This document shows, one piece after another, positions 1-33,906 of a DNA stretch of 33,906 bases (the first letter of the stretch is position 1; every line of letters begins with the position of its first letter). This DNA is from a virus. Below the pieces are notes generated by a model. The model saw only the letters and a list, made by a program, of their open reading frames with translations, made no database searches and was not told the DNA's origin. A program made the translations under genes and the position numbers. The stretch covers positions 1 to 33,906 of IMG/VR virus record IMGVR_UViG_3300029908_000096. The stretch is one strand, 5' to 3'.

Positions 1-129
1 AGAAGTCTCCCTGACCCATCCAGAATACAGCATCCTCAACGATGCCTCGAGCTTTTGGAGCAATAATGCCATCTGTTGAAAAAAGCTTTCTAGGTAGCCA
101 TATATTGGGTAGCCCCACAAACTCCATAG
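1..129. repeat. Terminal direct repeat, left copy (circular overlap)
   Basis: These 129 bases recur at 33778-33906 with one mismatch: position 116 is C here and T at 33893. Both copies lie in the same tail gene in the same frame. Overlapping the two ends restores one uninterrupted reading frame, so this is a circular or circularly permuted genome cut open inside a gene, not two real repeats. The mismatch is synonymous (Val GTG versus GTA on the minus strand). Confidence 0.93.
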
Positions 130-1438
130 TCCACACGGAAGAACTAGTGAACAGCATATCAAAGTTACGGGATTTGGCCTGAGATAAGAATGCATTAGCT
201 TGCTGGAAAATCTGAATATTAGACAAATTGGATGCACCAGGTGTCCATTGTGAATAATTTCCTGCATCAGAAGCATAGAATTGATTTAGTAACCCCTGTG
301 ATCCTAGCGTACAAACACAGTTATTGGATACATAAAGCCATCTTGTAGCGGCTGGCGCTCCTGCAATCAATATAGGAGCCACTGTCACGTTATTAGTCCA
401 TTCATAAACGTTAGGTGTCGATGAATTATTACTCGGTGTGTCCCCTGGCGTCATTACTACATTACTGCCAAATGTGTCCATCGACCAAATGCGGGGATAA
501 GTAGTTGTATCTGCCGTCGAATCCAAAGCCGCTCCAAATATGCCGTAACCGAATTGGTTCGCTCCAAATCCGACGCCATCGCTTTCAATTGAACTACCGG
601 CAGGAATCTGAACTTGGATTGTGGTAGAGCTCCCGCCTCCCATTTTTACACTACTGGTAGCAACTACGCCTGTTGAAATTACGAATGTGTTTGTATCTAC
701 GACGTTACTAATAGTGTATTCTTTGTTTATTATAGTAGCTGATATCCCATCTACAGATGAAGCTAGCAAGAACTTTACACGGTCATATTCAGGCAATCCA
801 TTATCAGGATAATAAACATACAAATACGATGATGCCCATGTCATTGTGACAGGAACAGAACCGCTAGATGTGGCGACTGTCGCGACGTCAAATTCTATCT
901 GACTGTTATTTATTGCTTCAACTACAAACTGACTATTAAAATCCGCAGCCGGAATACCATTGACAGCACTGCCAACGCCGCTAATCGCGATTAAATCGCC
1001 ATCTTCAAAATACTGCGGCATGTCCAAGGTAACAGTTTGGCTGCCAGCCACTGTAGTCACGTTTACCACTACGCTCGCGTTGTATTCGGTAGAAAATGCG
1101 TTAGGTATAACAGTGGTAGTTGTGGACAGTGGGGTTATATTGTAAAAATAATCCTCCCCTTGTAGCGGAGCATAAGCATAGAGCCGTGTTGAAGTTCCAA
1201 TTAATGTTATTGGATTGTTATTCTGATCCCGATAAGAGAATATATTTCGGGCTGTGCCAGTGATATGCTGCCCATTAGTAGGCCAAATTCTCTCCCAGCC
1301 TAAAAGTTTCCTTAGTTTTCCACCTTGGAAGCGAGCTTTATCCGCATTAGTCCAAAAAATGGTATCTAATGGCGTTGAATCGCTAGATGGATTAACACCA
1401 GGCGCGATCTCTAAAGGGATTCTCTTTCCGAGCAACAT
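1..1438 (-). CDS. Large tail hub / P22 gp10-like packaged-DNA stabilisation protein (N-terminal part of a 904-aa gene)
   Basis: This is the first ~479 codons of a gene that leaves the window at base 1 and resumes at 33777, giving 904 aa once the ends are joined. The frame is open throughout. The start is the second of two ATGs (1436-1438; protein begins MLLGKRIPLEIAPG); the first (1440-1442) is out of frame and stops quickly. The SD is weak and the upstream fibre gene ends six bases away, so translation may be coupled. The N-terminus (..DTIFWTNADKARF..GKLRKLLGW..) and the later segment NFDMLFTSSVWTMEFVGLPN resemble beta-rich tail hub or nozzle proteins of P22-like podoviruses, which seal the portal after packaging. 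Family assignment comes from style and gene order (after the adaptor) and is moderate. Confidence 0.75.
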   Translation of the reverse strand, partial: MLLGKRIPLEIAPGVNPSSDSTPLDTIFWTNADKARFQGGKLRKLLGWERIWPTNGQHITGTARNIFSYRDQNNNPITLIGTSTRLYAYAPLQGEDYFYNITPLSTTTTVIPNAFSTEYNASVVVNVTTVAGSQTVTLDMPQYFEDGDLIAISGVGSAVNGIPAADFNSQFVVEAINNSQIEFDVATVATSSGSVPVTMTWASSYLYVYYPDNGLPEYDRVKFLLASSVDGISATIINKEYTISNVVDTNTFVISTGVVATSSVKMGGGSSTTIQVQIPAGSSIESDGVGFGANQFGYGIFGAALDSTADTTTYPRIWSMDTFGSNVVMTPGDTPSNNSSTPNVYEWTNNVTVAPILIAGAPAATRWLYVSNNCVCTLGSQGLLNQFYASDAGNYSQWTPGASNLSNIQIFQQANAFLSQAKSRNFDMLFTSSSVWTMEFVGLPNIWLPRKLFSTDGIIAPKARGIVEDAVFWMGQGDF

Positions 1439-1443
1439 TCATT

Positions 1444-2406
1444 CTAACCTATGAATTCAGTTACGATCACTATACCACTGCCGCCATTACCACCTACGCC
1501 ACCGGAGCCCAGAGATCCAACGCCAGCACCGGAGCTCCCACCACCACCGGTATTAGCCAGAGCATTTCTACCGGGAATTTGAGAATTGTTAGTCAAATTA
1601 GTAACTCCACCTGCGCCACCGGTTCCAGCGATCCCAGATCCACCATTCCCGCTAGCATTTCCGTTTGTACTATTATTCCCTACACTAGAATATCCTCCTG
1701 GCAAGTTTAATATGTTTCCCCCACTCCCAATGCCTGGTGTAGTTGAATCAGGATTAGGTAGTCCTAAAGCCACAGAATAAACTCCTCCGGATCCTCCTGT
1801 AGCGCTGAGCAAAGATCCAAATGAACTCGATCCTCCAGCAGCTCCGTTGGTATTCATTGAGGCACCACCTGAACCGCCTGTGCCGATTGTAATTGTTTGA
1901 CTTGCTCCGATGGTTGTCGCGGATAATGCGGATTTAGAATAACCGCCACCGCCCCCGCTCGCACCGTATGCACTATTAGCGTTGGTAAACCCAGCCCCGC
2001 CGCCGCCAGCTTGCACTTCAACTACAGCGTAACTTAGATTGGCCGAAGGAGTATAAGTGCCGCTAGAACTAAAAACCTGCACGTTAATACTGGAAGCAGT
2101 TGCAGGTGCAGTGAATGTATGATTCACAGTATTAATTGTGCCGATTAATACCCAGGAAGCACCATCATAAATTTGTACAGGCCATGAGCTTGATACTGTA
2201 TTGTTGATCCAGAATTGACCGGAAGTGGGTGTCACAGTCGTCCCCAAAACAGGTGCGCTATTCCCTATGTAACTTCCAGTGATTTGCGTCAAATATGTGT
2301 CTAAATTGGATGAATTAGTATTTAGCATACCACCCCACACATTAGCATCGGTATTGCTTAATACAGCTGGCTCTATAAATGAAAAATTCGTCGTTGTTGT
2401 AGCCAT
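1444..2406 (-). CDS. Tail fibre protein with C-terminal glycine-rich domain
   Basis: A 320-aa protein. Residues ~1-100 look like a fibre attachment region (WGGMLNTNSSNLDTYL, then FWINNT..WPVQIYDGASW). From ~110 the sequence SSGTYTPSANLSYAVVEVQA opens a glycine-rich domain of many GGxGG runs that ends IVIVTEFIG. The same domain, with the same opening and closing motifs, ends the 611-aa protein at 22083-23918. Such domains are common at tips of phage fibres and cell-surface proteins; host binding is inferred. The start has a good SD (AGAGGAG, seven bases before ATG). It lies between the adaptor and the large tail hub gene, as expected for a virion appendage. Confidence 0.8.
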   Translation of the reverse strand: MATTTTNFSFIEPAVLSNTDANVWGGMLNTNSSNLDTYLTQITGSYIGNSAPVLGTTVTPTSGQFWINNTVSSSWPVQIYDGASWVLIGTINTVNHTFTAPATASSINVQVFSSSGTYTPSANLSYAVVEVQAGGGGAGFTNANSAYGASGGGGGYSKSALSATTIGASQTITIGTGGSGGASMNTNGAAGGSSSFGSLLSATGGSGGVYSVALGLPNPDSTTPGIGSGGNILNLPGGYSSVGNNSTNGNASGNGGSGIAGTGGAGGVTNLTNNSQIPGRNALANTGGGGSSGAGVGSLGSGGVGGNGGSGIVIVTEFIG

Positions 2407-2417
2407 GTAAATCTCCT

Positions 2418-3119
2418 CTAAAGGCTTAAATATGGGGTAGTATCTCTTTGTGAATTTCTAAGTCTTAATTGTGATAAAGCATATTGTGCCTGACTGCGAT
2501 CGCTTTGAGACAGTTCAGGGCTTTGCAATGAATCTCTATAAAATATGCTTCTCGCCGTGTATCTCGTTACATCTTGTGTAAAATCGCCTAACCAAATAGA
2601 AGTCAAATTGTATTGATCATCCGTCCATGGTTCTTGAACGTAAGGATTATTTGGATCTGGAATAGTGACATAATCCGTTGGATAATAACCATCTCTATTG
2701 TAATAACTAAGAGACAGGTAAAATGCTGATGGTGGAGTAGGCCACAAGAAAATATTATTACCAAATAATGCCCATTTAGCTGGTACACCGCCCGTGAATT
2801 GTTGGAATCTATATGTTTGCCATTCCCAATAAGTAACTTCACTAAATCCTGAAGCTGGAGAATAAATCAATTCATAATTCTGATTTAGCAAATTCAAAGT
2901 CAATACTGTGAGAAAATCTTCAGGTAAAGGAACCATGAATTGGTCTTGAGCAATGGACAATTGAGTGTATTTTTGATTTAAAAATATTTGTTCAATTTCT
3001 AATTCTTTGACAGCAGAAACTAACGCGTTTTGCACTTCTATAACAAAGACGGGATTCCCCAGCCTGTTAGTCTCCATCAATATTTGATCACGCATTTGAC
3101 CGTAAGTTGCTGCCATCAA
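2418..3119 (-). CDS. Head-tail adaptor / P22 gp4-like tail accessory factor
   Basis: A 233-aa protein beginning MMAATYGQMRDQILMETNR, with helical segments to ~residue 50, then a mixed region rich in Tyr/Trp (WALFGNNIFLWPTPPS, LSLSYYNRDG) and a C-terminal helix with Arg/Ser/Gln. This layout, and the position right after capsid and decoration genes and before the tail hub, matches phage adaptor proteins that close the portal ring and carry the tail, as P22 gp4 does. The SD GAGG lies seven bases before the first of two adjacent ATGs. The function is inferred from architecture and synteny. Confidence 0.65.
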   Translation of the reverse strand: MMAATYGQMRDQILMETNRLGNPVFVIEVQNALVSAVKELEIEQIFLNQKYTQLSIAQDQFMVPLPEDFLTVLTLNLLNQNYELIYSPASGFSEVTYWEWQTYRFQQFTGGVPAKWALFGNNIFLWPTPPSAFYLSLSYYNRDGYYPTDYVTIPDPNNPYVQEPWTDDQYNLTSIWLGDFTQDVTRYTARSIFYRDSLQSPELSQSDRSQAQYALSQLRLRNSQRDTTPYLSL

Positions 3120-3131
3120 AGAACCTCTAGT

Positions 3132-3650
3132 TTACGGGTTACCGACGCAATAATACGTCAAGTACATCCATACAGTACCAGTGGTCGCTGCAGTTGCAGG
3201 CGCAGTTGTGACAGTTAGAACTAAATCTAAAAAGCCACCTGCTTCATTGGTAACTGAATTTTCATCAGTGAAATACTCATAACCCACACCATTGACTTGC
3301 ACGCCAGCAGTGAAAGTGGGAGCCACATTACTGAAAGTTGTAACAATAGCACCTGATACATTACTACCCATGCTACCACTAGTAATAAATCTACCGGCAG
3401 CATTTGTATCACCCGCACTGTCACCTAATTCATACTTACCTAATGGAGTAGCATTACTATCCAATTGAGAAGTACGAACCATAGCATCAACAGCAATGAT
3501 ACCTGAAGGAGTAATTGCATCTTGGAAGGTGATAGTATCACCGGATGCAAGACCGGTACCTGTTAGTTCAAAATAAGCACCCAATACATATGTGCGCCCT
3601 GGAGACCAAGGTGTTTGCACTTGTAGTGGAGTAGCGACGTAATTTACCAT
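3132..3650 (-). CDS. Probable capsid decoration / structural protein
   Basis: A 172-aa protein rich in Thr, Val, Ala and Gly, with predicted beta-strands and no membrane segment or signal peptide. It follows the major capsid gene by 12 bases and has a very strong SD (AAGGAGG). Small beta-rich proteins directly downstream of N4/P22-type coat genes are often head decoration or cement proteins made in large amounts. I do not recognise a specific family motif, so the role rests on position, composition and the strong ribosome site. It could instead be a minor head protein. Confidence 0.6.
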   Translation of the reverse strand: MVNYVATPLQVQTPWSPGRTYVLGAYFELTGTGLASGDTITFQDAITPSGIIAVDAMVRTSQLDSNATPLGKYELGDSAGDTNAAGRFITSGSMGSNVSGAIVTTFSNVAPTFTAGVQVNGVGYEYFTDENSVTNEAGGFLDLVLTVTTAPATAATTGTVWMYLTYYCVGNP

Positions 3651-3662
3651 AATCTATCCTCC

Positions 3663-4793
3663 TTAATATGATGCTGTTTGCGCGACATAACCAGGAACGA
3701 CAATAACGCCGTGATCAGTGCCATTAAAGATAACCTTTTTGGTTCCCCATAATGCATTGATAGCAACGCGTCTTGTGTTTCCGATGTCTATCACATCTTC
3801 ACGGATCATAAATCCAGGTACGATTTCTTTGCCGTCATCATAACCACGTCCTAAAGCGAATGCTGCAGCATCTCTACCACAGAATACAGCTCTACGAACG
3901 TTAGGAAGGATAACACCAGTTCCGTCATTGGCACTTAAGCCGTTTGGAATTTTATCAGTTTTCATGATCAATGTTTGTGAGTAAACCATTGAACGACCAA
4001 AACCACCGTCTGATTCACCAGCAGCAATTGAGTTACCAAAAATATCACGGAACTGAATCGGAGCAGATGTATCTTGAATTAATTGTTGCCATTGGTATGT
4101 GTGTACATACATATGGTATTTTATTTCACCAGTTTCTGATAGAGGCCTAATATAATAAGGACTCGCAATTTCGGCCATAGCTTCTAATTGATCTATCAAT
4201 GATAGTTTCATAGTAGCAGTTGGATCTGATTGAGTTGTTGTATCAGAAGTGTTTGCACCAATATAAAGTACCCTGTTTGCACTAGGTGCAGTTGGCACAT
4301 TCATACCTTGCAGAGTAAGACGACTAGCACCTGAGAAATTTGTCCCTTGGTAAGAGAAGCTTATAGGGTTAAATCCAGCTAATTGATACAATACAGAAAC
4401 GATACCACGTTGAGCCAACCAATCCATAGATACTTTATATGTATCTTCTGGTAAGTCATAAACAACTCTTTGTTGAGAGATGGTCATGACGTTGGGAATC
4501 TGAATAGGATATCTTAATTGATTGATATACAAATTATCAGTGAAATAAATTAAAGGATATTCGTTACCGTCAGCAATTTGATTGCCAATTAAACCAACAC
4601 CAGTTTGTTTTTGTAAGAAAGAAATTGTAACTCTGTCCCCAGCATTTTCTTGTGTATCTTCGTGTTTACGAACTATACCACTTTCCATCATAGCCGCGAG
4701 CATTCCGGTATCTGTCACGAAATCGCGATAGATCCTCATCGACCATAATTTTACTGTCGAGGGTGAGTTAGTTGAAAATATAGTATTAGCCAT
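3663..4793 (-). CDS. Major capsid protein, N4 gp56 / P22 coat-like family
   Basis: A 376-aa protein, usual size for HK97-fold coat proteins of this type. The N-terminal part (MANTIFSTNSPSTVKLWS.., then SFLQKQTGVGLIGNQIADG) and the middle (DGGFGRSMVYSQTLIMKTDK, RRAVFCGRDAAAFALGRGYD) resemble the N4-gp56/DUF4043 group of coat proteins that assemble around portal and scaffold. The SD GGAG lies seven bases before ATG. A 487-bp non-coding region upstream contains a promoter-like motif and a 5'-leader hairpin, which fits separate high-level expression. Unusually, it is separated from the scaffold gene by the lysis cassette. Confidence 0.85.
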   Translation of the reverse strand: MANTIFSTNSPSTVKLWSMRIYRDFVTDTGMLAAMMESGIVRKHEDTQENAGDRVTISFLQKQTGVGLIGNQIADGNEYPLIYFTDNLYINQLRYPIQIPNVMTISQQRVVYDLPEDTYKVSMDWLAQRGIVSVLYQLAGFNPISFSYQGTNFSGASRLTLQGMNVPTAPSANRVLYIGANTSDTTTQSDPTATMKLSLIDQLEAMAEIASPYYIRPLSETGEIKYHMYVHTYQWQQLIQDTSAPIQFRDIFGNSIAAGESDGGFGRSMVYSQTLIMKTDKIPNGLSANDGTGVILPNVRRAVFCGRDAAAFALGRGYDDGKEIVPGFMIREDVIDIGNTRRVAINALWGTKKVIFNGTDHGVIVVPGYVAQTASY

Positions 4794-4814
4794 GAAAAGC
4801 TCCTATAGTCAAAT

Positions 4815-4852
4815 AAATCAAAACCCAGGCTTGCGCCTAGAACCCTTGATTT
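4815..4852 (-). promoter_or_regulatory. Leader hairpin upstream of the capsid gene
   Basis: On the minus strand, AAATCAA (4846-4852) pairs with TTGATTT (4815-4821), enclosing an inner stem AGGC-GCAA-GCCT with a GNRA-type tetraloop and some G-U pairs between. The element ends about 22 bases before the capsid ATG and just outside the SD. It could stabilise the abundant capsid mRNA or tune ribosome entry; this is inference from base-pairing only. Confidence 0.5.
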
Positions 4853-4900
4853 CCCTTGTCTACGGAGCCTTTTAACGTGATGATGCACGGCGCTGATTTA

Positions 4901-4914
4901 CATGTTGCAACATG
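4901..4914. promoter_or_regulatory. 14-bp perfect palindrome CATGTTGCAACATG
   Basis: A perfect two-fold symmetric site within the non-coding region before the capsid gene, about 110 bases upstream of its ATG. It has the size and symmetry of a dimeric repressor or activator operator. No protein partner can be assigned. It lies downstream of the promoter-like motif at 5017-5045 on the minus strand. Confidence 0.4.
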
Positions 4915-5016
4915 AGCAGTTTAAAGAGAATTCCATTGCTTGGCTCTACCCCTTTTACGTGTTTTGGGTACACGTCGTCACTTAACCGTGGCTCGATTGA
5001 GAAAATCGTTGGTATG

Positions 5017-5045
5017 ATTGTAACGAATATTAACAAAGAGAGCAA
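5017..5045 (-). promoter_or_regulatory. Candidate late promoter for the capsid operon
   Basis: On the minus strand TTGCTC (5040-5045) is followed after 17 bases by TACAAT (5017-5022). The surrounding 17-mer (5017-5033) is identical at 16 of 17 positions to 10347-10363 in front of the portal gene, and its core ATTGTAAC also occurs at 27616-27623 in front of the distal virion block. The transcript would carry a ~220-nt leader before the capsid gene. Confidence 0.5.
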
Positions 5046-5065
5046 GAAGTAATATTTCTGCTCTC
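5038..5065 (-). terminator. Candidate terminator downstream of the lysis cassette
   Basis: Perfect 7-bp arms GAGAGCA (5038-5044) and TGCTCTC (5059-5065), with partial further pairing inside. On the minus strand the hairpin is followed by TTTGTTAATATT, a weak U-rich tail. It would stop transcripts arriving from the holin/endolysin genes just as the capsid promoter begins; the 3' arm overlaps that promoter's -35 region. Confidence 0.45.
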
Positions 5066-5179
5066 CTACTAATACTTAGAGAAAATTTTTAATGCAGGTT
5101 GTTGTAGTAGTAGGGGCACTGTATAAGTGAGTATCTCTCGCACACAGGCTTTGTGATTAACTCACAAACGTCGTTTTGG

Positions 5180-5280
5180 AGTGGATAAGTCCGTGATAAT
5201 TATTGCGTTATGTGGATAAGGTGAAAAATCAAAATTATAAACAATAGTATACACAATTAATCCACCAAAATTGTGGATAA
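5180..5280. other. Candidate replication origin (DnaA-box cluster)
   Basis: Two perfect copies of the DnaA box TTATCCACA, read on the minus strand, lie at 5211-5219 and 5272-5280. A third with one mismatch (TTATCCACT) lies at 5180-5188, all in the same orientation. A possible opposite-strand relative, GTATACACA, is at 5247-5255. The interval 5221-5271 is very AT-rich and could be the melting region. This arrangement resembles bacterial and plasmid DnaA-dependent origins. No iterons or adjacent initiator gene are seen; the helicase-like ATPase is 10 kb away. Confidence 0.6.
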
Positions 5281-5586
5281 TTATGCTGGTTTAATTCCCC
5301 AGCTGTAGAGAGTCTTAAATATCATATCGCTTTCAGAATCTCTGAATTTTTGATAATCAGTAACGGAGTTTTGATTATTGAATCTTTCTTGAGTGAGCAT
5401 TTCTTTGATTTCCAAGAATGCCAAACGCTTTGCTTTTGATTGATTTTGCTCACCATCCCATTCAATAATGGCAGTGCGTTCATCAAACAGATAATGATAA
5501 TGGGATCGATTTAGGATAGAAATAAGTGAACCTCTGTATTCCGTCTTAAAATTAAACCAGGGAGTTTTGCTGCACCGGCATAGCAC
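5281..5586 (-). CDS. Hypothetical protein overlapping the endolysin gene
   Basis: A frame of 101 codons whose first 25 codons overlap the endolysin 3' end. The part past the overlap (YLFDERTAIIEWDGEQNQ, then Lys/Glu-rich helix and FKTLYSWGIKPA) looks like a genuine charged protein, while the overlapped N-terminus (MLCRCSKTPWFNFK) does not. No ATG, GTG or TTG occurs between the overlap and the conserved-looking part. An ATT preceded by AGAGGT at a six-base spacing, just before the endolysin stop, could be the real start. No family recognised. It is the last gene of the lysis cassette and ends at the candidate origin. Confidence 0.5.
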   Translation of the reverse strand: MLCRCSKTPWFNFKTEYRGSLISILNRSHYHYLFDERTAIIEWDGEQNQSKAKRLAFLEIKEMLTQERFNNQNSVTDYQKFRDSESDMIFKTLYSWGIKPA

Positions 5587-5942
5587 CAGCGCTTAAATTG
5601 ACGCGCTGCTCCTTGATAATCACCTCTGTTTAATAGCTTACGTAAAGTGGATGCTTGTAATATACCGCTTCCTAAATTGAATGTAAAGTCGACAAGAGCG
5701 CTGAATTCATTATCATCTAATTTAACCCTTATCAGTCGTTCTACCGCACTTCCTGCAATCTGAAGGTCGTTATGAAGCAATTCCAAGGCTTCGTCCTCAT
5801 CAATTTCTTGGTAATTCTCCCCTGGTTTAATCAAATGGCCATAACCAATAGTTCTTTTGCCCGTCGCATCTCCATAAGCATTTAAACTTAGTCCTTCAAA
5901 TCTCTGAACTAAATCTATTGTGTCCTGGGTGATCAACCTCAT
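5511..5942 (-). CDS. Endolysin, T4-type lysozyme (phage muramidase)
   Basis: A 143-aa enzyme that cuts the MurNAc-GlcNAc bond of peptidoglycan to release phage. The catalytic triad of the T4 lysozyme family is visible as Glu16 (RFEG), Asp25 (YGDATG) and Thr31 (RTIGYGH); the 9- and 6-residue spacings match T4 lysozyme. The C-terminus LPGLILRRNTEVHLFLS is the usual family ending, so it is full length. It has no signal peptide or anchor, so export must depend on the adjacent holin. The start is ATG with AGG in the preceding codons. The stop of the holin gene abuts it (TTATAAATG). The cassette sits between scaffold and capsid genes, an unusual place. Confidence 0.93.
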   Translation of the reverse strand: MRLITQDTIDLVQRFEGLSLNAYGDATGKRTIGYGHLIKPGENYQEIDEDEALELLHNDLQIAGSAVERLIRVKLDDNEFSALVDFTFNLGSGILQASTLRKLLNRGDYQGAARQFKRWCYAGAAKLPGLILRRNTEVHLFLS

Positions 5943-6326
5943 TTATAACCTTGATGTCACTGTATCACCAAAATAGAAAGATGTGATTGCTCCCACCAAT
6001 GCGTAGTCATGATCATTCATTATAACCTCACCATAAAAACAACTAGCGACGAGCTTAGCTGTGAAAATGATAGCTATAGCCGGTCTGACACAAGCATTAA
6101 ATCCATCAATGAAGGCATTATTGATCTTCATATTAGAGTACATAGATTGTATCTCTGAAGCTTTGGCCGACATTCCTATCTCCTGCACCTGAGCTGTGAG
6201 ATTTAACTTGGCCATCTCAAGTTGCATTTGCATAATCATCATTTCTTGCTTGTTGTCGGAAATACCTTCAAAAAACTTGAATAAATGGGGAGCAAAGCCA
6301 AGCAGAGTTCCAATAAGTGCAAACAT
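5943..6326 (-). CDS. Probable three-TM holin
   Basis: A 127-aa protein with hydrophobic segments at ~1-18, ~79-99 (RPAIAIIFTAKLVASCFYG) and ~108-123 (YALVGAITSFYFGD), separated by a Met/Gln-rich amphipathic helix. The RP start of TM2 and the F-x-FG end of TM3 are typical of the GTA-type/3TM holins encoded next to phage lysozymes. It would form inner-membrane holes that release the signal-less endolysin. It follows the 66-aa membrane protein with no gap and immediately precedes the endolysin. The assignment combines topology and context. Confidence 0.75.
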   Translation of the reverse strand: MFALIGTLLGFAPHLFKFFEGISDNKQEMMIMQMQLEMAKLNLTAQVQEIGMSAKASEIQSMYSNMKINNAFIDGFNACVRPAIAIIFTAKLVASCFYGEVIMNDHDYALVGAITSFYFGDTVTSRL

Positions 6327-6527
6327 TTATAACTTCGACTTGGTCGTTTCTATAAGATTTTTAACGTTAGTTTCGATTGCTTTAAATCTATCTTCATAAG
6401 TGAGAAATTTAGCTTTAATATTATTAAAAGTGTTGACGATCATTACAGCGCCACTTATTAGGAGGCCAAATGCAAAAACTATCAATAATGCAAGAATTAC
6501 AAATTTTAGTATATCCGGAGAATTCAT
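6327..6527 (-). CDS. Small membrane protein of the lysis cassette
   Basis: 66 aa: a short N-terminal part, one strong transmembrane segment (~9-31, FVILALLIVFAFGLLISGAV), then a charged coiled-coil-like helix (~36-66) rich in Lys/Glu. It is the first gene of the lysis unit and its stop touches the holin start. The topology fits an i-spanin-like or antiholin-like role, but no family motif is recognised. A sequence resembling the late motif (TTAACTTTTGTTGTGTAATT on the minus strand, about 6560-6580) lies in its AT-rich upstream gap. Confidence 0.65.
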   Translation of the reverse strand: MNSPDILKFVILALLIVFAFGLLISGAVMIVNTFNNIKAKFLTYEDRFKAIETNVKNLIETTKSKL

Positions 6528-6637
6528 TTATTTATCCAATTAGGTTGTTATCTTTTTTAAATTACACAACAAAAGTTAATATTTAGTTAAGAACGACTAC
6601 TCTAAACTGTCTATCAACAACATTCATGGCGGCAACA

Positions 6638-7231
6638 TTATATTTCTCTGGCAGAAATAAAATCCTTCCCATTAGACAAAGGCGATAAGGGAGGCTCGAA
6701 CTCGACGCCTTTTGTGCGTTTTAAATATCTCTCAGTGAATTTGACTGCAAGATCTTCTCCCTCGGCTACCACTGCATCGACTCCATCATTTAGGGCTTTT
6801 GATAGCCCTTCTATAGTTGCGTTGGCCACAACCTGTGTTTCTAAACCAGATGTACCCATATTACCAAGCGCAATAGATGTAGCGACTTCTGCCGCTGCTT
6901 TAGCCACATCAACTATTTCATGGCCGACTGCTTCAGTTTTGTCTGCATATTTTGTTATCGTTTGATGATCTGTCGGTTCCAATTTGCCAGCGGCTGCAAT
7001 ATGGTCTAATCCATCATTTACGCCAGCTTCGAGCCCAACAATCCCTATCTCGGTGGCTATATTAGCTTTAGCAGCTTCCGGTGCAGACAAAATTATATCC
7101 TCAGCTACGATAGCTGCTATTTCCACAGTGCCACATATAGCAGGCAAATAACTTTGAAGCCATGAAATAAAACGTTGCCAATAGTTAGGTTTAACATGAG
7201 GTAAACGTTTTATTTCACGCTCTCTAGCCAT
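6638..7231 (-). CDS. Alanine-rich helical protein, unknown virion-associated
   Basis: A 197-aa protein starting MAREREIKRLPHVKPNYWQR with a basic N-terminus, then a long Ala/Glu/Ile-rich helical body (~30-170) without a clear membrane segment or catalytic motif. The ATG overlaps the end of the scaffold gene by eight bases, so the two are probably co-translated. Its place after scaffold suggests a head-assembly or internal head protein, but nothing in the sequence identifies one. Confidence 0.65.
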   Translation of the reverse strand: MAREREIKRLPHVKPNYWQRFISWLQSYLPAICGTVEIAAIVAEDIILSAPEAAKANIATEIGIVGLEAGVNDGLDHIAAAGKLEPTDHQTITKYADKTEAVGHEIVDVAKAAAEVATSIALGNMGTSGLETQVVANATIEGLSKALNDGVDAVVAEGEDLAVKFTERYLKRTKGVEFEPPLSPLSNGKDFISAREI

Positions 7232-8255
7232 TATTCTGAAGCTTCCTTAATGCGTTTTGGAAAGCCGCAACATCTGTACCTCTACCAAATTTACCTGCTA
7301 ATTTAGCCTTGAATCCTTCAAGCGTATTATAAGCTGCATGTTCTGGTGCTATAGAAGTACTAACGCCTGGAATTTCATCCAGCATAGTATGTGATTTGGC
7401 CATATTCTTACTGACTTTGTCTAAATCAGGGGAATTGATAACTTTTTTGGTCGTAGTTGGTTTATATCCGTAATTTTTGGCAAGTGTATAAGCCATCTCT
7501 GCAACATTACCACCTTTTTTATAAACTTCCTGTGCAATAGGCTGGATTTGACTTAAAGCAAATTGTTGCGCTTGAGCATCGCTATAACCAAGTACTTTAG
7601 CTTTATTAGCTTCGATACCAAGTAAGAAACTGTACGCGTCATTGAAGTCTGGATTTGATCTAGCGAATTGTGCAGCTTGAGCATTGACGGTATTCTCAAA
7701 CTGTTGTCTTTGCTCAAATTCAGTCGTGTGAGTTGTTTGGTTCTGAACCTGTTTCTTAAGCGCATTGATTTCCTTCATGTAAAGATTATGAGCCTCTGTA
7801 TCTACAGGGTCTATATCAAAATTTTGCTCAGTTTGTTCTTTATCGGTTTGCAGTGATGCTAATGCCTGCGTATATAGACCCAGTTCTGTTTCATATTTTA
7901 TACGTGAATCTCGTTCTTTGCGGAGTTCTTCTTCCAAAGCCTTGCGCGCTTCTATTTCTTTATTCAAGCGCTTCCTAGGTATGGTCTTTTCATCGAGTTG
8001 CGTGTCATCTTCGTCGAGCTGGGTGTTATCCTGGGTGTTATCGAAAGAATCTCCATCTTCAACATGGGGGTTATCACCTTCAAAGGCAGTTTTGATTTCT
8101 TCTTCAATTGGTGAATTTACTTTCTCTAGTTCTTTATAGAATTCTTCTTGTCGACGCTTGGATTCTTCCTTACGTGAAAGCATGGGTTTTTGGTCAGTAG
8201 TAGATTCTAAGTTAATTTGCGGTGCTGCAGAATTATTAATTTGCATTTCTGACAT
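7224..8255 (-). CDS. Capsid scaffolding protein
   Basis: A 343-aa, highly charged, mostly helical protein: acidic Gln/Asp-rich N-terminal third with the repeat DNTQ-LDEDDTQLDE, a coiled-coil of Lys/Glu/Arg (~90-180), and a C-terminal helical end. Low hydrophobicity, coiled-coil and position directly after portal are hallmarks of P22 gp8-like scaffolds that direct coat assembly and then exit. It shares TAATG with the portal stop and has the SD AAGGAG, so translation is coupled. No protease gene is seen nearby, so the scaffold may be released intact as in P22. Confidence 0.8.
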   Translation of the reverse strand: MSEMQINNSAAPQINLESTTDQKPMLSRKEESKRRQEEFYKELEKVNSPIEEEIKTAFEGDNPHVEDGDSFDNTQDNTQLDEDDTQLDEKTIPRKRLNKEIEARKALEEELRKERDSRIKYETELGLYTQALASLQTDKEQTEQNFDIDPVDTEAHNLYMKEINALKKQVQNQTTHTTEFEQRQQFENTVNAQAAQFARSNPDFNDAYSFLLGIEANKAKVLGYSDAQAQQFALSQIQPIAQEVYKKGGNVAEMAYTLAKNYGYKPTTTKKVINSPDLDKVSKNMAKSHTMLDEIPGVSTSIAPEHAAYNTLEGFKAKLAGKFGRGTDVAAFQNALRKLQNNG

Positions 8256-10306
8256 TAAGCACTCCTTCTCTGTTCTTTAGGGTTACGAATTTCATTGATG
8301 CCTTTCATGGCTGTCACCTGATCTTTTTCAGCTTGAGATTCTTTCTTGAAGATATCTACTTGTACAGATTCATCAGCATATTTAAGCTCATGTTGTTTAA
8401 GTAATACTTCAATATGTGCTTTCATTGCTTCAGCATCCTGTTTCTTGGCGGACGCTTCTTTAAAGGAGCTCTCGGCTTCTAATAACCTTTGTTGTACCGG
8501 ATCAGGTTGTTGAGGAGGAGGTGGTTGCATCAATTCTTTAATCTTCTCCAACTGATCACCCTTGAATGGTGCATATTCCATCACAACAGGCATAATATCA
8601 ACCGGATTAGGTTTGTTCATCAATATTGCAGATAATTGTAGAAGCTTCTCAAACGTTTGCTGTCTTTCATCAGGAGTCATCGGAACGTCGTCGATAACTA
8701 TATCGTACTCGATATGCTCATTATCTCTAATATATTCGATAAACTCAGCATTTCGAGGTGTAGTAATGTGGCCGATAAGTTTAGATTCGCAATTCTCAAT
8801 TAAAATCCTGAAAGCTTCATAAAATAAAACACCGGATTGCTTGGTAAATAATTTGATTGAATCAAAATAAGGAGCAAGTACCATCAAACCTTGACGCACT
8901 AATTGGGCATTCAGTTGAGCGGTCATTAATTTACTGTCAGCTTGACCCATAAAGTCACCGGTAACGCCGACAACAGACATGATCATTTGATCAGCGTATT
9001 GTATCATTTCCAACATCCCCTGTGGAATGGGAGGAGTGGGTTTAGGCATTATCTTCTGCGCCCCTATAGCTCCGGGACTTACAACAGTTAACATGTTGGC
9101 TTTCAATAAAGTATCCCTAAACCCTTCCATATTCGGTACTGCGTCAACTTCAATAATGAAGCCACCTTTCGGTATATTGCGCAAGAAACCTTCATAATCC
9201 GAGACTGATTGATTTAATAAACGTTGCGCCTCTTTCATCGAACGCATTAAACCATAGTAACATTGACGTATCTCGTCATATTTACCAGTCATTACCTGTA
9301 TACTAAATCCTGATTGTGAGAAATTCTCGGATTTAGATATAACCCTATTCCCGACAAGATCAGCTCTGTAGTATCTATACTTCTTCGATTTAGAAGATTT
9401 TACTTTCTCAAAGCCCAAACTCTTAAACAGGTCGCGAACAGTAGAGTAGTCTTCTAAAGGAACGGCGAAGATTTTATCCGTAAATGGATTAAACTTATAT
9501 TTATCCTGCAAAGTCCGAGCCGCAAGAACGACAGCTTGCGTATCTGGATCTTCCGGATCGCCCTCATATCCTTGCAAAGGATTCTCTACGCGATAGAAAA
9601 ACTCTAATTCACGCCATTGGTAATGGTATATAACTCCAAGAGATTTAACCACCATTATGGTGTCAAAAAAGTCCAGAAAGCGAGCATCAACAGAAGAGCC
9701 AAAATCAGCAGAAGCTTCATCCCTCTCATCAGCCGTCATGCCTTTTAAATATTGGTGTAATTTATTACGATCAATGATCTTAGCTCGACAAATCCAATCA
9801 GATCCTGCGAAATTCTTATCACGAGTCGTGACATCCCATAACATAAAGTAAGGGAAAACACGCTCCATCGTGACTTGTCCGTTGGGATTGTCCGTATATT
9901 CTATTTTATGTTCGAGAAAGCCCAATCCACATATCAGCATGTCGGCAACAGCTAAGCTTTTCATCATCCCATAATCGCCAGTTTCCTCTAGCCATTTCAT
10001 GCCATCATTAACTAAGTCGGCTACTCCTTCCTCTAAATGGTCAGGTAGTCTAGGGACAAAATTAGATGCACTCCGATTCTGGATCTCAAACCCAGCAATG
10101 GCATCAATAACTGGCTGCACCCGATTCATCGTTCTGATAGGTTGATTATTAGCTATTTGACGGCTATAATCTTCTTCCAACCACTGAGATCCTTCGTAAA
10201 GTCCATAATTATCTCTTATCTCGTTAGAACGCCACCAAGCAGTAACTAAGAGATTCTCTTGTATGCCATCATGAGCACGTTTTAAAATCTCTTCATCGCT
10301 GAGCAT
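8255..10306 (-). CDS. Portal protein, P22 gp1-like
   Basis: 683 aa, close to the ~700-aa P22-type portals. N-terminal WWRSNEIRDNYGLYEGSQW, the segment QPIRTMNRVQPVIDAIAGFE and the later YADQMIMSVVGVTGDFMGQ match the P22 portal style, and a long C-terminal Gln/Lys/Glu-rich helix (~600-683) would form the barrel. Twelve copies form the DNA entry ring bound by terminase and scaffold. It lies between terminase and scaffold as in P22. The SD AAGG precedes ATG, and a promoter-like element lies in the 69-base gap upstream. Confidence 0.9.
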   Translation of the reverse strand: MLSDEEILKRAHDGIQENLLVTAWWRSNEIRDNYGLYEGSQWLEEDYSRQIANNQPIRTMNRVQPVIDAIAGFEIQNRSASNFVPRLPDHLEEGVADLVNDGMKWLEETGDYGMMKSLAVADMLICGLGFLEHKIEYTDNPNGQVTMERVFPYFMLWDVTTRDKNFAGSDWICRAKIIDRNKLHQYLKGMTADERDEASADFGSSVDARFLDFFDTIMVVKSLGVIYHYQWRELEFFYRVENPLQGYEGDPEDPDTQAVVLAARTLQDKYKFNPFTDKIFAVPLEDYSTVRDLFKSLGFEKVKSSKSKKYRYYRADLVGNRVISKSENFSQSGFSIQVMTGKYDEIRQCYYGLMRSMKEAQRLLNQSVSDYEGFLRNIPKGGFIIEVDAVPNMEGFRDTLLKANMLTVVSPGAIGAQKIMPKPTPPIPQGMLEMIQYADQMIMSVVGVTGDFMGQADSKLMTAQLNAQLVRQGLMVLAPYFDSIKLFTKQSGVLFYEAFRILIENCESKLIGHITTPRNAEFIEYIRDNEHIEYDIVIDDVPMTPDERQQTFEKLLQLSAILMNKPNPVDIMPVVMEYAPFKGDQLEKIKELMQPPPPQQPDPVQQRLLEAESSFKEASAKKQDAEAMKAHIEVLLKQHELKYADESVQVDIFKKESQAEKDQVTAMKGINEIRNPKEQRRSA

Positions 10307-10346
10307 TATGAGTAACCTTTTTGGATTGGTATTAAGATGTCTAATA

Positions 10347-10374
10347 ATTGTAACGATTATTAAGAGTTTTGCAA
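10347..10374 (-). promoter_or_regulatory. Candidate promoter upstream of the portal gene
   Basis: On the minus strand TTGCAA (10369-10374), 16 bases, then TACAAT (10347-10352), about 40 bases upstream of the portal ATG in the gap after large terminase. The 17-mer at 10347-10363 is the best copy of a recurring intergenic motif (compare 5017-5033). This would let head genes be transcribed separately from the terminase block. Confidence 0.5.
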
Positions 10375-10375
10375 C

Positions 10376-11854
10376 TTATTTGAAACCCTCCGCAAATTTA
10401 TAGTAATCGAATGTACCCTCACCAGGCCAGACCAATGTAGCATCCAGTAAGCGGGACAGTGCATCCATCGCGTCATCATGGAGAGAGACAGGGAAAGAAA
10501 GATACTCTTGATTGATAAATTCATCTACCAGATCTACCACAGCTCCATCGGTATTTGTCTTCCAAAGCGTTTCAGGGAAGTAAATTCTATTGTCTGCAAA
10601 GTATGGAATCAGACGTCTTATGCGATCTTCTTTGCTAAGCTTCCCGCCGACAGGAGTTATTATGAACCGATAGTTATTATAATTCATTGCCTCGTTCATT
10701 GCATCGATATCTGTATTGAGCCCATATTGTTCATAAAGTACATATTTGGGTTTATGTTTTTGATGCAGGCGAAAAAGGGCTTCTTGTCTTTCTCTTAAGT
10801 TTAATCTGTCACGAATTATATCCAGTATATAAATATTTTGATCGGCTCCTAAACCGACGACAAACATAGCAGTATAATCTGATGTTTTCTTTTTACTATT
10901 AGCTGGATCGACTAGAATGTAGACGTTAAAACTATGACTTTGTAGCTTGGCGCGATAGTATTGGATCCATTCAAGCCTAAATTCTCCTCCGCCTGTGGGA
11001 TTAGGTGACTGAAGAAATTGACCGGCGAAGTGATATGTTCCGGCCGCTCTCTTCTCTCTTTCAATAGCATCGGCGTCCATAAATTTAGGGTGTAGGATTT
11101 CACCTTCTTTGACAGTTTTACTGAATGAACCTATCGAATAGGTTTTATCTTCTACTGCCACAACTGGAATCTTGAGAAGTTCCCATCCACCTTGCTCTAA
11201 TAGAAAGCCCGTGGCGTCATTTTGATGCAGACGCTGCATCACTAAAACAAGGACGCCATTATGCTTGTCGTTGAGGCGATTATGAGCAGTTTGACCAATC
11301 CAATTATTAGCAGCCTCTCTGGTAACGCGACTATTAGAATCCCCAGCAGACACCAGGTCATCCATGACAATAAAGTTGCCGCCTTCACCAGTTATGGTAC
11401 CTCCCACTCCGACTGCATATCGACATCCTCCTTGAGTGGTTTTGAATTTATTCTTTGTGTTTTGGTCTGGCGCTAGAATCGTTCCCGGGAATAATGCCTT
11501 ATACCAATCAGATTCAATGACGTTCCTACAATTCACACTATGAGTCATAGCGAGTTCTTTTGAGTAACTAGCTCCCATGATTTGCTCACCCGGATTATGT
11601 CCCAAAAGCCAAGCTGGCCAAGCTACTGATACAGTAATCGACTTCAAAAAACGCGGAGGCATATTTATGATGAGCCGTTTGATTTGTCCATTTTGGCAAG
11701 CTGTAAGATATTCTGCAATGAGATCAATGTGCCAATTATGTTTATACTGAGAATGAGGAGAAATGATAGAAAAGACTCTTTCAATAAACTTCCCGAAGTC
11801 ATTTCTGTAGACCTCTAATGCTAACTGCTTATCCTTAAGTTCAAACTGCTTCAT
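10376..11854 (-). CDS. terL: Terminase large subunit
   Basis: A 492-aa two-domain packaging motor. ATPase domain: Walker A-like MPPRFLKS at ~65-72, Walker B FIVMDD at ~161-166, and a coupling motif VLVMQRLHQND at ~203-213. RNase H-fold nuclease: VDPANS around Asp316 and the terminal LHDDAMDALSRLL (Asp460, Asp461), the metal-binding acids of large terminases. Together these drive DNA into the portal and cut it. The gene overlaps the small terminase stop by 14 bases, with only a purine-rich A-tract as SD, so translation is probably coupled. The genome's circular overlap would fit headful cutting of concatemers, although packaging type is not shown directly. Confidence 0.96.
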   Translation of the reverse strand: MKQFELKDKQLALEVYRNDFGKFIERVFSIISPHSQYKHNWHIDLIAEYLTACQNGQIKRLIINMPPRFLKSITVSVAWPAWLLGHNPGEQIMGASYSKELAMTHSVNCRNVIESDWYKALFPGTILAPDQNTKNKFKTTQGGCRYAVGVGGTITGEGGNFIVMDDLVSAGDSNSRVTREAANNWIGQTAHNRLNDKHNGVLVLVMQRLHQNDATGFLLEQGGWELLKIPVVAVEDKTYSIGSFSKTVKEGEILHPKFMDADAIEREKRAAGTYHFAGQFLQSPNPTGGGEFRLEWIQYYRAKLQSHSFNVYILVDPANSKKKTSDYTAMFVVGLGADQNIYILDIIRDRLNLRERQEALFRLHQKHKPKYVLYEQYGLNTDIDAMNEAMNYNNYRFIITPVGGKLSKEDRIRRLIPYFADNRIYFPETLWKTNTDGAVVDLVDEFINQEYLSFPVSLHDDAMDALSRLLDATLVWPGEGTFDYYKFAEGFK

Positions 11855-12278
11855 CTTTTTTTAATGACGCAAGGTGCTCTCTAACGCCTTCAGCTTTAAT
11901 CTCAGCGTGACGTTTCTCTATTAAATCAACGTCAATTTGGTTCAACTTATAATCAGTTTGATTGCTGTTTATAGTTTCTACTCTATCCATATAACCTCGG
12001 TCACGCATTTGAGTCTTCATATAAAACATTCTGTCAACTCCACCTTTCTTCAAGGCGTCCCTAATTAAGCTGTATTCGACTTTATCTTTTATCGATTCTT
12101 TGATTTTGATAATTGCTTGATTGAACTCTGCATCATGATCTCGCCAGTAAGTATAGGTAGACATATGAATATTAACTTTGCGACAGGTAAGAGTTACCGC
12201 TCCGTGATGGATTTCAAAAGATTCCAGGTATTCTTTTTTCAAGCAAGCGGACTCTTCGTCAGTGTAAGGCTTGGCTAT
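11841..12278 (-). CDS. terS: Terminase small subunit (apparent ATA start)
   Basis: An N-terminal helix-turn-helix-like region (AVTLTCRKVNIHMSTYTYWRDHD) is followed by a helical body, as in phage small terminases that recognise the packaging site; large terminase follows directly. From the nearest standard start (TTG at 12242) it would have 133 aa, but that codon has no ribosome site. Twelve codons upstream lies ATA (12276-12278), seven bases after a perfect GGAG and overlapping the previous gene's stop as ATAG. It adds AKPYTDEESACL, which completes the first helix in the manner of related proteins. I therefore extend to ATA (145 aa). ATA could also be a sequencing error or a variant. Confidence 0.75.
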   Translation of the reverse strand: MAKPYTDEESACLKKEYLESFEIHHGAVTLTCRKVNIHMSTYTYWRDHDAEFNQAIIKIKESIKDKVEYSLIRDALKKGGVDRMFYMKTQMRDRGYMDRVETINSNQTDYKLNQIDVDLIEKRHAEIKAEGVREHLASLKKDEAV

Positions 12279-12538
12279 GGCTGATCTCCTTTATGTTTTG
12301 GATTGGATTCTACTACCCATTTTCTAAGGGTAAAAATATGTATTTTATATGCTGCGCTGATTTGTTTAGTGGAGTATAATTTGTCAGTGAGCAGTTTAAC
12401 AATATATCGTCTCGATGACTCCAAAACTGCTCGCCATTTACCGTTTCCATCCCTGAGACCTTTGATAGGTTTTAGAGCCCCATCGTCAGGGACAAATGTC
12501 ACGAAAAGATTTGATAGATTGGTCATACTACTTGTCAT
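12275..12538 (-). CDS. Small HTH-like protein upstream of terminase
   Basis: 87 aa. The C-terminal half (RRYIVKLLTDKLYSTKQIS, then YKIHIFTLRKWV) reads as a helix-turn-helix resembling homeodomain-like or transposase/small-terminase DNA-binding modules. The N-terminal half has no recognisable motif. It starts inside the end of the methyltransferase gene (11-base overlap) and its stop overlaps the ATA start of the small terminase, so the three are translationally linked. It may bind DNA in packaging or regulation. A second ATG lies four codons in and could be the true start. Confidence 0.65.
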   Translation of the reverse strand: MTSSMTNLSNLFVTFVPDDGALKPIKGLRDGNGKWRAVLESSRRYIVKLLTDKLYSTKQISAAYKIHIFTLRKWVVESNPKHKGDQP

Positions 12539-13736
12539 CGTTTAATTTTACTGCTTGTTGCCCGGTTAACTTTCCCCATCGTTTTATTATCATCTCACAG
12601 TATTCTGGCATAATTTCCATCATTAGGCAACGTCTACCTGATTTCTCAGCGGCCATAAGGGTTGTACCGGATCCACCAAAGGGGTCATAGATTAAATCTC
12701 CTTTTTTGCTGTTGTTCATGATTGGTCGCAACATACATTCAATCGGCTTTTGAGTGCTGTGTCCAACAGCTTCTTCTTTTTCTGAGTTTCCGAATGAATT
12801 ATTATTTTTGATTTCCCAGATTGTCGCTTGATCCCTAGCTCCCTGCCAATTGTGCTTTTTACCTTTTTTAACGACATAATGACAAGGTTCGTGTTGCCAA
12901 TGATAATCTCCTCTAGATATTGCGAAATGCTGCTTCACCCAAATTATCTGGTTGATCAAATCGTAACCACAAGTTTCGAGATTCTTTTGCACCTCTCCAC
13001 TATGCAAGGCTGCATGCCAAACATAAGCCACGTCGCCAGGAAATAAAGCATAAGTCTCAGACCAATCTATACGATCATCATTTGCCACCTTACCCTTGGA
13101 TCTTTCGCCGACTCCCAAGTCACGTCCTTCTCTCCACTCCGCATCATAACTGACACCATAAGGCGGATCTGTCACCATGAGGTTAGGCTTGTGCCCTGCC
13201 AACAATTTTGCTACATCGGTGGCCGAAGTACTATCACCGCAAAGCAATATGTGCGAGCCTAAAAGAAATTTATCGCCGAGCATTATTGAAGTTTGGACAG
13301 GAGGGTTCACTGTTTCATTATCTTGTTCTGTAACAGGTGGTGCAATATCAGGGAATAAATCGGCATTCATGCCCCATTCGATAAGATCATCGATCTCAAA
13401 ACAATTTGCGAGTATATCGAAATCAAATTCGCCAAATTCTAAATTATCTCTGATATTAAGTCTTTTTAATTCTTGTTCATCTAACCGGCGATTTGCGCGT
13501 AAGACCTCTATATGAGTCTCTGCGTGCCAGCCAGCGGCTATGAGGGCTTTCTTTCTAGCGTGGCCACCTATGATTGTATTATCGACATTGATGAGTATAC
13601 GGCTATGATAACCGTCTTGCTGAAGGCTCTTGACAAGATTAGTGAATGCAGTTTTGCTAATCTTGCGTGGATTATTTTCGTATTCCTTGAGTTCTTTTAT
13701 TGGGATAAGAACTTGTTCCCATTTGATATCAGCCAT
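12528..13736 (-). CDS. ParB-like nuclease domain fused to beta-class DNA methyltransferase
   Basis: A 402-aa fusion. Residues ~8-130 form a ParB/Spo0J-type N domain (IPIKELKEYENNPRK, GGHARKKALIAAGW). Residues ~150-402 form a DNA methyltransferase with motif IV DPPYG at 190-194 before the SAM-binding motif I DPFGGSGTT at ~351-359, the order seen in beta-class enzymes. DPPY suggests N6-adenine, though N4-cytosine cannot be excluded. No partner restriction gene is present, so it is probably an orphan phage enzyme that modifies phage DNA against host restriction or marks it for packaging. ATG start with a weak purine-rich site. It leads directly into the terminase block. Confidence 0.93.
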   Translation of the reverse strand: MADIKWEQVLIPIKELKEYENNPRKISKTAFTNLVKSLQQDGYHSRILINVDNTIIGGHARKKALIAAGWHAETHIEVLRANRRLDEQELKRLNIRDNLEFGEFDFDILANCFEIDDLIEWGMNADLFPDIAPPVTEQDNETVNPPVQTSIMLGDKFLLGSHILLCGDSTSATDVAKLLAGHKPNLMVTDPPYGVSYDAEWREGRDLGVGERSKGKVANDDRIDWSETYALFPGDVAYVWHAALHSGEVQKNLETCGYDLINQIIWVKQHFAISRGDYHWQHEPCHYVVKKGKKHNWQGARDQATIWEIKNNNSFGNSEKEEAVGHSTQKPIECMLRPIMNNSKKGDLIYDPFGGSGTTLMAAEKSGRRCLMMEIMPEYCEMIIKRWGKLTGQQAVKLNDDK

Positions 13737-13766
13737 ATTTTATTTTCTCACTTAAAGGATGGATCT

Positions 13767-13925
13767 CTACTCATCTTTTACTGCTTTTATGAGTTTCATT
13801 AGAGCCATAGCGTTTGATTGATATCGTAATAATGCTTTTGTCCAAGCCAAATGTGCTTTATCGCATTTAGCGGCGAGCCTAGCCATTTTATCTTTTGCTT
13901 CTTTGATTTGTTGATCTCCGGTCAT
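13767..13925 (-). CDS. Small helical protein, 52 aa
   Basis: A 52-codon frame starting MTGDQQIKEAKDKMARLAAK and ending LMKLIKAVKDE. It is basic, helical and without Pro or Gly in its body. The SD AGGA lies seven bases before ATG, overlapping the stop of the previous gene, and it ends 30 bases before the methyltransferase gene. Nothing identifies a function; tight packing in the operon supports it being a real gene. Confidence 0.65.
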   Translation of the reverse strand: MTGDQQIKEAKDKMARLAAKCDKAHLAWTKALLRYQSNAMALMKLIKAVKDE

Positions 13926-13929
13926 TTTA

Positions 13930-14115
13930 CTATCCTAAACTCAGTAAGTGCTTAATTAATTCGAGGCTATATTCTTTGATTTGTTTTTGTCTATATTCGC
14001 CCGAGATTTCGACGTGTGTTATAAAGTTAAAGAACAAATCATTCAACTTGCTATTATTTTTAAGAGCTTCTTCAAGAATATTTTCATTCAAGTGGTCAGT
14101 TAATTTTTCTGTCAT
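13930..14115 (-). CDS. Small helical protein, 61 aa, first gene of the leftward block
   Basis: Starts at ATG 14113-14115 (MTEKLTDHLNENILEEALK); a longer frame from a TTG at 14160 would read through the promoter region and is unlikely. The protein is acidic, then basic, and predicted helical throughout. No family recognised. It is followed four bases later by the 52-aa gene. It lies at the head of the leftward unit leading to methyltransferase and terminase, diverging from the VRR-NUC gene. Confidence 0.55.
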   Translation of the reverse strand: MTEKLTDHLNENILEEALKNNSKLNDLFFNFITHVEISGEYRQKQIKEYSLELIKHLLSLG

Positions 14116-14174
14116 AGTTCTTAATTGTACATTATTATCATAATTTTGATAGTATAGCAAGTAAAAGTTAATAA
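14116..14174. promoter_or_regulatory. Divergent promoter region
   Basis: A 59-bp AT-rich gap between divergent genes. Minus strand: TTGCTA, 17 bases, TAATAA, and slightly downstream AATAATGTACAATTA, similar to the late motif. Plus strand: TTGTAC followed after 19 bases by TAGTAT. The minus transcript would start the methyltransferase-terminase block; the plus transcript would read the nuclease gene. Matches are only moderate. Confidence 0.4.
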
Positions 14175-14594
14175 ATGGTTAATGATCCACTAGAAAGTGA
14201 TAAATGCAAAGCTTTTGTTCGTCAAGTTAAACAGTTAAGATGCTGGAATCAATTTAGCAATGATTTTGAGTTAGTACATAATTGCAACGAATCGCCACAG
14301 GGATGGGGGATGAATAGGATTCAGGCCAGGAACTGGAATATCAAGCAATGGGAGATGGGTAAGTTATCGGGGATGGCGGATTACACGATTTACTACAACA
14401 AAGCTGGTGAAGATTTTTGTAGAGCAGCTGTTATCGAATATAAGAGGAACGAATCAGAGAAGGCGTTATTGGACAAGGGCAAGAAGCCTGAGCAAGAGGC
14501 ATTCAGGCGAAGAGCGTTGGAATTGAAGATGCCATATCTGCTAACTTGTTATGAGGAGGAAGCTATCGAGTACATGAAAGATCTGTTAAAATGA
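14175..14594 (+). CDS. VRR-NUC domain nuclease (PD-(D/E)XK superfamily)
   Basis: 139 aa. Residues ~66-135 show the VRR-NUC pattern: GMADYTIYY (Asp), then VIEYKRNE (Glu-x-Lys), KPEQEAFRRRALEL (conserved Gln) and MPYLLTCYEEEAIEYM. These are the metal-binding and catalytic positions of the fold. Phage members act as structure-specific or Holliday-junction-type nucleases, and it may resolve replication or packaging intermediates. The N-terminal ~65 residues contain several Trp and are unassigned. The ribosome site is weak. It is a single rightward gene isolated among leftward genes and diverges from the methyltransferase unit. Confidence 0.85.
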   Translation: MVNDPLESDKCKAFVRQVKQLRCWNQFSNDFELVHNCNESPQGWGMNRIQARNWNIKQWEMGKLSGMADYTIYYNKAGEDFCRAAVIEYKRNESEKALLDKGKKPEQEAFRRRALELKMPYLLTCYEEEAIEYMKDLLK

Positions 14595-14691
14595 TTTTAA
14601 ACGCGTTTTAAGCTCGACTTCGATTCCGTCCAGCGCTTTATAGTAAAATTTAAAGACCTGCGCTCAAATCGCTTTAGAGTTCCAGCAATCG

Positions 14692-14880
14692 CTATTTGTC
14701 ATCAAAGTTAAATATCGGATAGACCATCTCGCACAAAAGTTCTTTCTCATGAGGTTTCCCATCGAAATAACCTGAACATCCCCTTCTTTTGTCGTTTTTG
14801 TAGAGCAACGTATTACAAATTTCAGTTATGGAATCGAAAATCACATAACGAGCCAGGGCTTTTTGTGTCATCTTGATCAT
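14692..14880 (-). CDS. Hypothetical small protein, 62 aa
   Basis: The frame MIKMTQKALARYVIFDSITE .. YPIFNFDDK has ATG at 14878-14880 with AAGG six bases upstream; a second ATG lies three codons later. The mix of charged and hydrophobic residues looks protein-like, with three Cys, but no motif is known. It converges with the VRR-NUC gene across a ~97-base gap containing the near-palindrome AAACGCGTTT. Codon evidence is limited by length. Confidence 0.45.
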   Translation of the reverse strand: MIKMTQKALARYVIFDSITEICNTLLYKNDKRRGCSGYFDGKPHEKELLCEMVYPIFNFDDK

Positions 14881-15001
14881 TCAGGCCTTGTTTTTGTCCG
14901 GACAGTTTTCAAATCAGAGTAATTCTTATTAAGTTTGGACAGATTACAAGCAAAAACTTCGCCTTTGATGCAAGAATGCAACGGTTTTTAAATTATACTG
15001 C

Positions 15002-15026
15002 AAAAAAATAAAAAAAATAAAAAAAA
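15002..15026. repeat. Phased A-tracts
   Basis: Three runs of seven to eight A separated by single T residues. Tracts of this kind stiffen or bend DNA; the period here is 8-9 bases, a little short of one helical turn. On the minus strand this is a T-rich stretch. Confidence 0.6.
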
Positions 15027-15063
15027 CCCTAGGTCGTTACCACTCCCTTCTCCTATCTTCTTA

Positions 15064-15135
15064 CTTATAGAGATTATAATTATTATTTAGTTATTTCGCG
15101 CAGCGAAACTAAATAAATAATAATCTTAACTATAG
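15064..15135. repeat. Long AT-rich inverted repeat
   Basis: A 72-bp hairpin-forming sequence. The tip TTTCGC-GCA-GCGAAA (15094-15108) is perfect, the middle arms AGATTAT..ATTTAGTT and AACTAAATAAATAATAATCT pair with small bulges, and outer CTTATAG/CTATAG extend it. In DNA it could extrude as a cruciform. It may act as a second or single-strand initiation site for the nearby ATPase/helicase or as an RNA processing signal; neither is shown. Confidence 0.6.
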
Positions 15136-15202
15136 GAACAGGGAGTGTTTATCAAGGAAAACTGCGGCACACAGAGGGGTTTTAGAGCGTACTGAAGTTT
15201 GA

Positions 15203-15250
15203 ATAAAAAAAAGCCGTGTGTAACCTGAGAGTCAAGGCACACACGGCTTT
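15203..15250 (-). terminator. Rho-independent terminator of the ATPase gene
   Basis: A perfect 12-bp stem, AAAGCCGTGTGT (15210-15221) with ACACACGGCTTT (15239-15250), with a 17-base loop. On the minus strand it is followed by eight T residues, counting those in the stem end. It starts 25 bases after the ATPase stop codon. This is the best terminator in the window. Confidence 0.93.
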
Positions 15251-15274
15251 GGAGTGATTTATTTGGGGGTATTT

Positions 15275-16402
15275 TTAGCTCTGTTTATCCCATTTTCTGT
15301 ATTGATTAGGATGAATTTCTAGAGCGTCTATAATCTCTTGTTCAGACATCATTTCGCTTCTTTTCATAGCTTTAAATCTCTCAAACTTTGAAGGATTAGT
15401 TTTTTTAACTATATGGGTTTCTGTAGATTTCTCTTCAGGATCAACTTTGCTATAGGAAAAAACACCCTCTTCATTCATCTGAACCCTTAAGGGGATTTTA
15501 GACTTTGGTGAACATCTACGACCTTTATCAAAGCGCCATATTACATCTAATCCATCCTCTTCTTTCCAATCTTCAGGGGTTTCTAAAATGATTGAAGCAT
15601 CTAATGTATCAGATCTTGCATTAGTTCCTCGTGAACCCCCGCTCTTATTTAAGTGATGTAAAAAGATAACAGTGGAGCCATTATTTTTGGCTTTGGTTAA
15701 CTGCGGCAGGACAGTCTTGACCCAATGATCACGTTTATCTTCTTCGATAGATTTAAAGAGACAAGATAGATTATCCCAAATAATAACATTTATATTTGGG
15801 TGCAAAGCTAGAAAATCATTTATGCGTTTTATTGTATTAGGAGCAGCTAAATCTAAATCTATATTTTGCTCGGCATAAAGGTATTCCTGCGATAAAATGT
15901 GGATTTTTTTCAGCACGTCCGGATGTTCCGTATCGCATATAAGATTTATTCTGTCTCTAATATCGGCCATGTTCATCTCGCCATCAATGTAAAGCACTTC
16001 ACATTGACGATGGATTTTATAGCTGAGAAAAGCACCTTTAGAAACTAAGCAGCTCGCTAAATGCAATGCTAGAAATGTTTTCCCCCTGCCGGCTGCTGCG
16101 GCAATTTGAGCACATCCACCCAAAGGTAACCAATCGAGGATTAGTTTCGTTTTAGGGATCTTTATTGTTAATAATTCTCCAACGGTTAGTATAGGTAGAG
16201 GTTCCGGAAACATTTGATCGTATAAATTTTCGTAATAAGAAACATTATATTTAATGCCGCCTTCATCTACTTGACACCTGTAATATTCCAGCATGGCCTC
16301 TGGGTCGCTATGCACGCCTAAATCCATATCGAATAGTATTTTAGAAGCTCTCATCTTTCTGCGGGTACGATAATCTGCGGGTGGTAAGTTGTTTTTTGAC
16401 AT
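15275..16402 (-). CDS. RecA-fold ATPase, RepA/DnaB-like replicative helicase candidate (AAA_25 type)
   Basis: 375 aa. Walker A AAAAGRGKT at ~101-109 (its first Gly is Ala), YIDGEM at ~138-143, Walker B NVIIWDN at ~204-211, and the sensor-like motif FLHHLNKSGGSRGT at ~247-260. This order matches hexameric RepA-type helicases of plasmids and phages (AAA_25). The ~90-residue N-terminus and the C-terminal end (SEQEIIDALEIHPNQYRKW, a possible winged-helix-like helix pair) are unassigned. It probably unwinds DNA for host polymerase, as the phage has none of its own. The start ATG has GAG eight bases upstream. Single-gene unit with its own terminator and upstream inverted repeats. Confidence 0.85.
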   Translation of the reverse strand: MSKNNLPPADYRTRRKMRASKILFDMDLGVHSDPEAMLEYYRCQVDEGGIKYNVSYYENLYDQMFPEPLPILTVGELLTIKIPKTKLILDWLPLGGCAQIAAAAGRGKTFLALHLASCLVSKGAFLSYKIHRQCEVLYIDGEMNMADIRDRINLICDTEHPDVLKKIHILSQEYLYAEQNIDLDLAAPNTIKRINDFLALHPNINVIIWDNLSCLFKSIEEDKRDHWVKTVLPQLTKAKNNGSTVIFLHHLNKSGGSRGTNARSDTLDASIILETPEDWKEEDGLDVIWRFDKGRRCSPKSKIPLRVQMNEEGVFSYSKVDPEEKSTETHIVKKTNPSKFERFKAMKRSEMMSEQEIIDALEIHPNQYRKWDKQS

Positions 16403-16444
16403 TTTTCGGGCTCATAAGTTATTGTTTTAACGAAGTCATTAGAA

Positions 16445-16465
16445 AACAACCGTTAATATGTTGTT
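16445..16465. promoter_or_regulatory. Inverted repeat upstream of the ATPase gene
   Basis: AACAAC (16445-16450) and GTTGTT (16460-16465) flank a 9-base AT-rich centre, about 45 bases upstream of the ATPase ATG. The size suits an operator for a dimeric repressor. A weak minus-strand promoter (TTGTCA, 17 bases, TTAACA) overlaps it. Confidence 0.4.
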
Positions 16466-16483
16466 AACTAATGAAAATTATTA

Positions 16484-16512
16484 TTGACAATAAAAGACGC
16501 CCAAGCTATAAA
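16484..16512 (+). promoter_or_regulatory. Strong sigma70-like promoter
   Basis: TTGACA (16484-16489), exactly 17 bases, TATAAA (16507-16512) on the plus strand. No protein gene follows on this strand before 17409, and the sequence immediately downstream is a GC-rich hairpin with a T-tract, pointing to a short RNA product. Its -35 is nested with a reverse TTGTCA that could serve the ATPase gene. Confidence 0.7.
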
Positions 16513-16558
16513 AGCTAGAGAAAAGTGCGGCTTTGGGGTTGTGCTTGGGGCGCCTTTT
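16492..16558. terminator. GC-rich hairpin between the ankyrin operon and the ATPase gene
   Basis: AAAAGACGCCCAAGC (16492-16506) pairs with GCTTGGGGCGCCTTTT (16543-16558) with one mismatch and one bulge, enclosing a smaller AAAGC/GCTTT stem. On the minus strand it ends GCTTGGGCGTCTTTTATTG, so it can terminate the HTH-ankyrin-coiled-coil transcript. Its left arm overlaps the spacer of the plus-strand promoter. Confidence 0.6.
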
Positions 16559-16560
16559 CT
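16519..16560 (+). ncRNA. Candidate short phage RNA
   Basis: RNA starting about seven bases after the -10 at 16507-16512 would begin near GAGAAAAGTGCGGC and immediately fold: AGAAAAG-(T)-GCG pairs with CGC-CTTTTCT, around a G-rich loop containing two GGGG runs, then a U-run. This gives an RNA of about 45 bases, markedly more GC-rich than its surroundings. Any read-through would be antisense to the small gene at 16629-16886. The existence of the RNA is inferred from promoter plus hairpin only. Confidence 0.4.
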
Positions 16561-16628
16561 ATATCAAGAGATGTACTCTATTCCTATCCCATTAAAAAAC
16601 AAGACAATATTTAACTTTTCGTTAAGTT

Positions 16629-16886
16629 TTAGACGACAAGAGGTGGAGTCAATTTGTTACGTTGATGTAGTTCTACTTCCAGTCGTTTGACCAATTCACG
16701 CATTTCTTCAAGCTCTTTCATCCTTAGTTGACATTCAGCATCAATGAGACTTATAAGCTTGTCGAAGGTTTTATTGTCGAGTAGCGCTAGATTATCGGGG
16801 GTGAGTTTTGAGTAATCAATTGAATAGTATTTTTTATCTTCAGCTGACTTTGATGAATCGATTGAAACTGTCTCTCTTGCGTTCAT
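16629..16886 (-). CDS. Small coiled-coil protein, 85 aa
   Basis: A polar N-terminus (MNARETVSIDSSKSAEDKK) is followed by a helical part and a C-terminal coiled coil (~52-77, RMKELEEMRELVKRLEVEL). No known domain. The ATG lies inside the ankyrin gene (47-base overlap) without a clear SD, so either translation is coupled or a later start is used. Third and last gene of the leftward trio with the HTH and ankyrin proteins; the downstream hairpin at 16492-16558 probably ends the transcript. Confidence 0.6.
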   Translation of the reverse strand: MNARETVSIDSSKSAEDKKYYSIDYSKLTPDNLALLDNKTFDKLISLIDAECQLRMKELEEMRELVKRLEVELHQRNKLTPPLVV

Positions 16887-17112
16887 ATGGTATTTTGTTA
16901 TGCTCTTCGAGTTCTAAAGCTGATAATTTTGCGCCCTTTCGGATTAGTAAGTCAACTATTTTATGCCTTTTCATCGATTTAGCCCAATATAGGAGAGTAT
17001 GATTGTTGTTATCTAATGCATCTAAATTGTAAGTGGTATTCTTAAGCATTTCTTCAGCTTCGGCTGGCCGATTTTTGATAATAACATTCATCATTTGTTC
17101 GTAGGTGGTCAT
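16840..17112 (-). CDS. Ankyrin-repeat protein, 90 aa
   Basis: Contains one clear ankyrin repeat (~34-66: NNNHTLLYWAKSMKRHKIVD, then LLIRKGAKLS) flanked by degenerate half-repeats at both ends (EAEEMLKNT.., HNKIPYERKRDSF). Ankyrin repeats bind other proteins, and phage examples often target host or eukaryotic partners. It starts one base after the HTH gene stop, with AGAGGT overlapping that stop. A second ankyrin protein lies in the opposite, rightward operon (18784-19182). The partner is unknown. Confidence 0.75.
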   Translation of the reverse strand: MTTYEQMMNVIIKNRPAEAEEMLKNTTYNLDALDNNNHTLLYWAKSMKRHKIVDLLIRKGAKLSALELEEHNKIPYERKRDSFNRFIKVS

Positions 17113-17113
17113 C

Positions 17114-17320
17114 TTACCTCTTGTATGTGCTTTCAGGGGTTACTTCATATGTAGAACCACTAATAAATCTTATGATATCTTCTAGTTTATATTTAATTTT
17201 ACCTCTATCTTTGGTAAATTTTATATGACGTTTTTGCATACGCCATTTACGTAAAGTTTGATCGCTTACTTTGAGATAGCCAGCGGCTTCTTTTGAAGTT
17301 AACCATGTTACTTCTTCCAT
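17114..17320 (-). CDS. HTH_17 / excisionase-like DNA-binding protein
   Basis: 68 aa starting MEEVTWLTSKEAAGYLKVSD. The start at 17318-17320 is fixed by AAGGA at a good spacing; an open frame extends upstream to 17419 but would cross the promoter. Residues ~5-50 form a MerR/Xis-like winged helix (TSKEAAGYLKVSDQTLRKWR, then YKLEDIIRFI). Proteins of this type act as excisionases or as small regulators. With no integrase in the genome, a regulatory role at the overlapping promoters immediately upstream (17344-17385) is more likely. First gene of the leftward trio. Confidence 0.85.
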   Translation of the reverse strand: MEEVTWLTSKEAAGYLKVSDQTLRKWRMQKRHIKFTKDRGKIKYKLEDIIRFISGSTYEVTPESTYKR

Positions 17321-17343
17321 TAGTATCCTTCTGTATTTAGATG

Positions 17344-17385
17344 TTGACATTTGAGCTATTATATATATAATAACACCGTTGTCAA
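17344..17385. promoter_or_regulatory. Mirror-image overlapping divergent promoters
   Basis: Plus strand: TTGACA (17344-17349), 16 bases, TATAAT (17366-17371). Minus strand: TTGACA (17380-17385), 16 bases, TATAAT (17358-17363). Both match sigma70 consensus at all twelve positions. The centre TATTATATATATAATA (17357-17372) is a perfect palindrome shared by both -10 regions, and the outer TTGACA/TGTCAA arms are symmetric too. The plus promoter feeds the early operon (17409 onward), the minus promoter the HTH-ankyrin trio. Two polymerases cannot bind at once. Confidence 0.88.
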
Positions 17386-17408
17386 GATTTGTTACAGAAA
17401 GTTTAATC

Positions 17409-17711
17409 ATGGATCTCAAACCTATTTGTCTAGTTAAAATGGCTAATGAACACTTCCACTTTAGATCCCATAAGTTAACACAATGGTCTTTTTATGAAAT
17501 GAACGAAATTACAATGCTAGGAGCTCTAAGCTACTACTTCCCTAAATTACAGCCTCTTGCTATATATTCAGTTAAGAAGCCTGTATTAGCGATCTCTTAC
17601 GCTTTCTTAGCTTACAGTTCTGATAAGATAATAGAATTTGCCGAATCGTATTACGGCCATCAAGATTGTTCGATCGAGCCGGTTGGTCAAGATAATTCCG
17701 ATTATGTGTAA
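17409..17711 (+). CDS. First early-operon protein, 100 aa, unknown
   Basis: Starts at ATG 17409, about 30 bases after the predicted transcription start; the longer frame from 17379 begins almost at that start and is unlikely. The protein (MDLKPICLVKMANEHFHFRS ..) has aromatic-rich segments (LSYYFPKLQPLAIYSVKK, ISYAFLAYS) and a polar C-terminus, with no clear TM or motif. First-gene position directly behind a consensus promoter suggests an immediate-early function such as host takeover or regulation. No family recognised; the SD is poor. Confidence 0.65.
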   Translation: MDLKPICLVKMANEHFHFRSHKLTQWSFYEMNEITMLGALSYYFPKLQPLAIYSVKKPVLAISYAFLAYSSDKIIEFAESYYGHQDCSIEPVGQDNSDYV

Positions 17712-17719
17712 AATAGTAG

Positions 17720-17748
17720 TTGACTCTTGTTGCTCTTTGTGCTAAGTT
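17720..17748 (+). promoter_or_regulatory. Second early promoter
   Basis: TTGACT (17720-17725), 17 bases, TAAGTT (17743-17748), 29 bases upstream of the membrane-protein ATG. It would add transcription to the second and later genes of the early operon independently of the switch promoter. Confidence 0.6.
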
Positions 17749-17776
17749 CAGCTTATAACATTTAGGGAGTTGTTAA

Positions 17777-18151
17777 ATGCAACAAAAAGCATCAAATCTT
17801 TTCAAGTCTATTTTTGGGTCTATGTGGTCAACTGCAAAAAGCATGATTTTCACTTTATTTTGTATGCTTGCAGTTTATAAAATCTGGTTATGGATTCCTT
17901 TATTTGGAGTTGTGATAGGATTAATTACATTTTTTGCTTGGTGTAGAGTGCTCAGTACAAATGATGGAGATTTTACTGTAGCCGATGTGTTCAAATCTTT
18001 CTGGTATTGGGTAAGAATTAGCACTTTTACTTTATTTTGTTGTCTCATTATATTTGGATGTTGGAAAATTAATGCTATGTTCGCTGTCCTGATGACAATA
18101 GTTGCTCTTGGAGTATGGTATAGTGTTGTTACAGATGAGGATGTAGAATGA
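17777..18151 (+). CDS. Internally duplicated four-TM membrane protein
   Basis: 124 aa with about four hydrophobic segments in two matching halves. Half one, ~9-64: FKSIFGSMW then TLFCMLAVYKIWLW and a hydrophobic stretch ending CRVLSTNDGD. Half two, ~72-124: FKSFWYWVRIST then TLFCCLIIFGCW and a stretch ending WYSVVTDED. The repeat of FKS..W..TLFC plus two TMs plus an acidic end shows internal duplication. Likely an inner-membrane protein made early, possibly altering host envelope or excluding other phages; function unproven. SD AGGGAG is strong, and the stop overlaps the next start as ATGA. Confidence 0.75.
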   Translation: MQQKASNLFKSIFGSMWSTAKSMIFTLFCMLAVYKIWLWIPLFGVVIGLITFFAWCRVLSTNDGDFTVADVFKSFWYWVRISTFTLFCCLIIFGCWKINAMFAVLMTIVALGVWYSVVTDEDVE

Positions 18152-18528
18152 AATATTACTTATTCGACACAAGAATCCTGAGTATTGACCCGATTGAAAA
18201 ATTCTATTTCGATCAAATTATCCAATCCATGCTTGACGATATTGTGCAAGACGAAAATGTTCTAGTCTTTCAATATGACCCATTCACTCAGAGGATATAT
18301 GAAGCCTACCGTGGTGAACTAGAGGGTTATTGGTTCCATGTTTTTGCTGATGAATTACATGAAGACGTCAACATCGATATCAAAACTGCCTCTCGCTACC
18401 TGAAATACTTCCAACGTGTTAGGCCGGAGGAATGTCTGAATTATTTATTTTCAATCAATTCAACAGGAACTAAACTTAATCTTTTATCTGGGAATATCGA
18501 TGAACCAAGAAATAGTCTCCCTTCTTAA
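18148..18528 (+). CDS. Hypothetical early protein, 126 aa
   Basis: Starts MKYYLFDTRILSIDPIEKFY, ATGA-coupled to the membrane protein. It is acidic with mixed helix and strand, ending NLLSGNIDEPRNSLPS. No TM, signal peptide or motif recognised. Coupling suggests it is made with the membrane protein and may be a soluble partner. The 40-aa gene starts inside its last ten codons. Confidence 0.65.
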   Translation: MKYYLFDTRILSIDPIEKFYFDQIIQSMLDDIVQDENVLVFQYDPFTQRIYEAYRGELEGYWFHVFADELHEDVNIDIKTASRYLKYFQRVRPEECLNYLFSINSTGTKLNLLSGNIDEPRNSLPS

Positions 18529-18622
18529 TGAAGCAAATAGAAAATTAATAAATGTTGAATTGGAATTAGATGAATTACATTTAGCTCTAGTTCGCCTTGA
18601 ACAACAATTATTAGGAAAATAA
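18500..18622 (+). CDS. Microprotein, 40 aa, coiled coil
   Basis: MNQEIVSLLNEANRKLINVE followed by a Leu/Glu heptad-like run ending EQQLLGK: a single amphipathic coiled-coil helix. GGGA lies six bases before ATG, the gene overlaps the previous one by 29 bases, and the next ATG follows its stop by one base. Regular heptads and tight packing support translation. Possibly an oligomerising inhibitor; no family. Confidence 0.6.
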   Translation: MNQEIVSLLNEANRKLINVELELDELHLALVRLEQQLLGK

Positions 18623-18623
18623 G

Positions 18624-18797
18624 ATGATCGATAATAAAACTGTGATCGAAATGCACCGACAATTACATTTAACCTCATGGAAACTTAGCGAAACAGCCGA
18701 TAAATTTGCGGAAATGACTTTAATGTTGGCGGAAATGGAAAATAACATAATAACAATGACTCGCTTGATAGGAGAATTACACTGTGACGGAGAATGA
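18624..18797 (+). CDS. Microprotein, 57 aa, helical
   Basis: MIDNKTVIEMHRQLHLTSWK then a Met/Leu/Glu-rich helix (ETADKFAEMTLMLAEMEN) and a short end with one Cys. AGGA lies eight bases before ATG, in the end of the previous microprotein, and the ankyrin gene starts within its last five codons. A helical partner to the 40-aa protein is conceivable but not shown. Confidence 0.6.
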   Translation: MIDNKTVIEMHRQLHLTSWKLSETADKFAEMTLMLAEMENNIITMTRLIGELHCDGE

Positions 18798-19182
18798 ACG
18801 ATTATTGGAAGCTTGTAAGAACGGCAATCTAGCTGCTGTTGCCGCTGCTGTTGCTGATGGCGCTAATGTCAACGTGGTGGATGTCGCAAACAAATGTCCT
18901 TTAATCTATGCCTGCAAAGCTGGTCATTACCTGATCGTCAAGGGATTGCTTGAATGTGGCGCCTCACCTTTTGTTGCAGATTTGACAGGCAATACACCTC
19001 AATGTTATGCGCGTCATAGCGGCAGTATACCTACTTATGAATTGATCAACTCAGCTATCAATAAAGCATGTATACAAGCTCGTCAACCTTCCAACCGCAC
19101 TCCAACTCCTCCGGTGCTACGTCCTATCGAATTAGATTTTGATATGTGTTTCGGGTCACAACCTGGCTCAATGACTAGATAA
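18784..19182 (+). CDS. Ankyrin-repeat protein, 132 aa
   Basis: Two ankyrin repeats: ~4-33 (ERLLEACKNGNLAAVAAAVA, DGANVN) and ~36-68 (CPLIYACKAGHYLIVKGLLE, CGASPF), then the start of a third (TGNTPQCYARHSG). A proline-rich tail (~100-117) ends DFDMCFGSQPGSMTR. The start is GTG at 18784 with AGGAG at good spacing; there is no ATG in a suitable position. It is likely a protein-protein interaction module aimed at a host factor. Together with the ankyrin protein at 16840-17112, both arms of the switch region encode one. No TM or secretion signal is seen. Confidence 0.85.
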   Translation: MTENERLLEACKNGNLAAVAAAVADGANVNVVDVANKCPLIYACKAGHYLIVKGLLECGASPFVADLTGNTPQCYARHSGSIPTYELINSAINKACIQARQPSNRTPTPPVLRPIELDFDMCFGSQPGSMTR

Positions 19183-19247
19183 GGACTTGAACTATGCAAA
19201 CAGATAGTCCATAAAATATAATATTGTCTGAAAAATAGAGGTAAGTA

Positions 19248-20075
19248 ATGAATAAAGAATTAACGATAAAAAGTAATGTTATCGAACAAATAGTGGTTGA
19301 TGGGGATCTCAAAAGCTTGGATTCAGAACAGCGCATACAATATTACAGGAGTATGTGTAAAACATTTAATCTGGATCCCTTAACAAAACCTTTTGAGTTT
19401 ATTGAACTCAATAAAAAATTAGTTCTATATGTTACCAAAAATGCCTGCGATCAATTGAGGCGCACACACGGCATTTCTATCACCAAGCTAATCAAATATA
19501 GAGAGGGCGACGCATATTTTGTTGAAGCTCATGCACAAGACAGAGAAGGTCGCATAGATGTCTCAACAGCTGCAATAATGCTTGTTACTGAAGATAAGTT
19601 TTACTACGATAAAATCACCAAGGAACGTGTGTTGTATCAAAAAGGGGGTGACCTATTAGTAGGAGTTGACCTAATAAATGCATTTTTAAAAGCAGAATCG
19701 AAAGCGAAACGCCGTGTTACTCTATCTATGGGTGGTTTAGGGTTGCCGGATCCTGACGACATTGAAATGATGGCGCAAGAATCAACGCAACTAGCTAATA
19801 CTGAAGAAGTAGCCCACGCGATAGTAGAAGAAAGCCAAGCTCGTAAGAATTCCTACATAATCGATGAAAGTTTTTTAACTGGAATGGATGTAGGTACAAT
19901 GGTAACAAATAAAATTAACTCTATAGAGAAATTAGCACAGCTTCAAGAATATCTTGAATGGAAACAAGCAAATAAGGAAGGCCTCAAAGCATTCTGCAAA
20001 GATAATCCTGAAATTTGCATGGGGTTTGGTGAATTGATCCAAGCGAAACAAAGAGAAATACAAGATTCCGAATGA
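19248..20075 (+). CDS. Candidate single-strand annealing recombinase (RecT-like)
   Basis: 275 aa. The N-terminal part contains YYRSMCKTFNLDPLTKPFEF, then LNKKLVLYVTKNACDQLRRT and, further on, FLKAESKAKRRVTLSMGGLG. The pattern 'C..LGL.PLTKPF', 'KL.LY.TK..C.QLR' and 'A..KAETKAKRR.TLS..GLG' is typical of a phage family placed with RecT/Bet-like annealing proteins, which pair complementary strands during replication and repair. The C-terminus is acidic and helical. A good SD (AGAGGT) and a TATAAT-like box (~19214-19219) precede it. Its neighbour, a Gp157-family protein, commonly accompanies recombination genes. Confidence 0.65.
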   Translation: MNKELTIKSNVIEQIVVDGDLKSLDSEQRIQYYRSMCKTFNLDPLTKPFEFIELNKKLVLYVTKNACDQLRRTHGISITKLIKYREGDAYFVEAHAQDREGRIDVSTAAIMLVTEDKFYYDKITKERVLYQKGGDLLVGVDLINAFLKAESKAKRRVTLSMGGLGLPDPDDIEMMAQESTQLANTEEVAHAIVEESQARKNSYIIDESFLTGMDVGTMVTNKINSIEKLAQLQEYLEWKQANKEGLKAFCKDNPEICMGFGELIQAKQREIQDSE

Positions 20076-20152
20076 TATTTGTTGCTTTCATTCTAGCATT
20101 CACTGCTACTCTTACTGTTCTATATTTTATATACGCAATGGGGACTTTATGA
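20072..20152 (+). CDS. 26-aa single-TM microprotein
   Basis: MIFVAFILAFTATLTVLYFI plus YAMGTL: one hydrophobic helix with almost no tails. Its ATG overlaps the RecT-like stop (ATGA) and its own stop overlaps the next ATG (ATGA), a chain of coupled starts that random sequence would rarely give. It is probably a small inner-membrane peptide; the role is unknown. Confidence 0.6.
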   Translation: MIFVAFILAFTATLTVLYFIYAMGTL

Positions 20153-20421
20153 CTACAAATATTGAATCATCAGAAGATATTTTAAAAGCGATCGAAAAAC
20201 ATATAGCCGAGATCAGAGGAAAAAAACTTAATGTTTGTGCAGCCATCGTAGATTTAACAGTTGAAGACGATATATCTTACGGTGTATGTTGCGGTGAAAA
20301 GGAAGAAATACTCGATAGCGTCATGACGATATTGGATAAGTTTGAAACTGTCGAGCTATTGCTTTTTTCGCGTATGTTAGACCACTTTTTAAACTGTAGA
20401 GCTGCTGCCAATGACAGATGA
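20149..20421 (+). CDS. Hypothetical early protein, 90 aa
   Basis: MTTNIESSEDILKAIEKHIA onward, helical with a central segment AAIVDLTVEDDISYGVCCGE and C-terminal FSRMLDHFLNCRAAANDR. Four Cys residues are spaced without a clear zinc pattern. It lies between the RecT-like and Gp157-like genes with coupled start (ATGA) and an 11-base overlap at its end. GGGG lies five bases before ATG. A replication or recombination accessory role is suggested by place only. Confidence 0.65.
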   Translation: MTTNIESSEDILKAIEKHIAEIRGKKLNVCAAIVDLTVEDDISYGVCCGEKEEILDSVMTILDKFETVELLLFSRMLDHFLNCRAAANDR

Positions 20422-20953
20422 ACCAGATACTTTGCCAACCAAGTCGTGCTCATCAACGAAATGGTCGCTTGACCAGTTAATATTTCTTGAAGATTGTTTT
20501 GGCGATTCTAAAACCTTAAGAGCGGGCATTGATGATATTATTTCTGAAACACATCCTGCCGCTTTGCCCGAATTAATGAATAATATTCTTTATTACATTG
20601 ATGAAAACGAAAGTTTAGAGGAATCGTTGGATGCGCAGATCAGAGCATTAACAGAACGTCGTGATCGATTTAAGAAACAAGCTGAAAATTTGCGCGAAAC
20701 TATGAAACATGTCTTTAACAAATTTTCACTTACGAAACTTATTTGTCCGCTCGGTACCGTTTCGAGGGTTACTAAAACCGCCTCGAAGCTCGTTATAGAA
20801 GATGAATCCGCTATACTTATGCAAAGACCCGACTTGTTCACAAAGCAAGCTCCTAAGCTCAATAAAATCCTCCTTATTGATGAATTGAAAGCAGGTGGGG
20901 ATATCGAAGGAGCAAAACTTGTGGATTCTACCACTATAGCTGTACGAAAATAA
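20411..20953 (+). CDS. Siphovirus Gp157-family protein
   Basis: 180 aa. Residues ~55-105 form a coiled coil (DENESLEESLDAQIRALTER, RDRFKKQAENLRETM). The C-terminal part has the family pattern of a 'G..' strand followed by V..DE...P.., then K..KLNKILLIDELKAGG..IEGAKLVDSTTIAVRK (quoted in pieces), matching Gp157 proteins found in many phages near recombination genes. Their biochemical role is not settled; streptococcal versions have been linked to phage resistance. Starts 11 bases within the previous gene. Last gene of the main early operon. Confidence 0.85.
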   Translation: MTDEPDTLPTKSCSSTKWSLDQLIFLEDCFGDSKTLRAGIDDIISETHPAALPELMNNILYYIDENESLEESLDAQIRALTERRDRFKKQAENLRETMKHVFNKFSLTKLICPLGTVSRVTKTASKLVIEDESAILMQRPDLFTKQAPKLNKILLIDELKAGGDIEGAKLVDSTTIAVRK

Positions 20954-20980
20954 ACAAAAGCTTAACGTAATTTAACGTTC

Positions 20981-21009
20981 TTTACTGATCTCTCGAATCG
21001 TGGTATAAT
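20981..21009 (+). promoter_or_regulatory. Promoter for the terminal early gene
   Basis: TTTACT (20981-20986), 17 bases, TATAAT (21004-21009), 31 bases upstream of the ATG at 21041. It lies in the 87-base gap after the Gp157-like gene and gives the last rightward gene its own transcript. Confidence 0.65.
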
Positions 21010-21040
21010 AGCCAGTATCAATCCAAGTAGGAGAAACGAT

Positions 21041-21325
21041 ATGAGCTATATAAAGAGCGCTGGTAAGGGATTCTTAAGTAACTTTGGGCTTAAATTCAAC
21101 CAACCAGAAACCAATGAACAAATTTTAGGCCATGATTTTGGCGCTATATTAGGTAAGGTTGTTAAAGCACTCCCTGATTTTTTAGTTGCTAGTTCTGGAC
21201 ATCCAGCAGCTATCATCAATGTGATCAATGATTGCGCAGATATTACCGAAAGTGTATCAACCTTTTATGACCATATATCAGTTATCGGCCATGGTTATAA
21301 TCAATTCGCAGATCTAGACAATTAA
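21041..21325 (+). CDS. Hypothetical protein, 94 aa, independently transcribed
   Basis: MSYIKSAGKGFLSNFGLKFN onward, with a middle helix (GAILGKVVKALPDFLVASSG) and polar C-terminus ending YNQFADLDN. No motif recognised; weakly amphipathic, not a clear TM protein. It has a strong SD (AGGAG, seven bases) and its own promoter, and ends two bases before a perfect hairpin terminator. A separate transcription unit of this kind in phages is often a host-modifying or superinfection gene, but this is inference. Confidence 0.75.
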   Translation: MSYIKSAGKGFLSNFGLKFNQPETNEQILGHDFGAILGKVVKALPDFLVASSGHPAAIINVINDCADITESVSTFYDHISVIGHGYNQFADLDN

Positions 21326-21326
21326 A

Positions 21327-21361
21327 AATACCGCTGCGTGTTTAGGGCATCCAGCGGTATT
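21327..21361. terminator. Bidirectional terminator closing early and late blocks
   Basis: A perfect 10-bp stem AATACCGCTG (21327-21336) / CAGCGGTATT (21352-21361) with a 15-base loop. On the minus strand it runs into TATTTTTAAT, so it is best as the terminator of the leftward late block, which ends at 21452. On the plus strand it closes the 94-aa gene, with only a short T-run. Convergent units therefore meet here. Confidence 0.85.
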
Positions 21362-21451
21362 CCTAGGCATAGAAAGATGGACATATCATCTTCTATATGT
21401 GTTATAATATTCTTGTCTGAAAAACATTATCTTCTTAATATACAGGAAGGT

Positions 21452-21646
21452 TTATCTTTTTCCAGACTTTTTAAAGCTTTTCAACGTTTTAGCTAGATTG
21501 GCTTCTTTGCGAATAGTTTTATCTTTGCTGTGTTCAGCTTTGATTAACTTCTTCTCAGGGATTTTTTCACCAGTTTTAACACCAAGTTCTTTATGAAGCT
21601 TGCCAGGATGTTTACCTACCGCTTCAGCAATCCATTTTTCTGCCAT
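21452..21646 (-). CDS. Small basic protein, 64 aa
   Basis: MAEKWIAEAVGKHPGKLHKE followed by LGVKTGEKIPEKKLIKAEHS and a Lys/Ala-rich end. The pattern (WI..A..KPG.LHK.LGV..G..IP..KL..A..S.....R..A.LAKTLK) is one I recognise from many small phage proteins of unknown function, often near virion genes. Its very basic composition suggests nucleic-acid or capsid binding. Last gene of the leftward late block; GGAT precedes ATG. Confidence 0.75.
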   Translation of the reverse strand: MAEKWIAEAVGKHPGKLHKELGVKTGEKIPEKKLIKAEHSKDKTIRKEANLAKTLKSFKKSGKR

Positions 21647-21648
21647 GA

Positions 21649-21876
21649 TTAATCCGTATCATTCATTTTGCTGATCATAGATGAAGTCCCGCGTCCCTTA
21701 ACCATACGCATCGCTTCTTCTTGTGAAACGTCGTGCTGGGCACTAAAACGATTTTTCATTGGAACCAATTTTGCCTTTTCAGGTTCGCCGTCATATGATG
21801 GGATCCCCATATCTAAACGTCTACCGAAACAACCTTTTTCTTTCTTGCCTTCGCTTTCGTACTCTTTTTTAGCCAT
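21649..21876 (-). CDS. Small charged protein, 75 aa
   Basis: MAKKEYESEGKKEKGCFGRR then DMGIPSYDGEPEKAK and a C-terminal end EEAMRMVKGRGTSSMISKMN. Lys/Glu-rich, probably partly disordered, with one Cys. Paired with the 64-aa gene two bases downstream. GGGA lies upstream of the ATG. It may be a minor virion or packaging-associated protein; unrecognised. Confidence 0.7.
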   Translation of the reverse strand: MAKKEYESEGKKEKGCFGRRLDMGIPSYDGEPEKAKLVPMKNRFSAQHDVSQEEAMRMVKGRGTSSMISKMNDTD

Positions 21877-21925
21877 TTTATTAATCCCTATATAAAAATT
21901 AAATTAAGTTAACAATATTGTATCA

Positions 21926-22069
21926 TTAACCGTTGAAAGTGTCACCAATATTATAAAGATTAGTCGATGACTTTAATGTCAAACCAGCTTCTGGTGTATA
22001 TGGGCTTGTGCCATCATATACTATAACATTATTTACAATATTTGCAGTTGTAACTAAATACCATTTCAT
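21926..22069 (-). CDS. 47-aa tail-fibre-associated small protein
   Basis: MKWYLVTTANIVNNVIVYDG onward, ending NLYNIGDTFNG. The layout (short beta start, 'V.N.I..DG..PY.P..G', then 'IG.T..G') echoes the tip region or attached assembly proteins of many phage tail fibres. It follows the 611-aa fibre gene by 13 bases and has a perfect GGAG at seven bases. It may be a fibre chaperone or a small subunit of the tip; size is well below known chaperones. Confidence 0.7.
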   Translation of the reverse strand: MKWYLVTTANIVNNVIVYDGTSPYTPEAGLTLKSSTNLYNIGDTFNG

Positions 22070-22082
22070 AATTTTACTCCTT

Positions 22083-23918
22083 TTAACTTAGATATTCTGT
22101 GATAACAACGAACCCTGGTGAACCACCACCGCCATCAGCGCCTGAGCCGGCAGTCCCGCTGCATCCACCTGAACCGCCCGAACCCTCAGAAGAACCTGAC
22201 GGAGTACTTCCTGCGGATTGTCCACTCGAGGAATTACAGATATTGGGATAAAACCATCCTCCCCCGAAGATATAGCCTGCCCCACCATTGGGTGCAATAA
22301 TAATAGGAGTTTGCACTTGTCCTACGGGATAGTTAGTAGCGCCATCCAGAGACTTGACGAGAGTGACCCCACTTCCAGGGGTGGCAGTTCCACCATTCAC
22401 GGCGCTGTAGTCAGGAGAAGTACTAACGCTAGCCTGGCCGCCCAGTCCTCCTGAGCAGCTAATTAATGTTCCAATGCTAGTTGTGCCGCCTTGGCTGCCT
22501 GAAGTACTAGGAGAAGTAGCTCCATTACCACCCCCTCCGATTGTGATAGTTTTGCTCGATCCTATTTGTGTCGCTGTTAAATATGCAGAACCATAACCGC
22601 CAGCAGCACCTCCCTGACTCCATACATCTCCAGCATTACAGTAACCCCCTCCACCACCGGCGCCTTGAACCTCTACAAAAGCAAAAATCATGTTCGCATG
22701 AGGCGTGTATGTACCGCTGACACCAAATGTTTGAACATTGGTAGCAACGGCGCCATTAGATACTCCTCCTAACGCACTATCAATGCCGGCAAGATTGCTC
22801 CTGACGTCAGTTGCGGATGCAGTATAATGGACGGGTGTATAATCTGAATTTATTTGCTGTGCATTCCCTTGATAAGTTACTGTCATGCCGGGATAAGAGG
22901 CGTAAGAATTACCACTGCAATCATCGATAAACAATGCAGGAGTGTGCCCGCCCGCAGCAGTTCCGGTCACATTAAATCCGCCCATCATACCTTGAACATA
23001 AACGCTCGCAGAGCCAATAACAGTTATATCCAATTGCAGAAGAGCCGTGGAAACACCACCAATAAATGTTAAGGTCGATACTCCGGCTCCCGTATTCACA
23101 CCATTTGCAAAAGTCAGCGATGTTGTATTCCCTAAATATTGGCACGAAGTAAATGTTCCTTGTTCGAGTAAGAAATTACTTGAGCCGGCTAAGAAGGTAG
23201 TATTATTACAATTTAAATTTGCAGCTGATCCAGTTCCTGTGTTAGAGAAAGCTGTATTTCCATTTAAAGTTACATTATTTAGATTTAGAGTGGAAAGTAT
23301 TGAACCCGTTGATAAAGTCCATGTAAAATCTGAATTGAATAGTAGATTAGTCAAATTTATTTCATCACCACTAGTCGGTGTTCCGCCAATAGTGATATCA
23401 TTAGAGATCGTAGCTATGCCATTTAAGGCGGTGATACTTATATTCGGATAACCGGTTATTGTCCCCGAATCAGGTGACGCACCGGTTTGACTAGATGATA
23501 GAACAATCGTCATAGGATTAGTATAACTTGCTGTGGCATGCATTGTTGTATAGGCGTGTTGCAAGGTTAACCAAGGCGACCCTATAGATCCATTGTTAGA
23601 ATCTGATCCATTGACATAATCAACAAAAAATGTAGTAGGATTAGCACTGCCGCCTCCACCTGATGCAGCAATGGTTATAGAACCTGACGCATTAGTAATC
23701 GTAACGCCAGTCCCGGCCGTTAATGTAGCGCCTACCGGATCGCCAGCAGTAGTACCTATTAGCACCTCCCCAGCTGTTAAAACAATAGGAGTTACTGGGC
23801 TCGCACCTTCTGCTATCATCACGCCATGAGCAGTAGGAGCCGAAACGCCTATACCGCCTTCTGTTGTATTCAGCGGTGTAGAAGAATTAGCATTAATTGA
23901 ATTACTAATAATCGTCAT
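22083..23918 (-). CDS. Long tail fibre: repeat-family N-terminus, beta-helix, glycine-rich tip
   Basis: 611 aa in three parts. Residues ~1-90 carry the shared array module (INANSSTPL, GGIGVSAPTAHG, GEVLIGTTAGDPVGATLTAG, ASGSITI). Residues ~97-380 begin FFVDYVNGSDSNNGSIGSPW, a typical entry to a right-handed beta-helix, followed by Asn/Thr/Ser-rich rungs (LNLNNVTLNGNT). From ~395 the sequence SGTYTPHANMIFAFVEVQGA opens the glycine-rich domain and VVITEYLS closes it, as in the protein at 1444-2406. Likely the main host-recognition fibre, possibly with glycan-binding or cleaving beta-helix; no catalytic residues can be claimed. SD GAGG. Last large virion gene. Confidence 0.8.
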   Translation of the reverse strand: MTIISNSINANSSTPLNTTEGGIGVSAPTAHGVMIAEGASPVTPIVLTAGEVLIGTTAGDPVGATLTAGTGVTITNASGSITIAASGGGGSANPTTFFVDYVNGSDSNNGSIGSPWLTLQHAYTTMHATASYTNPMTIVLSSSQTGASPDSGTITGYPNISITALNGIATISNDITIGGTPTSGDEINLTNLLFNSDFTWTLSTGSILSTLNLNNVTLNGNTAFSNTGTGSAANLNCNNTTFLAGSSNFLLEQGTFTSCQYLGNTTSLTFANGVNTGAGVSTLTFIGGVSTALLQLDITVIGSASVYVQGMMGGFNVTGTAAGGHTPALFIDDCSGNSYASYPGMTVTYQGNAQQINSDYTPVHYTASATDVRSNLAGIDSALGGVSNGAVATNVQTFGVSGTYTPHANMIFAFVEVQGAGGGGGYCNAGDVWSQGGAAGGYGSAYLTATQIGSSKTITIGGGGNGATSPSTSGSQGGTTSIGTLISCSGGLGGQASVSTSPDYSAVNGGTATPGSGVTLVKSLDGATNYPVGQVQTPIIIAPNGGAGYIFGGGWFYPNICNSSSGQSAGSTPSGSSEGSGGSGGCSGTAGSGADGGGGSPGFVVITEYLS

Positions 23919-23933
23919 TTAAACCTCTTAAGT

Positions 23934-24527
23934 TTATACGTAAGTTATATTTCCGACAGAAGCCAATACTTGGAAAGTAGTATTAGCAACGGTACATAAA
24001 AGTCTAATAGTATCGCCTTTTGAGGTAGAACTAATCGATCCTCCGGTACCTACTGTGGTCGTTACATCACCAAAAACGATAGATTGCCCTGCGTTTTGAG
24101 CGACAACCCATCCACCTGCAGTTGTTCCTGTGGTAATTTCAGTAATCGATCCGTATGCGATTGTGGTGGGCAAAGTAAAGGTCACAGCTCCAGCATTACT
24201 AGCGGTATAGCTATTATTTGCTGCGACGGTTTGAGTTGTAGCAGTTACATCAGTCCACACTTCACCTGTAGAAGTATTGGCGATCGTAATAGCACCGGAA
24301 GCGCTAGTTATTGAGATGCCCGAACCTGCGGTTAGAGTTGTAGCTGCAGGATCACTAGCGGTAGTCCCCACTAAGATTTGTCCGGCTGTCAGAACGATCG
24401 GGTTATACGCGGATGCGCCTTCTGAAATTAATATCCCATGAGCTGAAGGCGATGAAATCCCTGATCCACCATTGACCGTAGCCAGTGGATGGGAGGCGTT
24501 GGCATTAATTGCATTTTGTGTAGTCAT
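23934..24527 (-). CDS. Modular adhesin/appendage paralogue 5 (197 aa)
   Basis: Array member with both shared modules. N-module ~1-88: AINANASHPLATVNGGSGIS, GQILVGTTASDPAATTLTAG, ASGAITIANT. C-module ~105-197: YTASNAGAVTFTLPTT, GGWVVAQNAGQSIVFGDVTT, GTGGSISSTSKGD, ending VGNITYV. Beta-rich, no membrane or signal sequence. It stands between paralogue 4 and the 611-aa fibre, which shares its N-module. Likely a trimeric tail or head appendage binding the cell surface; the C-module resembles short fibre tips. SD AAGGAG. Confidence 0.75.
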   Translation of the reverse strand: MTTQNAINANASHPLATVNGGSGISSPSAHGILISEGASAYNPIVLTAGQILVGTTASDPAATTLTAGSGISITSASGAITIANTSTGEVWTDVTATTQTVAANNSYTASNAGAVTFTLPTTIAYGSITEITTGTTAGGWVVAQNAGQSIVFGDVTTTVGTGGSISSTSKGDTIRLLCTVANTTFQVLASVGNITYV

Positions 24528-24539
24528 TATTATTACTCC

Positions 24540-25139
24540 TTAAACTATTGTTAAATTACCTACAGAACCTATTACTTGCCATGCGGTGTTCGCAATAAAA
24601 CACTGAAGGTAAATACTATCTCCCAGATTAGTAGAACTGATTGAGCCGCCTGTCCCAGTGGTCGTTACTCGAGATCCCAATCTAATATATTGACCGGCAT
24701 TTTGTGCTATTGACCATTCGGCCAACATAGTTTGGCCGTTAGCAAGTTGGATCATCGATCCATAAGCAGCAGTTGTCGGTAAAGTGAAAACGGCTGTCGT
24801 AGCTGAATACGAATTTAAATATGCGCTATTGGAGCTCATGGATACCGTAGGACTAGATGTAACGCTCCATAAATCAGATGGAAAGGTGTTAGTAATGGTG
24901 ATAGATCCGGATGCATTTGTTATGCTTATCCCATTTCCAGCTGTTAAAGTCCCGACTACAGGATCGCCCGAAGTTGTGCCGATCAATATTTGACCGGCGC
25001 CAAGAACTATTGAGTTGATTGGACTTGTCCCTTCACCGATTGCAACGCCATATTGGGTGGGAGATGAAACGCCAGTACCACCGTCAATGACGGCTAAAGG
25101 AGAAGTAGAATTTGCATTTGCTGAATTGTTCGTTGTCAT
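24540..25139 (-). CDS. Modular adhesin/appendage paralogue 4 (199 aa)
   Basis: Start set at 25137-25139, where ATGA overlaps the stop of the previous paralogue; an upstream frame to 25178 would lie entirely within that gene. N-module: SANANSTSPLAVIDGGTGVS, GQILIGTTSGDPVVGTLTAG. C-module: YSATTAVFTLPTTAAYG, AEWSIAQNAGQYIRLGSRVT, ending VGNLTIV. The C-module is the most diverged among the four two-module copies (AEWS for GGWK/V), which could indicate a different ligand. Confidence 0.75.
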   Translation of the reverse strand: MTTNNSANANSTSPLAVIDGGTGVSSPTQYGVAIGEGTSPINSIVLGAGQILIGTTSGDPVVGTLTAGNGISITNASGSITITNTFPSDLWSVTSSPTVSMSSNSAYLNSYSATTAVFTLPTTAAYGSMIQLANGQTMLAEWSIAQNAGQYIRLGSRVTTTGTGGSISSTNLGDSIYLQCFIANTAWQVIGSVGNLTIV

Positions 25140-25732
25140 GTTACTGTTATATTCCCTGTCGATGCTACAAGTTGCCACTTAGTATTAGCTACATAACAAA
25201 CTAAAGTAATTGAATCTCCTTGTGCAGTAGAAGCCAAGGAACCGCCTGTGCCGCTGGTCGTTGTGACAGAACCGAACTGCACGATTTGTCCTGCGTTTTG
25301 TGCAAGCTTCCAACCACCACTTGTTGAACCTGTCATTATTGTAAATGTAGCTCCGTAGATTGAAGTCGTTGGTAAGGTAAAGGTGACTAATCCCGAATTA
25401 CTAGCCGAATATGACATCCCGATGACTATGGTTTGGGTAGTGGCTGTTACATCGACCCATGAGGCTTCAGGCAAAGTATTAGAAATTACGATAGAACCGG
25501 AAGTACTTGCTATCGCTATCCCAAATCCAGCCGTCAAAGTTGCTCCGTGAGCAGTATTGGCAGCTGCTACACCTATTAATGTGGCTCCGGCTCCTAATGC
25601 TATTTGAGCTAAGGTACTTGCATTCCTACCGCCTAAAACCGTATGAGCTGTTAATGTCGATAATTGGGTACCACCATATTGTGCCTTGAGCGGATTAGTC
25701 GAATTAGCGTTTATATTATTTTGTGTTGTCAT
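25136..25732 (-). CDS. Modular adhesin/appendage paralogue 3 (198 aa)
   Basis: N-module here is the odd one: NINANSTNPLKAQYGGTQLS, LTAHTVLGGRNASTLAQIAL, then TLTAGFGIAIASTSGSIVIS. C-module: YSASNSGLVTFTLPTTSIYG, GGWKLAQNAGQIVQFGSVTT, ending TGNITVT. ATGA overlaps at both ends (with 25729 upstream and 25139 downstream) make translation coupled. Nucleotide identity with paralogue 2 is high around the GTAGAAGCCAAGGA segment (25227-25241 and 25816-25830), consistent with recent duplication or exchange. Confidence 0.75.
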   Translation of the reverse strand: MTTQNNINANSTNPLKAQYGGTQLSTLTAHTVLGGRNASTLAQIALGAGATLIGVAAANTAHGATLTAGFGIAIASTSGSIVISNTLPEASWVDVTATTQTIVIGMSYSASNSGLVTFTLPTTSIYGATFTIMTGSTSGGWKLAQNAGQIVQFGSVTTTSGTGGSLASTAQGDSITLVCYVANTKWQLVASTGNITVT

Positions 25733-26322
25733 GTTACCGCTATATTCCCTACTGATGATAGTAAAGTCCAGGAGAGATTGGCCAAATTACATACTAAGAT
25801 TACTCCGTCTCCTTGCGCTGTAGAAGCCAAGGAGCCACCTGTGCCACTAGTTGTGCTCAACGTCCCGAACTTAATACTTTGCCCTGCTGATTGAGCTATT
25901 TTCCACCCACCTGATGTTGTCCCCGTCATTACTTGCTGAATAGTGCCCATCGCTGCAGTTGCTGGCAAATTAAAGGTTACCACCCCTGCGTTACTAGCGG
26001 TGTATGCATTATTGACGGACATTGTAGCTGAAGTACCAGTAACATCTGTCCAGGCCTCCGCAGGTTGTGTATTAGCTATTGTTAAAGTCCCTGATCCACC
26101 GGTGCGACTAATCCCTGTGCCAGCCGTAACTGTGGTAGCAACAGGCGATCCGCTAGTGGTGCCAACAAGTAATTGACCGGATGTGAGATTAACGGTTGTG
26201 AAAGGGGATGCGCCTTGAGCGATTAGAATATTACCAGCCGTTGGACTACTTAATCCTGTCCCACCATTTGCCGAACTCAATGGTGTTGCAGCATTAGCAT
26301 TTATGGCATTATTGACAGTCAC
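25729..26322 (-). CDS. Modular adhesin/appendage paralogue 2 (197 aa)
   Basis: N-module: AINANAATPLSSANGGTGLS, GQLLVGTTSGSPVATTVTAG, SGTLTIANTQ. C-module: YTASNAGVVTFNLPATAAMG, GGWKIAQSAGQSIKFGTLST, GTGGSLASTAQGD, ending VGNIAVT. The start is GTG (26320-26322) with GGGG six bases upstream; no ATG fits. The first copy with both modules, ATGA-coupled to paralogue 3. Same inferred role as the other members. Confidence 0.75.
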   Translation of the reverse strand: MTVNNAINANAATPLSSANGGTGLSSPTAGNILIAQGASPFTTVNLTSGQLLVGTTSGSPVATTVTAGTGISRTGGSGTLTIANTQPAEAWTDVTGTSATMSVNNAYTASNAGVVTFNLPATAAMGTIQQVMTGTTSGGWKIAQSAGQSIKFGTLSTTSGTGGSLASTAQGDGVILVCNLANLSWTLLSSVGNIAVT

Positions 26323-26336
26323 AGTTAACCCCCTTA

Positions 26337-26837
26337 TTAAACGACAGTAAGTTCACCGATTGCGCTTGTTACAGTAAAATCCGTATTAACTGCTGAGCAG
26401 AAAATTGTAATCGTATCATATTGGCTTGATGAGCTAATGGAGCCCCCTGTGCCTGTTGTAGTGCTAATATCACCAAAATGTACGGTTTGACCTGCTCCCT
26501 GAGTGATAGTAAAGCCGCCTACGCCAAATGCCGATACTTGAATAGTTGAGCCAAATGCGGCCGTCCCTGGTAAAGCCAAAGAAACTAAACTTGCGCTATT
26601 GGCATTATATCCCATGTTGGCAGCCATAGTAGTGGAAGATGGGGCTTCAACCCATGTAAATGCACCACCGGTAGTGATTGTTACATCAGTGCTGCCATTA
26701 CCGGGGTTGTCAACGATAGAAACATTTGCACCAACAAAATTGAGGATGCTTTCATGAGGTAGAGCCGTGCCGTTAGATTCGATAGTGATATAACCGGAGC
26801 CCCCACCACCACCAGTTATTATTTTAAAATCAGCCAT
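26337..26837 (-). CDS. Modular adhesin/appendage paralogue 1, alternate N-terminus (166 aa)
   Basis: Shares only the C-module: YNANSASLVSLALPGTAAFG, FTITQGAGQTVHFGDIST, GTGGSISSSSQYD, ending IGELTVV. Its N-terminus is different: GGGGGSGYITIESNGTAL and LNFVGANVSIVDNPGNG, a style common in phage fibre attachment regions. This swap marks the boundary at which the two modules recombine. SD AGGAG. Confidence 0.75.
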   Translation of the reverse strand: MADFKIITGGGGGSGYITIESNGTALPHESILNFVGANVSIVDNPGNGSTDVTITTGGAFTWVEAPSSTTMAANMGYNANSASLVSLALPGTAAFGSTIQVSAFGVGGFTITQGAGQTVHFGDISTTTGTGGSISSSSQYDTITIFCSAVNTDFTVTSAIGELTVV

Positions 26838-26846
26838 TAATAACTC

Positions 26847-27182
26847 CTAAATTACCTGAGCAGTTACACTCAAACTTAATGAACCGCCGCCACCACTTAT
26901 AGTGCATCTGATCATATCACCATAAACCACATTTTCTAAAGTTGCTTGACCGTCAGATGTAAAGGCCATCACCGCGCCTGATAAATTGAGAATCGGCACC
27001 CAGTAACTAGGATTTAAAGGAGTAATGGTTTGAAATGTTATTGTAGCCCCAGACCATGTGCCCCAAAATTTCAGGCAAGCCCTTTTCATAGGGAAAATAA
27101 AGCTTTGCCCTGCCGATGAAGCATTCGAGGTTTGCGCATTAAAAAACGTTAGATTAGTGGTAGATGGAACTTGATTTGTCAT
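26847..27182 (-). CDS. Small virion-like protein, 111 aa
   Basis: MTNQVPSTTNLTFFNAQTSN onward, beta-rich with Thr/Ser/Gly and a C-terminus TISGGGGSLSLSVTAQVI. No Cys-rich or catalytic pattern. Placed after the 127-aa protein and before the adhesin array, with SD AGAGG. Composition and position suggest a minor virion or appendage base protein; family not recognised. Confidence 0.6.
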   Translation of the reverse strand: MTNQVPSTTNLTFFNAQTSNASSAGQSFIFPMKRACLKFWGTWSGATITFQTITPLNPSYWVPILNLSGAVMAFTSDGQATLENVVYGDMIRCTISGGGGSLSLSVTAQVI

Positions 27183-27196
27183 CTATGCCTCTGATT

Positions 27197-27580
27197 TTAA
27201 CTTAATACTACGTAACTTACTGATGAAACATCAGCACCGCTTGCAGAATGTATAACAAATCCTGTGCCAGCCGTAATAACGTAACCCAAAGCGTTAGGGG
27301 TTGCATTAGCTTCAGTTAATAGCACTATACTCCCTGCAACGATAGAAGGTAATGCGACAGTTGCTGTGCCAGCTGCCAGAGTGACAGTTCCTACTGCTAG
27401 AGTGGTAACTCCGCCTAAAATGAACGCAGCCACTTCGGATAGAGTCGCTTCTCTTGGAACCCAAACATTATTAGTGGAAGTATAAGTTGTAAATTGATTA
27501 ACGACCATTGTGTTAGCCGCAGTTAGTGCTAAGGCGGGAGCTAATTCTGCAATCCCAAGACCCATACTTTTCATACCCAT
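27197..27580 (-). CDS. Small virion-like protein, 127 aa
   Basis: MGMKSMGLGIAELAPALALT followed by Ala/Val/Thr-rich beta segments and a C-terminus HSASGADVSSVSYVVLS with GYVITAGTGFVIHS before it. The C-terminal style recurs in phage appendage and decoration proteins. First gene after a 78-base gap carrying the recurring late motif, so it may begin the distal appendage transcript. SD AGGAG seven bases before ATG. Function inferred from place. Confidence 0.6.
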   Translation of the reverse strand: MGMKSMGLGIAELAPALALTAANTMVVNQFTTYTSTNNVWVPREATLSEVAAFILGGVTTLAVGTVTLAAGTATVALPSIVAGSIVLLTEANATPNALGYVITAGTGFVIHSASGADVSSVSYVVLS

Positions 27581-27615
27581 GTGGAACTCCTTTTGGTATA
27601 TAATTTATAAAACGA

Positions 27616-27623
27616 ATTGTAAC
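27616..27623 (-). promoter_or_regulatory. Third copy of the late motif (GTTACAAT on the minus strand)
   Basis: ATTGTAAC on the plus strand, followed by AA as in a related order, with TTAAC further on at 27631-27635 (close to the ATTAA placement of the copies at 5017 and 10347). It sits in the only sizeable gap of the distal late block, upstream of the 127-aa gene. No convincing -35 is visible at 16-18 bases, so activator dependence is possible. Confidence 0.4.
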
Positions 27624-27658
27624 AACTTTTTTAACATAATGATAGAAATAATTTCAAC

Positions 27659-29542
27659 TCAGTCACCAAACGTATACTCCCCTTGTTCTTCTTCTCTTTC
27701 TTCTCTAGTCGATTTATGGAAAGGTTTCGTAGCAAGAGTATCGCTGTCACCCCTCGATTCTGTATTAGCTAATGGGATTAGACCTCTTGCAGCTTTAGAA
27801 ACAGGTGAATTGTATTTTTCTCCAGCCAATAATTGCGATTTTAATTTACTCTGATTTAATACTACAGGTGTTCTGAATATATCTTTCACCCATGGGAATT
27901 GCTTATCAAGAACTTTGTTGAGTTTAGTGAATACTCCGGATTGAGATGGATTAAGTTTAGAAGTTATTTTTGAGCCATAAATTTTTCTGGCTACTTCTCC
28001 AAAATCTTGCAACTCTTTTATCTGTCCAGGTGTAAATAGTTCTTTTGCCAGGCTATGATTCTCGGTAGTAAACTTGTTCAAATTATTTAAGTAGGTGGTC
28101 ACATTTGGATTCTCTTTGGTCAACGGTTTCAGTAGTCTAGCTCCGGCTTCTGAACGCAATTGATTAATTGCACCGTAGGGTATATGAGTTTTTAGTTCCT
28201 TAACTATACTCGCAGCTTGATTATTAAAACCTAATTCACTAGTCCCGAAAATCTTATTAACGATAATCTCTGGAGTCAGCGGCTCGTTTCCTTGTCTAGC
28301 GTTCTCAACCATTTCGCGAACAAAGTTTTTGCCAATATCTTTGCCATTACCGTAATATTTTTGCATCCACTGGGAACTAAGAGCTCGAGCGGCTTTAAAT
28401 TTTGATAAAACTTTTGAATCGCCAGAGATTAGTGCTTTTTCTAAAGTATTATCCATCCAATCATCAAATGTATTTTTGAGCGCATTTACTCCCACCTCAT
28501 CTTGACCGCCTCTTTCTACGCCAGTAATAGCTTTATTTAATCCCTGTCTCCAGCTTTCTAAACCTTTAAAATCTACACCTGTTACGCCTTCTCCTGCATT
28601 GCCGAATAACTGCTTAAATGCTTTTAATTGAGAATATGCTTTAGGCGCATTTGCTGGACTTAGAGTAAAATCCTTTTGTAAAATATTTGTTGCAATTGAT
28701 GGAAATTCATTGACCTTATTTATATCTAAGGCGCCTACTGCTTCTTTTGCGGCCTTATAAGCTTCATTTATTGGAGCTCTCTCAGCTACTGCGTTTTGTT
28801 GCAAATCCTCAACAACTTTAGCTGCTTGATTTCCTTTTTCGGTGAATTGTTCACCACCACCTAATCTCTTATCATGCAAATCTTTAGTGGCTTCTTCAAA
28901 CGCTTCCCTCTGGTTTTTGCCGAACTGTTTGACGTTAGCTTGATTCCCAGCTCCATATTCACCAATCAAGGCGTTTTCTTCTATAGCCAAATCTAGAGGG
29001 TTAGCGGTTACATCGCTTTTTTTGTATGGAACTTTATATTTTTCAAATTGTTCTATGGAGCTTTCTATTTCTTTCCTGGCCGGTACTTTTTTAGAGAGGA
29101 ATTTATTGCTGATACCTTGACCTATCGCGCCTAAAGGCGCTCCCAATGCGGCTCCTCCAATAGCAGAAATTAAATCATCTCCTGTGATCTTCCCTGTATC
29201 TCCTTCAGTATTGCTGCCTAATCCTGTGGCTCCTCCATAAAGTGCTCCCAATCCGGCACCTCCTTTTATTGATGTGGTTTTCCAGGGTAAAATACTTCCG
29301 CCTGCCAATTGTCCTGCAAAAGTAGCATATGGATTTTCTTCAGAGTTTTTGGCTTCAATTTCTGGAGCAGCTTTTAAGGCTTTCGTATATAATTCCTTGA
29401 ATGTTCCCTTGTGCCCTGTTTTCTGAAGAAATGCAGCTGCAATTGTCGCTTGAATTTTACGATTCAATCCCAGTGTCCCTGTTTGGGCAGCTCCTTGTGC
29501 AAACGCCGGTAGTGTACTGAATAGTTTTGTAATATCATCCAT
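27659..29542 (-). CDS. Large internal virion / DNA ejection protein
   Basis: 627 aa from ATG 29540-29542 (MDDITKLFSTLPAFAQGA); the frame is open to 29608 but that overlaps the previous gene. After a short N-terminal helix it has a Gly/Ala-rich hydrophobic stretch (~80-150: GGAGLGALYGGATGLG, SAIGGAALGAPLGAIG) able to enter a membrane, then a long helical body rich in Lys/Glu/Asn. This resembles P22 gp16/gp20-like or T7 inner-core ejection proteins, which cross the envelope with the DNA. Third of a run of three such genes. Function is inferred. Confidence 0.7.
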   Translation of the reverse strand: MDDITKLFSTLPAFAQGAAQTGTLGLNRKIQATIAAAFLQKTGHKGTFKELYTKALKAAPEIEAKNSEENPYATFAGQLAGGSILPWKTTSIKGGAGLGALYGGATGLGSNTEGDTGKITGDDLISAIGGAALGAPLGAIGQGISNKFLSKKVPARKEIESSIEQFEKYKVPYKKSDVTANPLDLAIEENALIGEYGAGNQANVKQFGKNQREAFEEATKDLHDKRLGGGEQFTEKGNQAAKVVEDLQQNAVAERAPINEAYKAAKEAVGALDINKVNEFPSIATNILQKDFTLSPANAPKAYSQLKAFKQLFGNAGEGVTGVDFKGLESWRQGLNKAITGVERGGQDEVGVNALKNTFDDWMDNTLEKALISGDSKVLSKFKAARALSSQWMQKYYGNGKDIGKNFVREMVENARQGNEPLTPEIIVNKIFGTSELGFNNQAASIVKELKTHIPYGAINQLRSEAGARLLKPLTKENPNVTTYLNNLNKFTTENHSLAKELFTPGQIKELQDFGEVARKIYGSKITSKLNPSQSGVFTKLNKVLDKQFPWVKDIFRTPVVLNQSKLKSQLLAGEKYNSPVSKAARGLIPLANTESRGDSDTLATKPFHKSTREEREEEQGEYTFGD

Positions 29543-29546
29543 AAAT

Positions 29547-30719
29547 TTACTCGAAATTATAGTTAAAATTCTCAAACCCCTGTTGTTCTTGAGCCTTATT
29601 CGGTTCACTTAAATATTCCTGCACTATCGTAGGAATTTGCTGCAGTAACTCTTTGTTCAGGGAGCCATCAGGTTTGATCAATGGAACGGTCGACAAGAAT
29701 TGCTGGAATGCAGCCCCTGCCTGATCGGTATCTCTTTGATTAAATTGAGACCAGGTACTATAAAATTGCTGTTCCAGTATATTTTTTAGTGCTTCTTGCT
29801 TGAGAGATTTTATGTTTTCCTTACGAGCTTCCGGTAAAATATCAGGTCTTGGTAATCCTTCTTTTATTTCTTTTTTTAGTACATCCGTTACTTGACCGGT
29901 TCCTTTCTTTTCTTCAATCCGCTTTTGCAAGAGCAGCGAGTTCACCTTTTTAATTGTATGCAAAGCATTTCTAGCTTTGTCGCTATAAAAAGTATTTTCT
30001 ATTCCCACTTTTAAACGCTTGGTGAAGCCTTCGTTTTCTCCACTCTCTGGCAAAAGAGAGCTCAGATAGCTTCCTGCTCCGCTTTTGCCTCCTGTTTCTT
30101 TGTCAAAAGTCGCATAAGCTTTATCCAACGCATCAAGCTGTTTTAGCTGCTCTGCAGAGGCTTTAGATGTCACATTCAATTTGTCTAGATTAGCTTTGTT
30201 TAATCTGATTTCGGCTGCGGTAAGTTTTCTGACAGGAGTACCAAATTGATTTATGCCTTCTTTAGCTAATATTTTATTTTGTGCTTTAGAAACAGGTTGA
30301 ACGGCTTGTGGCTTGACTAAAGCTTGTGGGTTTTCTGCTCCCAGCATCCCTCGTGCTTCATTTAACTGCTTAATAATAACGGATGCTGCTTCTGGTTTTA
30401 CTCCCGCTTGTAATAATTGTCGCCAACTCCCTTTTATGTCATTTGGATCTAATTGGGATAATAACTCCGGTAAAGATTCCTGCATCATTCTTTGACCTTC
30501 ACTCTGTTCTTGATCTGATAGAGCTTGCTGCCTTTCCATCTCAAACGCGTCTTGTTGTCTTTGCGCTTCCTCTTGTTGTCTTTGAAAGGCAGCAGCTTGA
30601 ATTAACGGGTTTTGTGCGCCAGGATTAGCTTGCGCAATACCGGATAGGAATAATGGGTTTGAATGAAGTTGCTTTAGAAAGTTAGCTCCTTGATCGAATG
30701 TATTCAAATTTTCAAACAT
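29547..30719 (-). CDS. Internal virion / ejection protein, Gln-rich helical
   Basis: 390 aa. N-terminus MFENLNTFDQGANFLKQLHS, then a Gln-rich coiled-coil (~48-85, QRQQEEAQRQQDAFEMERQQ), a Lys/Leu helical middle (~170-300) and a C-terminal helical part ending NFNYNFE. No membrane segment and no catalytic motif. A Gln/Ala/Lys-rich helical make-up, and the position between the Gln-rich 345-aa protein and the large ejection candidate, fit podoviral DNA-transfer proteins (P22 gp7/gp20 class). SD GGAG. Confidence 0.65.
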   Translation of the reverse strand: MFENLNTFDQGANFLKQLHSNPLFLSGIAQANPGAQNPLIQAAAFQRQQEEAQRQQDAFEMERQQALSDQEQSEGQRMMQESLPELLSQLDPNDIKGSWRQLLQAGVKPEAASVIIKQLNEARGMLGAENPQALVKPQAVQPVSKAQNKILAKEGINQFGTPVRKLTAAEIRLNKANLDKLNVTSKASAEQLKQLDALDKAYATFDKETGGKSGAGSYLSSLLPESGENEGFTKRLKVGIENTFYSDKARNALHTIKKVNSLLLQKRIEEKKGTGQVTDVLKKEIKEGLPRPDILPEARKENIKSLKQEALKNILEQQFYSTWSQFNQRDTDQAGAAFQQFLSTVPLIKPDGSLNKELLQQIPTIVQEYLSEPNKAQEQQGFENFNYNFE

Positions 30720-30729
30720 CGCGCGCTCC

Positions 30730-31767
30730 TTAAAATGGATTATTTAAATATCTATTGCCATATGGTCTGTATGTGCCGGGTGCAGGAGGGGGAGGAGCAT
30801 TGACGCCTGCAAACATATTAGACCCTCCGCCGAATCCTCCGAATCCATTCCCAAATCCTCCAAATCCGCCGCTGCCGCCCAATGTTTGACCAACGCCCAG
30901 TGCAGCTTGTGCTCCTCCACCTAACTTAGACCAAAAATTGGGAGTGCCAGGATTTGGATTACTTGCTTGCCCACTGCTAATTTGTGTTTGCGGGAATTGA
31001 CTTAATCCTGCTGCGAAATTCTGGCTTTGTGCCTGCGGGGTAGCTTGTTGCAATTGAGGTTGCAAATAATTGAGTAGCGATTGATTCTGATTCTGAATCG
31101 CTCCGCCGCTATTGAGCATATCTTGCAATGTTTGTCTTCTTAAATTCTGACCGCCCTGAAATGCTCCTGCTCTAGCGTCCATCCTTAGTCTTGATGCTGT
31201 ATCTTGCAATCCAGCCAGTTGTGTCCCAAATGCCGAATTACTAAAAGCATTTTGGCCACCAGTTCCTAGCAGTTGATTGCTCCTGAGTTGATTTTGTCCT
31301 TGTTGATGCAACCTATCTATGTTTGCCAATTCCGGATCCAGAACGTTTTGATTGTATAAATTTTGATAACCCGGTAGCTCATTTTGCAACCCCGACAAAC
31401 CACTTCCAAAAGATTGGAGAGCGTTTTGTTGTTGTTGATTGAACGGCTCAACAGCACCTAGTGGACTAACTCCTGTCCCTCCTCCAAATATACCACCATT
31501 CAGATTAGAATAATCTTGCAATTGTTTCAGAGCCTGAGAGCCGAATTGCCCACCAAGAGCCTCACCCATTGGCGTCCCCTGAAATTTACCTTGGAACTGA
31601 TCCTTAATCGATGGTAAATATTGCTGCAAATAAGCTTGTTGAACTTGTTGAGGTAATGCGGCGAACCCTGAAGTTGTTGAACTACTACTCCCTCCAGGAG
31701 TTGCGCCTTTATTTTTACCAAACAGTGAACCACCTATTGCGGTGGCTGCTAAAACAGGTACAGCCAT
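30730..31767 (-). CDS. Gln/Gly-rich internal virion protein
   Basis: 345 aa. N-terminal hydrophobic-glycine stretch MAVPVLAATAIGGSLFGKNK, a Gln-rich central region (many Q-Q, L-Q-N), then a Gly/Phe-rich low-complexity segment (GGFGGFGNGFGGFGGGSNM, ~297-315) and a Pro-rich tail (NAPPPPAPGTYRPYG). The make-up resembles small ejection proteins or minor virion proteins next to DNA-transfer genes. The GGFG repeat gives repeated DNA at 30819-30880 that may vary in length. SD GGGAG. Confidence 0.65.
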   Translation of the reverse strand: MAVPVLAATAIGGSLFGKNKGATPGGSSSSTTSGFAALPQQVQQAYLQQYLPSIKDQFQGKFQGTPMGEALGGQFGSQALKQLQDYSNLNGGIFGGGTGVSPLGAVEPFNQQQQNALQSFGSGLSGLQNELPGYQNLYNQNVLDPELANIDRLHQQGQNQLRSNQLLGTGGQNAFSNSAFGTQLAGLQDTASRLRMDARAGAFQGGQNLRRQTLQDMLNSGGAIQNQNQSLLNYLQPQLQQATPQAQSQNFAAGLSQFPQTQISSGQASNPNPGTPNFWSKLGGGAQAALGVGQTLGGSGGFGGFGNGFGGFGGGSNMFAGVNAPPPPAPGTYRPYGNRYLNNPF

Positions 31768-32223
31768 TTATTTTCTCCCATATATAAAATTTGCTCCAGC
31801 ATATTTAAATCCTTTGATGCTCAAGTATTTGTCCTTTAATTCCGCATCCATTCCAGTCACATGTCCCATAACTAACATCAAGTTGTTATCCTCTGCAAAC
31901 TGTTTTATGGCGTCTAATAATTTGCCTGCGACTCCTGTGTTCCTCAATCGCTTATCTGTCATGAATACATCATTCAGTAGAACTTTATCGCTATAATTCC
32001 AGGGCATGAAACCTATCCTTACTCCGATGCATCCAATTATTGCATCCTCATATTCACCTACTAAAACGATATGATTTGCGATCAAGTCAGCTAACCACAC
32101 TCCTGTATCAGGGCAGGCCAAAGGGAAGCCATTTATCGCTAATTCCTCAAACCATTGTATCGATAAATTTAGTATCTCGCCATGATCAAATATAGTAGCT
32201 TTTCTTATTATAACTTCAGGCAT
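31768..32223 (-). CDS. GNAT-family N-acetyltransferase in the tail cluster
   Basis: 151 aa from ATG 32221-32223, which overlaps the previous stop as TAATG; a longer frame to 32253 lacks an SD. The fold elements are visible: an N-terminal IIRKATIFDHGEILNLS, a strand-rich centre IIGCIGVRIGFMPWN, and motif A at ~90-115 (LLNDVFMTDKRLRNTGVAGK, then LLDAIKQFAED) with the R-x-x-(T)G-x-A pyrophosphate loop, then a C-terminal MVMGHV strand. It would transfer an acetyl group from acetyl-CoA; the substrate may be a virion protein. GNAT genes recur among podoviral internal-protein genes. Confidence 0.85.
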   Translation of the reverse strand: MPEVIIRKATIFDHGEILNLSIQWFEELAINGFPLACPDTGVWLADLIANHIVLVGEYEDAIIGCIGVRIGFMPWNYSDKVLLNDVFMTDKRLRNTGVAGKLLDAIKQFAEDNNLMLVMGHVTGMDAELKDKYLSIKGFKYAGANFIYGRK

Positions 32224-32498
32224 TAAAACGTACTCATCGTTATGCGAACCCATGTAGCTGTGCCCGCAATGTTAATCAAAATATATTCGTAAGGGTAAAC
32301 TCGTACAATATCATAGAGCTTATCCGGAGCTTGTACATCAGTGCTACTTGCAGGAGCCGTGCGATCGGTTCTTAGCGTCCCCAATGTGTGGGAGTTCAAG
32401 AAGTTCGAGCTATTGGATAATTGTTGCTCTACGCGCTTTAATCGTTCTTCAATTATCGAAGTGCCTGTAATTGGAATTTGGTTTATATATTTTGACAA
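32223..32498 (-). CDS. Small virion-associated protein, 91 aa
   Basis: Start is TTG (32496-32498) with GAGG six bases upstream; no ATG is available. N-terminal coiled-coil-like helix (TGTSIIEERLKRVEQQLSNS), then a polar loop and beta-rich end (YPYEYILINIAGTATWVRIT). It lies one base after the tail hub stop and overlaps the GNAT gene. Possibly a tail-needle-like or spike-base protein given the helical N-terminus and tail context, but unrecognised. Confidence 0.6.
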   Translation of the reverse strand: MSKYINQIPITGTSIIEERLKRVEQQLSNSSNFLNSHTLGTLRTDRTAPASSTDVQAPDKLYDIVRVYPYEYILINIAGTATWVRITMSTF

Positions 32499-32500
32499 CT

Positions 32501-33906
32501 TTACCTCGGCGTTGAAGGTTTAATTTCTTCAAATAATTTACCCATCAGATAATTGCCATTCACTACATTACTTGTGAAAATATATTGTCTTTCTCTTCCT
32601 ATCATCATCGGATCGATCTTAACAGTAGTAGGTGTCAAATTGAAAGTTTGAGTATGGACATAAGGGCTCTGTGCGAACTCCTTTACATTTATTTGTACCG
32701 TCATATTTTGTGAGATAATTATATCTGGAAACAAACTATATATTATATAAGTATTATCACCTTCTTGGATCTGAGTATAATTAGTTTGAGCGTAAGAATT
32801 CATTGGTGCAAATTGATTGTCCCACGGATCAGTGTAGAAATTGAAATTATCGTTATAATCGTTCAGCCCTTTGTTATGCTCAAATAGACGTCCATCTTGC
32901 ATCACTGTAATTAAGGTGGCAATTCCTCCGCCTCCTGCAACAGTACTTGTACTATAAACGCCAGTCACGGGAACATTAACTTCGATGTATCCCCCGAATA
33001 TGTACCGTATTGTAGTTGTCCCATTAATCTCCCCAGAAGTGAAGCCATCTACGCCTGTTGAGCCTGAAATTGTGACGGATTGACCCACTGCAAGATTATC
33101 ACCGGTATAGTTAATCGCTAAGATTTGAGTGCCTACCGATATTGATGCCCCTCCCCCTGTGCCGGAACTCGTTGCATTTGCTCCTGCCACGAAAGTTATG
33201 GATGCCACACCTAATCCTGCGCTTCCAAATTCACCGAGGCCAAATAAACCCGCGCCGAATCCTTCTTCTGTAGTAACTGATTGGATAGTTCTTGCTCCGT
33301 TAATGTTAGCTGCCAATATTCCGTTTGTTGTGGTTGCTCCGCTTATGAAAATGGAATCACCGGCTTGCAAATAAACATTCCCGAAATCTATCACCATCTG
33401 TACAATATTCGATGTGTTCACTGTAGTTAAAGGATTAGCTCCTATTGTGAAGAAATAGGTGGCTATCCCGTTAGGAGCTGCAATTATATCAGTGCCACCG
33501 CTTTGAATTAATAAAGGGAATTCATTGATATTAACCGGCTCTTCTGAAGCAGTCCTTGCATTAGTACCTATCGTCCAGTGTCCTTCTTTGTAATTATAAT
33601 CTACGTAATTATTTGGCTCAACATCAGTTCCTGCGCAATAATAAAACCGGACTGTTGACCATTCAGTATCCACATGCACAAAGCACTTAGCGTATTCACT
33701 CCAATTAAGGTTGTCAAATACGTAACGTTTGACGGTATTATTGGGTAAAACACTTACAGTATATCCATCAAACCCATAGAAGTCTCCCTGACCCATCCAG
33801 AATACAGCATCCTCAACGATGCCTCGAGCTTTTGGAGCAATAATGCCATCTGTTGAAAAAAGCTTTCTAGGTAGCCATATATTGGGTAGCCCTACAAACT
33901 CCATAG
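32501..33906 (-). CDS. Large tail hub / P22 gp10-like protein (C-terminal part of the 904-aa gene)
   Basis: Continues the gene starting at 1438; the ATG near 33904 is codon 438 of the joined frame, not a start. It carries KLFSTDGIIAPKARGIVEDA, VFWMGQGDFYGFDGY and YVFDNLNWSEYAK, a pattern frequent in tail hub/nozzle proteins ('IAP.SVV..DG.VFWMG..DFY.YDG'). A Gly/Ser/Thr-rich insert (~605-735) holds repeated beta units (GDSIFISGATTTNGI, GQSVTISGSTGVDGF) that resemble a small beta domain twice. The C-terminus (DPMMIGRERQYIFTSNVV) is charged. Ends three bases before the next gene's start. Confidence 0.75.
   Translation of the reverse strand, partial: MEFVGLPNIWLPRKLFSTDGIIAPKARGIVEDAVFWMGQGDFYGFDGYTVSVLPNNTVKRYVFDNLNWSEYAKCFVHVDTEWSTVRFYYCAGTDVEPNNYVDYNYKEGHWTIGTNARTASEEPVNINEFPLLIQSGGTDIIAAPNGIATYFFTIGANPLTTVNTSNIVQMVIDFGNVYLQAGDSIFISGATTTNGILAANINGARTIQSVTTEEGFGAGLFGLGEFGSAGLGVASITFVAGANATSSGTGGGASISVGTQILAINYTGDNLAVGQSVTISGSTGVDGFTSGEINGTTTIRYIFGGYIEVNVPVTGVYSTSTVAGGGGIATLITVMQDGRLFEHNKGLNDYNDNFNFYTDPWDNQFAPMNSYAQTNYTQIQEGDNTYIIYSLFPDIIISQNMTVQINVKEFAQSPYVHTQTFNLTPTTVKIDPMMIGRERQYIFTSNVVNGNYLMGKLFEEIKPSTPR
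33778..33906. repeat. Terminal direct repeat, right copy (circular overlap)
   Basis: Matches 1-129 except at 33893 (T here, C at 116). Trimming one copy gives a circle of 33,777 bp and an intact 904-codon tail gene. It does not resemble a terminal repeat used for replication, because it lies within a gene. Confidence 0.93.

Follow-up and report, generated by a model that had tools for sequence, protein, structure and literature searches.

A phage genome carries two opposed promoter motifs that mirror each other between two divergent sets of genes, which raises the question of whether such a site acts as a bistable switch, as the first-pass annotation had suggested, or divides transcription in some other way. 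We analyzed a 33,906-base IMG/VR virus record over its whole length (hereafter, the window). Bases 1-129 of the window are repeated at 33778-33906 with 1 mismatch, and because of this 129-base end overlap the record is probably a complete genome, circularly assembled or terminally redundant. Among its late genes, a P22-type portal, a Phage_capsid_3 major head protein, and a large terminase were matched. Taken as a whole, the explanation that we favor and hold to be likely is that this phage, which has P22-like head genes, carries the mirrored promoter where its two early transcription units meet (Table 1). Elsewhere, positions 12528-13736 encode a DNA methyltransferase whose N-terminal part is ParB-like; no restriction partner was noticed. 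Positions 22083-26322 encode tandem paralogous Gly/Ser/Thr-rich proteins that start with 'MTTQNAINANA...', a family that is multiplied in the relative G001 too (at about 30.4-34.4 kb).

Table 1. Features around the mirrored promoter, in window coordinates; G001 is the relative described in the text.
Feature	Position	Strand	Remarks
AAA_25 / RepA-like helicase-primase-type ATPase	15275..16402	-	PF13481, 69.5 bits
85-aa protein, third left gene	16629..16886	-	57% identical in G001; no family found
Ankyrin-like 90-aa protein, second left gene	16840..17112	-	Ank_2 below curated cut-off
68-aa HTH_17 protein, first left gene	17117..17320	-	Pfam PF12728; PHROGs excisionase/regulator
Rightward -35 box TTGACA	17344..17349	+	Aligned place in G001: TTGATT
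Perfect 16-bp palindrome TATTATATATATAATA	17357..17372	.	Opposed -10 boxes, 2-bp gap, and 1 flanking base per side
Leftward -10 box TATAAT	17358..17363	-	Predicted start near 17351 (A); G001: TAAAAT, 17-bp spacer
Rightward -10 box TATAAT	17366..17371	+	Predicted start near 17378 (G); G001: TATGAT, 16-bp spacer
Leftward -35 box TTGACA	17380..17385	-	G001: identical TTGACA
Conserved block TTTGTTACAGAAA (TTTGTnACnGAAA)	17388..17400	+	Adjoins -35 box of leftward promoter
100-aa protein, first right gene	17409..17711	+	47-48% identical in G001
Rest of right early operon	17777..20953	+	Membrane-like protein, small proteins, ankyrin protein (18784-19182)
Right early operon, further genes	within 17777..20953	+	Conserved 275-aa protein, small protein, Gp157-like protein

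As described in the first-pass annotation, TTGACA and TATAAT boxes were found on both strands at 17344-17385, with the -10 boxes inside a shared perfect palindrome. Each arm matched all twelve consensus bases with a 16-bp spacer, 1 bp below the 17-bp optimum, in a sigma70 scoring for which the sigma preferences of the host are assumed. When spacers of 14-20 bp were scanned, these were the only two 12/12 sites in 33.9 kb. No extended -10 TG was present in the mirrored promoter. The -35 and -10 boxes share one symmetry axis (17364/17365), so the earlier claim of symmetric -35 arms holds; the 42 bp given for the distance between them is the outer span. Within the 42-mer, all 14 mirrored base pairs matched in the -35 boxes and the core and 2 of 7 matched elsewhere, and beyond the -35 boxes the symmetry dropped to background. 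The symmetry is restricted to the positions contacted by sigma70 and does not form a general dyad. A different reading takes the palindrome as a protein-binding dyad, either an operator or a replication element, rather than as two promoters. The perfect palindrome itself would suit it, lying as it does inside an inverted repeat with 24-nt arms that are 75% complementary. By contrast, the mirrored positions are exactly the promoter boxes, with little pairing between them, and the 42-mer did not fold into a hairpin convincingly better than shuffled sequences (z -1.7).

The -10 boxes point apart and are separate, a geometry that predicts diverging transcripts. With 7 bp assumed from each -10 box, the two predicted starts fall 27 bp apart, each on a purine. 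The promoter is placed between divergent genes starting at 17320 (left) and 17409 (right), which gives predicted leaders of ~31 nt; the left leader contains a Shine-Dalgarno-like AGAAGG ahead of the ATG.

A scan with the terminase yielded a 35.7-kb relative (L006, referred to as G001; terminase identity 79%), the sole relative found having both flanking genes. In G001 the HTH gene (45% identity) likewise diverges from the first right-hand gene. At its junction, the rightward arm, TTGATT-16-TATGAT, matched 9/12 consensus bases and the leftward arm, TTGACA-17-TAAAAT, 11/12; the -10 boxes are again separate, with an identical 2-bp gap. Between the two genomes, 22/26 positions were identical in the promoter elements and 6/16 in the spacers (Fisher p = 0.0025, for a single genome pair whose alignment was anchored on the elements). 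The overall symmetry in G001 was 18/43. Judged from this one relative, the overlapping opposed layout is conserved and the perfect mirror is not, so that the search for conserved symmetry advised in the first-pass annotation bore out the former only. Since G001 retains the promoter boxes with the overall symmetry lost, its junction argues further against the protein-binding dyad, which we consider very improbable. A 13-mer (TTTGTnACnGAAA) next to the leftward -35 box occurs once per genome, at the same place, in the window and in G001, and is a candidate operator or UP-like element, which bears on the suggestion in the first-pass annotation that the two operons compete without classic operators.

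When either the HTH protein or the AAA protein served as query, no close relative was found in IMG/VR. With two-sequence alignments, the IMG/VR scan returned G001 alone for the first right-hand protein, and G001 plus two weak loci (L208 and L209) for the HTH protein. In INPHARED, the first right-hand protein had no match and the HTH protein had four (37-44% identity), three of which were mycobacteriophage genes.

We also asked how often such a site would arise by chance. Simple composition models gave an expectation of ~2e-8 (40% GC) to 2e-7 (25% GC) mirrored pairs per window. Over a collection of millions of contigs chance is far less extreme, and the position between divergent genes and the layout kept in the relative therefore outweigh the raw probability. 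The exact geometry had no IMG/VR match outside the window. In GTDB, with spacers of 16-18 bp permitted, one match was found where composition alone would give 0.13 to 1.7, about the chance expectation. This match (L085:1320-1362, in a Clostridia MAG) has the same geometry and ends 7 bp before a tRNA-Met gene; it was rejected as a comparable junction because it lies upstream of tRNA genes, not between divergent protein genes. A sister geometry, with shared or overlapping -10 boxes and full consensus on both strands, was found at 4 IMG/VR sites. One of these, L210:1508-1556 (ATTATATAAT) on another viral contig, is a full-consensus pair with overlapping -10 boxes that stands where genes for an HNH endonuclease and a terminase diverge. 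When IMG/VR consensus promoters followed by TGTCAA were surveyed, none among the matches listed (81 sites) had an opposite -10 box at 6/6; the clusters seen at some distances in this survey contain related contigs. Because matches in IMG/VR and GTDB were few, the double full consensus is a rare feature rather than a module found widely. The site had been called unusual: this applies to full consensus on both arms, whereas symmetric promoters as such are common in bacteria and account for 19% of E. coli RNAs according to the figure cited in PMC12825309.

The genes on either side were then considered. The first left gene had been described as encoding a MerR/Xis-like HTH protein, and an HTH_17 domain was confirmed (PF12728, 42.3 bits; cut-off, 27). 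An AlphaFold model built from a two-sequence alignment (pLDDT 75.9) showed helices at 9-16 and 20-28 and a beta hairpin. The nearest PDB chains in a Foldseek search were the RdfS excisionase (E 5.8e-3) and BldC (E 9.8e-3 to 4.5e-2), with nothing at E <= 0.001, and the modeled fold tentatively resembles these proteins. When PDB sequences were searched with the HTH alignment, two matches came up (E 0.05-0.09) and were treated as noise. The 90-aa ankyrin-like protein had no tblastn match in G001. The AAA_25 / RepA-like ATPase gene likely belongs further down the left operon, and a terminator-like site lies shortly past it (15174-15162). On the right, the first protein was predicted to be all-helical (pLDDT 76.7), and profile and fold searches gave no match to families, DNA-binding families, or folds. 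Ankyrin-repeat proteins flank the promoter on both sides, the left one below the Pfam cut-off (Table 1).

Which polymerase would use this site? Phage sigma region 4 was found in neither the window genome nor G001, and the host sigma70 polymerase is therefore the enzyme expected at the mirrored promoter. A search with an RNA-polymerase family (PF00940) was silent in every control genome and is uninformative on a phage-encoded polymerase. We think it probable, from motifs and gene layout, that the site is an overlapping bidirectional host-sigma70 promoter at which mutually exclusive polymerase positions would split early transcription between two operons. Host RNA polymerase would bind the common 42 bp in either orientation, and one bound polymerase would shut out the other because the footprints of both arms coincide. 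Initiations would thereby be divided between the left operon (HTH, ankyrin-like protein, and AAA ATPase) and the right early operon with its Gp157-like gene, in a ratio set by relative binding and escape rates. With both arms at consensus, occupancy should suffice for real competition, so that whatever favors one arm would reduce the other. The likeliest biasing factor would be the Xis/BldC-like HTH protein encoded on the left, acting by negative or positive autoregulation. The placement of the opposed promoters for the left HTH and right early operons, and the proposal that they could not be jointly occupied, are in line with what the first-pass annotation had put forward.

It is also conceivable that the promoters overlap without meaningful competition, both operons being turned on at infection and the overlap reflecting compact packing. 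All five E. coli bidirectional promoters tested were basally too weak to compete (PMC12825309), and the rightward arm in G001 falls three bases short of consensus. However, neither arm here departs from consensus, and in E. coli a strengthened -35 box on one arm did produce competition, the opposite transcript being suppressed (PMC12825309); we regard overlap without competition as rather unlikely. A similarly small chance is given to a natural, regulator-poor either/or promoter whose near-symmetric arms at full consensus are tuned so that the orientation of the host polymerase would itself commit each infection, or each genome copy, to one of two early programmes, while the HTH protein would shift the proportions.

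Would competition amount to a switch? From the mechanism we infer that mutual exclusion makes a splitter and not a memory device: the choice would be remade at each binding, and successive choices would be independent because polymerase exclusion stores nothing unless feedback is added. In a toy simulation of exclusion, lag-1 autocorrelation was about 0; this follows from the assumptions of the model and serves as illustration only. The left HTH protein could supply such feedback. In a true bistable switch, this protein would reinforce the left operon or repress the right, a right-hand product would do the reverse, and exclusion would sharpen the choice. Such an arrangement is suggested by the HTH protein encoded by the first left gene and conserved together with the promoter, and by the conserved 13-mer as a possible HTH site; overlapping divergent promoters and a regulator do form part of a genetic switch in pLS20 (PMC4207663). 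Against it, no tyrosine integrase (PF00589), serine recombinase (PF00239), or CI-like HTH_3 was matched in the window or G001, with positive controls, and the first right-hand protein matched no DNA-binding family or fold. The missing CI-like HTH_3, integrase, and recombinase weigh against lysogeny control, which does not by itself prove a lytic life style. In the lambda-type CI/Cro switch, the promoters flank operators and the early transcription units diverge. The early units of the present phage diverge too, but its promoters coincide, and neither CI/Cro-type repressors on both arms nor integration machinery was found. The bistable switch proposed at the outset is thus unsupported, exclusion alone having no memory, and we consider it improbable.

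In published work, the usual bidirectional promoters were too weak for polymerases to compete at them, and competition appeared once one arm had been strengthened (PMC12825309), whereas the phage promoter, by its sequence, is naturally strong on both arms. It would therefore lend itself directly to testing how transcription is divided by polymerase exclusion alone, and whether a phage exploits this at its early junction. A compact divergent promoter of equal strength is a possible application.

Among known systems, the bidirectional promoters that Warman, Middlemiss, Grainger, and colleagues described in E. coli and Salmonella (PMC12825309, PMC10268837) likewise combine opposed sigma70 promoters with divergent transcripts, and often lie between divergent genes. 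There, polymerase binds in either orientation and steric exclusion precludes simultaneous binding (PMC12825309). The phage site has opposed -10 and -35 elements on the same DNA, but at full consensus on both strands and at an early junction. Its -10 boxes are adjacent and not shared as theirs are, both here and in G001. Bidirectional promoters are defined by divergent starts 7-25 bp apart (PMC10268837), mostly 18, 10, or 23 bp; the predicted phage distance of 27 bp lies just outside this range. Because of these two differences, we call the phage promoter a variant of this class.

SoxR at PsoxS/soxR (PMC12825309), a small MerR-type regulator of winged-HTH type, is encoded beside a bidirectional promoter, as is the putative winged-HTH protein of the phage, but it acts on a 19-bp spacer. 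The phage spacers are already near optimal, and activation by spacer realignment is therefore unlikely. The closest published parallel that we found, pairing a regulator with an operon across the two arms, is Pc/Pr of pLS20 (PMC4207663), where fully overlapping divergent promoters serve a regulator gene on one arm and the main operon on the other. The pLS20 pair consists of a strong and a weak promoter, whereas both phage arms appear strong, and it adds regulator-mediated looping between two operators, whereas the phage has just a candidate 13-mer. Earlier work already covers bidirectional promoters and the competition that arises at strong -35 elements (PMC12825309); what is new here is that each arm is at full consensus, that the -10 boxes lie side by side instead of being shared, and that the site is located at a phage early junction.
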